DNA of 60,388 bases from Desulfovibrio sp. (GTDB taxonomy: Bacteria > Desulfobacterota > Desulfovibrionia > Desulfovibrionales > Desulfovibrionaceae): NCBI GenBank assembly GCA_016284885.1, contig JAEEPQ010000002.1:1-60388 (forward strand), read 5' to 3'. A program made the position numbers and the translations under genes. Position 1 is the first letter of the stretch, and every line of letters begins with the position of its first letter. The notes beneath the pieces were generated by a model. It was not told where the DNA came from and ran no database searches. It saw nothing but the letters and a program-made list of their open reading frames with translations. Below are positions 1-60,388 of the stretch, piece after piece.

Positions 1-2076
1 GGCGCCCGCAGAGGCGGCCCCTCCCAGCATGCGCGTCCGGCAAGGCCCGGCGGCGCACCCGGCCAGGGCTTCCGCTCCGACGGCTCCCGCGGATCCCGCC
101 CGTCCATGGGCGGCTTTGGCGGAGGCGAAGATCAGCCCCTCGACAGCCGCAGCGGCCAGAGCAAGAAGAAGCGCAACAAGGGGCGCCGCACCGTCGACTT
201 CCAGGCCGGCGGCTTCGGGCACCATCAGGAGGAGCACGACGCTCCGCGCGTGCGCGGCAAGGGCCACCGCAAGGGCGCCAAGCCCCAGGCTCCCGCGCCC
301 GTCACCCAGCCCCTGAAGCAGGCCAAGCGCAAGCTGCGCATCGAGAACGCCATCCGCGTCTCCGACATGGCGCACCAGATGGGCCTCAAGGCCAACGAGA
401 TCATCAAGGTGCTCTTCAATCTGGGCATCATGGCGACCATCAACCAGTCCATCGACTTCGACACGGCCGCCATCGTCGCCGCCGAGTTCAGCTACGAAGT
501 GGAGAAGACGGGCTTCGAGGAGAAAGACTACCTGGAGGAGCAGATCCCGGACAAGCCCGAGGATCTCAGGACCCGTCCTCCGGTCGTCACCATCATGGGC
601 CACGTCGACCACGGCAAGACCTCGCTGCTCGACGCCATCCGCAAAAGCCACATCACCACCGGCGAAGCGGGCGGCATTACCCAGCACATCGGCGCCTACC
701 ACGTGCGCACCAAGAAGGGCGAGGTCGTTTTCCTCGACACGCCCGGCCACGAGGCCTTCACCGCCATGCGCGCCCGCGGCGCCCAGATCACCGACCTCGT
801 CATCCTGGTCGTGGCCGCCGACGACGGCGTCATGGAGCAGACCCGCGAGGCCGTGAACCACGCCCGCGCCGCCAACGTGCCGATCATCGTGGCCGTCAAC
901 AAGATCGACAAGCCCGGCGCCGATCCCGACCGCGTCCTGCGCGAGCTCTCCGAGCTCGGGCTCCTGCCCGAGGACTGGGGCGGGGACACCATCGTGCAGA
1001 AGGTCTCCGCCAAGACCAAGGAAGGCCTGGACGACCTGCTCGAGCTGCTCGCCCTGCAGTCGGAGATCATGGAGCTGAAGGCCAATCCGAACAAGCCGGC
1101 CAAGGGCCACATCATCGAAGCCAAGCTCGACAAGGGCCGCGGCCCCGTGGCCACTGTCCTCGTCCAGGAGGGCACCCTCCGCCAGGGCGACAACTTCGTG
1201 TGCGGCACCTTCTCCGGCCGCGTGCGCGCCCTGCTCAACGATCAGGGCAAGAAGGTCAAGGAGGCCGGCCCCTCCATCCCCGTCGAGGTGCAGGGCTTCA
1301 CCGGCGTTCCCGAAGCCGGCGAGGAGTTCAACGCCGTCGCCGACGAGAAGGTGGCCCGCCGCATCGCCGACGCCCGCGCCGTGAAGCAGCGCGAGAGCGA
1401 CCTGGCGAGCCAGTCCAAGATCACCCTCGAGACCTTCCTTGCCTCCTCGGCGGACGACGAGCAGAAGACCCTCAACCTGGTCCTCAAGGCCGATGTGCAG
1501 GGCACCCTCGAGGCCGTGCAGGAATCCCTCAAGAAGGCCAGCACGGACAAGGTCAACGTCAACGTGGTGCACGCCGGCACGGGCGCCATCTCCGAGTCGG
1601 ACATCCTGCTCGCCTCGGCCTCCAAGGCCATCATCATCGGCTTCAACATCCGTCCCACGGCCACGATCAAGAACAAGGCTGCCCACGAAAACGTGGACAT
1701 CCGCTTCTACGACATCATCTACAAGCTCGTGGACGACGTGAAGAACGCCATGGCCGGCCTCCTCGCGCCGGTCGAGAAGGAGGTCTACCTCGGCCAGGCC
1801 GAGGTGCGCCAGACCTTCACCCTGCCCAAGGTCGGCACCATCGCCGGCGCCTTCGTGTCGGACGGCAAGATCGTCCGCAACGCCGGCGTGCGCCTCCTGC
1901 GCGACGGCGTCGTGGTGCACACCGGCCACATCGGCTCCCTGAAGCGCTTCAAGGACGATGCCAAGGAAGTGCTGCACGGCAACGAGTGCGGCATCGGCAT
2001 CGAGAACTTCAACGACGTCAAGGTCGGCGACATCATCGAGGCCTTCGACACGGTCCAGGAAGCCGCCACCCTCTAG
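1..2076 (+). CDS. infB: Translation initiation factor IF-2 (5' truncated by window edge)
   Basis: Frame open from base 1; [16 protein letters not shown]1 motif, DTPGHEAF G3, NKIDKP G4, IF-2 C-terminal domains. Confidence 0.97.
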
Positions 2077-2092
2077 CAGCAGGCATTCTGCG

Positions 2093-2129
2093 GGCGGCGG
2101 AAGGGCGCTGAGCTCTTCCGCCGCCTTTT
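2093..2129 (+). terminator. Putative intrinsic terminator after infB
   Basis: Perfect 11-bp stem GGCGGCGGAAG / CTTCCGCCGCC followed by TTTT. Confidence 0.55.
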
Positions 2130-2137
2130 CGCCTTCC

Positions 2138-2425
2138 ATGTTCATAGCCCTTCTCACCGTTGAAATCGCCCTGGACGGCAACGACAACCTCAAGGCCAAG
2201 CGCCGGGTCGCCAACTCCCTCAAGCAGAAGACCCGCGGCCGCTTCAACGTCGCCATCGCCGAAGACGGCACCGAGGACAGCCTGACGAGCCTGCGTCTGG
2301 CCGTGGTCTCCCTCTCCAACTCTGAACGCCACCTGCGCTCCAAGATGGACAAGTGCCTGCTCATGATGGAGGCCGTCGCCAAGGAGGAGATCGTGGACTC
2401 GAGCCTCGAGATCCTGCCCATCTAG
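2138..2425 (+). CDS. ylxP: DUF503 / YlxP family protein
   Basis: MFIALLTVEIALDGNDNLKAKRRVANSLKQKTRGRFNVAIAE...; position after infB is typical. Confidence 0.85.
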   Translation: MFIALLTVEIALDGNDNLKAKRRVANSLKQKTRGRFNVAIAEDGTEDSLTSLRLAVVSLSNSERHLRSKMDKCLLMMEAVAKEEIVDSSLEILPI

Positions 2426-2462
2426 GCCGTCCGCGCCCAGCGGCCACATTCTGGAGGACACC

Positions 2463-3506
2463 GTGACAGACAGCTCGCCGGTTCAGGAACACGCCCTCGA
2501 AGCCCTTGCCTTCCCCCTGGCCTGGCGCAGGGAGGCCAAAGCGTGCGCCGACGCGATCAAGGCCCGTGACCGCTTCGTCGTCGCGGCCCACGTCCGCCTT
2601 GACGGCGACGCACTCTCCTCTCTGGCCGCCGCGGCCCTGCTCCTCAAGTCCCTCGGCAAGCAGTTCGCCCTCTTCACGCCCACGGGCGTGCCCGCCTACC
2701 TCGGCTTCCTGCCCCTGCCCTCCATCCCCGTGGAGCGCATCCACCGCCTGCCCTTCAAGGCCGGATGCCTGCTCGCCCTCGACTGCGGAACCCCCTCCCG
2801 CCTCGGCGAGGAACTCGGCGCCCTCGCGCCCGCTCTCCCCTGCATCAACATCGACCACCACGTGGGCCAGGGCATGGGCGACGTCTGCTCCCTGGTCAAG
2901 CCCGAAGCCTGCGCCACCGCGCAGGTGCTCGCCTCCGTGATCTTCGCGGCCGGCGTGCCCCTGGACAGGGATCTGGCCCAAGCCCTCGCCCTCGGCCTTG
3001 TCACCGACACTGGCGGCTTCCGCCACGACAACGCCACGCCCGAAGTCTTCGCCCTGGCCTCGAGGCTTGCCCTGGCGGGCGCGGACATCTACCAGATCCG
3101 CGAAGCCCTGGACAAGAACGAGACCCTGGGGCGCTTCCGCCTCTGGAGCCGGCTGCTCGGCCGGGTCGAGCTCAAGGAGGAAGGCAGGGTCGCCATGTGC
3201 TCCTGCACCCTGCAGGATCTGCAGGAGACCGGCACGACCGCCGAGGACATGGAAGGCCTGGTGGACCGCATGCGCGACCTCAAGGGCGTGGACGCGGCCT
3301 GCCTCCTGCGCGAGCAGGACCCCGGCTCCACGCGCGTCAGCCTGCGATCCTCCGCCGGGGTCGACGTCAACGCCGCGGCCGCATCCTTCGGCGGAGGCGG
3401 GCACGTCAAGGCCGCCGGTGGCACCCTGCGCGTGCCCCTCGCAGATGCCACGGAGGTGGTGCTTGCAGCCCTGCGGCGCCATGCCTTTGCCCCCAAGGCG
3501 GAATAG
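2463..3506 (+). CDS. nrnA: DHH/DHHA1 family phosphoesterase (NrnA-like oligoribonuclease)
   Basis: GTG start; DGDALSS, NIDHH and C-terminal GGGGHVKAAGG motifs. Confidence 0.88.
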   Translation: MTDSSPVQEHALEALAFPLAWRREAKACADAIKARDRFVVAAHVRLDGDALSSLAAAALLLKSLGKQFALFTPTGVPAYLGFLPLPSIPVERIHRLPFKAGCLLALDCGTPSRLGEELGALAPALPCINIDHHVGQGMGDVCSLVKPEACATAQVLASVIFAAGVPLDRDLAQALALGLVTDTGGFRHDNATPEVFALASRLALAGADIYQIREALDKNETLGRFRLWSRLLGRVELKEEGRVAMCSCTLQDLQETGTTAEDMEGLVDRMRDLKGVDAACLLREQDPGSTRVSLRSSAGVDVNAAAASFGGGGHVKAAGGTLRVPLADATEVVLAALRRHAFAPKAE

Positions 3507-3580
3507 CCTCGGCTTCGCCCCAAAAAGCCCAATATTTCTTTGACTTATCAGACCGCTTCCTCTACTATTCCGCTCCGCGT

Positions 3581-4531
3581 ATGACTGAACAAGCAGATAC
3601 CCCCTTCGTGCGGCTTCCCCAGCAGGACGGCGTGCTTGTCCTCGACAAGCCCTCCGGCCCGACCTCCAGACGCTGCCTCAATGCGCTCAAAGCCATGGGG
3701 CAGAAGAAGATAGGCCATGCGGGAACCCTCGACCCCATGGCGTCGGGCGTGCTCCTGGTGCTGCTGGGCCAGGCCACGAAGCTTTCGGACTATCTGCTGC
3801 AGGGCGGCTTCAAGATCTACCGCGGCACCCTGGAACTGGGACGGGAAACCGACACCTGGGACGCCGAGGGCGCGGAGACCGCGAAGGCCGGCTGGGACGG
3901 CGTCACGGAAGCGGACGTCACGGAAGCGCTCAGCGCATGGCTTGGCTCAAGCATGCAGGAAGTGCCCCCCTACTCCGCCGCCAAGCACCAGGGCCAGCCC
4001 CTCTACCGCCTCGCCCGCAAGGGCCTGGAGGTTCCCCAGAAGGTCAAGCGCGTTGAAATTTCCCGGGTGGAGGCCATCTCGGTGGATCTTCCATCCGTCT
4101 CATTCCGGGTCACGTGCAGCTCCGGCACCTACATTCGGTCCCTCGCCCACAGCTTGGGGACGCGATTGCAGTGCGGCGCGGTGCTGACCGAACTGGTCCG
4201 GGAGTACAGCCACCCCTTCGGCCTGTCCGAAGCGGTCGGCTTCGAGGCGCTGAAGGCGCATCCCGAAACCCTGCCTGAGCAGGTCCGCCCCATTGGCGAC
4301 GCCCTGCCCGGCTGGCCCAGGATAGCGCTCTCGGCAGCCCAAGCCCGCAGGATGCGCGACGGCTGGCCCGTTGCCTGCCCGCCATCCCTGCTCGGCGCCG
4401 TCCAGGCCAGCAACGGCCTCTGCTTCCTCACCGAGGACGGCAGGGAAGCCGCCATAGGCCGGCTGGACGACGCCAAGGAGGCCGGAAGCCGGCTTGTGAA
4501 AGTAGCCAGGGGGCTTTGGAAGCAACCCTAA
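3581..4531 (+). CDS. truB: tRNA pseudouridine(55) synthase TruB
   Basis: DGVLVLDKPSGPTS...HAGTLDPMASGVL motifs; ATG 3581. Confidence 0.95.
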   Translation: MTEQADTPFVRLPQQDGVLVLDKPSGPTSRRCLNALKAMGQKKIGHAGTLDPMASGVLLVLLGQATKLSDYLLQGGFKIYRGTLELGRETDTWDAEGAETAKAGWDGVTEADVTEALSAWLGSSMQEVPPYSAAKHQGQPLYRLARKGLEVPQKVKRVEISRVEAISVDLPSVSFRVTCSSGTYIRSLAHSLGTRLQCGAVLTELVREYSHPFGLSEAVGFEALKAHPETLPEQVRPIGDALPGWPRIALSAAQARRMRDGWPVACPPSLLGAVQASNGLCFLTEDGREAAIGRLDDAKEAGSRLVKVARGLWKQP

Positions 4532-4558
4532 ACCCATCCCTTACTAAGGAGTACTGCT

Positions 4559-4828
4559 GTGGCAATGGATTCCGTTTCGAAGAAGACTGTCATCGACCTG
4601 CACGCCAGACACGAAGGCGACACCGGCTCCCCCGAAGTGCAGGTTGCCCTGCTCACCGCCCGCATCGAAGGCCTCACCGAGCACTTCAAGGTGCACAAGA
4701 AGGACTTCCACTCCCGCACCGGCCTGCTCAAGCTCGTCGGCCAGCGCCGCAACATCCTCAACTACCTCAAGCAGAAAGACATCCAGCGCTACCGCGCGCT
4801 GATCGAAAAGCTCGGCCTGCGCAAGTAG
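4559..4828 (+). CDS. rpsO: 30S ribosomal protein S15
   Basis: [19 protein letters not shown]...[23 protein letters not shown] start. Confidence 0.97.
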
Positions 4829-4843
4829 GCGGCATATTCCAGA

Positions 4844-4880
4844 CGAGGAGGGGCCTTGCAGGGCCCCTCCTCGCGCTTTG
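4844..4880 (+). terminator. Putative terminator after rpsO
   Basis: CGAGGAGGGGCC / GGCCCCTCCTCG stem followed by cgcttt. Confidence 0.6.
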
Positions 4881-4903
4881 CCCCCCATCCAACGACACGC
4901 CGT

Positions 4904-4960
4904 GAAGGGGTATCCGGGCAAACCCGGCAGCCTCTGCTGAGCTTGCCCGGAATCCCCTTC
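4904..4960 (+). promoter_or_regulatory. Long leader hairpin immediately upstream of pnp
   Basis: GAAGGGG-TA-TCCGGGCAA ... TTGCCCGGA-AT-CCCCTTC: 16 pairs interrupted by a 2x2 internal loop, ending 14 nt before the pnp ATG. Confidence 0.7.
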
Positions 4961-4974
4961 GGCAAAGGAGAACC

Positions 4975-7251
4975 ATGCTCAAGGACATCTTCAACCCCGT
5001 CCGGGTGACCGCCAGCGTCGGCGGCAAGGACTTCATCTTCGAAACCGGCCGCGTCGCCAACCAGGCCGACGGCGCCGTGTGGGTGCAGTGCGGCGGCACC
5101 GTCGTGCTCGTCACCGTCTGCTCCGTCGAGCTTGAGGTCGACAGAGGCTTCTTCCCCCTGACCGTCGAATACGCCGAGCGCATGTACGCGGCCGGCCGCA
5201 TCCCCGGCAGCTTCTTCCGTCGCGAAATCGGCCGCCCCTCGGAGCACGAAACCCTGGTTTCCCGCCTCATCGACCGCCCCATCCGTCCGCTCTTCCCCAA
5301 GGGACTGATGCAGGACGTGCAGGTGCTGGCCACGGTGCTCTCCGCTGACCAGGAAAACGATCCCGACATCCTCGCCATGACCGGCGCCTCGGCCGCCCTG
5401 CACCTGTCGAGCCTGCCCTTTGACGGCCCCGTGGTCGGCGGCCGCGTCGGCCGCGTCAACGGCCAGTTCGTCCTCAACCCCACCCACAGCGAACGCAAAC
5501 AGAGCGACCTCGACATCGTCTTCGCTGCCAGCAAAACCGCGCTGACCATGGTGGAAGGCGAAGCCCGCTTCGTCCCCGAGGATGACATCATCGACGCCCT
5601 CGACTGGGCCCGCGCCCAGGTCATGCCCCTGCTGGAAGCCCAGGAGACCCTGCGCGCCCAGGCCGGCAAGGAAAAGATGGCCTTCACGCCCCACGAAGAG
5701 GACGCGGTGCTCTCTGCCCGCGTTGCCGAGCTCTGCGAGGCCGCAGGCATCAAGGAGGCCATGCAGGTCCAGGACAAGATTGAGCGCAAGACGGCCCGCA
5801 AGGCCGTCAAGGACAAGGTCATGCAGACCCTGGCAGCCGATCCCGCCTGGGCCGAGAATCCCGAGGCCCTTGCCGGCGTCGGCGACATGATTGCCGCCCT
5901 CGAGAAGAAGGTCGTGCGCGCCCGCATCGTGGCCGAAGGCCTGCGCATCGACGGCCGCGACACCAAGACCGTGCGTCCCATCCAGATCCAGGCGGGCGTG
6001 CTGCCCCGCACCCACGGTTCAGCACTCTTCCGCCGCGGCGAGACCAAGTCCCTCGCCGTGTGCACGCTCGGCTCCTCCACCGACGAGCAGCGCGTCGACT
6101 CCCTCAACGGCGATGTCACCAAGCAGTTCATGCTGCACTACAACTTCGCGCCCTTCTGCGTGGGCGAAGTGAAGCCCGTGCGCCTCTCCCGTCGCGAAAT
6201 CGGCCACGGCGCCCTGGCCGAAAAGTCCCTGCGCCCGGTGCTGCCCGCGCAGGACAGCTTCCCCTTCACCATCCGCGTGGTTTCCGAGACCCTTGAGTCC
6301 AACGGCTCCTCCTCCATGGCCGCCGTGTGCGGCGGCTGCCTCTCCCTCATGGATGCGGGCGTGCCGATCAGCGCTCCCGTGGCGGGCGTTGCCATGGGCC
6401 TCATCAAGGAAGGCGACCAGTTCGTCGTCCTCACCGACATCCTTGGCGACGAGGACGCCATGGGCGACATGGACTTCAAGGTTGCCGGCACCGCCGAAGG
6501 CGTCACCGGCATCCAGATGGACATCAAGGTCGAAGGCCTCTCCACCGACATCATGCGCGCAGCCATGCGCCAGGCCCACGAAGGCCGCCTGCACATCCTC
6601 GGCGAGATGGCCAAGGTTCTCGCCGGCCCCCGCGCGGAGCTCTCCCAGTACGCGCCCCAGCACGCCGAAATCTACGTCAATCCCGACATCATCCGCCTCA
6701 TCATCGGCCCCGGCGGCAAGAACATCAAGGCCATCACCACGGCCACCGGCTCTGCCGTGGACATCGACGACTCCGGCAAGATCTCCATCTTCGCCCCCAC
6801 TGCCGAAGCCCTGGCCAAGACCACGGAAATGCTCAAGTACTACGACCAGCGCCCCGACCTCGGCAAGAACTACACCGCCAAGGTCCGCAAGATCCTCGAG
6901 ATCGGCGCCATCGTCGAGGTGCTGCCCAACGTGGAGGCCCTGGTCCACGTCTCCCAGCTCGACGTCAAGCGCGTGGACAAGGTCGAGGACGTGGCGCGCC
7001 TCGGCGAGGAGATGACCGTCAAGGTCATCGAGATCAACGGCGACCGCATCCGCGCCAGCCGCAGGGCCGTTCTGCTCGAAGAGCAGGGCCATCCCTGGTC
7101 TCCCGAAGACACCGCCCGTCCTGCCCCGAGGCCGCGCGGCGACCGTGGCGACAGAGGTGACAGAGGCGACAGAGGCGATCGCGGCGAGCGTGGCGACAGA
7201 GGCGATCGCCGCGGCGGACGCGGACGCGGACGCGGCGATTCCCACCGCTAA
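4975..7251 (+). CDS. pnp: Polyribonucleotide nucleotidyltransferase with RGD/RGG-rich C-terminal tail
   Basis: Full-length PNPase with KH (IIGPGGKNIKAI) and S1 domains; tail (RGD)n..RGGRGRGRG. Confidence 0.97.
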   Translation: MLKDIFNPVRVTASVGGKDFIFETGRVANQADGAVWVQCGGTVVLVTVCSVELEVDRGFFPLTVEYAERMYAAGRIPGSFFRREIGRPSEHETLVSRLIDRPIRPLFPKGLMQDVQVLATVLSADQENDPDILAMTGASAALHLSSLPFDGPVVGGRVGRVNGQFVLNPTHSERKQSDLDIVFAASKTALTMVEGEARFVPEDDIIDALDWARAQVMPLLEAQETLRAQAGKEKMAFTPHEEDAVLSARVAELCEAAGIKEAMQVQDKIERKTARKAVKDKVMQTLAADPAWAENPEALAGVGDMIAALEKKVVRARIVAEGLRIDGRDTKTVRPIQIQAGVLPRTHGSALFRRGETKSLAVCTLGSSTDEQRVDSLNGDVTKQFMLHYNFAPFCVGEVKPVRLSRREIGHGALAEKSLRPVLPAQDSFPFTIRVVSETLESNGSSSMAAVCGGCLSLMDAGVPISAPVAGVAMGLIKEGDQFVVLTDILGDEDAMGDMDFKVAGTAEGVTGIQMDIKVEGLSTDIMRAAMRQAHEGRLHILGEMAKVLAGPRAELSQYAPQHAEIYVNPDIIRLIIGPGGKNIKAITTATGSAVDIDDSGKISIFAPTAEALAKTTEMLKYYDQRPDLGKNYTAKVRKILEIGAIVEVLPNVEALVHVSQLDVKRVDKVEDVARLGEEMTVKVIEINGDRIRASRRAVLLEEQGHPWSPEDTARPAPRPRGDRGDRGDRGDRGDRGERGDRGDRRGGRGRGRGDSHR

Positions 7252-7266
7252 CCAAAGGAGACTCAG

Positions 7267-8250
7267 ATGGCCGACAACAAGAACGTGGACGCAGCCTCCG
7301 CCAGCGCCCAGGAAAGCGTCGAGGCCCGCCGCAAGCCCACTCCCGAAGAAGCCAAGGCCATGCTGGAGGGCGCGTACCGCCAGCATCTCGAAGGCCTGGG
7401 CCTCCAGTGGGGCGTGCTGCTCGGAGGCCATCCGCAGCAGCTCATGTCCCAGGTGGTCGCCACCGTCCTCCAGGAGGGCGGCACCAGGCCCGTGTGGCAG
7501 TGGAAGGTCAAGAACGACGACTTCATCGTCATGGCTTGGCCCCAGGACTCCCCGATCAGGGCCTCCGTGACCATGTCCGGCCCCGAGGGCGAGAAGATGC
7601 GTCCCGTGGACGCCTGCCCCCTGCTCGAGGGCCTGCCCAACGACATGACCGTTGCCGAGCTGCATCCCTGGCAGGCCGGCGTCGGCGGCAACGTGGGCTG
7701 CACCATGGAGGAAGGCCGCAAGCCCCTGTGGTTCTACGATCCCATGATGGAGCGCGACCACGACGACCTCACGCCCGGCGTAACGCAGACCATACTGCTG
7801 GCCGGCCTTGCCCTCTCCCTGCGCAAGGCGCTGCTGGACGAACTCACCATCACCCAGGGCTCTGCCTATGAAGTCCACGCCGAGTCGTGGCTCCAGCAGA
7901 ATCCCGGCAAGAGCCGTCTCGACGTGCCGCCGCTGAAGATCCCGCTCTCCGGCAAGCACCTCATCATGCCCGGCCAGAGCTTCTGCGAGTACCAGCTGCG
8001 TGCGACCGTCGCCCAGGTTGAGGACCATATGCTGGAGAAGATGCCGGTGAAGCTCATCTACCTGCACTTCCCCTTCGAGAGCCGCGAGCCCATGCATCTG
8101 GCCCTCTACGCGCCTAAGACCGTGCTCAAGGACTACGAGCCCAAGGAAGGCGACGAAATCGACGCCTACGTGTGGCTCCAGGGCCGCGTCGTCGACCTGC
8201 CCCCGTCCTCCCACGACGAAATGCCGGAGCACGTCTCTCCCCTGCAGTAG
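7267..8250 (+). CDS. Conserved hypothetical protein, 327 aa
   Basis: Good SD (aaaggag), host-like composition; no domain recognised. Confidence 0.75.
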   Translation: MADNKNVDAASASAQESVEARRKPTPEEAKAMLEGAYRQHLEGLGLQWGVLLGGHPQQLMSQVVATVLQEGGTRPVWQWKVKNDDFIVMAWPQDSPIRASVTMSGPEGEKMRPVDACPLLEGLPNDMTVAELHPWQAGVGGNVGCTMEEGRKPLWFYDPMMERDHDDLTPGVTQTILLAGLALSLRKALLDELTITQGSAYEVHAESWLQQNPGKSRLDVPPLKIPLSGKHLIMPGQSFCEYQLRATVAQVEDHMLEKMPVKLIYLHFPFESREPMHLALYAPKTVLKDYEPKEGDEIDAYVWLQGRVVDLPPSSHDEMPEHVSPLQ

Positions 8251-8284
8251 ACAAGCGCGGGACCTGACCCCAAGCTGACTGAAG

Positions 8285-8322
8285 CGCGGCGCCCCTTCTT
8301 GACGGAAGGGGCGCCGCTTTGC
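8285..8322. terminator. Hairpin between convergent genes
   Basis: GCGGCGCCCCTTC / GAAGGGGCGCCGC stem followed by TTT. Confidence 0.6.
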
Positions 8323-8427
8323 TTGTGCGCCCGGCCGCGTTCCGCGACAGGGCCCGAAAGCGCCAGGGCGGCCTCCCGAAAGTCCGGAAGGCCGCCCTGG
8401 ATGAAAATGGCGTGCTGGGAAGGCCGG

Positions 8428-9501
8428 CTACTCGCCGCTTGCCTCGGCCTTGAGGGCCTCTGCCTGGGCAGCCTGCGACAGGGCCTCGAGCAGGGGGTCG
8501 ATTTCGCCCTGCATGATCCTGTCCAGAGAGTAGAGGGTCAGGTTGATGCGGTGGTCCGTGCAGCGGCCCTGCGGGAAGTTGTAGGTGCGGATGCGCTCTG
8601 AGCGGTCGCCTGAGCCGACCTGCGAGCGGCGGTCGGCGGCGAGTTCGCTGTTCTGCTTCTCCGTCTCGAGGGCGAGCAGGCGGGAGGCCAGCACCTTCAT
8701 GGCGCGGGCCTTGTTCTTGTGCTGGCTGCGCTCGTCCTGGCAGGTCACCACGAGGCCGGAGGGGATGTGCGTAATGCGCACGGCGGACTCGGTCTTGTTG
8801 ACGTGCTGGCCGCCGGCGCCGGAGGCGCGGTAGACGTCGATCTTGAGGTCTTCGGGCCGGATGTCGATGTCCACGTCCTCGGCCTCGGGCATGACGGCCA
8901 CCGTGGCCGCGGAGGTATGGATGCGGCCCTGGGCCTCGGTGGCGGGCACGCGCTGGACGCGGTGGGCGCCAGCCTCGAACTTGAGGTGGCTGTACACCTT
9001 GTCGCCGGAGATGAGCAGGATGACTTCCTTGTAGCCGCCGGCCTCGGTCGGCGACTCGCTCATGATCTCCACCTTCCAGTGCTTGAGCTCAGCGTAGCGG
9101 CAGTACATGCGGAAGAGATCGGCGGCAAAGAGGGCCGCCTCCTCGCCACCCGTGCCGGCGCGGATCTCAAGGATGGTGTTCTTCTCGTCGAGCGGATCTT
9201 TGGGGATGAGCAGCACCTTGAGCTGATGCTCGATCTCGGGAAGCCTGGCTTCGAGGTTCTTGATCTCCTCCTGGGCCAGAGCCTTGATTTCGGGATCGTC
9301 CTCGTGGAGCAGCTGCCTGTTCTCCTCAATCTGCTCCTTGGCCGAACGGTACTGGCGGAAGAGCTCCACCACGTCCTTCAGGTCGGCATGGGCTTTGGAG
9401 AGCTTCTTGAACTGCTCCTGATCGTTATAGATGCCGGGCTGGGACAGCTGCTGCTCCAGCTCCATGTATTTCTTCTCAAGGCCTTCGAGTTTGGCGAACA
9501 T
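8428..9501 (-). CDS. prfA: Peptide chain release factor 1
   Basis: [37 protein letters not shown]. Confidence 0.96.
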
Positions 9502-9525
9502 GGGAATATCTCCAGGTGGGGCCTG

Positions 9526-10518
9526 CTACTGCAGCCGGTAGGGAACTGCGTTCACCTCGAACTCGGAGCCTGCGCCCAGGGCTTCCTTCAGCGCCACAAC
9601 CGCGACTTCCAGCTCCTCCCTGTCGGGCTCGGCCGTTGTCAGCAGCTGCAGCGCCATGCCCGGCGCGCGCAGAACAGTCGCCAGCCAGCCGTCCTTCATC
9701 TTGCCGGCAAAGCGTATCAGCTCGTAGGCTAGGGACGCCACGGGAAAGATCAGGGCGAACTTAAGCAGGAGCGTGTACGCGTGCTTGAGCCAGGCGCTCT
9801 CCGGCATGTACCAGCCAAGGAAGAGCGGCACGAGGACGGCGTGCAGCAGGATGGAAATGCAGATGACAAAGAGTATGAACGTCGTTCCGCACCGGGGATG
9901 GAGCCGGCTTTGCCTGGCTGCCAGCGCGGCGTCGACGGGCAGGCCCGTTTCGAAGGCCCTGATGGTCTTGTGCTCCGCCCCGTGGTACTGGAAGACGCGA
10001 CGGATCTCCGGAATGCGCCCTATGCCCCAGATGTAGGCGACAAGAATGAGCATCTTGAAGAGCCCGTCCCAGAGCTGGAAGGAGACGCCGTTGACGTCTC
10101 CGCCCAAGCCCGCCTGCTGCATGAGCCAGCTCATGCCGTGCGGAATCACCAGAAAAAGCAGCACCGCGAAGAGCAGGGAGGCTATAAGCGTGAGCGCAAG
10201 ATGCCAGCCCTCCATGGGGGCGCCTTCCGCCTCGCCCTGCAGCTCGGCAGAGCGGTTCAGGGACTTGACGCCGTTGACCAGCGTCTCGACGAGGACGGGA
10301 ACGCCCCGGACGAAGGGCCGGGTGCGGATGGCTTCGGGCAGAAAGGAGTACCACGTGCGCCGTTCGGCAACGATCTCTCCCTTCATTCGCACAGCCAGCC
10401 CGTAGGACTGGCCGTTTCTCATCATGACCCCTTCCATGACGGCCTGGCCGCCGACAAGCGGGCGGTCGGCCGTCAGAAAGGCGAGCAATGCATACAGGAA
10501 GCTACTTCTGCTTTTCAA
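9526..10518 (-). CDS. DUF1385 family membrane protein
   Basis: [15 protein letters not shown]...[11 protein letters not shown]...HPRCGTTFI. Confidence 0.88.
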
Positions 10519-10717
10519 ATTTGGCGTACTTCTTGCGGAAGCGGTCGATGCGGCCGGCGGTGTCGAGGAAGCGCTGCTTGCCGGTGAAGAAGGGATGGCA
10601 AGCGGAGCAGACTTCGACGTGCACCTGCTCGCCCTTCGTGGAGAGCACCTGTTCGGAGTGGCCGCAAGCGCAGGTGATGGTCGCTTTGTACACCTTGGGC
10701 TGGATGTCTTTTTTCAT
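10502..10717 (-). CDS. rpmE: 50S ribosomal protein L31
   Basis: [19 protein letters not shown]...[28 protein letters not shown]. Confidence 0.96.
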
Positions 10718-10929
10718 GGTAAACCTCGCGTGGTTTGGGACGCCATGGAGCTGGCCGCAGGAACAAGCGCCTGCGACGATCGTTCATTGTCCCTAAAGGC
10801 GGACTTTCTACCCCAAACGCCCAGGCTTGGCAAGGCGAAAACTCAAGTGCCGCTCGAATTATCTTGGGAAAAATCGGTCTCTTCCGGCAAGGCTCCGGTT
10901 GCGTGTTGCCATCCCTCTGGCGCAGGGCT

Positions 10930-11709
10930 ATGCTGCCCCGCATGTGCGCAAAAGTCCTCAAAGCCAGGGCCGATCAGCTCGTCTTCGAGCAGGGCCTGAC
11001 CGAAAGCCGCGAACAGGCCAAGCGGCTCATCATGGCCGGCGAAGTGCAGGTGGCCGTTCCCGAGGGAAGCCAGACCCTGCCCGTTGCCGTTGACAAGCCG
11101 GGCCACATCTACCCGGCCGGCACCCGCTTCCAGCTCACCGCCAGGGAGCAATACGTCAGCCGCGGCGCCTACAAGCTGCTCACCATCATGGACGCCTTCC
11201 ACCTCGACGTCCAGAACTGGGTCTGCCTCGATGCCGGTGCCTCCACGGGTGGCTTCACCGACTGCCTGCTCCAGCACGGCGCGGCCAGGGTCTACGCCGT
11301 GGACGTCGGCCACAACCAGCTGCACGAAAAGCTCAAGGCCGATCCCCGGGTCGTCAATCTGGAGGGCGTCAACCTCAGGGCCGCGCCCCCCTCGCTCATC
11401 CCCGAAGAGGTGGATCTTGTCGTGGCCGACGTCTCCTTCATCTCGCTTACGCTCATCCTGCCGCCCTGCATGGCCTGGCTCAAGGGCGGAGGGCTGGCTG
11501 CCGTGCTCATCAAGCCGCAGTTTGAGCTCGGGCCCGGCGAAACCGTCAAGGGCGTGGTCAGGAGCGAAGCCGCCCGCCAGCGCGCCGTGGACAAGATTCT
11601 CGGCTTCTGCGCGCAGGAGCTAGCGCTGGAGAGTCTCGGCGTGCTGCCTGCAGCCATCAAGGGACCCAAGGGCAACCAGGAATACATGGCGCTCTTCAGG
11701 CGAAGCTAG
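10930..11709 (+). CDS. tlyA: TlyA family RNA methyltransferase/hemolysin-like
   Basis: S4 domain plus FtsJ-like fold: YVSRGAYKLL, LDAGASTGGFTDCLLQHGA; start could instead be 10942. Confidence 0.88.
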   Translation: MLPRMCAKVLKARADQLVFEQGLTESREQAKRLIMAGEVQVAVPEGSQTLPVAVDKPGHIYPAGTRFQLTAREQYVSRGAYKLLTIMDAFHLDVQNWVCLDAGASTGGFTDCLLQHGAARVYAVDVGHNQLHEKLKADPRVVNLEGVNLRAAPPSLIPEEVDLVVADVSFISLTLILPPCMAWLKGGGLAAVLIKPQFELGPGETVKGVVRSEAARQRAVDKILGFCAQELALESLGVLPAAIKGPKGNQEYMALFRRS

Positions 11710-12161
11710 GCACGCCCCCTCCAGGGCTCCCAGTCCGGCCCTGGCCTGCCTGGCGGATGTCTGGAACCGCCCTGGCTGGCCTGAAGAGGCAAGGCCCGGA
11801 CGTCCTCATTCCCTGCCACCCAGACCGGACCAGATCTCTGCGCTTGAGGCAGTCCCTAGGCCGCAGACGCCGGAATCCGCTTGGCGGCGTGCGCAAAGCT
11901 TTTCGCTCCAGCATGCAGGCGAGGCTCTGCGCCGGCCTTGTGCGGGCACTTCGGCACCCCCTGTTCCCACCGCCGGCCACGCATGGGATCATCTCCCCTG
12001 CAGCGGCCAGCCTGATCCCGCGCAGGCCCCGTCCTATCCCTTGTGACCAAGCCTGTCTTCAGCTCTTTTGACGCATCTCCACTGCGCCCTGACCCGTCTC
12101 CCCGGCGACGAGGACACCGAAGGCCACCGCGTAGAAGAAGCTCTTCCCCCCCCTCGAGGGC

Positions 12162-12530
12162 ATGCGGGTGCTGCTCGCCGCGGATCAGCCCATCAACGCC
12201 GAGAGCGCCGCCACCATCCTCGAGGAAACCGAGGCCTCCGTGTCCCACGCCGAAGACGGCCTTGTCGCCCGCAAGCTCTTCGTCGATCCGAAGCCAGGCT
12301 TTTTCGACGTGGTTCTCATGGATCTGCGCATGCCCCACATGAACGGCTTCGGGGTCACAGCACCCATACGCGAAATGAACCGCGCCGATGCCAAGACCGT
12401 GCCCATCATCGCCCTCACGGCGGACGCCTTCGCCGAGGACGCCCAGCGTTGAATGGATGCCGGCATGAACGCCTATCTGGCCTAGCCCCTCGACGCCTCG
12501 CCGCTGATCAAGATGTTGGCTGGCAACAGC
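12162..12530 (+). pseudogene. Receiver-domain remnant, probably of a hybrid histidine kinase
   Basis: MRVLLAADQPINAES...HAEDGLVARKLF...FDVVLMDLRMPHMNGF...TVPIIALTADAFAEDAQR-*-MDAGMNAYLA-*-PLDASPLIKML; in-frame TGA and TAG and no upstream kinase. Confidence 0.8.
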
Positions 12531-12573
12531 GAGGAGAACCATGCCAAGGCATAACGCATCGCCAGCAAAGCTT

Positions 12574-12612
12574 CTGCAGGCTCCCGGCTCTGTGCGGACC
12601 GGGAGCCTGCAG
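12574..12612 (+). terminator. Perfect 14-bp hairpin downstream of receiver remnant
   Basis: CTGCAGGCTCCCGG ... CCGGGAGCCTGCAG, 11-nt loop; no clear U-tract. Confidence 0.4.
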
Positions 12613-12857
12613 CTCCTTCCGGGCGCCTTGCGGACCTGCCTTCATGCGCAGGCACGAGGCACCGTCCCAAAGGACACGAACGAACGGGGCCGAAAGCGGT
12701 TCCCGGACTGGCAGACACGCCTCTCCGAGAGACAGGGGTGTCCGAAGTTATGGATGCAGTTGAGGGCTCTGCTGAAGGGCGCCCGTCCGGCGCCTGAAGC
12801 CCGGCTGTCCAGACAGCGACGCCACACCCCAGCCTGCCTGCAGGGCAGGGACGGCCC

Positions 12858-14552
12858 TTACCGGGCAAGGCTGGCGGCGGCCTCGGCAATCATGCGCCGG
12901 GAGGCCTGGGCGCTGGCCTCGAGACTGGTTGCAACCTCGAGCAGCATGGGGCCTGAAGCGGGCCTGGCCGTGCAGAAGGGCAGAAGCGCCGCCCGCAGCT
13001 CCGCAAAGGATCCCGCGCGCCAGTAGGCCATGCCGAGAGTCTTGGCCAGATGCTCTGCGCCAAGCGCGCTTGCGCCGGCGATGAAGGCGTCCCTGTGCTC
13101 GGACTTGTCAGGGCCGGGAATGAGGTGGAAGATGCCGCCTCCGCCGTTGTTGAAGAGCAGGATACGCAGGTTGGCGGGGATGTCCCGGCGCCAGAGTGCG
13201 TTCTGGTCGTAGAAGAAGCTCAGGTCGCCGATGCAGCAGAAGGTGGGCCGGCCGCTGGCCTGGGCGTAGCCGCAGGCCGCGGAGAGGCTGCCGTCGATGC
13301 CGTTGATGCCCCTGTTGCAGGTCACTTCCGTGTCCTTCGGCAGGGGAAAGTACTGGGCGTTGCGCACCGGCGAGGAGTTGCCGAGCGCCAGCGCGGCGCC
13401 TTCCGGCATCGAGGCCAGAAAGCACTGCATAACCGTGGCGTCCGCAAAGGGCTCGGGATCGAAGTCCCTGGCCATGGTCGCCACGCGCTCCTGGCGCGCA
13501 TTCCAGGCCTTGGCAAAGGCGGGATCGGCGTGGCAGGGCTCGACCGCCAACCCTTCCAGGAGTTCCAAGTCCTCCGCCTCCACGGCCCTGGTCAGGCACT
13601 GGAAGAGGTCCGGACAGGCGCCGTCCGGCGAGACGTGCCAGTGAACTGCCGGCGGATGGACGCGAAGGTACTGCTTGAGGCGCTTGCTCACGATGTGGCC
13701 GCCCACGGTGGCGACGAAGTCGGGCCGGAGCTCTTCCGGCAGGCTTTCGGCAGGGCCTGCCAGCACGAGGTCGAAGAGGCCGGCAAAACCCGGTTCGCTC
13801 TCGATGGCGACGAGGTTGGCCAGATGCTCGGCAAAGACCATGCAGCCCTCGGCCATGAGGGCCTTCAGCGGCGCCTCGAGCCCCAGGCCCGCCAATTCCT
13901 GGCCGACGACGATCAGTGGGCGCCTCGCGCTTTGCCACTCCGCCCGCATGGCAGAGGAAAGCCCGAATTTCCGGCTTTGCTCCCTGCGGATGACGCGCAC
14001 TTCGGGCAGAGCCTCAACGCCAAAGTCGTACAGGGGCTCGGCAAGGGGCACATTGATGTGAACCGGCCCTGAACCAGCATGGCACAGCTCCAGCAGGGCC
14101 TCGTTGACTAGGCGGTTGCCGTACCACAGGCTTTCGGCGTCCTTGGGCTCAGGCAGGCTGACCTGCCTGCGGACAACGTTCTGCAGGGCGCCCGGCTGCA
14201 CCATGGTCTGGCCGTCCATCTGGCCTATCCAAGCCTCGGGCCGGTCGGCGGAGATCACGAGCAGGGGCAGGCGCTGGTAGTAGGCTTCGGCAACGGCGGG
14301 AGCCATGTCGAGCAGGGCCGATCCGGAGGTGCAGCAGACGGCGCAGGGGCGCTTCAGGGCCGCGCACATGCCGAGCGCCGTGAAGGCGGCGCTGCGCTCG
14401 TCCACCATGGCCGTGCAGCGAAGCCGGGGACAGCTGGCGAAGGTATGGGCCAGCGGGGCGCTGCGGGAGCCTGCGCAGACAACGACGTCCTCGATGCCAT
14501 GGGCGCAGAGCAGGGCCGTCAGTTCCAGGACATGGGCTTTCACGGAATACAT
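12858..14552 (-). CDS. menD: 2-succinyl-5-enolpyruvyl-6-hydroxy-3-cyclohexene-1-carboxylate synthase
   Basis: VCAGSRSAPL, CTSGSALLDMAPAVAEAYYQRLPLLVISADRPE, NRGINGIDG, FCCIGDLSFFYDQNAL. Confidence 0.92.
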   Translation of the reverse strand: MYSVKAHVLELTALLCAHGIEDVVVCAGSRSAPLAHTFASCPRLRCTAMVDERSAAFTALGMCAALKRPCAVCCTSGSALLDMAPAVAEAYYQRLPLLVISADRPEAWIGQMDGQTMVQPGALQNVVRRQVSLPEPKDAESLWYGNRLVNEALLELCHAGSGPVHINVPLAEPLYDFGVEALPEVRVIRREQSRKFGLSSAMRAEWQSARRPLIVVGQELAGLGLEAPLKALMAEGCMVFAEHLANLVAIESEPGFAGLFDLVLAGPAESLPEELRPDFVATVGGHIVSKRLKQYLRVHPPAVHWHVSPDGACPDLFQCLTRAVEAEDLELLEGLAVEPCHADPAFAKAWNARQERVATMARDFDPEPFADATVMQCFLASMPEGAALALGNSSPVRNAQYFPLPKDTEVTCNRGINGIDGSLSAACGYAQASGRPTFCCIGDLSFFYDQNALWRRDIPANLRILLFNNGGGGIFHLIPGPDKSEHRDAFIAGASALGAEHLAKTLGMAYWRAGSFAELRAALLPFCTARPASGPMLLEVATSLEASAQASRRMIAEAAASLAR

Positions 14553-14664
14553 GGTGCTGTCGTCTCCGAGGGGGGCGTCGCGTGCGGAAAGACGCGGGCG
14601 CGGAAGCGGGCGGGCGGGAAGGACGAAAAGGGATGCCTTCCCTTTTCCTGCCGGAAACCTACCA

Positions 14665-15930
14665 CTATCCCCGCAAATTGCCAGCCTCGGGCGTCCGTCC
14701 CGAAGGCTGCGGATCCAGTTCCTGGCGCTGGTCCTGTCCCTGCGCCAGACCATCCCGGCGATGCATCGCCAGCGCCCCTCTGGCAACCACCCCTTCGCCG
14801 AAGCGCTCCCTGAGCGCGTCGAGGGTGCGGTCGAGCTTGAGCCTGCGCTTTTCGCCCTCGAATTCGGGCGAGCGTCCGCCGTTCAGGAGCGAGAGCAGCG
14901 TCAGCCTTTCGCGGGGCGCCCCGAAATTGGAGACCCCGACGCCAAGGAGGCGAACCGCCTTTTTCAGCGAAACGGCCTCCAGGAGCTCTCTGGCGACGCC
15001 GTAGATGCCCTGCGTGGAGGCAACGGGCGCATCCAGGGTCTTCGAGCGCGTGATCTGGGTGAAGTCGGCGTACTTGACCTTCAGCGTCACGGTGCGGCCC
15101 TGCAGCTTCTGGCTTCGCAGCCGGCGGCCGACCTTTTCGGCATGCGCGAGCAGGATGCGCCGAAGCTGCTCAAGGTCGCGGGTATCCTTGGCAAGTGTCT
15201 CCTCGGCGCTTTCAGACTTGGCCTCGCGCACCGGCTCCACGCGCCGCGGATCCCGCCCCATGGCGCGCTCGAGCAGGACTAGGCCCGGACGGCCAAAGCG
15301 GGTCCGGAAGAAGTCCGGGCTGTAGCGGCGCATGTCCGAGGCAAAGCGTATGCCGAACTTGCCGAGCGCCTCCGCCATCCTGGGGCCCACGCCGGGAATC
15401 TTGCGCACCGGAAGCGTGGCGAGGAAGGCCTCCACGTCCCCGGTTTCCAGAATGAACACGCCGTCCGGCTTGTTGACGTCGGAGCAGATCTTGGCAAGGA
15501 ACTTGACCGGCGCCACGCCCACGGAGCAGGTGAGTCCGCCTGTCGCGGTCCGGATGGCGCAGCGCAGCGAGCAGACGAGGGCGGGGAGGCTGCCGTAGAC
15601 GCGCTCCAGCCCCTCCGCATCGAGGTATGCCTCGTCGATGCTGGCCTGCTCCACCAGGGGCGAGTGGGCGCGGAGCACCTCCATGACCTTGCCGGAGAGT
15701 TCCTTGTACCTGTCGAAGCGCGGGCGCACGAAGACGCCCTGGGGGCAGAGGCGGCGCGCCTGGCCTGCCGGCATGGCCGAATGGACGCCGAAGCGCCTCG
15801 CCTCGTAGGATGCCGTGGCGACGACGCCCCGATCGCCTCCGCCGACCATGACCGGACGTCCCCGCAGGGCGGGATTGTCCATCTGCTCGACGGACGCGAA
15901 GAAGGCGTCCATGTCCACGTGCACGATCAT
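14665..15930 (-). CDS. dinB: DNA polymerase IV (Y-family)
   Basis: MIVHVDMDAFFASVEQ...SIDEAYLDAEG...CSVGVAPVKFLAKICSDVNKPDG. Confidence 0.93.
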   Translation of the reverse strand: MIVHVDMDAFFASVEQMDNPALRGRPVMVGGGDRGVVATASYEARRFGVHSAMPAGQARRLCPQGVFVRPRFDRYKELSGKVMEVLRAHSPLVEQASIDEAYLDAEGLERVYGSLPALVCSLRCAIRTATGGLTCSVGVAPVKFLAKICSDVNKPDGVFILETGDVEAFLATLPVRKIPGVGPRMAEALGKFGIRFASDMRRYSPDFFRTRFGRPGLVLLERAMGRDPRRVEPVREAKSESAEETLAKDTRDLEQLRRILLAHAEKVGRRLRSQKLQGRTVTLKVKYADFTQITRSKTLDAPVASTQGIYGVARELLEAVSLKKAVRLLGVGVSNFGAPRERLTLLSLLNGGRSPEFEGEKRRLKLDRTLDALRERFGEGVVARGALAMHRRDGLAQGQDQRQELDPQPSGRTPEAGNLRG

Positions 15931-15954
15931 CGGGGAGGAGCCTCCCGGCGCCGG

Positions 15955-16365
15955 CTACTCCGCCTTGACGAAGCTGATGCGCAGCTTCCTGATCCTCGGC
16001 CCGTCGGACTCGCAGAGGTAGACGGACTGCCACTGGCCAAGGTCGAGGCGTCCGGCAGCCACGGGCACCATCACGGAAGCGCCGTAGATGGAGGTCTTGA
16101 TGTGGGCGTCCGCGTTGCCCTCGGCGTGCCTGAAGCCCCCGTCCCTAGGAATGTACTTGCTGAAGAGGTCCATCATGTCCCGCTTCACGTCGGGATCCCA
16201 GCCCTCGTTGATAGTCACGCCGCAGGTGGTGTGGGGGCTGTAGACGACGAGGAAGCCGTCGATCCAGCCCTTGGGGACGTTGGAGGAGAGCACGTTGCCG
16301 AGGGCGGTGGTGACGTCCACCATCTCCACGCGGGTATGGGTCTGCACGCTGAGGTATTCGGGCAT
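15955..16365 (-). CDS. YjbQ / secondary thiamine-phosphate synthase family protein
   Basis: SPHTTCGVTINEGWDPDVKRDM...HAEGNADAHIKTSIYGASVMVPV...LGQWQSVYLCE. Confidence 0.9.
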   Translation of the reverse strand: MPEYLSVQTHTRVEMVDVTTALGNVLSSNVPKGWIDGFLVVYSPHTTCGVTINEGWDPDVKRDMMDLFSKYIPRDGGFRHAEGNADAHIKTSIYGASVMVPVAAGRLDLGQWQSVYLCESDGPRIRKLRISFVKAE

Positions 16366-16461
16366 TCGGAACAGTCCTTGGCTCGTCGAAACGCCTGCCT
16401 TCCGGCATCCCTCCAGCATCCGGGAGGACGCCGGAGGCGCAGGCTGGAGCATCAGTCGGGA

Positions 16462-17790
16462 TCAGAGCACGCGGTAGCACACGGCCGGCTTGTGCAGCAG
16501 GCCCGTGTCCATGGCGTGCTGGAGGGCGGTCTTCATGGCGAGGCTGGAGGCCTCGTGGGTCATGAAGACGAGCGGCACGACGTGTTCCCCGACGCTGGAG
16601 CGCTGGATGACCTGCTCCATGCTGATGCCCTCGCGGGCCATGCAGCCGGCCAGATCGCGCAGAACGCCGGGCGTGTCCGGCACCATGACGCGCACGTAGT
16701 ACTTGGCGAGGCAGTCGTCCGGCGGGACGATGGCTGCCCGGGGAATGTTCTCGTCGGCAAAGCCCGTGTTGTTGGGGCGCGCGTCCCTGGCGACAGCCAG
16801 GAGGTCGCCCAGCACCACGCTCGCCGTGGGCAGGGAGCCGGCGCCGCGACCGTGGAAGAAGAGGGAGCCTGCGGACTCGCTCTCCACCCGGACGGCGTTG
16901 TAGACGCCACCCACGCGCGCCAAAAGGTAGGTGTGGTGCACGAGCACGGGGTAGACGCCGGCGGCCAGGCGGATGGGCCCCTCGTCGCCCTCGTCGAGGT
17001 TGACGCGCTTGACCTCGGCCAAGAGCTTGATGCGGTAGCCGAACTCCCGGGCCATGGCGATGTCGCGGGCGTCCATGCCGCGTATGCCCTGCACGGGCAG
17101 CACCGTGTAGGGGTAGTTGACGCCGAAGGCGAGGCGGATGAGGAGGGTGAGCTTGTGGGCCGCGTCCTGGCCGTCGATGTCGAGCGTGGGATCCGCCTCG
17201 GCGTAGCCGAGCGCCTGGGCCTGCTTCAAGGCCGTGTCGAAGTCGAGGCCGTTGGTGGACATCTCGGAGAGGATGTAGTTGCTCGTGCCGTTCAGGATGC
17301 CCTGCACGGAGACAAGGCGCTGGCCGGCCAGAGGCACGCGCAGGGCCTCGATGATGGGCACGGCGCCGGCGACGGCGGCCTCGTAGCGCAGGATGAGGTT
17401 CTTCTCCTTGGCGAGCCTGAGCAGGTCGATGCCCTCTTCGGCCAGCAGCGCCTTGTTGGCGGTCACGACGTGCTTGCCGTTTCTGAGCGCCCCCTCGATG
17501 AGGCTCCGGGCCGCATCGATGCCGCCCATGAGCTCCACCACGACGTCGATGTCGGGATTGTCCACGAGCTCGGCCGGATTGGCCGTCACATGGCAGCTGT
17601 CCGGCAGCTCCACGCTGCGCGGCTTGTTGACGCTGCGCACCAGGGCGCAGACCAGCTCGATGCTCCGTCCGGTGCGGCGGCGGATAAGCGTTGCATTCTT
17701 CTCCAGCAGCTCCACAAGGCCGCCGCCAACCGTTCCCAAGCCAGCAAGCCCGATGCGCAGGGGCTTGTCCGTGTTCGCCAAATCAGGCAT
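16462..17790 (-). CDS. hom: Homoserine dehydrogenase (ACT domain)
   Basis: IGLAGLGTVGGGLVELL...VELMGGIDAA...VVTANKALLAEEG...ILNGTSNYILSEM. Confidence 0.94.
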   Translation of the reverse strand: MPDLANTDKPLRIGLAGLGTVGGGLVELLEKNATLIRRRTGRSIELVCALVRSVNKPRSVELPDSCHVTANPAELVDNPDIDVVVELMGGIDAARSLIEGALRNGKHVVTANKALLAEEGIDLLRLAKEKNLILRYEAAVAGAVPIIEALRVPLAGQRLVSVQGILNGTSNYILSEMSTNGLDFDTALKQAQALGYAEADPTLDIDGQDAAHKLTLLIRLAFGVNYPYTVLPVQGIRGMDARDIAMAREFGYRIKLLAEVKRVNLDEGDEGPIRLAAGVYPVLVHHTYLLARVGGVYNAVRVESESAGSLFFHGRGAGSLPTASVVLGDLLAVARDARPNNTGFADENIPRAAIVPPDDCLAKYYVRVMVPDTPGVLRDLAGCMAREGISMEQVIQRSSVGEHVVPLVFMTHEASSLAMKTALQHAMDTGLLHKPAVCYRVL

Positions 17791-18101
17791 ACCGCACGCT
17801 CCCAAAGCCGGCGCCGGGAGCATGTGCAGGCCGGCTCGGCCGTGTCCGAGGTGACATCTGGAGCGCACCCGGGACCGTCCCGGCCGACTCCAAAACGACA
17901 GGAACTATTCCTATACCTGTTTGCCGGACGTAAATCTAGACGTACGCTACGACCTTCCTCAAAAAAAGCCTGCAAATGCGCACGGTTGTCGGCAGGCACA
18001 GCAGACCTCCCCACGTGCCCTGAATTGCGCCCCGCAGGGCTCTCGGGTATTGTCCCGCCATCCAAAAAACCCTCTTGCACGGCCCTGCGCCCGGAGCTCA
18101 C

Positions 18102-19130
18102 ATGGAAGACCATATCCGCTTCAACGAAAAGGACGCCGTCCTCGACCTGCTCGACCAGCGCAAGCTGCCGGGCGTGGAGGAGCGCTTCCCCTGCCGAACC
18201 ACCGACGACGTCATCTACGCCCTGCAGACCATGGTCGTGCGCGGCGCGCCTGCCATCGGCGTTTCCGCGGCCTTTGGCTGCGCTGTGGCTCTTGCCGAGT
18301 CCAGGGGCAAGGACTGGCGGAAGATCCTGCCGGAGAAGATGGAGGCCATACGCCAGGCCCGTCCCACGGCCGTCAACCTGGCCTGGGCCGTGGACCGCAT
18401 GGCCGCGCTCTGGAAGGCCAACGCCGGCCTCGGCTGCGACGATCTGCTTGCCTGCTTCATCGCCGAAGCCAAGCGGCTCCAGCAGGCGGACATCGACTCC
18501 TGCAAGGCCATAGGGCGCTTCGGCCTGCCCTGCGTGCACGACAACGACACCATCCTGACCCACTGCAACGCCGGCGCCCTCGCCACGGCCGGCTACGGCA
18601 CGGCCCTCGGCGTCGTCAGGGCAGCCTTCGAGCACTACCAGGGCATCAAGGTCATCGCCGACGAGACCCGCCCCTTCCTGCAGGGGGCGAGGCTCACCGC
18701 CTGGGAGCTCGCCAAGGACGGCATCCCGGTGACGGTCGCCTGCGACAACGCCTGCGCCCTGCTCATGAGCAGGGGCCTCGTCCAGTGCGTGGTGGTCGGC
18801 GCAGACCGCATTGCGGCCAACGGCGACGCTGCCAACAAGATAGGCACCTTTGGCGTGGCGCTGCTGGCCAGGCACTTCGGCATCCCCTTCTACGTGGCAG
18901 CCCCCGTCTCCACCATCGATCCCGCAACGCCCACGGGCGCATCCATTCCCATTGAAGAGCGCACGCCTCTAGAAGTCACGACCATAGGATCGACGCAGGT
19001 CACCCCGGACGGCGTGCCTGTCTACAACTTCGCCTTCGACGTCACGCCGGCAGAGCTCATTGCCGGCATCATCACCGACAGGGGCCTGCTCAAGGCGCCC
19101 TACGCCGAGGCCATCAAGGCCCTCTTCTAG
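18102..19130 (+). CDS. mtnA: S-methyl-5-thioribose-1-phosphate isomerase
   Basis: [16 protein letters not shown]...[18 protein letters not shown]...[19 protein letters not shown]. Confidence 0.93.
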
Positions 19131-19156
19131 ATCCTGTCCTTTCGAGGAGTCGATCC

Positions 19157-21031
19157 ATGCTCATGCAGCTTTTCGCCGGCAGCGCCGGCCCTGCCCAGGA
19201 CGGCGCCCTGCAGGCCTCCTTCGATGCCTGGAGCGTCCAGGACGGCCAGATCTCCATTCCCCGGGAAACCGCCTCCCGCCTGCTTCAGATCCGCGCCGAG
19301 CATGCTGCCTTCGTCTTCGATCTCGGCAAGGCGCAGGCAGGCAGGCTTCCCCTCTGCGATGCGCTGAAGCAGGGCTCCGCCCTCTCCATGTGGTGGTGCT
19401 CCCTGCTCTACGAGCGCCACCCCAAGGTGACGCCCATGCTCTACGAGGTCTACCGCCTGCGCGCCGTGGAGCTCGCCATGCTCGAGCGCGGGTGCACGGC
19501 CCTGGCGGCGCGCGGACTCTCCCGGCCTGCCTGCCAGGCCCTGGCAGCCATGTGCCGCCGGCGCGGCTGGTCCTTCGAAGCCATTGAGCAGGCAGACGCC
19601 AGCGCCGGCAAGAGCCGGCTGCGCAAGACCTACGAAAAGACGCCCGCCCCCCTGCGGACCCTTGCCCGCTTCGGCTGGTGGCTGTGGAAGGTGCGCCGGC
19701 ACATCGGAGGGCCCGTCACGCTTTCCCCATCCAGCCAGCCCACGGGAACCATAGCCACCTACTTTCCCAACATCGACGCGAAGCTGGCCGGCGAGGGCAT
19801 CTTCCGCTCCCGCTACTGGGAGTCCCTGCACGATGCGCTGGCAGAAGAGGCAGGAGCAGGCCAGCCTCCCGCCGTGCGCTGGCTCTTCGTGCACTTCCCC
19901 TCGCCCCAGGGCTCGCTTGCCCAATGCCGGCAGTGGATTGACGGCTTTCGCCACGCCCGCAAAAGCGGCGTCTCCTTCAACTACCTGGAGGAATTCCTCT
20001 CGGCCAAGGACATTCTGCAGGGCTGGCTGCGCTACGCCCGCCTCGCCCTGGCAAGCCTTGCGGCCGAGCGGGCCGTGCGCGGGCGCTTCCGCCTGCCATC
20101 CTCCGAACTCGACCTCTGGCCCCTGCTGCAGGCCGACTTCGCCGAGTCCTTCCGCGGCTGGCGCTGCCTTGAACGCGTGCTCCAGCAGAAGGGCATCGAA
20201 AACTACGTCGGCCAGGCAGGCGCCCAGCGCTGGTGGACCTTCCCCCTGGAGAACTGCCCCTGGGAGCGCATGCTCACCCACGCCGTGCACGAGCGCCATG
20301 CAGGCCCGGTGCTGGGCGCCCAGCACTCCACCATACGACCCACGGATTTCCGCTACTTCGACGACCCGAGGACCTGGTCGGATCCCGAAACTCTGCCCTT
20401 CCAGCCGGACTGCGTTGCCGGCAACGGCGAGAGCGCCTGCTCCCAGTGGCGGGCAGCCGGCGTGCCCGAGCACCGCCTCGGCCAGATCGAGGCCCTGCGC
20501 TACCTCTATCTGGCAGGCCAAAAGAAGGCCAGGCTGGACGGCCGGCCCCGCCAGCTGCTGGTGGTGACCAGCTTCTTCAGGGACGAGACCGAGGCCCATC
20601 TGCAGCTCCTTGCCCAAGCCGAGGAGCAGGGCCTGCTTGCGGACTTCGAGGTCACGGTGAAGCCGCACCCCTACCTGCCCGTGGAGGCGCGCCTGCGCGA
20701 GCTCCTGGGCGAGAAGGCGGAGCGCTTCGCCTTCTCGACCGTGCCCGTGGCCGAGGCGCTGGCCTCCAGCCCCCTCGTCTGGGCCTCCAACTCCACCACT
20801 GTGGCCCTCGAGGCTGCCGTCAAGGGCCTGCCCGTCATGGTCATGCAGCCATCAAACGACTTCGATCTCTGCCCTCTGCAGGACGTGCCTGGACTTCCCC
20901 GCACAAGCTCGCTGCAGGATCTCAAGGAAGCGCTGGCATCTGCCGCTCCGCTGGAGCTTGATCCCAACTATCTGCGCCTCGACACGAGCCTTGCCCGCTG
21001 GCGGGACATGCTGGGGCTGAAGCAGGCATAG
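19157..21031 (+). CDS. Putative surface carbohydrate biosynthesis protein
   Basis: Resembles the surface-carbohydrate/glycosyltransferase-like family as recalled (TIFGxY-type YFPNID...W..LH, late KPHPYLP, WASNSTTVALEAAVKGLPV); family call is tentative. Confidence 0.5.
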   Translation: MLMQLFAGSAGPAQDGALQASFDAWSVQDGQISIPRETASRLLQIRAEHAAFVFDLGKAQAGRLPLCDALKQGSALSMWWCSLLYERHPKVTPMLYEVYRLRAVELAMLERGCTALAARGLSRPACQALAAMCRRRGWSFEAIEQADASAGKSRLRKTYEKTPAPLRTLARFGWWLWKVRRHIGGPVTLSPSSQPTGTIATYFPNIDAKLAGEGIFRSRYWESLHDALAEEAGAGQPPAVRWLFVHFPSPQGSLAQCRQWIDGFRHARKSGVSFNYLEEFLSAKDILQGWLRYARLALASLAAERAVRGRFRLPSSELDLWPLLQADFAESFRGWRCLERVLQQKGIENYVGQAGAQRWWTFPLENCPWERMLTHAVHERHAGPVLGAQHSTIRPTDFRYFDDPRTWSDPETLPFQPDCVAGNGESACSQWRAAGVPEHRLGQIEALRYLYLAGQKKARLDGRPRQLLVVTSFFRDETEAHLQLLAQAEEQGLLADFEVTVKPHPYLPVEARLRELLGEKAERFAFSTVPVAEALASSPLVWASNSTTVALEAAVKGLPVMVMQPSNDFDLCPLQDVPGLPRTSSLQDLKEALASAAPLELDPNYLRLDTSLARWRDMLGLKQA

Positions 21032-21053
21032 CGCCTGCAGGAAGGAGCTACCC

Positions 21054-21863
21054 ATGATAGGCGCCATCATCGGCGACATGGCTGGCTGCAGGTTCGAGCG
21101 CCATGCCCACCAGCCAGGCCTCGATCCCCTCGACTTTCCCCTCTTTTCCGAGCGCACCAGCTTCACGGACGACACGGTGCTCTCCTTTGCCGTGAGCGAG
21201 GCCCTCATGGAGAGCAAGGGCGATGCGCAGCGCATGCGCGATGCCTGCAGCCGGCGCTTCAAGGCCTTCGCCTGCAGGTATCCACGGGCTGGCTACGGCC
21301 GGCGCTTCCGGGAGTGGGCCTTCAGCAAGGACACCACGCCCTTCGGCAGCTTCGGCAACGGATCTGCCATGCGCGTCTCGCCCGTGGGCTGGAGCTTCGG
21401 GACGCTGGAGGAGACGGAGCGCATGGCCAGGGCCTCGGCCGAGCCGACCCACAACCATCCCGAGGGCGTCAAGGGCGCCTGCAGCGTGGCGGCCGCCATC
21501 TTCCTTGCCCGCCAGGGGCAATGCCCAGAGGAGATACGCGACCATATCCAGCGCGCCTACGGCTACGATCTGTCCCAGCACATCCCAGAGATAGGCAATA
21601 CGGGCTTCGACTCGACCTGCCAAGGATCGGTTCCGCAGGCCATCGTCTGCGCCCTTGAAACGGCAAGCGTCGAGGATGCCGTCCGCTCTGCCATACTCCT
21701 GCGCGGCGACGCGGACACCCAGGGCGCCATTGCCGGAAGCATCGCCGAAGCCCTGTGGGGCGTGCCGGAGGATCTGAAGAACGAGGCGGAAGCGCGGCTC
21801 GACGGCTATCTGCGGGACTGCCTCCAGCGCTGGCGCAGCTGGCTTGCTGGACGCAGGGCCTAG
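21054..21863 (+). CDS. ADP-ribosylglycohydrolase family protein (copy 1)
   Basis: MIGAIIGDMAG, FTDDTVLSFAV, NGSAMRVSPVG, HNHPEGVKGA, RGDADTQGAIAGSIAEALWG. Confidence 0.88.
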   Translation: MIGAIIGDMAGCRFERHAHQPGLDPLDFPLFSERTSFTDDTVLSFAVSEALMESKGDAQRMRDACSRRFKAFACRYPRAGYGRRFREWAFSKDTTPFGSFGNGSAMRVSPVGWSFGTLEETERMARASAEPTHNHPEGVKGACSVAAAIFLARQGQCPEEIRDHIQRAYGYDLSQHIPEIGNTGFDSTCQGSVPQAIVCALETASVEDAVRSAILLRGDADTQGAIAGSIAEALWGVPEDLKNEAEARLDGYLRDCLQRWRSWLAGRRA

Positions 21864-21999
21864 GCGGCGCAGTCTTTTTCCGCATTTTTTCGCTAAACTT
21901 CCACCGCACGGAAAGCGCCAGAGCTCTCATGGAACCAGTCCCGGAGGAGGCTTCTGCCCCCGGGACAGATGGCATTTACCCAAGCCCAAGGAGGTTCCC

Positions 22000-22821
22000 A
22001 TGATAGGCGCGATCATCGGCGACATGGCAGGTTCCCGTTTCGAGCACCATCCCCACCGGGCGGGCATCGACCCCCTCGGCTTTCCCCTCTTCACCGGAGA
22101 GTCCCGCTTCACCGACGACACGGTCATGAGCATTGCCGTGAGCCAAGCCCTCATGGACGCAGCAGGCGATCCGGACAGACTGAGCGAAGCCTGCGCCCTG
22201 CGCTTCAAGGAGTACGGGCGCCGGTACCCCGCTGCCGGCTACGGCGGCCGCTTCAGGCAGTGGCTCGCCAGCGACGACATGCGCCCCCTCGGCAGCTTTG
22301 GCAACGGCTCGGCCATGCGCGTCTCGCCCGTGGGCTGGAGTTGCGGGACGCTAGAGGAGGCGGAGCGCATGGCCAAGGCCTCGGCCGATGCGACCCACAA
22401 CCATCCCGAGGGCGTCAAGGGCGCCTGCAGCGTGGCTGCGGCCATCTTCCTCGCCCGCCAGGGCCAGAGCCAGAAGGAAATCCGCCGCTACCTCCAGCGC
22501 GCCTACGGCTACGACCTGGACAAGAGCCTAGACGAGATAGGCAATACCGGCTTCGACGTCACCTGCCAGGGCTCGGTGCCGCAGGCCATCGTCTGCGCCC
22601 TCGAAACCTCGAGCGTCGAAGAGGCCGTGAGGTCCGCCATACTCCTGCGCGGCGATGCAGACACGCAGGGGGCCATAGCCGGAAGCATCGCTGAAGCCCT
22701 GTGGGGCGTGCCGGAGGATCTGTTCGCCGAGGCGGCGAGGCGACTTGACCGCTTCCTGCTCGACGGCCTCGGACGATGGCTCGCCTGGCTTGGCGAAGGC
22801 CAGCACAGCCTCGCGCAGTAA
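22000..22821 (+). CDS. ADP-ribosylglycohydrolase family protein (copy 2, tandem paralogue)
   Basis: Same motifs in the same order as copy 1; near-identical start MIGAIIGDMAG. Confidence 0.88.
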   Translation: MIGAIIGDMAGSRFEHHPHRAGIDPLGFPLFTGESRFTDDTVMSIAVSQALMDAAGDPDRLSEACALRFKEYGRRYPAAGYGGRFRQWLASDDMRPLGSFGNGSAMRVSPVGWSCGTLEEAERMAKASADATHNHPEGVKGACSVAAAIFLARQGQSQKEIRRYLQRAYGYDLDKSLDEIGNTGFDVTCQGSVPQAIVCALETSSVEEAVRSAILLRGDADTQGAIAGSIAEALWGVPEDLFAEAARRLDRFLLDGLGRWLAWLGEGQHSLAQ

Positions 22822-23168
22822 GGCAGGAAAGGCCGGCGAAAACGCACAGACCCGGCAGCGACATCCTGTCCTTGCCCCCGCTTCTGCTGTCCTTGCCTCG
22901 AGCCCTGGCCTGCCTGCGTCACCGGACGCTAGCCCGAGACCTTCTCTTTCCCTCCCGGAGGACAGGCTGCGGACGAACAGCAGCCTCTTGAGACTATTGA
23001 AGCCTCTTCGTTTCACATCGCGACCCGAAGACCGTGGCGAATCTGTCCAAACGAAAGCACCCGCTTGAAATCACATGACGAACTAGCTATACAATATTCA
23101 AGCACTTACGGAATTTCAAAGCTGAAGCGTCTAACACGAAATTTCGCTCTGCAACTGGAGGCTTCACC

Positions 23169-23649
23169 ATGAAAAAATTACTTTTAGCAACTTTTTTTGC
23201 GACAATCCTGTCTGCCTCTGCGACAGACGCCACTCCTCTGAGGATCTACTGTGGAGCCGGCATGACGAAGCCTTTCAGCGAAATCAGCGCAGCCTAGGAC
23301 AAAATCAGAGGAGAAGCTCCAGAGGTCATGTATGCCAATGCCGGCCAACTGCAGGCTCAAATCAAGAATTCTGGCAAGGGAGATCTGTTATCGCTGGAGC
23401 CGTAGAAGAGCTGTAGCCAGTTGAGCAATTCGTGACGGCCAAGCAGCTACTTGTCAAGCATATTCCCGTGCTTGCTGTCAGGCAGGGCAATCCCAAGAAG
23501 CGGAAGGCTTCTGTCCGTTCGGAACGCTGACCGCCTCTATGAGCCTGACGGCTCCGCAGCGGATGCTTTTCTCGCATTCCGCTCAACGTGATGATGGCGC
23601 CGTCGCCGGCATGCCCGTCGTCAGGCTCGGGCACGCCCCCGCCGGATAG
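23169..23649 (+). pseudogene. Decayed ModA-like periplasmic substrate-binding protein
   Basis: MKKLLLATFFATILSASATDATPLRIYCGAGMTKPFSEISAA-*-DKIRGEAPEVMYANAGQLQAQIKNSGKGDL, frameshift, VIAGAVEEL-*-PVEQFVTAKQLLVKHIPVLAVRQGNPKK; C-terminal part further frameshifted. Confidence 0.8.
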
Positions 23650-23687
23650 GCGCCACTCCCTCGCTTTTCCCTCTTCGATACCTGACG

Positions 23688-23746
23688 GCTTCCTGCGCGG
23701 ACGTCTCCCGCACCGTCACTCCTGGCTTGGCGACGGCCAGACCGGC
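23688..23746 (+). pseudogene. Possible 3' fragment of a third ADP-ribosylglycohydrolase copy
   Basis: About 42 of 59 bases match the 3' end of copy 2 without gaps (e.g. CCTGGCTTGGCGAxGGCCAG); reads DGFLRGRLPHRHSWLGDGQ versus DRFLLDGLGRWLAWLGEGQ. Confidence 0.4.
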
Positions 23747-23872
23747 TTGCCGCAACACAGGCCAGCAGCGCGGCTCCGCCACCTCCGCATGAACGCCGAC
23801 GCGCCCGCAGGGCACTGAAGCCATGCGGGCGCGACAGGAGAGGCGTCTGGAGAAAGAGGTGGAGAGGCCTAG

Positions 23873-25420
23873 CTAGAAGCTGTACTTGAACATGCAGGAC
23901 ACGCGGTAGTTGTCGCGGTAGACGTTGGAATGCCTTCCCTCGCCCCAGGTGTCCTTGTCCAGGTTCAGGCGCACGTAGGCGCCCTCAAGCTGGAAGGTCA
24001 GATTCTCGTATATCTTGTAGGTGTTCACGAGGTTGACTTCCCAGGCGTTGTCCTTGGTGGTGAGATAGGCCATGGGGCCGTCGGCGCGGTTCGGCCAGTT
24101 CATGCCGATGCGCCCGGGCATGTCGCTGCTGTTGGTGCCGAGGTAGAAGCCGACGCGGACGAGGTGAGTCAGGTCGGGAACAAAGGAGATCTTGTCGATC
24201 TGGGCGATGACGCCCGCCGTGCCGCCGGGGTTGTGGCCGAGCACCTTCCAGGTCTGCTCGTCGAAGCAGGGATCGCCGAAGCCGAGGGAGCTGACGGCCC
24301 AGGGAGTGTTGAACTGCGGCAGGCGCTCGGACCCGTTGTAGGGATTGTCGTCGTCGCCGGAACCGTACCAGGCGATGATGCCGGGGACGCCCCAGTCGGC
24401 CTTGTAGTCGAGGCGGGCGCCAGCGTACCAGCCCTGGCGCTTCATCTGCAGGGTGCGACCCTTGTCGCCGAAGCCGCCGTAGTTCTTGATTTCGCCAAGG
24501 TACACGGATCCAAAGGCGCCTTCGACGCCAAGACGCAGGGTGCCCGTCAGATCGAACTGGCCCACGAGGCCGGCCCAGAAGCCGTTGCCCCAGTCGCGGT
24601 CGAGCTTGTGGAGTTCATTGCCCTGCAGCCAAGTGTAGCCGCGGTTGCCACCTGTGGGCACGCCACCGCCGAGGACGGGGGTGAGTCCGCCACGGGGGGC
24701 GACAATGCCGGTGTCGCCCATGGCCGCCGTGACGCCGGTCATGCTGTACTTGCCGATGAGCGAGTACATAGCATAGGGCTCGAGCTTCCAGCCGTCGCCG
24801 CGGAAGGGGAGCATGAGGGCAAAGCAGTCCAGGTTGTCGAGCCACCGGGTCTTCGAATCGGCGACGTTGGTGTACTCCTGGGCGGAGTTGTCGTTGTAGG
24901 GCCTGGCCCAGAAGAAGGTGAGATCGCTCTGCACGCTCTCGCCCTTGAAGAGGGGCGAGGAGACGGAGACACCCGCCATTTCCTTGCCGAAGATGGGGCC
25001 AAAGCCGTACTTGGAGAGCACGCCGGGCAGCATGAGCGTCTGCAGGCCCATGCGAACCTTGGCGTCGGTCTGGGGAACCATCCAGTCAATGTAGGCGAAG
25101 CGGACCTGGACAATCTTGCCGTCAGCGCCGAGGGCGCCGCCGTTAGCGGCCTTGCCCCACTCGGTGCGACCGATTTCGAACTCGATCGTGCCGGAGAGCG
25201 ACTCGCTGGCCCTGGCCTGCAACTGGGTGCGGAATCGCTGGATGGCATCGAAGCTGTCGGAGCCCTTGTAGCCACGGGGAACGACGTTGGAGTGCTCGAA
25301 GCCGACAACCCAGGCGCCGGAGATCTTGTAGTCTATGGACTGCGCTGGGGAGGCAGAGAGGGCGGAGCACAGCAGGGCGCCCGCCAGGGTGGCCAGTACT
25401 TTCTTTCCTGAAATGTGCAT
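23873..25420 (-). CDS. Outer membrane porin (Desulfovibrio-type homotrimeric porin)
   Basis: Signal peptide MHISGKKVLATLAGALLCSALSASPAQS, alternating beta-strand pattern, terminal aromatic ...CMFKYSF. Confidence 0.85.
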   Translation of the reverse strand: MHISGKKVLATLAGALLCSALSASPAQSIDYKISGAWVVGFEHSNVVPRGYKGSDSFDAIQRFRTQLQARASESLSGTIEFEIGRTEWGKAANGGALGADGKIVQVRFAYIDWMVPQTDAKVRMGLQTLMLPGVLSKYGFGPIFGKEMAGVSVSSPLFKGESVQSDLTFFWARPYNDNSAQEYTNVADSKTRWLDNLDCFALMLPFRGDGWKLEPYAMYSLIGKYSMTGVTAAMGDTGIVAPRGGLTPVLGGGVPTGGNRGYTWLQGNELHKLDRDWGNGFWAGLVGQFDLTGTLRLGVEGAFGSVYLGEIKNYGGFGDKGRTLQMKRQGWYAGARLDYKADWGVPGIIAWYGSGDDDNPYNGSERLPQFNTPWAVSSLGFGDPCFDEQTWKVLGHNPGGTAGVIAQIDKISFVPDLTHLVRVGFYLGTNSSDMPGRIGMNWPNRADGPMAYLTTKDNAWEVNLVNTYKIYENLTFQLEGAYVRLNLDKDTWGEGRHSNVYRDNYRVSCMFKYSF

Positions 25421-25516
25421 GAAATCCTCCGAAGAAGCGGTTTTGAGTCCCGCCAGACCCGCCTCTGCCAAGGATTTGTGGAAATGCTTCTGCCATGGAT
25501 CCGGCATCTGCGCCTA

Positions 25517-25528
25517 TAGCCCAGGCTA
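25517..25528. promoter_or_regulatory. Putative operator, copy 1 (between porin and regulator 1)
   Basis: TAGCC-CA-GGCTA, perfect inverted repeat with 2-nt spacer; 97 bp upstream of the porin ATG. Confidence 0.6.
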
Positions 25529-25681
25529 GTTCTCAAAAAAAAGCTTTTTCCGTTTCCTTTTACGCATGGCTCACCGACTGCCCCGGCCCGCGCTCTTTGC
25601 CTCTGTGTCCGATGTTTGCTACTGGTTTCACAAGCTGTCCGAGAGCGTGCCCCGCGAGGGCCGCGGCGACGGGAGGTGCAC

Positions 25682-26407
25682 ATGTCCCACTCAGCCGGAA
25701 CCGGCCTTTTGAAGGCATCGGCCCTTGCCCAGCGCAAGGCGGAATACGAAGCCATCCTGCGATCCATCGGCACCGAGCACGTCCTGCGCAAGGGAGAGAT
25801 CCTGCGCACGGGCAACATCTGCTACCTGCTCAAGGGGCTGTGCATCTTAAGCTTCTACGACCACTGCGGGAACGAGACGACGCTCATCTACTTCGAGCCG
25901 GGGAGGCTCTTCAACTTCATGCCCAAGCTCGTCAAGATCTACCCTCTCCAGCCCAAGACGGTCCGCAGGCAACTGCCCATCGACGCCTTTGCCGTGCGCG
26001 CCAAGGAGGACTGCCTCTTTCTGTTCATCGACCACAACGTCTTCGAGCGCGAGCTGGCAAAGAGCCTCCCCCTGCACTCGCTCCTCGTGCAGTCGCTGAC
26101 CGAAAACTGCGAGAACCTCATCTCCCATGCCGGCAACTCGCCCCTGCTGCCCGCCCCCCAGCGCATCTGCCGGCTGCTGGCGGAGATGATGGCGGAAGAG
26201 CCTCCGCATGCCGTTCCCTCCTACTTGAGCTACAGCGAAATCTCTCTGCACCTGGCCATCCATCCCATCACGGTCGCCAAGATATTCAAGGCGCTGAAGG
26301 AGGACGGCATCACGGAGAGGAAGGGCAGAACGCTGACAGTGGCCGATCCAGAACGCCTGTGCGCCATAGCCCGCGGCATGGAGGACTTCGAGTACAAGCG
26401 TTCCTAG
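25682..26407 (+). CDS. Crp/Fnr family transcriptional regulator 1
   Basis: cNMP-binding-like N domain (KGEILRTGNICYLLKGLCILSFYD) and C-terminal HTH (YLSYSEISLHLAIHPITVAKIFKALKEDG). Confidence 0.85.
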   Translation: MSHSAGTGLLKASALAQRKAEYEAILRSIGTEHVLRKGEILRTGNICYLLKGLCILSFYDHCGNETTLIYFEPGRLFNFMPKLVKIYPLQPKTVRRQLPIDAFAVRAKEDCLFLFIDHNVFERELAKSLPLHSLLVQSLTENCENLISHAGNSPLLPAPQRICRLLAEMMAEEPPHAVPSYLSYSEISLHLAIHPITVAKIFKALKEDGITERKGRTLTVADPERLCAIARGMEDFEYKRS

Positions 26408-26457
26408 CCTGCCGGACAGGCTTTCTGGCCCTCTGGCCACGCCGGGACGGCTCTCCG

Positions 26458-26469
26458 TAGCCTAGACTA
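26458..26469. promoter_or_regulatory. Putative operator, copy 2 (upstream of regulator 2)
   Basis: TAGCC-TA-GACTA; 88 bp upstream of the GTG start. Confidence 0.6.
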
Positions 26470-26556
26470 ATACCGGACCCTGGCTCCCTGCTGTAGAGCT
26501 GTGGCAGATGCGGGGCGCCGGCTGGCGGCGCCCTGCCAAAACGACAGGAGTCCAGC

Positions 26557-27312
26557 GTGAACAGTCACGGCAAGGAAGCCAGGGAGGACGTGGCGGCGCG
26601 CAGGCAGGCCTGCGAGGCTCTGCTGCGGCGCATCGGAAAGGAAGAGCGCCTTGCCAAGGGCGCGCTTCTGCTCACGGACCACATCTACTATCTTTTGGAA
26701 GGCCTCTGCGCGCTGATCCACTTCGGCCCGCTCGGCGAGGAGAGCTCCCTTATCTACTTTGAAGCGGGACGGATGCTGAATTTCCTGCCCAAGCTCTCCC
26801 GGATCTACCCCATGCAGCCAAAGACCCTGCGCCGCAGGCAGCCCCGCGACACCTTCGCCGTGCGCGCCAAGTCGGCCTGCCGGCTTGTGCGCATCGACCA
26901 CGACGTCTTCCTGCGCGAGCTTGAGCAAAGCGCCCTCCTGCACAGCCTGCTTGAGCAGTCGCTGATGGAAAACTGCCTCAACCTCCTGGCCAGAGCCGGC
27001 AACTCGCCCCTGCTGCCCGCCCCCCAGCGCATCTGCCGGTTGCTGGCAGAACTCATGCCGGAACGTGCGCCCTACAGGCTGCCCCGGTACATGAGCTACG
27101 CCGAAATGGCCGTGCACCTTTCCATCCATCCCGTCACGGTGGCCAGAATCTTTCAGGCCCTCAAGGCCGAAGGCATAGCCTGGCGGGATGGCGGAGCGAT
27201 CTGCGTCTTCGATCCGGAGCGCCTGCGCCGCATGGCCTGCGGGGAGGAGGCGCTTGCCTACAAGCGCGCCGCGTCCGGATCAGAAAAAAATGAGAAAAAA
27301 AGCGCACGTTAG
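26557..27312 (+). CDS. Crp/Fnr family transcriptional regulator 2 (paralogue of regulator 1)
   Basis: GTG start; HTH YMSYAEMAVHLSIHPVTVARIFQALKAEG nearly identical to regulator 1. Confidence 0.85.
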   Translation: MNSHGKEAREDVAARRQACEALLRRIGKEERLAKGALLLTDHIYYLLEGLCALIHFGPLGEESSLIYFEAGRMLNFLPKLSRIYPMQPKTLRRRQPRDTFAVRAKSACRLVRIDHDVFLRELEQSALLHSLLEQSLMENCLNLLARAGNSPLLPAPQRICRLLAELMPERAPYRLPRYMSYAEMAVHLSIHPVTVARIFQALKAEGIAWRDGGAICVFDPERLRRMACGEEALAYKRAASGSEKNEKKSAR

Positions 27313-27321
27313 TCCAGGCTA
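27310..27321. promoter_or_regulatory. Putative operator, copy 3 (upstream of permease; overlaps regulator 2 stop codon)
   Basis: TAGTC-CA-GGCTA; 91 bp upstream of the permease ATG. Confidence 0.6.
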
Positions 27322-27411
27322 ATACTGCCGCCTGCAGGCTTTCTGTACACAGGAGCCATCAAGAGTCCCCGTCAGACCCGCAAGCCCCATTCCCCTGAGG
27401 AGAGTATCAGA

Positions 27412-28947
27412 ATGGAACAAGCTCGCGAAAAAACCTCGGTCATGCCCCTCGTGCACACGCTCATCGGCCTGGCCATCATGTTCTCGGGACACTTTCTGCC
27501 CTGCCTGTCCCTAGTGGCCCCTGCAGACCAGAAGCTGCTCGGCCTCGGCTTCCCGCAGGTTGACGGGGGCGTTCTGCTCAGCGTCACCCACACGGGCATG
27601 GTCGTCTCCATGATCTTCTTCGGCGTCATCTACCTGTGGACCTTCGTCGACACCATCTGGCCGGGCCTGCTCGGCATCGTCGCCCTCATCTTCAGCGGCT
27701 TCGCGCCGGCACCCAAGGTCCTGCAGATGTTCCTCGGCAATCCCATGGTCGTCATGATCTTCTTCCTGCTGATTCTGGCGGCGGCCATCGTCTACAGCAA
27801 CCTTGCCGAGTGGATAGCCCGCTACCTCATGAGCCGGGAGTTCATCAACGGCAGGCCATGGATCTTCACGGCCACCATCCTGCTCACGACCTACCTCGTG
27901 GCCTTCCTCGACCAGCCGACGGCGTGCTTCCTCATGTGGCCCGTGCTCTTCTCTATCTTCAAAGCCGCAGGCTTCAAGAAGGGCGACACCTACGTCTCGG
28001 TCATGACGGTCTACATCGCCATCATGGCCCTGCTCTCCTTCGCCTCCGACCCCTTCAAGGGCGGCGCCTTCTATCTGCTCTCCAACCTGCACAGCCTGGC
28101 CGCCAACGACGCGGCCCTCCACGCCCCCGAGCTCAACACAGCCGTCTACCTGCTCTTCGGCCTCGCCATCTCCCTGTGCAGCATCGCGATCCTTATGCTC
28201 ATGATGCGCTTCGTCTTCCGCGTGGACGTTGCTCCGCTGGCAAAGCTCGACCCCTCGGTGCTCAACAAGGAGCCGCTCCCGCCCATGAACGCCATGCAGA
28301 AGCTCGTGCTCTTCGACTTCCTGCTCTACGCCACCTGGCTGCTCCTGCCCGCCGTCATCGGCAAGGGCAACGTGGTCGGCGCCTTCATGGCCAAGCACCA
28401 TATGGCCGGATCCCTGCTCGCCGTGCTCCTGCTCACCGTGGTTTTCGTCAAGCGCAAGCCCGTGGTCGACATCACCGTGTCCAACAGGGCCTACCCCTGG
28501 CGCGTCTTCCTGCTCATCGCCGTCGCCATGCTGCTCGGCGGCGTCATGACAGGCAAGGGCACCAACGTCTCCCTCTTCATGGAGTACGGCCTGCGCGATC
28601 TGCTCGGCGGCATGCACTACATCACCTTCACCATCGCCGTCTGCCTCATCGGCATCGTCTTCACCAACTTCTGCAACTCGGTTGTGCTGGGCCTGGTGCT
28701 CACCCCGGTGCTCATCTCCGTGGCCAACGCCTTCGGCATGGGCGGCGGCCCCATGATGGCCTGCTTCATCTACGCCGTGCTCATCGCGGCCTGCACGCCG
28801 GCAGCCTCGCCCTTCGCGGCCCTGCTCTTCGGCAACACCGAGTGGGTCGATCAGAGCCTCATCATCCGCTACAGCGTCATTGCCTCCCTGTGCATCTTCC
28901 TCGTGGTGTGCACCGTCGGCCTCCCGCTTGCCATGATGCTCTTCTAG
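27412..28947 (+). CDS. DASS/SLC13-like anion permease
   Basis: 511 aa with about 12 hydrophobic segments; ion-transporter-like regions (NPMVVMIFFLLILAAAIVYSNLAEWIA; MMACFIYAVLIAACTPAASPFAALLFGN). Confidence 0.7.
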   Translation: MEQAREKTSVMPLVHTLIGLAIMFSGHFLPCLSLVAPADQKLLGLGFPQVDGGVLLSVTHTGMVVSMIFFGVIYLWTFVDTIWPGLLGIVALIFSGFAPAPKVLQMFLGNPMVVMIFFLLILAAAIVYSNLAEWIARYLMSREFINGRPWIFTATILLTTYLVAFLDQPTACFLMWPVLFSIFKAAGFKKGDTYVSVMTVYIAIMALLSFASDPFKGGAFYLLSNLHSLAANDAALHAPELNTAVYLLFGLAISLCSIAILMLMMRFVFRVDVAPLAKLDPSVLNKEPLPPMNAMQKLVLFDFLLYATWLLLPAVIGKGNVVGAFMAKHHMAGSLLAVLLLTVVFVKRKPVVDITVSNRAYPWRVFLLIAVAMLLGGVMTGKGTNVSLFMEYGLRDLLGGMHYITFTIAVCLIGIVFTNFCNSVVLGLVLTPVLISVANAFGMGGGPMMACFIYAVLIAACTPAASPFAALLFGNTEWVDQSLIIRYSVIASLCIFLVVCTVGLPLAMMLF

Positions 28948-29008
28948 CCCGCAACCAGCCATCTTTCACAGCGCACCCAACTTTCATCCTTCCTTCCGAG
29001 GTACCAGC

Positions 29009-29938
29009 ATGGACAGCAACAAGTACGACATCGTCATCGTCGGCGCCGGCCCCTCCGGCCTCACCGCCTCCGTCTACGCCGTCAGGGCCAACATGAAGAC
29101 CCTGCTGCTCGACAAGCTCTCCCCCGGCGGCCAGATCATCAACACCAACGAGATTGCCAACTACCTTGGCGTGGGCACCATCAACGGCGCCCAGCTCGCC
29201 ATCCAGATGTTCGAGCAGTCCCAGGCCGCCGGCGCCGAATTCGACTACAAGACCGTGACCGCCATCGAGGATCACGGCGACACCAAGGTCGTGGTCTGCG
29301 AAGAGGACGGGGCCCGCATCGAGTGCCATGCCGTCATTGTTGCCACCGGCACCCGCCCCCGCCGCCTCGGCGTGCCCGGCGAGGACAATTTCGCCGGCTC
29401 CGGCATCAGCTGGTGCGCCATCTGCGACGGCGCCCAGTACGAGGGCAAGGACGTGGTCGTCATCGGCGGCGGCAACTCTGCCGTCGAGGAGTCCATCTAC
29501 CTCGCCGGCATCGTCAACAAGCTCACCGTCGTCACCATGTTCGACCTCACCGCCGACCCCTCGGCCTGCGACAAGCTGCGCGCCATGCCCAACGTCACTG
29601 TCTACCCCTACCAGGACATCCTCGAGTTCCTGGGCGAGGATAAGCTCGAAGGCGTGCGCTTCAAGTCCACCAAGGAGGACGCCACCGAGCGCACCGTGAA
29701 GTGCGACGGCGTCTTCGAGTACATCGGCCTGCAGCCCACCGCCGGCTTCTGCGAGAGCCTCGGCATTCTGGACCGCGGCTTCATCAAGACCGACGCCCAG
29801 ATGCGCACCTCCATGCCCGGCGTCTTCGCCTGCGGCGACATCATCGTCAAGCAGCTGCGCCAGGTCGCCACCGCCTGCGGCGACGGTGCCGTCGCGGCCC
29901 ACAACGCGGCCGCCTACGTCGAATCTCTGCGCAAGTAG
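29009..29938 (+). CDS. trxB: Thioredoxin reductase (FAD-dependent)
   Basis: IVGAGPSGLTASVYAVRA, active site SWCAICDGAQY, GGGNSAVEE, GVFACGDI. Confidence 0.93.
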   Translation: MDSNKYDIVIVGAGPSGLTASVYAVRANMKTLLLDKLSPGGQIINTNEIANYLGVGTINGAQLAIQMFEQSQAAGAEFDYKTVTAIEDHGDTKVVVCEEDGARIECHAVIVATGTRPRRLGVPGEDNFAGSGISWCAICDGAQYEGKDVVVIGGGNSAVEESIYLAGIVNKLTVVTMFDLTADPSACDKLRAMPNVTVYPYQDILEFLGEDKLEGVRFKSTKEDATERTVKCDGVFEYIGLQPTAGFCESLGILDRGFIKTDAQMRTSMPGVFACGDIIVKQLRQVATACGDGAVAAHNAAAYVESLRK

Positions 29939-29977
29939 TGCACAGCATATTTCCCTTCACTCCAAGGAGACCCCGCC

Positions 29978-30289
29978 ATGATCACCGAAGTCAACACCGC
30001 CCAGTACGATGCCCTCGACAAGAAGGGCCCCATGCTCGTCGAATTCTACTCCAAGACCTGCGGTCCCTGCAAAATGCTCGGCTTTGTCCTCAAGGACGTG
30101 GACAAGAACGACCCGGACTTCCGCATCTACCAGGTCGAGTTCAACGAGAACAAGGAGCTCAAGGACCGCTGCGGCGTGAAGGGCTTCCCCACCCTGCTCT
30201 TCATGAAGGACGGCCAGGAGGTCTCCCGTCTCGAGGGCCTCAAGCAGAAGCCCGTCATTCTCAAGGAAATCGAAAAGATCAAAGCCTAA
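29978..30289 (+). CDS. trxA: Thioredoxin (no signal peptide)
   Basis: VEFYSKTCGPCKML with CGPC motif; cis-Pro GFPTLLF. Confidence 0.93.
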   Translation: MITEVNTAQYDALDKKGPMLVEFYSKTCGPCKMLGFVLKDVDKNDPDFRIYQVEFNENKELKDRCGVKGFPTLLFMKDGQEVSRLEGLKQKPVILKEIEKIKA

Positions 30290-30320
30290 GACACAAGGAA
30301 ACATACAGGAGAACACAGCC

Positions 30321-32201
30321 ATGGCAAACCGCGTCGAACACGTCCGCTACGACCACCTGATCACCCGCCAGAACCGCGCCGAGAAGGAGTTCCTGGCCCG
30401 CCTCGAAAACGAGAAGCCCCGCCTCGACAACGCCATCGTCGTCGTCAACCCCTACCTCATCAACCCCCTGGCGGCCATGATACTCTTCAAGAGCGACAAG
30501 CCCGCCAAGGCCGTCCTCACCGTCCATGGCAAGCGCAACGACCGCGAGGACATCGTCCACGAGTTCCCCGAAGCCACGTCCCACGCCCTGCCCGTGCTCG
30601 GCCTCTACGAGGGCATGCAGACCCGCGTCACCGTCGCCCTCTCCACCGGCGAATCCCAGGACTTCCTGATCCAGAGCCAGCCCCTGCCCAAGGGCATCTG
30701 CCGCTGCCGCAACGTCGCCACTTCCCTCGACTACTTTGGCACCAACTGGATGTTCCTCAGCCCTGCCGGCAAGAACCTGCCCACCGCCTTCGACTACAGG
30801 GGCGACATCCGCTGGATACTCACCGAGAACACCATGTTCGACATCAAGCGCGTGAAGAACGGCAACATCATCACCGGCTCCTCCCGCTTCTGCCACATGC
30901 CCTACAACTCCACGGGCCTCATCGAGCTCAATCTGCTCGGCAAGATCTACAAAGAATACCGCATGCCCGGCTGCTACCACCACGACCACTTCGAGATGCC
31001 CGACGGCAATCTTCTGGTCTGCACCCAGGACTTCTCCCGCGACACCGTCGAGGACATGCTCGTCCTCCTCGACCGCGAGACCGGCGAAGTGCTGCGCAGC
31101 TGGGACTACAGGAACATGCTGCCCCAGGACGTGGCCGGCTCCGGCTCCCAGGACCACCACGACTGGTTCCACAACAACGCCGTATGGTGGAACGAGAAGG
31201 ACAATTCCGTCACCATCTCCGGTCGCCACCAGGACGCCGTGGTGAACTTCGACTACGAAACGGGCAAGGTGAACTGGATTGTCGGCGATCCCGAAGGCTG
31301 GCCTGAAGACATGCAGAAGTACTTCTTCAAGCCTGTGGGCGATCTCTCCAAGTTCGACTGGCAGTACGAGCAGCATGCCTGCGTCATCTGCCCCGACGGC
31401 GACGTCATGTGCTTCGACAACGGCCACTGGCGCTCCAAGAACAAGGAGAAGTACCTCAAGAACAGGGACAACTTCTCCCGTGGCGTGCGCTACCGCATCG
31501 ACACCAAGAAGATGGAGATCGAGCAGGTCTGGCAGTACGGCAAGGAGCTTGGCCAGGACTTCTTCTCGCCCTACATCTGCAACGTCGAATACTACGGCGA
31601 AGGCCACTACCTGGTCCACTCCGGCGGCATAGGCTGGGACCACGGCTGGGCCTCGGAGAAGCTCGGCGCCTACATCAAGCTCGGCGACGAGGGCTACGAC
31701 ATCAACTCCAAGACCGTTGAGCTCAAGGACGACGTGGTCATGTACTACCTCGAGGTGGACGGCAACTTCTACCGCGCCGAGAAGCTCACCCCATACCATG
31801 ACGGCGACAACGCCCCCTTCGGCGACGGCAAGCTCCTTGGCCAGCTCGAGGTGACCCCCGACTTCGGCACCATTCCGGATCTCGAGGAGACCTCCGAAGT
31901 CGTGGACGCCTGGAACCAGATCCGCATCGAAGAGGACGAAGACCGCCTGGTCTTCCACGGCCGCTTCCAGCGCGGCCAGCTCGCCATGGTCATCATGGAC
32001 AACGGCAGCGAGAAGAAGGGCTACTTCATCAATACCGCGGCCGTGAGCTACCTTGCCATGTGCTCCGGCGCCTTCCTTGAGGACGACGACCGCGTCATCA
32101 AGATGAACATCAGCAAGAGCAGCCTGCCCGCCGGCAAGTGCGAGGTGAAGGTGCTCGTGGAAGACAGGATCTTCCAGACCGGCGTCGTCATCTGCAACTA
32201 G
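30321..32201 (+). CDS. Arylsulfate sulfotransferase (ASST family), no signal peptide
   Basis: YHHDHFEMPDGNLLV, DHHDWFHNNAVWWNEKDNSVTISGRHQDAVV, WQYEQHACVICPDGDVMCFDNG match the conserved His/Arg blocks of ASST; N-terminus MANRVEHVRYDHLITRQNRAEKEF is hydrophilic. Confidence 0.88.
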   Translation: MANRVEHVRYDHLITRQNRAEKEFLARLENEKPRLDNAIVVVNPYLINPLAAMILFKSDKPAKAVLTVHGKRNDREDIVHEFPEATSHALPVLGLYEGMQTRVTVALSTGESQDFLIQSQPLPKGICRCRNVATSLDYFGTNWMFLSPAGKNLPTAFDYRGDIRWILTENTMFDIKRVKNGNIITGSSRFCHMPYNSTGLIELNLLGKIYKEYRMPGCYHHDHFEMPDGNLLVCTQDFSRDTVEDMLVLLDRETGEVLRSWDYRNMLPQDVAGSGSQDHHDWFHNNAVWWNEKDNSVTISGRHQDAVVNFDYETGKVNWIVGDPEGWPEDMQKYFFKPVGDLSKFDWQYEQHACVICPDGDVMCFDNGHWRSKNKEKYLKNRDNFSRGVRYRIDTKKMEIEQVWQYGKELGQDFFSPYICNVEYYGEGHYLVHSGGIGWDHGWASEKLGAYIKLGDEGYDINSKTVELKDDVVMYYLEVDGNFYRAEKLTPYHDGDNAPFGDGKLLGQLEVTPDFGTIPDLEETSEVVDAWNQIRIEEDEDRLVFHGRFQRGQLAMVIMDNGSEKKGYFINTAAVSYLAMCSGAFLEDDDRVIKMNISKSSLPAGKCEVKVLVEDRIFQTGVVICN

Positions 32202-32253
32202 CCTTCCCCTTCCCTTTCCTCATACGCTATTCCACATTCTCCCTTAGCTTGAA

Positions 32254-32287
32254 GCGCCCCGCCCCGTCTCCGGGACGGGGCGCTTTC
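32254..32287 (+). terminator. Intrinsic terminator after ASST gene
   Basis: GCGCCCCGCCCCG / CGGGACGGGGCGC (one C-A mismatch), loop TCTC, followed by TTT. Confidence 0.7.
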
Positions 32288-32306
32288 TGCCCTTAAGGAG
32301 GCAGGC

Positions 32307-33614
32307 ATGGCTTTCGTTTCCTATCCCGGCTTCGCCGTTCCTGAAGGGGTGCGACACGCTCCTCTCGCCCGGCGCACCGTCCGGCCGCATCCGGACGTGC
32401 TGGCCTTCGTGGGCTACAGCTCCTCCATCTTCTCGGCCATCAGGACGCCGCACGGCTATTATCTGGTCGATGCCGGCGACGACGTGCCGGGCGTGCGGGA
32501 CGCGCTTGCCGAAATCAGACGCTTTGCGCCAGGCACCCTTCAGGGCATCTTCCTGACCCACAGCCACCCCGACCACCGGGGCGGAGGGAGCATCTTCCTC
32601 GAGGAGGCCAGAGGACGGGAGATCCCCGTTTGGGCTCACCATGCCTTCGGGAGCGAAATGCAGGACGGCCGGGGCCTCGAGCGGATTCTGCAGACACGGG
32701 CAGGCCGGCAGTTCGGAGCTGGCATCCCCGATGCCGAGTACACGTCCAACTCCCTGCTTCCGCACTTTCCAGGAGGCTTTGCCGGCCCCCTGCTGCAACC
32801 GAACCGCCAGATCTTCGAAGGCAGGACGCGTCTCTACGCCGACGATCTCGCCGTGGATCTGCTGACCGTTCCCACGGAGACCGGCGACCACATGGAAGTC
32901 TTTCTGCCCGAGAGCCGGGTGCTCTTCTCGGGCGACGCCGTCTACGGCGCCCTCCCCAACCTCTATCCCCTGCGCGGAGGATGCTGGCGCCAGGCTGAAC
33001 GCTGGACGCAGGGCATACGGCGCCTGCTGGAGCTCGATCCCGAGGCCGCCGTGTGCGGACACAACCTGGTGCTACAGGGCCGGCAGGCGGTGCGCCAGGC
33101 CTTCGAGCGCTGCGCCAACGCCATCGAATGCATCGTGGCCGAAACGCTCAAGGGCATGGACGAGGGGCTGGGACCGGACGAGCTCGCCTGCCGGGTGCGC
33201 CTGCCCGAGGAGCTTGCGCGCGACCCCAATCTTGGCGAATTCTACGGCGCCGTGCCCTTTATCGTGCGCGAAATCTACGTAGCCAAAATGGGCTGGTTCG
33301 ACGGCAATGCGACGAACGTCGTTCCTTTGGATCCCTGGGAGGAGGCGGAGCGCCTGGCCAGGCTTGCGGGTGGCGCGGCGGCTCTGGCCGCGCAGGCGCA
33401 GAGCGCGCTTGCCGAAGGCGACTGGCGCTGGACCTGCCGGCTCTGCGACTGGCTCCTGCGCCTTGGTCCCGAGCATGCCGCGACAGCCCGCGGCATGAAG
33501 GCCGAGGCGCTGGAGGCGCTCTCGCAGGAAATCCTGCCCATGGCGGGACGCAACTGGCTCAAGTCCTCTGCCATGGCATTGCGGGAGGAAGGGCAGGAGG
33601 ATGCCGGGCAGTAG
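32307..33614 (+). CDS. Metallo-beta-lactamase-fold, SdsA1-like (type III) alkylsulfatase family protein lacking the C-terminal SCP2-like domain
   Basis: HSHPDHRGGG metal motif; NLYPLRGG; alkyl-sulfatase dimerisation-type segment LGEFYGAVPFIVREIYVAKMGWFDGNATNVVPL...RLAGGAAALAAQAQSALAEGDWRWTCRLCDWLL. Confidence 0.75.
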   Translation: MAFVSYPGFAVPEGVRHAPLARRTVRPHPDVLAFVGYSSSIFSAIRTPHGYYLVDAGDDVPGVRDALAEIRRFAPGTLQGIFLTHSHPDHRGGGSIFLEEARGREIPVWAHHAFGSEMQDGRGLERILQTRAGRQFGAGIPDAEYTSNSLLPHFPGGFAGPLLQPNRQIFEGRTRLYADDLAVDLLTVPTETGDHMEVFLPESRVLFSGDAVYGALPNLYPLRGGCWRQAERWTQGIRRLLELDPEAAVCGHNLVLQGRQAVRQAFERCANAIECIVAETLKGMDEGLGPDELACRVRLPEELARDPNLGEFYGAVPFIVREIYVAKMGWFDGNATNVVPLDPWEEAERLARLAGGAAALAAQAQSALAEGDWRWTCRLCDWLLRLGPEHAATARGMKAEALEALSQEILPMAGRNWLKSSAMALREEGQEDAGQ

Positions 33615-33848
33615 ACCGGCTCGCCCGCCTCAGCATCAAGCTCTCCCGCTTGGCCTGAAGGCAGAGCAGGGGACACTGCCTGTCGCCGCAGAGGCGGGCG
33701 CCAGCCTTTTGCGGCAGCCGGTCCCGTCCGCAAGGTTCTGGCGCCCGAGCCTGTCCTGAAGCGATGCCGGGAGCGCCTGTTGCCTGCCGCCAGAAAGCCA
33801 GATAGCATGCTCCAAGTCCAGACAACACATGACGACAGGAGCACAGCC

Positions 33849-35510
33849 ATGCTCAGCCCGCGCATTCTTATTGGCGGAGAATCCTTTCGGGAACTTCGCG
33901 AAGGGAACTACGCCTATATCGACAAGACAGCGCTCTTGGAGGATCTCCTCGGCCAGGACAGGCCCAAGGTAGCCTTGATTACGCGCCCGCGTCGCTTTGG
34001 CAAGACCCTGACAATGAGCATGCTGCATGAGTTTTTCGATATCCAGAGAAACAGCAACAATATTTTCAATGGATTGGCTATTGCTGAAAATACAGATTTC
34101 TGTGCGACATGGATGAATAAATTCCCAACCATATTTATATCGTTAAAAGAAATAAAAGGAAGAACATTTTCTCATTCATACGACAAGTTTTTAAGCTATG
34201 TTTCAGAAATTTTCTTAGACAACAGCTATCTTCTCCATAGTGAAAAGATCCATAACAGGCACAAAGAAAGAATTCAGTCGTTTATTGATGAAAAAGTAAA
34301 GCAAAACGATACTGAAAATTCATTTTTATTTTTGTGCAAAGTTTTAAATAAATATTGGAACAAAAAAGTTATAGTTCTTATTGATGAATACGATGTTCCG
34401 CTTTATTATTCAGAGCAAAAGGGCTATTATGATGAAATGATTGATTTTATGCGTCAATTTTTAGGGGCAACATTAAAAGGAAATGACTATTTAGAACTAG
34501 CCGTATTAACAGGATGTCTACGAATTGCAAAAGAAAGCATTTTTACAGGGGTTAATAATTTTGAATGTTACGGTGTTTCTGACATAAAAATTTCAGATAA
34601 AATTGGATTTACAAGTAGTGATGTTGACTTAATACTAAATGTTAATAAATTAGAGTACAAAAAAAATATTATAAAAGAATGGTATGATGGATATAGGTTT
34701 GGCAACACAAGTGAAATGTATTGCCCGTGGGATGTTTTAAGATTTGTTTCAAATCTTAAGTATGATCCAAATGTTTTGCCAGAATCATTTTGGGTTAACA
34801 GTAGTTCAAATGATATCATCGAAAAGATGATTAAGCACTCAACAATGAGCATAAGGCAAAAAATTGAAAAATTGGTTTCATTAAAATACATAAATGAAAG
34901 AGTCTCAGAATATCTTACATACGATTCTCTTTACACAAATGATGAAAACATTTGGTCAATATTATATTCTACAGGATATTTGACAAAATCTGAAACAGAA
35001 TCTAAAAATGGAACTACTTCGCTCAAAATACCAAATAAAGAAGTTCTTGAAATTTTTGTACAAACAATAAAGCAGTGGGTTAAAACGGTAATTGATAAAA
35101 ACATTTCTCATCTTTTAGAAAATTTCTGGAAAGGCGACGAAAAATCTATTGAAAATATTCTGAATACAATTCTGTTGCAAACGATAAGCTACCATGACAA
35201 CGCCGAAAACTACTATCATGGCTTTGCAACGGCCTTGTTTGTCGGCACCCCGCTTGAGGTGACCAGCAACCGCGAAAGCGGCGACGGCCGTCCCGATGTT
35301 GTCGTTGCCGATCCCGACGGCCGGCGAGGCTTCGTGCTTGAACTCAAGCATGCCGAGTCGGAAGACGCCCTGGAAGCTGGCGTCCAGGAGGCGCTCGACC
35401 AGATAGCGAAGTTCAGATATCTCGACGGCCTGCCCGCAGGCATGAAGCAGCGCCGCGCCTACGGCATTGCCTTCCATAAGAAGCATTGCGCCGTCAGGCT
35501 CTTCCGCTGA
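33849..35510 (+). CDS. AAA-ATPase-like / PD-(D/E)XK nuclease superfamily protein (DUF1703 type)
   Basis: GNYAYIDKTALLEDLL, RPRRFGKTLTMSML Walker A-like, VIVLIDEYDVPL Walker B, C-terminal GDGRPDVVV..RGFVLELKHA. Confidence 0.88.
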   Translation: MLSPRILIGGESFRELREGNYAYIDKTALLEDLLGQDRPKVALITRPRRFGKTLTMSMLHEFFDIQRNSNNIFNGLAIAENTDFCATWMNKFPTIFISLKEIKGRTFSHSYDKFLSYVSEIFLDNSYLLHSEKIHNRHKERIQSFIDEKVKQNDTENSFLFLCKVLNKYWNKKVIVLIDEYDVPLYYSEQKGYYDEMIDFMRQFLGATLKGNDYLELAVLTGCLRIAKESIFTGVNNFECYGVSDIKISDKIGFTSSDVDLILNVNKLEYKKNIIKEWYDGYRFGNTSEMYCPWDVLRFVSNLKYDPNVLPESFWVNSSSNDIIEKMIKHSTMSIRQKIEKLVSLKYINERVSEYLTYDSLYTNDENIWSILYSTGYLTKSETESKNGTTSLKIPNKEVLEIFVQTIKQWVKTVIDKNISHLLENFWKGDEKSIENILNTILLQTISYHDNAENYYHGFATALFVGTPLEVTSNRESGDGRPDVVVADPDGRRGFVLELKHAESEDALEAGVQEALDQIAKFRYLDGLPAGMKQRRAYGIAFHKKHCAVRLFR

Positions 35511-35539
35511 CGCGCCGCAGGCCGATCTCCAGCGAAAAA

Positions 35540-35573
35540 GGCCCCCGCTCCGCCTGCAGGCGGAGCGGGGGCC
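35540..35573 (-). terminator. 34-bp perfect palindrome, probable terminator of thrC
   Basis: GGCCCCCGCTCCGCCTG|CAGGCGGAGCGGGGGCC; minus-strand transcript continues into TTTTT. Confidence 0.65.
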
Positions 35574-35599
35574 ACGACGTTCGAAAAAGGGGGCGGCCG

Positions 35600-37042
35600 C
35601 TATTTCTCGACGAGGCCGAGGCGCGCCACGACGGCCTTGGCGCCTTCGCGGGCGAACTCCATGACTTCCTTGCCCTGCCTCGCCTCCTCGGGGAGGAGGA
35701 GTTCAGGCCTGTTGGCAAGCGCGGCATCGGGCTTGATGCCGTAGGCGGGCGGGAAGGCGTTCTCGAAGTACATGCTCTGGAAGCCGGAGAACTTGAGGGC
35801 GTGGGCCGTGGAGTCGAGCACGGCGTGCTCATCCTGGCCTATGAGGCCGAGAGCCCTGGCGTTCATGAGGCCGGCTAGGCACTCGCCGCCCTGGGTGCAG
35901 GCGATGTGGCCGTGGCGGTTGGCCTGGATCATGGCGTCCATGATCTGCTGCTCCCTCACCTGCACGACCTGGAAGGCCTTGTCGCCGGCTGCCTTGACGA
36001 AGCGCTCGGCCAGGGCCTTGACACGCGGGAAGGAGACGGGATTGCCTATCATGGCGGCCTGGGCAACGCTCGGCTGGACCTGGACGGGCTTCCACTCGCG
36101 GCTGCCCTCGGGCGCGCTGTAGTAGCGGTAGACGGGGTCGGCGTGCTCGCTTTGGACGCCGAAGATACGGGGCAGAGTCTCCACGATGCCGAGCGCGTGC
36201 ATCTTGAGGAAGCCGGACATGATGGCCGTGATGTTGCCGGCATTGCCCACGGGCACGAAGATGCACAGCTTCGACACGTCCCAGCCGTACCACTGGGCGA
36301 CCTCGTAGGCGAAGGACTCCTGGCCCAGGATGCGCCAGGCGTTCTTGGAGTTGAGCAGGGCCACGCGGTACTTCTCGGCGAGGATCTCCACGACCTTCAT
36401 GCAGTCGTCGAAGACGCCGGGCAGCTCCAGCACCGTGGCGCCGGAGCCGAGGGGCTGGGAAAGCTGCTGCGGGGTGACCTTGCCGTGGGGCAGGAGCACC
36501 ACGCTCTTGAGCGGGGCGCCGATGTAGGAGGCGTAGAGGGCGGCCGCGGCCGAGGTGTCGCCCGTGGAGGCGCAGACGGTGAGCACCTCGTCCCAGTTCT
36601 GGCGGCGGCAGAGCCACTTCAGGTAGCTGAAGGCGCAGGCCATGCCGCGGTCCTTGAAGGAGGCGCTGGGATTCTGGCCGTCGTTCTTGTAGGCGAAGGA
36701 CACGCCCACCTTGGCGCTGAGGGCGGGAGCAGCCTCGATGACGGGCGTGATGCCCTCCCCGAGGTAGCAGATGTCCTCCTCGTCCAGAATGGGAGCCAAA
36801 AGCTCGTAGTAGCGGAACACGCCCCTGAGGGCGTTGGCGCGGGTGGCCGCACGCCTGTCGAAAAGCTCGCGCCAGTACGCGCCGTCGTGCTTTTTCAGCT
36901 CGTCGAAGCGCGTGTTCTCCAAAAGCAGAACGTCCCCGCATTCGGGGCATGTGTAGAGCAGGCTGTCGCCCGGATAGTGCCTGCCGCAGCCAAGGCAGCA
37001 GTATTCCATTTCGCCTCTGTAGGCAGGAAAGTCGTGGGACAT
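35600..37042 (-). CDS. thrC: Threonine synthase
   Basis: N-terminal zinc-ribbon CCLGCGRHYPG..YTCPECG; PLP region NPSASFKDRGMACAFSYLK. Confidence 0.93.
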   Translation of the reverse strand: MSHDFPAYRGEMEYCCLGCGRHYPGDSLLYTCPECGDVLLLENTRFDELKKHDGAYWRELFDRRAATRANALRGVFRYYELLAPILDEEDICYLGEGITPVIEAAPALSAKVGVSFAYKNDGQNPSASFKDRGMACAFSYLKWLCRRQNWDEVLTVCASTGDTSAAAALYASYIGAPLKSVVLLPHGKVTPQQLSQPLGSGATVLELPGVFDDCMKVVEILAEKYRVALLNSKNAWRILGQESFAYEVAQWYGWDVSKLCIFVPVGNAGNITAIMSGFLKMHALGIVETLPRIFGVQSEHADPVYRYYSAPEGSREWKPVQVQPSVAQAAMIGNPVSFPRVKALAERFVKAAGDKAFQVVQVREQQIMDAMIQANRHGHIACTQGGECLAGLMNARALGLIGQDEHAVLDSTAHALKFSGFQSMYFENAFPPAYGIKPDAALANRPELLLPEEARQGKEVMEFAREGAKAVVARLGLVEK

Positions 37043-37097
37043 GGGATGTATCTCCTTCAGGATGCAGTAAAGCGGCAGGCGGTTCTGGCCCAGGCTT

Positions 37098-37700
37098 CTA
37101 GGCTTCGGGCTTCTGGTCCTTCTTGAGGAAGGGCTTCTCGGTACCGGCGCGCAGGCGGGCGATGTTTTCCTTATGGCGCCAGGTCACGAGGGCCAGCACG
37201 GCGAGGGAGAGCGGAAGCCACTTGAAGAGGCCGAAGGCGCAGAGCAGGACGGGCAGGGCGGCGACGAGGGTGAGGGAGCCGGCGGACACGAAGCGGGTGC
37301 GCCAGATGACCAGAAGGCAGACAAGGCCTGCGATGAGCAGGGGCACGAAGGCAAGGGGCAGGAAGACGCCGATGCTGGTGGCGACGGCCTTGCCGCCCTT
37401 GAAGCCGAGGAAGCAGGAGAAGACGTGGCCGAGCACGGCGCAGAGGGCGACCAGGGTGACGCCTGCCGCGCCAAGGCCAGCCTGCAGGGCGATCCAGACG
37501 GGCAGCGCCCCCTTGAGCACGTCGCAGGCAAGCGTCGCCACGCCCCAGCCGAAGCCGCAGAGGCGGGAGACGTTGGTGGCGCCGGTGTTGCGGCTACCGT
37601 CCGTCCTCGGATCGATGCCGCAGAAGCAGCGGGCGATGACTAGGCCCCAGGGGGCCGCGCCCATGAAGTAGGCGGCTGCGGCTATCAGCAGGGTCAGCAT
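37098..37700 (-). CDS. plsY: Glycerol-3-phosphate acyltransferase PlsY
   Basis: [39 protein letters not shown]. Confidence 0.93.
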
Positions 37701-39832
37701 TGTCCTTCCTCCTCGCCCGCGCCCTCGGCGGCGCAGGCCTCCAGAATCTGCATTTCGTTGTAGAGCGGGTTGACCTTGCCGATGCGGATCTCCACGGGCA
37801 TGCCGGGGCAGGTGCGCTCGTCGAAGACTCGCCTTTTCCCGCGCACGAAGATGTCCTGCTCAGGCAGGTTCACGCTGACGAAGAGCTCGTTCTCCTCGGT
37901 GACGACGCCCGGCCACCAGATGCGGTCGCCCTGCTGGCGGAAGTAGAGGCACTTCCAGTAGCGAGGGCGGAAGCGCTGTATCTGGCTGGCGCCGTCCAGA
38001 CTGATGCGCAGGGAGAGCAGCATCTCCTGCAGCTCCTCCTGGCTGAACCGGGGGGCGCCATCCAGGACCTGGGAAAGGAGCTGGGCCTCGTTGACGAGGT
38101 CCGCGTAGCGGCGCAGGGGCGAGGTCATGGGCGCGTAGCGGGGCAGCCCCAGGGCCGCATGGGGTCTGGGCTCGGTGTCCAGAATGGAGGGCACGAGGCT
38201 GCGCATGATCTTGGAGACTTCCTCAGGACGGCTCCAGACGCCGGCGTACTCCTTTGGCAGGGCCACGTCCTGGGTGCGGTAGAGCATGGGGACGTTCCGT
38301 GCCTGCGCCCAACCGGCGCAGGCGGCCGAGGCCAGGATCATCATCTCCGCCACGAGGTTCTGGGCGTCTTTGGCGTTTTCGCCGGGCTTGAGGTCCACGA
38401 CCGTGTCTTCGCCCTCGCCCGAAAGCACGATCTTGGGCTCCTTGCGCTCGAGCACCACGGCGCCGAGCGCGATGCGGTAGGCGAGCCTTGCCTCGGCAAA
38501 GCGCTTTGCCGTCTGGAGCATGCCTTCGTAGGGCAGCGCCGGGCTGTCCGGCGGCGCCGTGCCGTCGAGCACCTTCTGGCAGGCCTCATAGCGCAGGTTG
38601 GCGGCAAGGGTCACCGTGCGGCCTTCGATGCGGCACTCCCCGTCCAGGGAGCCGTCGGGCGCGACGTTCTGGGTGACGACGAGGGCGGGGCGCTTCTGGC
38701 CGGCAACCAGCGAGAGGGCGTCCGTGCCGATGGACTCCGGCATCATGTGGCTGTCGCCCTCGGGCAGGTAGATGCTCGTGCCGCGGTGCAGCACGGCCCT
38801 GTCGAAGCGGCTCCCGAAGGGCCAGGCGCCGCCGGGGCAGGCCAGGGCGAGGGAGAGGGTCGTGCCTCCGTCCGGGCGCTCCGCTATCCAGAAGGCGTCG
38901 TCGACGTCCCTCGTCGTCTCGCCGTCGATGCTGACGAAGGGCAGGTCAAGATCCGGATAGTCCAGGGCGCGGGAGGACGCGACGAAGGCGTCGACCTCGT
39001 CCTTCAGCTTGCCCCACCAGCCGTCGCCGGGAACGAAGCCGGCGCGGTCGAACCAGAAGTTGTAGTGGCAGGGCACCTTGCCCCAGGCCTCCAGCAGCTG
39101 CACGGGCACGTGCGGGACTTCGGGCACGCCCTTGATCAGCATTTTCCAGAGAGCGTCGTCCTCCGTGCTCTCGGGGTCGGCCATGCGCTGGAAGAGCAGG
39201 CGCTCGAGCTTTTCCGCCACCTCCTCGCCCGGCCAGCCGGCCTCGCCGGGCCTGGGGAGGGCGCATTTGCGCTGGGCAACGTTCCAGAGGGTGCGCACGA
39301 AGGGCACGCCCTCGGCGAGCAGAGCCTCGCGCTCCTTCTGCCTGCGGCGCTCCTCCTCGCGCTGGGCCTGCTGCTCGGCCGTGTAGACCTCGAAGTTCGG
39401 AGGCGCAAAGCGAAAGCGGGTCTTGGCACCGAGCAGGGCGTGGGCGTAGCCCGCCACCTCGTCGGGACCGGGATCGGACTCGAAGAGTTCGGCAAACCAG
39501 AGCGCGGGCGCAACCGACACCTCCCCCTGGGCCATCTCCCAGAGCTCCTCCACACTGACGGCGCGCGCCACCTCGTCGCGTCTGGCCTGGGCAGCCTGCA
39601 GCGCCTTGACGGCCTCGTCGCGGGACATGCCGGCAAAGCCGGGAAGGAGGGGGCCCATCCACGGCAGCACACGGGCCGAGGCGAGCTTGGTCTCGCGACG
39701 GTTGGGCAAGAGGAGCCGGAGCTTGCCTCCGCTCTCCTCCGTCACCACGCCTATCTGCGGGGCGTTCGCCTCGAAATACTCCACGATGCATCCGGCCTGC
39801 GGATACTGCACGAGACCCGCCATGGGCAACAC
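37694..39832 (-). CDS. RNB-domain (RNase II/R family) ribonuclease
   Basis: [42 protein letters not shown]. Confidence 0.9.
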
Positions 39833-40242
39833 TCCTTACGCACGCAAAAGGTCCAGCCCCAGCCTGCAGGCCGTGGCGCAGCTTTGTAGCTTTATGCATT
39901 TTCGCCGTTCTGGCAAGCGCCTGCAAGGGTCCTGCACCCCGCCTCAAGCGGAGGAAGCAAGCCCTGCGCGGCCTTGCTAAAGCCCGTGTTCTATGCTCTA
40001 AAAAATACCCCTCGACCTTCCCCTTGCCCAGGCATCCGCGTACGGCCCTGCCCTGCGCGCGCAAGGAAGAAGACCGGCGGCCGCACCTGCCGCTCCGCCC
40101 CCCGGCGTGGCGGCATCCCCCCGGCGCGGCGCATGGCAGGCCCGGCATCCGCATCTCCCCTTATGCTGATGCCGAGCTCTCTGCGTGCGCGCACCCTGCG
40201 CCTGCTTTCAGGCTGGCGCGTCCAGAACCACGGAGGACCGTC

Positions 40243-42075
40243 TTGGACCTACTGCATTCCAAATCCCACCAGCTTCCCCTCCCCCTCCAGAGCCCCGACA
40301 AGCCGCAGCTCTACAGGGAGCAGTTCCCCTACACCAGCATCTGCCGCACCGAGTTCGACGACGTCATGCTCGCCCCCCATCCCGCCGAGCAGATGCGCAT
40401 CACGGACACCACCTTCCGAGACGGACAGCAGGCCCGGACACCCTACACCGTGAAGCAGGTCGCCAAGATCTTCGACTACCTGCACCGCCTAGGCGGCCGC
40501 ACCGGCCTCATCCAGGCCTCCGAATTCTTCCTCTACTCCCAGCGCGACCGCAAGTGCGTCGACGTGTGCCGCGCGCGCGGCTACCGCTTCCCCCGCATCA
40601 CCGCCTGGATACGCGCCAACAAGAGCGACCTCGAGCTGGCCAGGGACATGGAGTTCGACGAGGTGGGCATGCTCACCAGCGTGTCCGACTACCACGTCTT
40701 CCTGAAGCTCGGCAAAACGCGCCAGCAGGCCCTCGACATGTACACCGAGCTGGCTGCGCAGGCCCTCGAGTGGGGCATCATCCCCCGCTGCCACTTCGAG
40801 GACGTGACCCGGGCTGACATCTACGGCTTCGTCCTGCCGCTGGCCCAGCGCCTCATGGAGCTCTCCAGGCAGTCCGGCATGCCCGTGAAGATCCGCCTCT
40901 GCGACACCATGGGCTACGGCGTGCCCTACCCCGGCGCCTCCCTGCCCCGCTCCGTGCAGAGGCTCGTGCACGCCTTCACAGAGGAGGCGGGCGTGCCCGG
41001 CAAATGGCTTGAATGGCACGGCCACAACGACTTCCACAAGGTGCTGGTCAACGGCGTCACCGCCTGGCTCTACGGCTGCGGCGGCGTCAACTGCACCCTC
41101 TTCGGCTTTGGCGAGCGCACGGGCAACACCCCGCTCGAGGCCATGGTCATCGAGTACATCTCACTCACCGGCGACGACGCGGCCGCCGACACCACGGTCA
41201 TCAACGAGCTGGCCGACTACTTCGCCACCGAGCTCGACTACCATATCCCCTTCAACTACCCCTTCGTGGGCCGCGACTTCAACGCCACCTCGGCCGGCGT
41301 GCACGTGGACGGCATCGCCAAGAACGAAGAGATCTACAACATCTTCGACACCACCCGCATCCTTGGTCGCCCCGTGCCCATCATCATCACCGACAAGTCC
41401 GGCCGCGCCGGCGTCGCCTACTGGATCAACCACAACCTCAAGCTCGCGGGCACGTCCACCGAGGTCACCAAGCGGCACCCCGCGGTGGGCAGCATCTACG
41501 ACGCCATCATGCAGGCCTACGAGCAGGGTCGCACCACCCACTTCTCCTACGAGGAGATGGAGAAGCTCGTCCGTCGCTACATGCCCGAGCTCTACGTCTC
41601 CGAGTACGACCGCATGAAGCAGCTGGCCGGCGAGCTCGCAGCCAGCCTCATCATCAAGCTGGCTGGCCAGAAGGATCTGCTGACCCTGGCCGAACCCGCC
41701 AGCGCCAGGCTCGCGGCCTTCTCCGAGCAGTATCCCTTCATCCAGTACCTCTACCTCACGGACGCCAAGGGCCAGCTCAAGTGCTCGCGCATCACCGATC
41801 CCGCCTACAACGAGAAGTACGGCCAGCTACCCCTGGGCTACGACTTCTCCCAGAGGGAGTGGTTCACCGAGCCCATGAAGACCGGCGACCTGCACATCAT
41901 GGACATCTACCAGTCCAAGTTCACGGACAAGCTGGTCACCACCGTCTCCTGCGCCGTGACCGACGCAGAGGACAAGATTGTCGGCGTCCTCGGCTGCGAC
42001 ATCCAGCTGGAGCAGCTGCTCAAGCACGCCCAGGAGATCGACACGGCCGACGACGACGCCGAGTCCGACGCCTAG
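40243..42075 (+). CDS. DRE-TIM metallolyase (Re-citrate synthase/HMGL-like) fused to a C-terminal Cache-like sensor domain
   Basis: TTG start with GGAGG SD; RITDTTFRDGQQAR, EWHGHNDFHKVLVNG; C-term GYDFSQREWFTEPMKTGDLHIMDIYQSKFTDKLVTTVSCAVTDAEDKIVGVLGCDIQLEQLLK. Confidence 0.8.
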   Translation: MDLLHSKSHQLPLPLQSPDKPQLYREQFPYTSICRTEFDDVMLAPHPAEQMRITDTTFRDGQQARTPYTVKQVAKIFDYLHRLGGRTGLIQASEFFLYSQRDRKCVDVCRARGYRFPRITAWIRANKSDLELARDMEFDEVGMLTSVSDYHVFLKLGKTRQQALDMYTELAAQALEWGIIPRCHFEDVTRADIYGFVLPLAQRLMELSRQSGMPVKIRLCDTMGYGVPYPGASLPRSVQRLVHAFTEEAGVPGKWLEWHGHNDFHKVLVNGVTAWLYGCGGVNCTLFGFGERTGNTPLEAMVIEYISLTGDDAAADTTVINELADYFATELDYHIPFNYPFVGRDFNATSAGVHVDGIAKNEEIYNIFDTTRILGRPVPIIITDKSGRAGVAYWINHNLKLAGTSTEVTKRHPAVGSIYDAIMQAYEQGRTTHFSYEEMEKLVRRYMPELYVSEYDRMKQLAGELAASLIIKLAGQKDLLTLAEPASARLAAFSEQYPFIQYLYLTDAKGQLKCSRITDPAYNEKYGQLPLGYDFSQREWFTEPMKTGDLHIMDIYQSKFTDKLVTTVSCAVTDAEDKIVGVLGCDIQLEQLLKHAQEIDTADDDAESDA

Positions 42076-42171
42076 CACAGCCGGACGGGCGCCAGGCACC
42101 CCCCGGCCCCGCGCCCGCCCAAGGCCGGCCCCGCTTCCGGACCGGCCAAAACCAAGGGAGAAGCACCCTCC

Positions 42172-44481
42172 ATGATCACCCTCATCGACAAGCCCACGGT
42201 CCTTGCCAGCGGCGCCCTCCTCTCCGAGGGGGAAGCCCGGGCCCGGGGCATAGGCCTTGACGAGGCCAGGAAGAACACCCTGGCCTACGGCATCCTCAAG
42301 GCCCACAGCGCCAGGGACGACGGCGACGGCATGCTGCACGTCAAGTTCGACGCCATGGCCTCCCATGACATCACCTTCGTAAGCATCGTCCAGACGGCCC
42401 GCGCCAGCGGGCTCGAGACCTTCCCCATCCCCTACGCGCTCACCAACTGCCACAACACCCTCTGCGCCGTCGGCGGCACCATCAACGAGGACGACCACGT
42501 CTTCGGCCTCACGGCCGCCCGCAAGTACGGCGGCATCTACGTGCCTGCCAACCTGGCCGTCATCCACCAGTACGTGCGCGAAATGATGGCCGGCTGCGGG
42601 CGCATGATACTCTGCTCCGACAGCCACACCCGCTACGGCGCCCTCGGCACCATGGGCGTTGGCGAAGGCGGTCCCGAACTCGTCAAGCAGCTGCTCTCGC
42701 GCACCTACGACATTCCCGAGCCCGAGGTCGTCCTGGTCTGGCTCGAGAACGCCCCCCAGCCCGGCGTCGGCCCCCAGGACGTGGCCCTCGCCCTCATCGG
42801 CGCCGTGTTCAAGAGCGGCTTCGTCAAGAACAAGGTGCTCGAGTTTGCCGGCCCCGGCATCGCCTCCCTCTCCGTGGACTACCGCTGCGGCATCGACGTC
42901 ATGACCACCGAGACCACCTGCCTCTCCTCCATCTGGGAGACGGACGGCAGGGTGAAGGACTACCTCGCCGGCTTCGGGCGTCCCGAAGAGTTCAAGGAGC
43001 TGACCCACGACAGGCCCGCGGCCTTCTGCTCGGCCATCAAGATAGACCTCGCCAGCATCGAGCCCATGATGGCCCTGCCCTTCCATCCCAGCAACGCCTA
43101 TCCCGTGGCCGAGGTCATCGCCCACGCCGACGAGCTCTTCGGCGAGATCGAAGTCCAGGCCCACAAGCAGTTCGGCAAGGCGGCCGGCGGCTTCGGCCTC
43201 AGGAAGAAGATCCGCGACGGCCAGGTCTGGGTCGATCAGGGCATCATCGCCGGCTGCGCGGGCGGCTCCTTCGAAAACCTCGCCACGGCGGCGGCCATGC
43301 TCGACGGCCGCGAGACCGGCAATTCCCTCTTCTCCCTCTCCGTCTATCCCGCCTCCGAACCCCAGGCCATCGCGCTCATGAAGAGCGGGGCCACGGCCAA
43401 GCTCATGGAGGCCGGCGCCATCGTCAAGAGCTGCTTTTGCGGCCCCTGCTTCGGCGCAGGCGACACCCCGGCCCACGGCGCCCTCTCCATACGCCACACC
43501 ACGAGGAACTTCCCCAACCGCGAAGGTTCCAAGCCCGGCGCCGGCCAGGCCTGCGGCGTGGCCCTCATGGACGCGCGCTCCATCGCTGCCACGGCCGCCA
43601 ACGGCGGCCGCCTCACGCCGGCTACGGAGATGGACTGGGACAAGATACGCTGCGACCTCGACTACAAGTTCGACAGCCGCGTCTACCAGATCCGCTGCTA
43701 CCAGGGCTTCGGCAAGGCCGACCCCGCGGCCGACCTCAAGTACGGCCCCAACATCGCCGACTGGCCCAAGATGCCACCCCTGCCCGACAACCTGCTCCTC
43801 AAGGTCGCGAGCGTCATCCGCGATCCCGTGACCACCACCGACGAGCTCATCCCCTCGGGCGAAACCTCCTCCCTGCGCTCCAACCCGCTCAAGCTGGCCG
43901 AGTTCGCGCTGGCCAGGCGCGATCCCCACTACGTGGCCAGAGCCAAGGAGATCTTCGCCGAGCAGCAGGCCCTGCGCGCCAACCCCGACGACGGCGGCCT
44001 CGCGGCCAGGCTCTCCGAGCTGCTCGAGCCTGTGAACCAGCTCGCCCCCGAAGTCTTCGCCCAGGTGGCTTGGGCGGGCCTCGAGCGCTTCGGCATCGGC
44101 TCCACCATCTTCGCCGTGAAGCCCGGCGACGGCAGCGCCCGCGAGCAGGCCGCCTCCAGCCAGAAGGTGCTCGGCGGCTGGGCCAACATCGCCGTGGAGT
44201 ACGCCACCAAGCGCTACCGCTCCAATCTCGTCAACTGGGGAATGCTGCCCTTCACGGCGCCTCTGGATCTGGGCAACCGGCTGCGCGTCGACGATCTCAT
44301 CCTCGTTCCCGGCATACGCCAAGCCCTCAAGAACAAGGCTGAGAGCGTCACGGCCTACCTGATGCAAGAAGGCATGGCGCAGGCCGAGAAGATCACCCTC
44401 TCGCTCGGCCACCTCACGGACGACGAGCGCCAGACCATACTCGACGGCTGCCTCATCAACTTCTACCGCGGCCAGGCATAG
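42172..44481 (+). CDS. Aconitase-family hydratase (aconitate hydratase, YbhJ-like)
   Basis: MILCSDSHTRYGALGTMGVGEGG, SCFCGPCFGAGDTPAHGALSIRHTTRNFPNREGSKPGAGQ. Confidence 0.85.
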   Translation: MITLIDKPTVLASGALLSEGEARARGIGLDEARKNTLAYGILKAHSARDDGDGMLHVKFDAMASHDITFVSIVQTARASGLETFPIPYALTNCHNTLCAVGGTINEDDHVFGLTAARKYGGIYVPANLAVIHQYVREMMAGCGRMILCSDSHTRYGALGTMGVGEGGPELVKQLLSRTYDIPEPEVVLVWLENAPQPGVGPQDVALALIGAVFKSGFVKNKVLEFAGPGIASLSVDYRCGIDVMTTETTCLSSIWETDGRVKDYLAGFGRPEEFKELTHDRPAAFCSAIKIDLASIEPMMALPFHPSNAYPVAEVIAHADELFGEIEVQAHKQFGKAAGGFGLRKKIRDGQVWVDQGIIAGCAGGSFENLATAAAMLDGRETGNSLFSLSVYPASEPQAIALMKSGATAKLMEAGAIVKSCFCGPCFGAGDTPAHGALSIRHTTRNFPNREGSKPGAGQACGVALMDARSIAATAANGGRLTPATEMDWDKIRCDLDYKFDSRVYQIRCYQGFGKADPAADLKYGPNIADWPKMPPLPDNLLLKVASVIRDPVTTTDELIPSGETSSLRSNPLKLAEFALARRDPHYVARAKEIFAEQQALRANPDDGGLAARLSELLEPVNQLAPEVFAQVAWAGLERFGIGSTIFAVKPGDGSAREQAASSQKVLGGWANIAVEYATKRYRSNLVNWGMLPFTAPLDLGNRLRVDDLILVPGIRQALKNKAESVTAYLMQEGMAQAEKITLSLGHLTDDERQTILDGCLINFYRGQA

Positions 44482-44596
44482 CGCAGTCCAGGGCGCCCCG
44501 GCGTCCAGGGCGGCACATGCGGCAGACTCAACGAAGAGAGGCCGCCGGCTCCGCAGTTCCGGAACCGGCGGCCTCTGAACATTGGCCCGGCAGGGG

Positions 44597-45886
44597 CTAG
44601 AACTGCCTGCCCGTGGGCTCGAGCACCTCGACGCCGCCCATGTAGGGGACGAGCACCTTGGGAAGGACAACGGATCCGTCCTTTTGCTGGCCGTTTTCGA
44701 GGATGGCCGCGATGGTCCTGCCGGTGGGCAGGCCCGAGCCGTTCAGGGTGTGCACGTACTGGGACTTGCCACCCTTGGGCTTGAAGCGGATGTTGGCGCG
44801 GCGGGCCTGGAAGTCGCCGCAGTTGGAGCAGGAGGAGATCTCCCGGTAGGTCTTCTGGCTGGGCAACCAGACTTCGAGGTCGTAGGTCTTGACCGCGCCG
44901 AAGCCCATGTCGCCCGTGCAGAGCACGATCTGGCGGTAGGGCAGCTCCAGGGCCTCCAGCAGGGCGCGGGCATGGCCGGTCAGAATCTCTAGCTGGTTGA
45001 AGCTGTCGTCGGGATGGGCAAAGCGCACCATCTCCACCTTGATGAACTGGTGCATGCGGATGAGGCCGCGCGTGTCCTTGCCGGCGGAGCCGGCCTCGGA
45101 GCGGAAGCAGGGGGTGGCCGCCGTGTAGCCTCGGGGCAGGTCCGCCTCGTCCAGCACCTCGCCGGCGTGAAGGTTGGTCAGGGGCACCTCGGCCGTGGGG
45201 ATGAGGTAGTAGTCCTGTTCGCGCAGCCGGAAGAGGTCCTCCTCGAACTTGGGGAGCTGTCCCGTGCCGGTCATGGTGGCGCTGTTGACAATGAAGGGCG
45301 GATTCACTTCGATATAGCCGTCCTTGAGGGTGTGCTGGTCCAGGAAGAAGTTGGCAAGCGCGCGGTCGAGGCGCGCGGCCCAGCCGAAGGAGACCACGAA
45401 GCGGCTGCCCGCCAGGCGCGCGGCGCGCTCGAAGTCGAGGGCGCCGTCGAGCTTCTGGCCCACCTCCCAGTGGGCGAGAGGCTCGTCTTCGAACTCCCGG
45501 GGCGAGCCCCAGCGGGCAATCTCGACATTCTCGGTCTCGTCCTTGCCCACGGGCACTGATGCGTCCGGGATGTTGGGCACGCCCATCATCCATTCCTCGA
45601 CCTTCGCCTTGGCTTCGACAGTCTCGGCATCACAGGCCTTGATCCTGTCGGAAAGCTTGCCCAGCTCCTGCAGCAGGGCCGAGGCGTCTGCGCCTTCCTT
45701 CTTCAGCTTCGCCACTTCCTGGGAGGCCTTATTGCGCTGGCCCTTCAGGGTCTCCACTTCCGCGATGAGCTTGCGGCGCCTGCCGTCGAGCTCCTGAAAT
45801 TCGTCGATGGTCAGCTTGGAGCGGCGGTCGCGCAGAGCTTTGGCCAGCACTTCAGGCTGCTTCTGTACCAGTTTGAGATCTAGCAT
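44597..45886 (-). CDS. serS: Serine--tRNA ligase
   Basis: [18 protein letters not shown]...[21 protein letters not shown]...[21 protein letters not shown]. Confidence 0.97.
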
Positions 45887-46202
45887 TCTCCGTCCTCACG
45901 GCTCTCCGCCGCAAGCCCCGGGGATCCCCCGGCCCGCCGCGGAAGCATTCATGTTGCAGCCCACGCTCGCGCGTCCGGCTGGCAGGGCGCCTGGCCCTTG
46001 GCATGCGAACGGCTTTCCTAGCACGCCCGCCCCGCGCCTTGCAAGGCGGCATGTTTCCCCGTAACATAGACCTCTGCAAATTTGTTCTGTTTTCTCCGCC
46101 GTCCGCAGGCCAAGGCCAAGGCCGGCAACGCCAACCCGCGGCAGGCTTCGGCCTGCCCCAGCCCCGGGCCCGGTCCTGGGAAGGCACACGGAGGTACTCT
46201 CC

Positions 46203-46784
46203 ATGAAAAAGCGTGCGCTTCTGCTCTCCTGCCTGCTCGTCCTCTGCGCCCTGCTTGCGGCCTGCGGCCCTAGCAACAGCGTCCGCCTGCTTGCGGTCAC
46301 GCCCGACAAGACCGTCCTGCCCTCGCCGTCGGCAGCCACCGTCACGGTCGTGAAGTTCGACGACAAGCGTCCCGATCCTAGCTCCATCGGCCTGCGCCGC
46401 GACAAGAGCTACTTCACCACCACGGACGACGCCAGAGAATGGGCCGGCCGGGCGGCGGCCAACGCCCTGGCTGCCCAGGGCTTCCAGGTTGCCTACGCCG
46501 GCACCACGGCCGAGGCCATCAAGGGCAAGCCCGACTACATGCTCACCGGATCGCTGCGCGACATCACCGTCACCGAGGACTCCATCTCCTCCTTCACCAC
46601 GACGGTCACAGTGAAGTACGCCCTGGCCAACAGCCAGAAGACCCTGCTCACCGAGACCCTCTCCTCGAGCCAGACGCACACCGGCCTGCCCTCCAGCAGC
46701 GCCGTCGAGAACTGCCTGCGCCAGACCCTTGCCGAGATAGTCAAGTCCATGGCTATCAAGGTGGCAGACAGGACCGGCCGCTAG
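46203..46784 (+). CDS. Putative lipoprotein (YajG-like)
   Basis: Lipobox-type signal LVLCALLAACGPS; pattern of short envelope lipoproteins. Confidence 0.65.
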   Translation: MKKRALLLSCLLVLCALLAACGPSNSVRLLAVTPDKTVLPSPSAATVTVVKFDDKRPDPSSIGLRRDKSYFTTTDDAREWAGRAAANALAAQGFQVAYAGTTAEAIKGKPDYMLTGSLRDITVTEDSISSFTTTVTVKYALANSQKTLLTETLSSSQTHTGLPSSSAVENCLRQTLAEIVKSMAIKVADRTGR

Positions 46785-46867
46785 ACCGCGTTCTCCCTTC
46801 CGTTTTCTCCCGGCCGGAGGGCTGGCCCCGCCAGCGCTCCGGCCGCGTTCTTTGCGCCGGGGGCGCC

Positions 46868-47215
46868 ATGAGCCAGCCCATACTCCTCAAAGTCTACGCC
46901 AGCATATCCGGCGCCGCGCAAGGCCTTGCGGACGAGCTGAGGGAAGCCGTCCAGGACGCCGTGCACGCCGACGAGAGCCCCGCCGAGACGGTGACGCAAG
47001 ACGGCCCGCTCGTCCTCGTCTCCTTCGAGGGGCTCTACTTCCCCGTGGAGGAGGCGGCAGCCTGCATCAAGCGCCACCTGACCAAAGAGACCACGGGCAA
47101 GATGGACGTGCTGGACCTTGAGAACTGGACCATCACGCGCTTCACCCTCCAGGGCGGCTTCATGCAGGAGCGCTCGGGCTCCCTCAACAACGCTCTCGAC
47201 TTCAACGGCTTCTAG
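46868..47215 (+). CDS. Hypothetical protein, 115 aa
   Basis: ORF MSQPILLKVYASISGAAQG...LNNALDFNGF; weak upstream signals. Confidence 0.55.
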   Translation: MSQPILLKVYASISGAAQGLADELREAVQDAVHADESPAETVTQDGPLVLVSFEGLYFPVEEAAACIKRHLTKETTGKMDVLDLENWTITRFTLQGGFMQERSGSLNNALDFNGF

Positions 47216-47275
47216 GTCCGGGCAAGGCCGGAACGCGCCTCTTGCCGGCCAAGCCGGCCAGGCTGGCCAAGTTGC

Positions 47276-49297
47276 CTATGACTGCCGGCGCTTGAAGAGC
47301 TTCTCCAGCGCCTGGGCGTCCCAGCGCAGAACCGCGGGACGGCCGTGCGGGCAGTATTCGCGCTCCGGCACGGCAAGCCAGTCCGACACGAGCTTGAGCG
47401 CCTCGTCCGGCGAGAGCCGCTGCCCGGCCTTGACGGCAGCCTTGCAGGCCATCTGCGCAAAGTGCGCGTTGAAGTCGTCCCTGCCACCGGCAAGGCAGGC
47501 CCGCAGAAACGCCTCGGCGACAGCGCGCTCCAGCATGGCGGGCATGGCCGAGACGGCAAGCCGTGCACCCGAGAGTTCGCCCTCGAAGCCGAGGCCCTCC
47601 AGCATGCCCTTGAGCTCGAGCCAGCGGGCGCTCTCCGGGGCCCGGAGAGAAAGCTCCAGGGGAAGCGCCAGCATCTGCCTTGCGCCGCGGTAGCCTCTGG
47701 TCGTGAACCTGGCAAAGAGGACGCGCTCGTGGGCCGCATGCTGGTCGAGCAGCACCAGGGCCCCCGTCTCGTCGCGCAGGACGAGGTAGGTATCCGCCAC
47801 CTGGCCAAGGTACTCCAGAGGGCCTGCCTTGAGCGGAGCTCTGGCTGACGTGCAGGCGCCATCCTGAACGGCGTCCTGCGGGGCAGCTCCCCACGGGGCG
47901 GGGCCGTCCGGCAGGCCTTCGCTGGCTGAGAGGACGTCGCGGACAGGCATGCCCGGCGGCAGAACCCGCGGCTGGTCAAGCGGAGCCTGGCAACCCTGCT
48001 CCGCTGCCTGCAACGACTCCAGCGGCGCCAGCGCCTCGTCGCCTAGCTTCGACACCACCCACTCCCCGTCGGCGCTGGCCTGAGCCGGCGCGCCAGTCTT
48101 CCGGGCAAAGGAGAGGGCAGGCGAAAGCGGCGCATCGATGCGCCCCCAGAACCCCTGTGGCGCCGGCTCGACCCCCTGGCTCCAGAGCGGGGCAGATCTC
48201 GCCGGAGCAAAGGCCGCGGACCGTTCCTGCAGGTCCTGGACTGCCTGTCCTTCCCCAGCAGAGGGGGCGCTTCCCGGCGCCTGGCCTGCCAGGTTGTCAA
48301 GCGCCTGGCGCAGGGCCGTCGCCACGCAGCCGAAGACGGCAGACTCGTCCCTGAAGCGCACCTCGCTCTTGGCGGGATGGACGTTGACGTCCACCTCGGT
48401 GGGATCGAGCTCCAGAAAGACGACGGCCTGCGGATGGTCCCGGCTGGTGATCCGGCCGCTGTAGGCCTCGCGCACGGCGGCAAAGACGGTCTTGTCCGTG
48501 ACGCTGCGGCCGTTGACGTAGACGAGCAGGCGTCCGCTCTTGGCCTGGCTCACGCTGGGATGCGCGCACAGGCCGTGGACGCGCATGCCGTGCTGGCTGT
48601 GATCGAAGGGCGCAAGGGCATCGGTGACGAGGCTCGGCCAGACGAGGCAGAGCCTGTCGAGCAGGGTCTGGCCCGGCAGGAAGTCAAGCAGCCTTCTGCC
48701 GTCGCTCTCCAGGGTGAAGCCCACGTCCGTGCGGGCAAGGGCAAGCCGCGCCAGCCACTCCTGGCAGCGCTTGATCTCGGTGGCGGGGCTGCGCAGGAAC
48801 TTGAGGCGAGCCGGCACGTTGGCAAAGAGGCCCCGCACCTCCACGATGGTGCCCCTGTGCAGGGCGCCGGGAGCCATGCCCTGCTCCTCGCCGTACTCCA
48901 CGCGCAGGACGTGGCTCTCCGTTTCCCCGCCGGGAAGGACGCAGGCAGAGGCCACGCTGAAGGAAGAGACGGAGGCGATGCTGGGAAGCGCCTCGCCGCG
49001 GAAGCCGTAGGACTGGATGCTTTCGAGGTCGCCGATGTCCGCAATCTTGCTCGTGGCATGCCTGGTCACCGCCAGCGCCAGGTCCTCGGCCCGTATGCCC
49101 GTGCCGTCGTCCTGCACGCGGATGAGCCCCTGCCCGCCGTTCTCGAGCGCCACGTCGATGCGCGTTGCCCAGGCATCGAGACTGTTCTCCACAAGCTCCT
49201 TGACCACGCTTGCGGGACGCTCGACCACCTCGCCTGCGGCAATCTGGTTGCACAGGGCTGGAGGAAGCAGGTTGATTCGTGAAGCCGGCATGCCCAT
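47276..49297 (-). CDS. mutL: DNA mismatch repair protein MutL
   Basis: INLLPPALCNQIAAGEVVERPASVVKELVENSLDA, IQSYGFRGEALPSIASVS; SD GGGAGGTG before ATG. Confidence 0.95.
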   Translation of the reverse strand: MGMPASRINLLPPALCNQIAAGEVVERPASVVKELVENSLDAWATRIDVALENGGQGLIRVQDDGTGIRAEDLALAVTRHATSKIADIGDLESIQSYGFRGEALPSIASVSSFSVASACVLPGGETESHVLRVEYGEEQGMAPGALHRGTIVEVRGLFANVPARLKFLRSPATEIKRCQEWLARLALARTDVGFTLESDGRRLLDFLPGQTLLDRLCLVWPSLVTDALAPFDHSQHGMRVHGLCAHPSVSQAKSGRLLVYVNGRSVTDKTVFAAVREAYSGRITSRDHPQAVVFLELDPTEVDVNVHPAKSEVRFRDESAVFGCVATALRQALDNLAGQAPGSAPSAGEGQAVQDLQERSAAFAPARSAPLWSQGVEPAPQGFWGRIDAPLSPALSFARKTGAPAQASADGEWVVSKLGDEALAPLESLQAAEQGCQAPLDQPRVLPPGMPVRDVLSASEGLPDGPAPWGAAPQDAVQDGACTSARAPLKAGPLEYLGQVADTYLVLRDETGALVLLDQHAAHERVLFARFTTRGYRGARQMLALPLELSLRAPESARWLELKGMLEGLGFEGELSGARLAVSAMPAMLERAVAEAFLRACLAGGRDDFNAHFAQMACKAAVKAGQRLSPDEALKLVSDWLAVPEREYCPHGRPAVLRWDAQALEKLFKRRQS

Positions 49298-49437
49298 GGA
49301 CACCTCCCGGTGGAACTTGGCCGACAGCCAGACATTGCGGCCGCGGGCCATTTTTGCGAAGATGTCGCCCAGAGTCAAACCGCGCGCCATCCCCCGGCCG
49401 AGGCCTTTCCGGCTTCCCGGAACGCAGGGTCGCCGCG

Positions 49438-49472
49438 TCCCACGTTCGCCCATCCCACGTTCGCCCATCCCA
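49438..49472. repeat. Tandem 15-bp direct repeat (2.3 copies)
   Basis: TCCCACGTTCGCCCA TCCCACGTTCGCCCA TCCCA. Confidence 0.9.
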
Positions 49473-49485
49473 AGGGAGGCTGTCC

Positions 49486-49800
49486 ATGACGCAGACCAAG
49501 AAGGTCGCATCCGCCCGTCCAGAGATCAATGCCCCGGACGGCGCCCTGCGCCACGGCTACGATCCCGAGCTCGTCTATGCCGAGTGCGGCCGCTGCGGGC
49601 AGCCCGTCTACCTGAAGCCGGGCCAGGCTACGGACATGCTGAACGAGATCGGCATCGACCCCCTGGAGCTTGATCCCTCCTGCATCCTCATCGCCGACGG
49701 CTGCCCCATGTGCTCCGCCGGCGGCAGGTACGGCATACGCATCCACCGCATCACCGACGTGCCCTTCGACAGGCGACCGCCCGAATTCGGCAACGCCTAG
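49486..49800 (+). CDS. Hypothetical zinc-ribbon-like protein
   Basis: CGRCGQPVYL...CPMCSAGGRYGIRIHRITDVP; SD ggagg. Confidence 0.75.
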   Translation: MTQTKKVASARPEINAPDGALRHGYDPELVYAECGRCGQPVYLKPGQATDMLNEIGIDPLELDPSCILIADGCPMCSAGGRYGIRIHRITDVPFDRRPPEFGNA

Positions 49801-49920
49801 ACGGGGACGCCGAAAGGCTCCCCTCCTCCCCGCAAAGGCCCGCCACCGCCCGTCTGGACCCGCTTTTGGCCGGCACCTCTATCTTGCTAGTCCGCCCCTT
49901 TTCCTATAAACTAGTCCATT

Positions 49921-49935
49921 GTCCTCGCGGAGGAC
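49921..49935 (+). promoter_or_regulatory. Short hairpin sequestering the rpsA Shine-Dalgarno
   Basis: GTCCTC-gcg-GAGGAC directly before the ATG at 49942; the SD GGAGGA forms the 3' arm. Confidence 0.6.
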
Positions 49936-49941
49936 AAAATC

Positions 49942-51678
<1,737 letters not shown>

Positions 51679-51705
51679 GCCACCTCCCATCCCAAGAGTT
51701 CACGG

Positions 51706-51738
51706 GGCCCGCCGCGCTGCATGCCGGCGGGCCTTTTT
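51706..51738 (+). terminator. Intrinsic terminator after rpsA
   Basis: GGCCCGCCG / CGGCGGGCC followed by TTTTT. Confidence 0.8.
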
Positions 51739-51926
51739 GCGTCCTGCGTTCCGGACATCCCGTTTCCGGCCCAGTTCCGGCCGCGCTGCCGCTCAACCGG
51801 TCTGCTGTCCAGATTGCGACGCGACATCGCGTAGTTGAACAGCATAACGACTGTAGCAAAGAGAGGAGGCGACAGCATCCCTTCCATGTCTGCTGCGTAG
51901 CGACCCGCCCCTCTCCCTGTGGGGAG

Positions 51927-51977
51927 GGGGGTCAAAAATTATGTCGCTTTGGGGGTCAGATTTAACGTCGCTTGACA
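51927..51977. mobile_element. Possible IS21-family terminal-repeat remnant
   Basis: Two imperfect direct repeats GGGGGTCAaaaattatGTCGCTTt / GGGGGTCAgatttaacGTCGCTTg ending in TGACA; resembles recalled IS21-type ends; no transposase ORF recognised. Confidence 0.4.
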
Positions 51978-52427
51978 TTCCTCTTCGCCGGAACGGCGGT
52001 ACCACCTTCGCCACAACGAAAGTGCAATGATCTCCGGAACGATAGTACTCCAAGACCGCAATATACAATTGAGCGTCACAACTCTCCTCCCAAATGCCGC
52101 TCAGGGCGCCTACCCTCAGAAGGGGAGGTCCGCCCTGCCTGGCGGCAGCTGCATGCATTGGTTTCAGCCTGCCATCAGCCAAAACGGCCAGAGGTGCGGG
52201 CTCCGAGCCCTTCCTCCGTACGGATTAAAAATGAAATTAGCTTCTTTTTTCAAGTTGTTCAAAGAAAAGAAATTAAAATTTATTTTCAATTAGCATCTTG
52301 AACCTTGACAGGCTTGGGAAGCCTTTCGGCTCCGCAGGGCTGAAAGGAAAAACAGAACTGGAGCCGGACGCCAAAAGGCCGTCCGGCTAAGGGCGCAGGA
52401 GGGAGAGCAGGAAGGTCCTGCCCGGCG

Positions 52428-53429
52428 CTAGTAGGAGAAGACGGGACCAGTCCTGGCCGCCTCAGAGGCAAGCTCGCGCAGGTCGATGTGCAGCAGGGTC
52501 TCCATCTGCTCCTTGAGCCAGGTCTTGTCCTTGGGCATTCTGGCAAGCTTGCGCTTCTCGGGCACGCCGGTCTTCTGGCACAGCCAGGCGTGGGCGGCCT
52601 GCATGTCGCCAAGCTCGTCGACGAGCCCGTTGGCAACGGCCTCCCTGCCCGTGTAGATCTTGCCGTTGGCAAGCGCCTCGACCTTCTCGCGGGGCATCTT
52701 GCGTCCTTCGGCCACGATGTCCACGAACTGCCCGTGCATGTCCCTGATGACGCCCATGAGGTACTCGCGCTCCTCCTCAGAGAGGGGGCGCAGCACGGAG
52801 CCGGCATCCTTGAAAGGGCCGCTGGTCAGGGTTTCCTGACCGACGCCGAGGGTGTCGGCCAGCTTGCGCAGCTGCATGATGTCCATGCGCACGCCGATGG
52901 AGCCCGTGACCGTCGAGCCGGAGGCGAAGACGCGCTCGCCCGCCATGCTCACCATGAGGCCGCCCGAGGCCGCGGCCGAGCCCATGGAGACGGCAAGAGG
53001 CTTCTTCTTGCCGAGCGCCTTCAGGGCCATATAGAGCTCGTTGGAGGCCGCCGCGCCTCCGCCGGGGGAGTCGACGCGCAGAAGCACGCCCTTCACCTTG
53101 TCGCTCTCGGAGATGGTCTTGATCCACCTGAGCAGCTTCATGTTGTCGCTGATGACGCCGTTGACGCTGATCAGGGCGATGCTCTCCTCGCTGGGCGCGC
53201 CGCTGTCTTCCGATGCGACCGCGCAGACGCAGACGAAGACGATCAGGGCAAGGGCCCAGCACAGCCAGAAGACGAAGGGATGGCGCTTGCGGAAGGGCGG
53301 CTTGAAGAGCGACTTCCAGACGTGCTCGGGAATCTGGGCCACGGGGCAGCCCGTGCAGCCCTGCGGGTAGGACGCGACTGGCCCCTGGCCCTGGGCAAAT
53401 CCCTGGTACTGGTACTGGCTCTGCGACAT
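52428..53429 (-). CDS. sppA: Signal peptide peptidase SppA
   Basis: N-terminal TM; LLRVDSPGGGAAASNELYMALKAL, MGSAAASGGLMVSMAGERVFASGSTVTGSIGV. Confidence 0.93.
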   Translation of the reverse strand: MSQSQYQYQGFAQGQGPVASYPQGCTGCPVAQIPEHVWKSLFKPPFRKRHPFVFWLCWALALIVFVCVCAVASEDSGAPSEESIALISVNGVISDNMKLLRWIKTISESDKVKGVLLRVDSPGGGAAASNELYMALKALGKKKPLAVSMGSAAASGGLMVSMAGERVFASGSTVTGSIGVRMDIMQLRKLADTLGVGQETLTSGPFKDAGSVLRPLSEEEREYLMGVIRDMHGQFVDIVAEGRKMPREKVEALANGKIYTGREAVANGLVDELGDMQAAHAWLCQKTGVPEKRKLARMPKDKTWLKEQMETLLHIDLRELASEAARTGPVFSY

Positions 53430-53497
53430 GGCGACCTCCTCTGCGCCCCGGGGCGCACGGCTGTTGTATCGAACGGCGTATCTTCTATAATAGGCAC

Positions 53498-55915
53498 ATG
53501 CATACGCAAGACTCAACACCTGCGGTCCGCTTGGCCTGCACGGCCCAGGGCCAGGTCCAGGGCGTCGGCTTTCGGCCCACCGTCTACAGGATAGCCCGCG
53601 GCCTCGGGCTCACGGGCCATGTGGGCAACACCTCCGACGGCGTCGTCATCGAGATCCAGGGCGCCCCCGAACGCGTCCGTGCCTTTCCCGAAGCCCTGAA
53701 GGCGGGCCTGCCCCCGCTTGCCGTGCTCACGGGGCTGGCCGTCAGGGAGATCGCGCCCGTTCAGGGCGAGCGGGAATTTGCCATCGCCGAAAGCCATGGC
53801 CGCAAAGGCCACAACGTGCTCATCAGTCCGGACGTCGGCATCTGCCCCGACTGCCTGCGCGACATGCGCGATCCGGCCAACCGGCGCTGGCGCTACCCTT
53901 TCACGAGCTGCACGAACTGCGGACCGCGCTACACCATCACGCGCGCCATTCCCTACGACAGGAAGACCACCTCCATGGCCTGCTTCCCGCTCTGCCCGGA
54001 CTGCGCCAGGGAGTACCGGGATCCGATGGACCGGCGCTTCGACGCCCAGCCCATAGCCTGTCCGGCCTGCGGCCCTCGCCTGTGGCTTGTAGAGCCCCAC
54101 GACGGGAAGCTTCCTGCAGAAACGGAGCCTGCGCCTGCGAACATGCAGCAGGCCCTGGCCAGAACGGCCAACGCCCTGGCTGGCGACAGGATCTGCGCCA
54201 TCCGCGGCCTTGGCGGCTTCCAGCTGGCCTGCGACGCCAGAAGCGAAGCTGCCGTGCAGACCCTCAGGCAACGCAAGCTGCGCCCCCACAAGGCCTTTGC
54301 CCTCATGGCGGGAAGCCTCGAGGACATCAGGGACATCTGCCTTGTCTCTGTGGCCGAGGAAGCGCTCCTGACCTCCTCCGCCAGGCCCGTCGCAGTGCTG
54401 GCAAGGCGCCCCGGCCTTGCTCCGGACGCCTTGGCTCCCTCCGTTGCGCCCGACACGGCTACCGTCGGCGTCATGCTCCCGACCACGCCCCTGCACGCGA
54501 CGCTCTTCGACCTGCTCGGCGAGGAGATGCGCCGGCAGGGCCGGCGTCCGCCCCTGCTGGTCATGACCTCGGGCAACCTCTCAGGCGACCCCATCTGCCT
54601 CGGCAACCGGGAAGCGCTCTCCCGCCTGGCGGACATTGCCGACTGCTTCCTGCTCCACGACAGAGACATACTCTGCCGCGTGGACGACAGCGTGGCGGCC
54701 GTGCACGGGGAAGGCACGCCCTTCGAGCGCACCGTCCTCTTCCGGCGGGCCCGGGGCTACGTGCCCTCGCCGGCGCCCGTTCCAGGCGCCAGAGAGGGCG
54801 ACTGCGTCTTCGGCGCCGGCGCAGGGCTCAAGGCCTGCTGCTGCTTCACGAGGGGCGCAGACGCCTTTGCCGGCCAGCACATCGGCGATCTGGAAAGCAC
54901 GGCAGCCTCCGACTTCTACGAGGAGGCCGCAGGCCACCTCATGGAGCTGCTGGAAGTCGAGCCAGCCCTGTGCGTGGCGGACGACCATCCGGACTTCCCG
55001 TCGCGGCATTTCGCCAAGGCGCTTGCCATGAGCTGCGGCGCCCATTTCGAGAGTCTCCAGCACCACGCGGCCCACGCCTTCGGCGCGCTGGCGGAAAACG
55101 GCATGCTGGAGCCTTCCCTGGCGCTCGCCCTGGACGGCACGGGCCTTGGCACGGACGGCACGGTCTGGGGCGGCGAGCTCATGCTGGCAGACCTCGGCCA
55201 GACCTCCTGGCAACGCCTCGGCAGCCTCGAGCCCCTGCTTCTGCCCGGCGGCGACCAGGCGGCCAGGGAACCCTGGCGTATTGCCTTCGGCCTTGCCCTT
55301 GAGGCAGGCGACGACGCGGGCAAACGGCGCTGGCATGCCGAGCGCGGCCCTGCCGCCAGAGCCGTGCAGGAGATGGTCCAGCGCCGGATCAGCACGCCAC
55401 TGGCCTCCAGCTGCGGCAGGCTCTTCGACGCGGCTGCAGCCGAGCTTGGCCTGTGCACGCAGACCAGCTACGAGGGTCAGGCGGCCATGCGCCTCGAGCA
55501 GGCCGCGCTGGCGAGTCCGCCCCTGCCTGCGGGAAGCGCCGGCGACCTTGCCTGCCAGGAACGGAACGGCTTGCTGACCCTGCCCTCGAAAGCGCTCTTT
55601 GGACTCCTGGCCCAACGCTTCCGGGAGGGCGCAGAGGCCGCCTTCTGCGCGCGGCTCTTCCACGAAGAGCTCGCCCGCCTGCTCTGCGAACTCTGCGTCA
55701 TGGGACGGGAGCGCACGGGCCTTTCCAGCGTCGCCCTCGCCGGCGGCGTCATGCAGAACAGGCTCCTGGCCGGCCTGCTGACCGAAGGCCTTGCCAGGCG
55801 GGGCTTCCGCCTCTTCCTGAACAGGCTGCTTCCGCCAGGCGACGGCGGCATAGCCTACGGCCAGGCCTGCTGGGGAGCCCGCCTGCTGGCGCTCGGCAAG
55901 GCGCAGGGAGCCTGA
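53498..55915 (+). CDS. hypF: Carbamoyltransferase HypF
   Basis: Acylphosphatase domain QGVGFRPTVYRIA; zinc fingers CPDCLRDMRDP..CTNCGPRYTITRAIPYDRKTTSM; GGVMQNRLL. Confidence 0.96.
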   Translation: MHTQDSTPAVRLACTAQGQVQGVGFRPTVYRIARGLGLTGHVGNTSDGVVIEIQGAPERVRAFPEALKAGLPPLAVLTGLAVREIAPVQGEREFAIAESHGRKGHNVLISPDVGICPDCLRDMRDPANRRWRYPFTSCTNCGPRYTITRAIPYDRKTTSMACFPLCPDCAREYRDPMDRRFDAQPIACPACGPRLWLVEPHDGKLPAETEPAPANMQQALARTANALAGDRICAIRGLGGFQLACDARSEAAVQTLRQRKLRPHKAFALMAGSLEDIRDICLVSVAEEALLTSSARPVAVLARRPGLAPDALAPSVAPDTATVGVMLPTTPLHATLFDLLGEEMRRQGRRPPLLVMTSGNLSGDPICLGNREALSRLADIADCFLLHDRDILCRVDDSVAAVHGEGTPFERTVLFRRARGYVPSPAPVPGAREGDCVFGAGAGLKACCCFTRGADAFAGQHIGDLESTAASDFYEEAAGHLMELLEVEPALCVADDHPDFPSRHFAKALAMSCGAHFESLQHHAAHAFGALAENGMLEPSLALALDGTGLGTDGTVWGGELMLADLGQTSWQRLGSLEPLLLPGGDQAAREPWRIAFGLALEAGDDAGKRRWHAERGPAARAVQEMVQRRISTPLASSCGRLFDAAAAELGLCTQTSYEGQAAMRLEQAALASPPLPAGSAGDLACQERNGLLTLPSKALFGLLAQRFREGAEAAFCARLFHEELARLLCELCVMGRERTGLSSVALAGGVMQNRLLAGLLTEGLARRGFRLFLNRLLPPGDGGIAYGQACWGARLLALGKAQGA

Positions 55916-56082
55916 CGCGGCCGCCTGCCCTCCCGCCCTGCGGCGAAGCCGGATTTCAATGCATTGCGCGCCGGACAGGCAAGGCGTATCATCAAGCACT
56001 CAGCCACCTGTGGCCGAGGCCAAGGCTCCCCGGCGCCCTTGCCGGCACGGGGCCCCCTGACTCCCCCGAACAAGGAGACCTT

Positions 56083-57387
56083 ATGAAAAAACTGCACCGC
56101 CTTCTCGCCCTCTGCTGCATGATCGCCGTGGGCTTCATGGCACAGACTGCCAGCGCGGCCCCCCAGCGAGGGGCCCGCAGCAACGACATCATTATGAACG
56201 AAACCGGCAGGGACGGTGGCACGCCTCCCGGCCAGACCTACCTGAACCCGCAGTTCCGCTACCAAGGCTCCGGCTCAAGCGACGGATCGCGTCTGCGCAC
56301 CCAGCGCCTGCCCTTCAAGATGGCCGGCATGGCCGTGGGCGACTTCAACGGCGACCGCAAGAACGAGATCGCCATCATGACCGACCACGACATCGCCATC
56401 TACACCTGGTCCGGCAGGAACCAGCGCATGGAGGAGCTGGGCCGCGAGCGCGTCTCGTCGACCAACAACAACTTCATCCTGCGCACCATGGACATCAACC
56501 GCGACGGCGTCCTGGACCTCGTGGTCTGCACCTATGAAGAGGACAGCAACCGTCCCTACTCCTTCTTCTACACCTTCAAGGGCAACCGCTTCAGCCAGCT
56601 GGCCAAGCGCTGCCCCTACTTCGTCAGCGTCGCCAAGATCCCGCCCTACTTCACCCCCACTCTCGTCGGCCAGGGCTGGGACTCCGTCAACCTCTTCGCC
56701 CCTGGCGGCCCGCGCGTGATGGAGCGCGTCGGCGACAGCTACAAGCCCGGCACCAAGCTTGATCTGCCCAAGGGCACCACCTGCTTCAACTTCAACTGGC
56801 TGCCCGCAGGCCGCGAAAGCCGCACCGAACAGCTCGTCGTGCTGACGGAAGACGAACGCATCAAGCTCTATCAGGGCAAGAGCAACAGCCTTGTCCACAC
56901 CACCATGGAGCGCTTCTCCGGGTCCGCCATCGGCATGGACCACTACAAGGGCATGCCCGGCATGGGCCTCGACAAGAACTACCAGCTGCCCAGCCGCTAC
57001 TACGCCCCCATGAACCTCGTCACCGCCGACATCGGGCGCACCGGCGAGCCCGTTCTGCTGGTGAACAAGCCCGTCTCCACCGCCTCCCAGATCTTTGAGC
57101 GCTACCGCTACTTCCCCCAGGGCGAAATCCACGCCCTGTACTGGGACGGCGTCGGCCTCGCCCTGAAGTGGAAGACCCGCCGCATCCGCGGTTCCGTCGC
57201 CGCCGTCGACCTCGCCGACGTCAACAACGACGGCGTCCTTGACCTCGTTGTCGGTCTCAACACCTCCCCCGACCTCGGCATCGGCAGCCGCCAGTGCATG
57301 GTGACGGCCTACCCGCTCGACCTGTCCGCGACCAATCCCCGCACGCCTGCGGACATGAGCGACTTCGAAGTCAATCCCAACCGCTAA
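56083..57387 (+). CDS. Secreted FG-GAP/VCBS repeat protein
   Basis: Signal peptide; VGDFNGDRKNEIAIMT, MDINRDGVLDLVVCT, LADVNNDGVLDLVVGL. Confidence 0.82.
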   Translation: MKKLHRLLALCCMIAVGFMAQTASAAPQRGARSNDIIMNETGRDGGTPPGQTYLNPQFRYQGSGSSDGSRLRTQRLPFKMAGMAVGDFNGDRKNEIAIMTDHDIAIYTWSGRNQRMEELGRERVSSTNNNFILRTMDINRDGVLDLVVCTYEEDSNRPYSFFYTFKGNRFSQLAKRCPYFVSVAKIPPYFTPTLVGQGWDSVNLFAPGGPRVMERVGDSYKPGTKLDLPKGTTCFNFNWLPAGRESRTEQLVVLTEDERIKLYQGKSNSLVHTTMERFSGSAIGMDHYKGMPGMGLDKNYQLPSRYYAPMNLVTADIGRTGEPVLLVNKPVSTASQIFERYRYFPQGEIHALYWDGVGLALKWKTRRIRGSVAAVDLADVNNDGVLDLVVGLNTSPDLGIGSRQCMVTAYPLDLSATNPRTPADMSDFEVNPNR

Positions 57388-57401
57388 ACGCAATGCCTGG
57401 C

Positions 57402-57424
57402 CCCCCGGACACGGGGGGCTTTTC
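57402..57424 (+). terminator. Intrinsic terminator
   Basis: GCCCCCC / GGGGGGC followed by TTTT. Confidence 0.65.
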
Positions 57425-57443
57425 AATCCCAAAGGAGTAGCCT

Positions 57444-58730
57444 GTGCGCATCCTCGTTATCGGTTCAGGAGGGCGCGAGCACGCCCTGGTCTGGAAACTC
57501 AAGCAGAGCCCCCGCGTCACGGACATCATCGTGGCCCCCGGCAACGGCGGCATAGCCATGGAAGGCGTGCGCTGCATCGATGTCGACGTCAGCGACATCC
57601 TTGGCCTCGCCAAGCTAGCCCGCAGCGAAAAGGTCGACCTCGTCGTGCCCGGCCCCGAGCTTCCCCTGACGCTCGGCATCACCAACGCCATGACGGCCGC
57701 AGGCGTGCCCTGCTTTGGTCCCGACCGCTACTGCGCCCAGCTGGAAGGCAGCAAGTACTTTGCCAAGGATCTCATGGGCCGGGCCGGCGTGCCCACGGCG
57801 GCCTGCGCCGTCTTCGAAGACGCGGCGGCCGCCAAGGCCTTCGTGCAGAAGCGCGGCGCCCCCCTCGTCGTCAAGGCCGACGGCCTTGCGGCCGGCAAGG
57901 GCGTCATCGTAGCCCAGACCACCCAGGAAGCCCTCGACGCCGTCAGCGAGATCATGGAAAAACACGCCTTCGGCGAAGCCGGCAGCAAAATCGTCATCGA
58001 AGAGTGCCTTGTGGGCGAGGAAGCCTCCCTGCTCTGCTTCTGCGACGGCAAGACCGCCGTGCCCCTGTCCTCTGCTCAGGACCACAAGGCTGCCTGGGAC
58101 GGCGACAAGGGACCCAACACCGGCGGCATGGGTGCCTACACGCCCGCGCCCATACTGCCCGACGACAAGATCGAGGAGGCGACCGACCTGGTCATCCGCC
58201 CCGTGCTCGCCCAGCTGGCCAAGGAGGACCACCCCTTCACGGGCATACTTTACGCCGGTCTCATGATGACCGCGGACGGTCCCAAGGTACTCGAGTACAA
58301 CGTGCGCTTCGGCGATCCCGAATGCCAGCCCCTGCTCATGCGCCTGCAAAGCGACCTCGTCGACATCATGGACGCCTGCATCAACGGCACCCTCGAACCC
58401 AGCCTCGTTGCCTTCAACCCCAAATCCGCGCTCGGCGTAGTCGTGGCCGCCGAAGGCTATCCCGGCAAGTACAGCAAGGGCATGCCCATCACCGGCACTG
58501 ACAAGGCGGACGCTCTGGAGGACGTCAAGGTCTTCCATTCCGGCACCAGCCTTAAGGATGGCCAGCTCTGCTCCAGCGGTGGCCGCGTCCTGTGCGTGAC
58601 CGCCCTCGGCGACGGCCTTGAAGCCGCCCAGAAGCTGGCCTACAAGGCCGTTGGCTGCATCGCCATGCCGAACAGCTACTGCCGCAACGACATCGGCCAG
58701 AAGGGCATTGCGCGCCTCAAGAAGGCCTAA
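57444..58730 (+). CDS. purD: Phosphoribosylamine--glycine ligase
   Basis: MRILVIGSGGREHALVWKL...VVKADGLAAGKGVI...GGMGAYTPAP. Confidence 0.97.
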   Translation: MRILVIGSGGREHALVWKLKQSPRVTDIIVAPGNGGIAMEGVRCIDVDVSDILGLAKLARSEKVDLVVPGPELPLTLGITNAMTAAGVPCFGPDRYCAQLEGSKYFAKDLMGRAGVPTAACAVFEDAAAAKAFVQKRGAPLVVKADGLAAGKGVIVAQTTQEALDAVSEIMEKHAFGEAGSKIVIEECLVGEEASLLCFCDGKTAVPLSSAQDHKAAWDGDKGPNTGGMGAYTPAPILPDDKIEEATDLVIRPVLAQLAKEDHPFTGILYAGLMMTADGPKVLEYNVRFGDPECQPLLMRLQSDLVDIMDACINGTLEPSLVAFNPKSALGVVVAAEGYPGKYSKGMPITGTDKADALEDVKVFHSGTSLKDGQLCSSGGRVLCVTALGDGLEAAQKLAYKAVGCIAMPNSYCRNDIGQKGIARLKKA

Positions 58731-58740
58731 GGAGGAAGCC

Positions 58741-59238
58741 GTGGCAAGCGTAGTTATTCTCATGGGCTCCAACTCCGACGAGGAGAAGGTTGCCCCCTGC
58801 GCCGAAATCCTCGGCAGGCTTGGCATCGACTTCTACCTGACCGTCACCTCGGCCCACCGCACGCCGGAGCGCACCGCCAGGATAGTCGCCGAGCAGGAGA
58901 AGGCCGGCGCCAAGGTCTTCATCTGTGCGGCCGGCATGGCAGCCCATCTGGCTGGCGCCGTAGCCGCGAGGACCGCCAGGCCCGTCATCGGCATCCCCAT
59001 CTCCGGGACTGCCTTCGGAGGCCTGGACGCCCTGCTCTCCACCGTGCAGATGCCTCCGGGCTTCCCGGTTGCCACCGTGGCCTGCGACAAGGCCGGCGCC
59101 CGCAACGCGGCCTGGATGGCGGCCCAGATCCTTGCCCTCTCCGACGATGCCCTGCGCGCCCGCATCACTGCCGAACGGGCAAAGATGGCCACAGACGTTG
59201 AAGCCGTGGGCAATGAAATGCTAAAGAAATACAGCTAG
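58741..59238 (+). CDS. purE: 5-(carboxyamino)imidazole ribonucleotide mutase
   Basis: GTG start; ILMGSNSDEEK, SAHRTPERT, AGMAAHLAGAVAARTARPVIGIPI. Confidence 0.94.
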   Translation: MASVVILMGSNSDEEKVAPCAEILGRLGIDFYLTVTSAHRTPERTARIVAEQEKAGAKVFICAAGMAAHLAGAVAARTARPVIGIPISGTAFGGLDALLSTVQMPPGFPVATVACDKAGARNAAWMAAQILALSDDALRARITAERAKMATDVEAVGNEMLKKYS

Positions 59239-59283
59239 ACGCCAGCAGGCTCCGCACGCCGCGAAGCGGAGCCTGCTGGCGTC
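59238..59283. terminator. Perfect 18-bp hairpin after purE
   Basis: GACGCCAGCAGGCTCCGC / GCGGAGCCTGCTGGCGTC with 10-nt loop; no U-tract. Confidence 0.5.
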
Positions 59284-59369
59284 CTGCCTCCGAACAAGCA
59301 ATGCCTCTCTTGCGCCAGCCGGCGATTAGCCGGCTGGCATCTCAATCAATCTCAATCAGGTAAGCCATT

Positions 59370-60388
59370 ATGCACGCACGCACACCTCTTCTTGCCCTGC
59401 TGCTGGCGTCCTGCACCGCCCTGCCGGCTCACGCGCTCGACGTCCACATCGCCAACACCTCGAAATCCGAAATCCTCTCCGTGTTTCTAGCCGGGCTGAC
59501 AGACGACGGCCACAAGATGAGCATGCTCAACTTCATGCAGTCTCGCCCCGGCGAAACCGTCGACTGCGGCAACGAAACGCTCAAGGAGATCCAGACGATT
59601 GCGCTTGACTATGGACGCGGACGCATCGTCCTCAAGGACCCCGCTCCCCTCAAGGACAAGAACGAGCTCAAGCTGGTCCTCTCCTTTGACGAGCAGGGAA
59701 AGCCTGAGCTGGCCGTGGAGGGCGGAGAGAAGCTTGCCATCGACGTTACCGACCTGCGCTTTGCCCAAGACGCGCCCGGCGCCGTCGACGTTGCCGAACT
59801 TGCCAAGGCCGCGACCCGGGGCGACGTGCACCAGCTTGCCAAGGACACGCCAGGCGTCTTTGACGACCCGGTGACGGGCGAATGCATCCTGCCCGTGCGC
59901 GCCGGCGGCGCCGTCTGGACGGGCGTTGTCAGCTTCGCCTTCGGCAAAAGCGAGGATCGCGCCGTTGCGCGCCTCAGGCTCATGCAGGAAATCGGCGACA
60001 ACGGTCTGGACAAGCTGGAGAACGTGTTTGAAGCGCTCATGGGGGGCATGAATCTGCACCCCATATCCCTGCGCGCCGACCCCACGGTGCTGGCCTTCTG
60101 CGGTCCGGGCACCTCCCGTGCCCTGGAGACGGACGTTGCCCGCGTACGCTTTGCCGAAATGGCCTCGGACAAGGGCCTCTTCAGCGATCCTCAAAAGCCG
60201 GCCTCGATGCAGGGGCTGCTTGTCGGAGAGAAGGCCTATGCCCAGTGCGTCAAGGATTCGGGCAAGAAGGACGCCAAGGCCGGCGAGGCCAAGAGCGGCG
60301 AGGCCAAGAGCGACGAAGCCAAGGCCGGCGAGGCCAAGAGCGACGAAGCAAAGGCCGTCGAGGCCAAGGCCGGCGAGGCCCAGCCGGC
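59370..60388 (+). CDS. Secreted hypothetical protein with KAGEAKS(D/G)EA repeats (3' end beyond window)
   Basis: ATG 59370, signal peptide MHARTPLLALLLASCTALPAHA; frame open to window end and absent from the supplied ORF track. Confidence 0.75.
   Translation, partial: MHARTPLLALLLASCTALPAHALDVHIANTSKSEILSVFLAGLTDDGHKMSMLNFMQSRPGETVDCGNETLKEIQTIALDYGRGRIVLKDPAPLKDKNELKLVLSFDEQGKPELAVEGGEKLAIDVTDLRFAQDAPGAVDVAELAKAATRGDVHQLAKDTPGVFDDPVTGECILPVRAGGAVWTGVVSFAFGKSEDRAVARLRLMQEIGDNGLDKLENVFEALMGGMNLHPISLRADPTVLAFCGPGTSRALETDVARVRFAEMASDKGLFSDPQKPASMQGLLVGEKAYAQCVKDSGKKDAKAGEAKSGEAKSDEAKAGEAKSDEAKAVEAKAGEAQP

Follow-up and report, generated by a model that had tools for sequence, protein, structure and literature searches.

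A conserved thioredoxin-linked arylsulfate sulfotransferase module as a candidate route for reductive desulfation of organosulfates in Desulfovibrio and gut Bacillota

What does a cytoplasmic arylsulfate sulfotransferase (ASST) do when it is encoded beside its own thioredoxin reductase and thioredoxin? The question is raised by a locus in a 60,388-nucleotide stretch of Desulfovibrio sp. DNA (assembly GCA_016284885.1, contig JAEEPQ010000002.1; hereafter, the window). An earlier note on this DNA had described an eight-gene, organosulfate-scavenging cluster in which the ASST and an SdsA1-like sulfatase would release sulfate for respiration; it did not ask about the thioredoxin (Trx) pair, which now appears to be the key part of the module. 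All eight genes are indeed open reading frames in place, each with a fitting family match, and a hairpin lies between the last two:

23873..25420, minus strand: outer-membrane homotrimeric porin (DESULF_POR1; NF033939, 364.6 bits, cut-off 250)
25682..26407, plus strand: crp1, Crp/Fnr-type regulator 1 (PF13545, 41.7 bits)
26557..27312, plus strand: crp2, Crp/Fnr-type regulator 2 (PF13545)
27412..28947, plus strand: inner-membrane permease, CitMHS/ion-transporter superfamily (PF03600, 49.6 bits)
29009..29938, plus strand: module TrxB, dedicated thioredoxin reductase (own monophyletic branch)
29978..30289, plus strand: module TrxA, dedicated thioredoxin (PF00085)
30321..32201, plus strand: Cys-loop arylsulfate sulfotransferase (Trx-linked ASST), cytoplasmic (PF05935, 346.8 bits)
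32251..32286, plus strand: terminator-like hairpin (-32.9 kcal/mol, z -4.8)
32307..33614, plus strand: SdsA1/Pisa1-like MBL alkylsulfatase homologue (PF00753 and PF14863)

For the porin, 25420 is the likeliest start, with M30 opening a signal-peptide-like stretch, and the start of crp1 is most likely at the corrected position 25682. The porin is the probable entry route of an organic anion. For the inner membrane, the earlier assignment of a permease holds, but its DASS-like character does not: the protein has no NCBIfam match, the DASS model TIGR00785 thus being unmatched, and VcINDY is reached at E=0.002 only. The two regulators are of Crp/Fnr type as first described, both matching HTH_Crp_2, and their 57% identity indicates a duplication; a cNMP-like sensor domain falls below the cut-off in crp2, and none is reported in crp1. 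CprK-like phenol sensing is not claimed for either, the best PDB profile matches being generic CRP, with CprK aligned in the HTH region only.

Which of these genes belong together? The short gaps previously seen from permease through trxB and trxA to ASST measure 61, 39, and 31 bp, and a site search of the genome adds a candidate palindromic operator, common to the porin, the Crp genes, and the permease operon:

25517..25528, no strand: candidate operator TAGCCCAGGCTA, between porin and crp1
26458..26469, no strand: candidate operator TAGCCTAGACTA, between crp1 and crp2
27310..27321, no strand: candidate operator TAGTCCAGGCTA, ~90 bp upstream of the permease

The motif TAGYCYRGRCTA occurs at only four sites in the 2.87-Mb genome, three of them inside the island; the fourth (contig C49) sits between convergent gene ends and is therefore probably a chance occurrence. 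The same candidate operator precedes the permease in loci L008, L025 (Desulfofustis), and L035. One or both Crp/Fnr proteins may control the porin, the regulators, and the operon via TAGYCYRGRCTA.

The SdsA1-like gene, by contrast, was rejected as an operon member because the strong hairpin at 32251..32286, predicted to end the operon, lies ahead of it, no operator is found at it, and it is missing from the relatives' modules; its proposed membership in the island therefore falls. Its 435-aa product carries the MBL (PF00753) and Alkyl_sulf_dimr (PF14863) domains and matches PDB 4av7 (E 1.5e-31), such that the SdsA1-like label stands for the metal and dimerisation domains but not for the C terminus, where the SCP2-like domain of SdsA1/Pisa1 finds no match. 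No signal peptide is visible in the protein sequence, and the closest same-genus relative (52% identity) lies in a genome without the module.

Conservation in relatives, which the earlier note had put forward as a check, was found: the genes that recur together are permease–trxB–trxA–ASST, joined by the porin and Crp/Fnr genes. In 54 of 80 named loci, trxB and trxA adjoin ASST, in two gene orders and across Thermodesulfobacteriota and Bacillota, and recurrence in two phyla makes this more than a chance arrangement. Most module loci contain a permease of 28-75% identity, and tandem pairs of ASST are frequent; the porin adjoins the module in L008, L010, L031, L035, and L045, and a crp1 orthologue in L008 and L035. 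The Trx-linked ASST clade is also carried by genomes of Hungatella, Desulfosporosinus, and Niameybacter.

The sulfotransferase itself is nearest to E. coli AssT in sequence and fold (Foldseek top matches 3ets/4p04, E 7e-27). Its residues H221, H284, N286, R302, and H352 correspond to the catalytic H252, H356, N358, R374, and H436 of that enzyme, and all five are kept in 100/100 aligned Trx-clade ASSTs. The N-terminus (MANRVEH) shows no visible signal peptide, in agreement with the original description, and the AssT cysteine loop CNENGLC is absent from the ASST alignment; on these sequence features, the protein is not of the periplasmic AssT-DsbL/DsbI type. A different cysteine, C581, is present in 100/100 aligned Trx-clade ASSTs on a short insertion (loop 571-590) that occurs in 0/17 other ASSTs compared. 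Nowhere is the structure model less certain than in this loop (pLDDT 65-76), and the role of C581 could be structural.

Module TrxB forms a separate monophyletic lineage apart from housekeeping TrxB, sharing 57-84% identity across phyla versus 33-40% with housekeeping TrxB of the same genus, and it does not contain the NADPH motif HRRxxxR. The active site of module TrxA reads T-CGPC rather than W-CGPC, with T preceding CGPC in 62/64 module TrxA proteins. Five Peptococcaceae/Clostridia genomes have a Cys-loop ASST and no module-type TrxB; another reductant would therefore be needed there. The Trx pair might serve simply to keep ASST cysteines reduced, or as a redox switch, with ASST acting as an ordinary aryl sulfotransferase in detoxification or signalling. 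A redox partner beside ASST has precedent in DsbL/DsbI, which folds E. coli AssT (PMC13426309), and Cluster II arylsulfate sulfotransferases (ASTs) sulfate phenols in vitro (PMC11468790). However, housekeeping Trx would suffice for this task in the cytoplasm, and such a role leaves unexplained why the genes are linked to those for sulfite reductase, siroheme synthesis, and a TauE homologue, and why their distribution is confined to sulfite-reducing genomes; we thus regard it as unlikely.

Within 10 Bacillota loci lie asrA-asrB-asrC, encoding anaerobic sulfite reductase; in nine of the 10, they begin 50-235 bp 3' of ASST on the same strand, often with siroheme genes next. In L061, genes resembling AsrA/B, together with a homologue of the TauE/SafE sulfite exporter, lie directly 5' of ASST. 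All 57 tested ASST genomes carry AsrC or DsrA sequence: AsrC exceeds the cut-off in 28 and DsrA in 26, with 3 partial DsrA matches at or near contig ends. In a Lachnospiraceae sample, AsrC is present in 5/5 module genomes versus 25/145 others (P=2.4e-4), and a low-scoring AsrC subtype in 5/5 versus 2/145 (P=3.5e-8). Sat (ATP sulfurylase) was not found in 28 of 51 ASST genomes, i.e., 24 Bacillota, two Mailhella, G106, and G020, the last an incomplete MAG; of 15 genomes checked for AprA, 11 lack it, Mailhella and G106 among them. Released sulfate would therefore be useless in those 28 genomes, whereas sulfite would be usable.

These data bear on the model first proposed for the locus, namely import followed by hydrolysis or trans-sulfation by ASST and the SdsA1-like sulfatase, with sulfate passing into ordinary sulfate reduction. 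The source species does possess Sat and AprA together with a partial DsrA, so sulfate use is possible there too, and the MBL protein has the domains of an alkylsulfatase. Yet this model must contend with the Sat-less genomes and with an MBL gene that is set behind a strong hairpin, without operator or conservation, and it leaves the dedicated TrxAB and the asrABC linkage unexplained; we consider it very unlikely. What survives of the scavenging idea is uptake and desulfation feeding sulfur respiration, in a conserved module with a shared candidate operator; free sulfate as the product gives way to sulfite, given the asrABC linkage, a sulfite reductase in every tested genome, and the absence of Sat in 28/51.

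We thus think it quite probable that the locus is a reductive-desulfation module, in which a thiol receives the sulfuryl group from ASST and the adduct is then reduced by the Trx pair to free sulfite for Dsr or Asr. Organosulfates, most likely aryl sulfates, would enter by the porin across the outer membrane and then by the CitMHS-type permease across the inner membrane. Cytoplasmic ASST would load the sulfuryl group on His352 (cf. His436 of E. coli AssT) as the phenol leaves, and would then transfer it not to a phenol but to a thiol, most likely Cys581 on its flexible loop or a TrxA cysteine, yielding a thiol-S-sulfonate. TrxA would reduce this to sulfite, and TrxB would recharge TrxA with electrons probably drawn from NADH. 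The sulfite would go to DsrAB in the source species and to AsrABC in Bacillota, such that ATP-dependent activation by Sat/Apr is skipped. More broadly, it is reasonably likely that Trx-linked ASSTs are a new type of enzyme system, thioredoxin-dependent sulfate-ester reductases working through an enzyme cysteine, and that sulfate reducers, Mailhella, and many gut Bacillota thereby gain an ATP-free route from organosulfate to sulfide. To our knowledge, no thiol acceptor has been reported for any AST, and we found no account of this pathway in the open-access literature.

Two variants retain sulfite as the outcome. PAPS reductase uses thioredoxin, and ASST might sulfate PAP or AMP to PAPS or APS, from which a Trx-dependent PAPS/APS reductase would release sulfite; among the neighbour families examined, no recurrent PAPS/APS-reductase-like family could be recognised beside ASST, and with AprA so often missing, we hold this to be extremely improbable. 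Alternatively, the same reductive chemistry might act on another natural donor, e.g., S-sulfocysteine, thiosulfate, sulfamates, or alkyl sulfates. Neither the porin nor the permease tells which substrate is taken up, and the position of E. coli AssT T501 is Ile419 in ASST, with Cys420 adjacent; set against this, all five catalytic residues of the aryl-sulfate enzyme are kept and Cluster II relatives accept p-nitrophenyl sulfate (PMC13426309), leaving a different donor with a small share of our confidence.

If true, reductive desulfation of aryl sulfates would give bacterial aryl sulfotransferases, whose physiological role a 2026 review calls "poorly understood" while mentioning neither thioredoxin nor sulfite (PMC13426309), such a role. 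It would also mean that gut bacteria, including non-sulfate-reducers, can convert host-, drug-, and diet-derived phenol sulfates to free phenols and H2S, and that ATP-consuming sulfate activation can be bypassed.

Among known systems, AssT-DsbL-DsbI of E. coli CFT073 (Cluster I) shares the fold, domain order, catalytic His/His/Asn/Arg/His, and a thioredoxin-fold partner in the operon; however, that enzyme is periplasmic with an essential disulfide from DsbL, whereas ASST here is paired with a reducing Trx system and carries an extra Cys loop. The Cluster II ASTs (Desulfitobacterium hafniense DhAST and those of Hungatella, Desulfosporosinus, and Niameybacter) are of the same protein family and species range, and are so far in vitro sulfation tools that transfer the sulfuryl group from p-nitrophenyl sulfate (PMC13426309, PMC11468790); this donor is accepted by the Hungatella, Desulfosporosinus, and Desulfitobacterium enzymes, and Eubacterium A-44 AST performs transfer without hydrolysis (PMC13426309). 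A dedicated pair, TrxA3/TrxB3, likewise supplies electrons to an energy-metabolism reductase in the glycine reductase operon of Clostridia, with another substrate and another enzyme (PMC10880999). In the sulfate reducer Desulfovibrio vulgaris, DvTR3/DvTrx3 forms a second TR/Trx pair, one that prefers NADH, and is described without mention of a sulfotransferase (PMC5627308); the HRR motif is missing in module TrxB too. PAPS reductase (CysH) resembles the proposed logic, in that a cysteine accepts the sulfuryl group and thioredoxin frees sulfite, but its fold is unrelated, and the donor here would be an organosulfate, hence the lack of ATP activation. Finally, organosulfonate respiration, in which taurine/isethionate sulfite-lyases of Bilophila-type bacteria provide Dsr with an organic source of sulfite and bypass Sat/Apr, delivers sulfite to Dsr in the same kind of bacteria; there, a C-S lyase acts on sulfonates, whereas the module described here would cleave the S-O bond of sulfate esters.

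The eight genes of the island at 23873-33614 lie where the earlier note had placed them, and its observation is real. Permease (CitMHS-type), trxB, trxA and the arylsulfate sulfotransferase (ASST) gene share a strand and are separated by 61, 39 and 31 bp; the porin gene runs divergently, and two Crp/Fnr-type genes (crp1 and crp2; 57% mutual identity) fill the porin-permease interval. The 2.87-Mb genome holds four copies of the palindrome TAGYCYRGRCTA, three of them within the island: in the porin/crp1 interval, in the crp1/crp2 interval, and upstream of the permease, where it overlaps the stop codon of crp2; the fourth is on another contig between convergent gene ends. It recurs upstream of the permease in three ASST loci of other genomes, i.e., L008, L025 (Desulfofustis) and L035, with a relaxed form in L009/L018 and Mailhella.

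The SdsA1-like sulfatase homologue (MBL gene; 32307-33614, + strand), previously counted in the desulfation module, proved to be a bystander, and we rejected it as a member since a hairpin separates it from ASST (-32.9 kcal/mol, z -4.8), same-genus loci (porin–crp–permease–trxB–trxA–ASST) do not have it, and its closest relative in the genus (52%) comes from a module-free genome. Directly after it, an AAA-ATPase_like/PDDEXK_9 protein gene (33780-35510), AT-rich at about 44% GC against 65% in the surrounding region, looks like a recent acquisition. Two neighbouring genes at 21054-21863 and 22000-22821 form a predicted ADP-ribosylglycohydrolase-like pair of high similarity.

Full or fragmentary copies of this particular ASST occur in about a dozen of 79 species of the genus. 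Candidatus Desulfovibrio intestinipullorum and further gut Desulfovibrio MAGs are the nearest named relatives; the host is thus most likely an uncultured gut Desulfovibrio. Beyond the genus, conservation of the neighbourhood extends across two phyla: among 80 named ASST loci from a profile scan of GTDB genomes, trxB and trxA both adjoin ASST in 54 (26/30 in Thermodesulfobacteriota), in the order trxB-trxA-ASST (Desulfobulbales, Desulfovibrio, Lachnospiraceae, Erysipelotrichales) or ASST-trxB-trxA (Desulfosporosinus, some Desulfovibrio), frequently with tandem ASST pairs. Module TrxB is a lineage apart (57-84% identity across phyla vs 33-40% to genus housekeeping TrxB), and module TrxA has Thr replacing Trp before CGPC in 62/64 cases. 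Pairwise ASST distances correlate with those of TrxB, TrxA and permease (Mantel r 0.66, 0.70 and 0.77; 0/999 permutations as high), to which common ancestry contributes. In 23 extra genomes, picked mostly for a locus without local trx, module-type TrxB was encoded somewhere in 18 and not found genome-wide in five, all Peptococcaceae/Clostridia with a Cys-loop ASST (L060, L061, L062, L073, L083). Other Desulfovibrio loci (L012, L013) represent a separate arrangement, in which two different ASST-like genes, one with a signal peptide and one without, flank a porin without thioredoxin genes. ASST copies interrupted by an in-frame stop or in pieces (L097, L100) make the module seem to be decaying in some lineages. 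An orotate-phosphoribosyltransferase-like/GfcR-like protein often adjoins the module Crp gene (17 Bacillota loci, among them L072:3573-4295).

Sequence and fold comparisons both give E. coli AssT as the top match of ASST (model mean pLDDT 91.6). Residues H221, H284, N286, R302 and H352 align with AssT H252, H356, N358, R374 and H436, and all five are conserved without exception in 100 Trx-clade ASST sequences; ASST lacks the AssT disulfide loop, which suits a cytoplasmic enzyme. C581, present in 100/100 of these sequences, is predicted on a loop some 20 residues long, where model confidence is lowest. This loop is absent from the 17 other ASSTs compared, of which several have signal peptides, and no trx or asr genes were found nearby in eight distant-ASST loci.

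The earlier note suggested that released sulfate could feed respiration; its general idea, a sulfate reducer making use of organosulfates, holds up, but sulfite is the more likely product. Ten Bacillota loci carry asrA, asrB and asrC (anaerobic sulfite reductase; representative proteins above NCBIfam cut-offs) together with ASST, beginning 50-235 bp 3' of it on the same strand in nine and often followed by siroheme biosynthesis genes; a rough chance estimate for 10/41 such windows, 1e-14, is a guide only, the loci being related. In L061, AsrA/B-like genes and a TauE/SafE homologue lie immediately upstream of ASST. All 57 ASST genomes tested hold an AsrC or DsrA sequence, over cut-off in 28 and 26, respectively, and as partial DsrA matches at or near contig ends in three, the window's own included. 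ATP sulfurylase (Sat) was not found in 28/51 genomes (24 from Bacillota, two from Mailhella, plus G106 and G020, the last 79% complete), nor AprA in Mailhella and G106. Released sulfate would be useless to every Sat-less genome, and released sulfite useful to all. In 150 sampled Lachnospiraceae genomes, AsrC occurs in 5/5 with this ASST vs 25/145 others (P 2.4e-4), and its lower-scoring subtype in 5/5 vs 2/145 (P 3.5e-8). Module-linked Bacillota AsrC is a distinct subtype (about 350-387 bits vs 470-570 for ordinary AsrC).

For AssT, formation of sulfuryl-His with phenol release is established. In our proposed mechanism, aryl-O-SO3 would likewise react with His352; the sulfuryl group would pass to Cys581 or TrxA, thioredoxin chemistry would free sulfite, TrxB would recharge TrxA, and Dsr or Asr would make sulfide. 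We infer the thiol transfer and sulfite release. Cluster II aryl sulfotransferases (ASTs) are already known, with in vitro activity (PMC13426309, PMC11468790), and their natural role has been termed poorly understood (PMC13426309). We found no mention of thioredoxin or sulfite in that AST review (PMC13426309) and no description of a thioredoxin/ASST sulfite pathway in the open-access literature that we searched. An AST of Eubacterium A-44, inducible by its sulfate donors and capable of transfer but not hydrolysis (PMC13426309), fits the proposed mechanism. As for the reductase, module TrxB has no HRRxxxR motif, which makes NADPH a less likely donor than NADH; the comparison case is DvTR3, the NADH-preferring thioredoxin reductase of Desulfovibrio vulgaris (PMC5627308).
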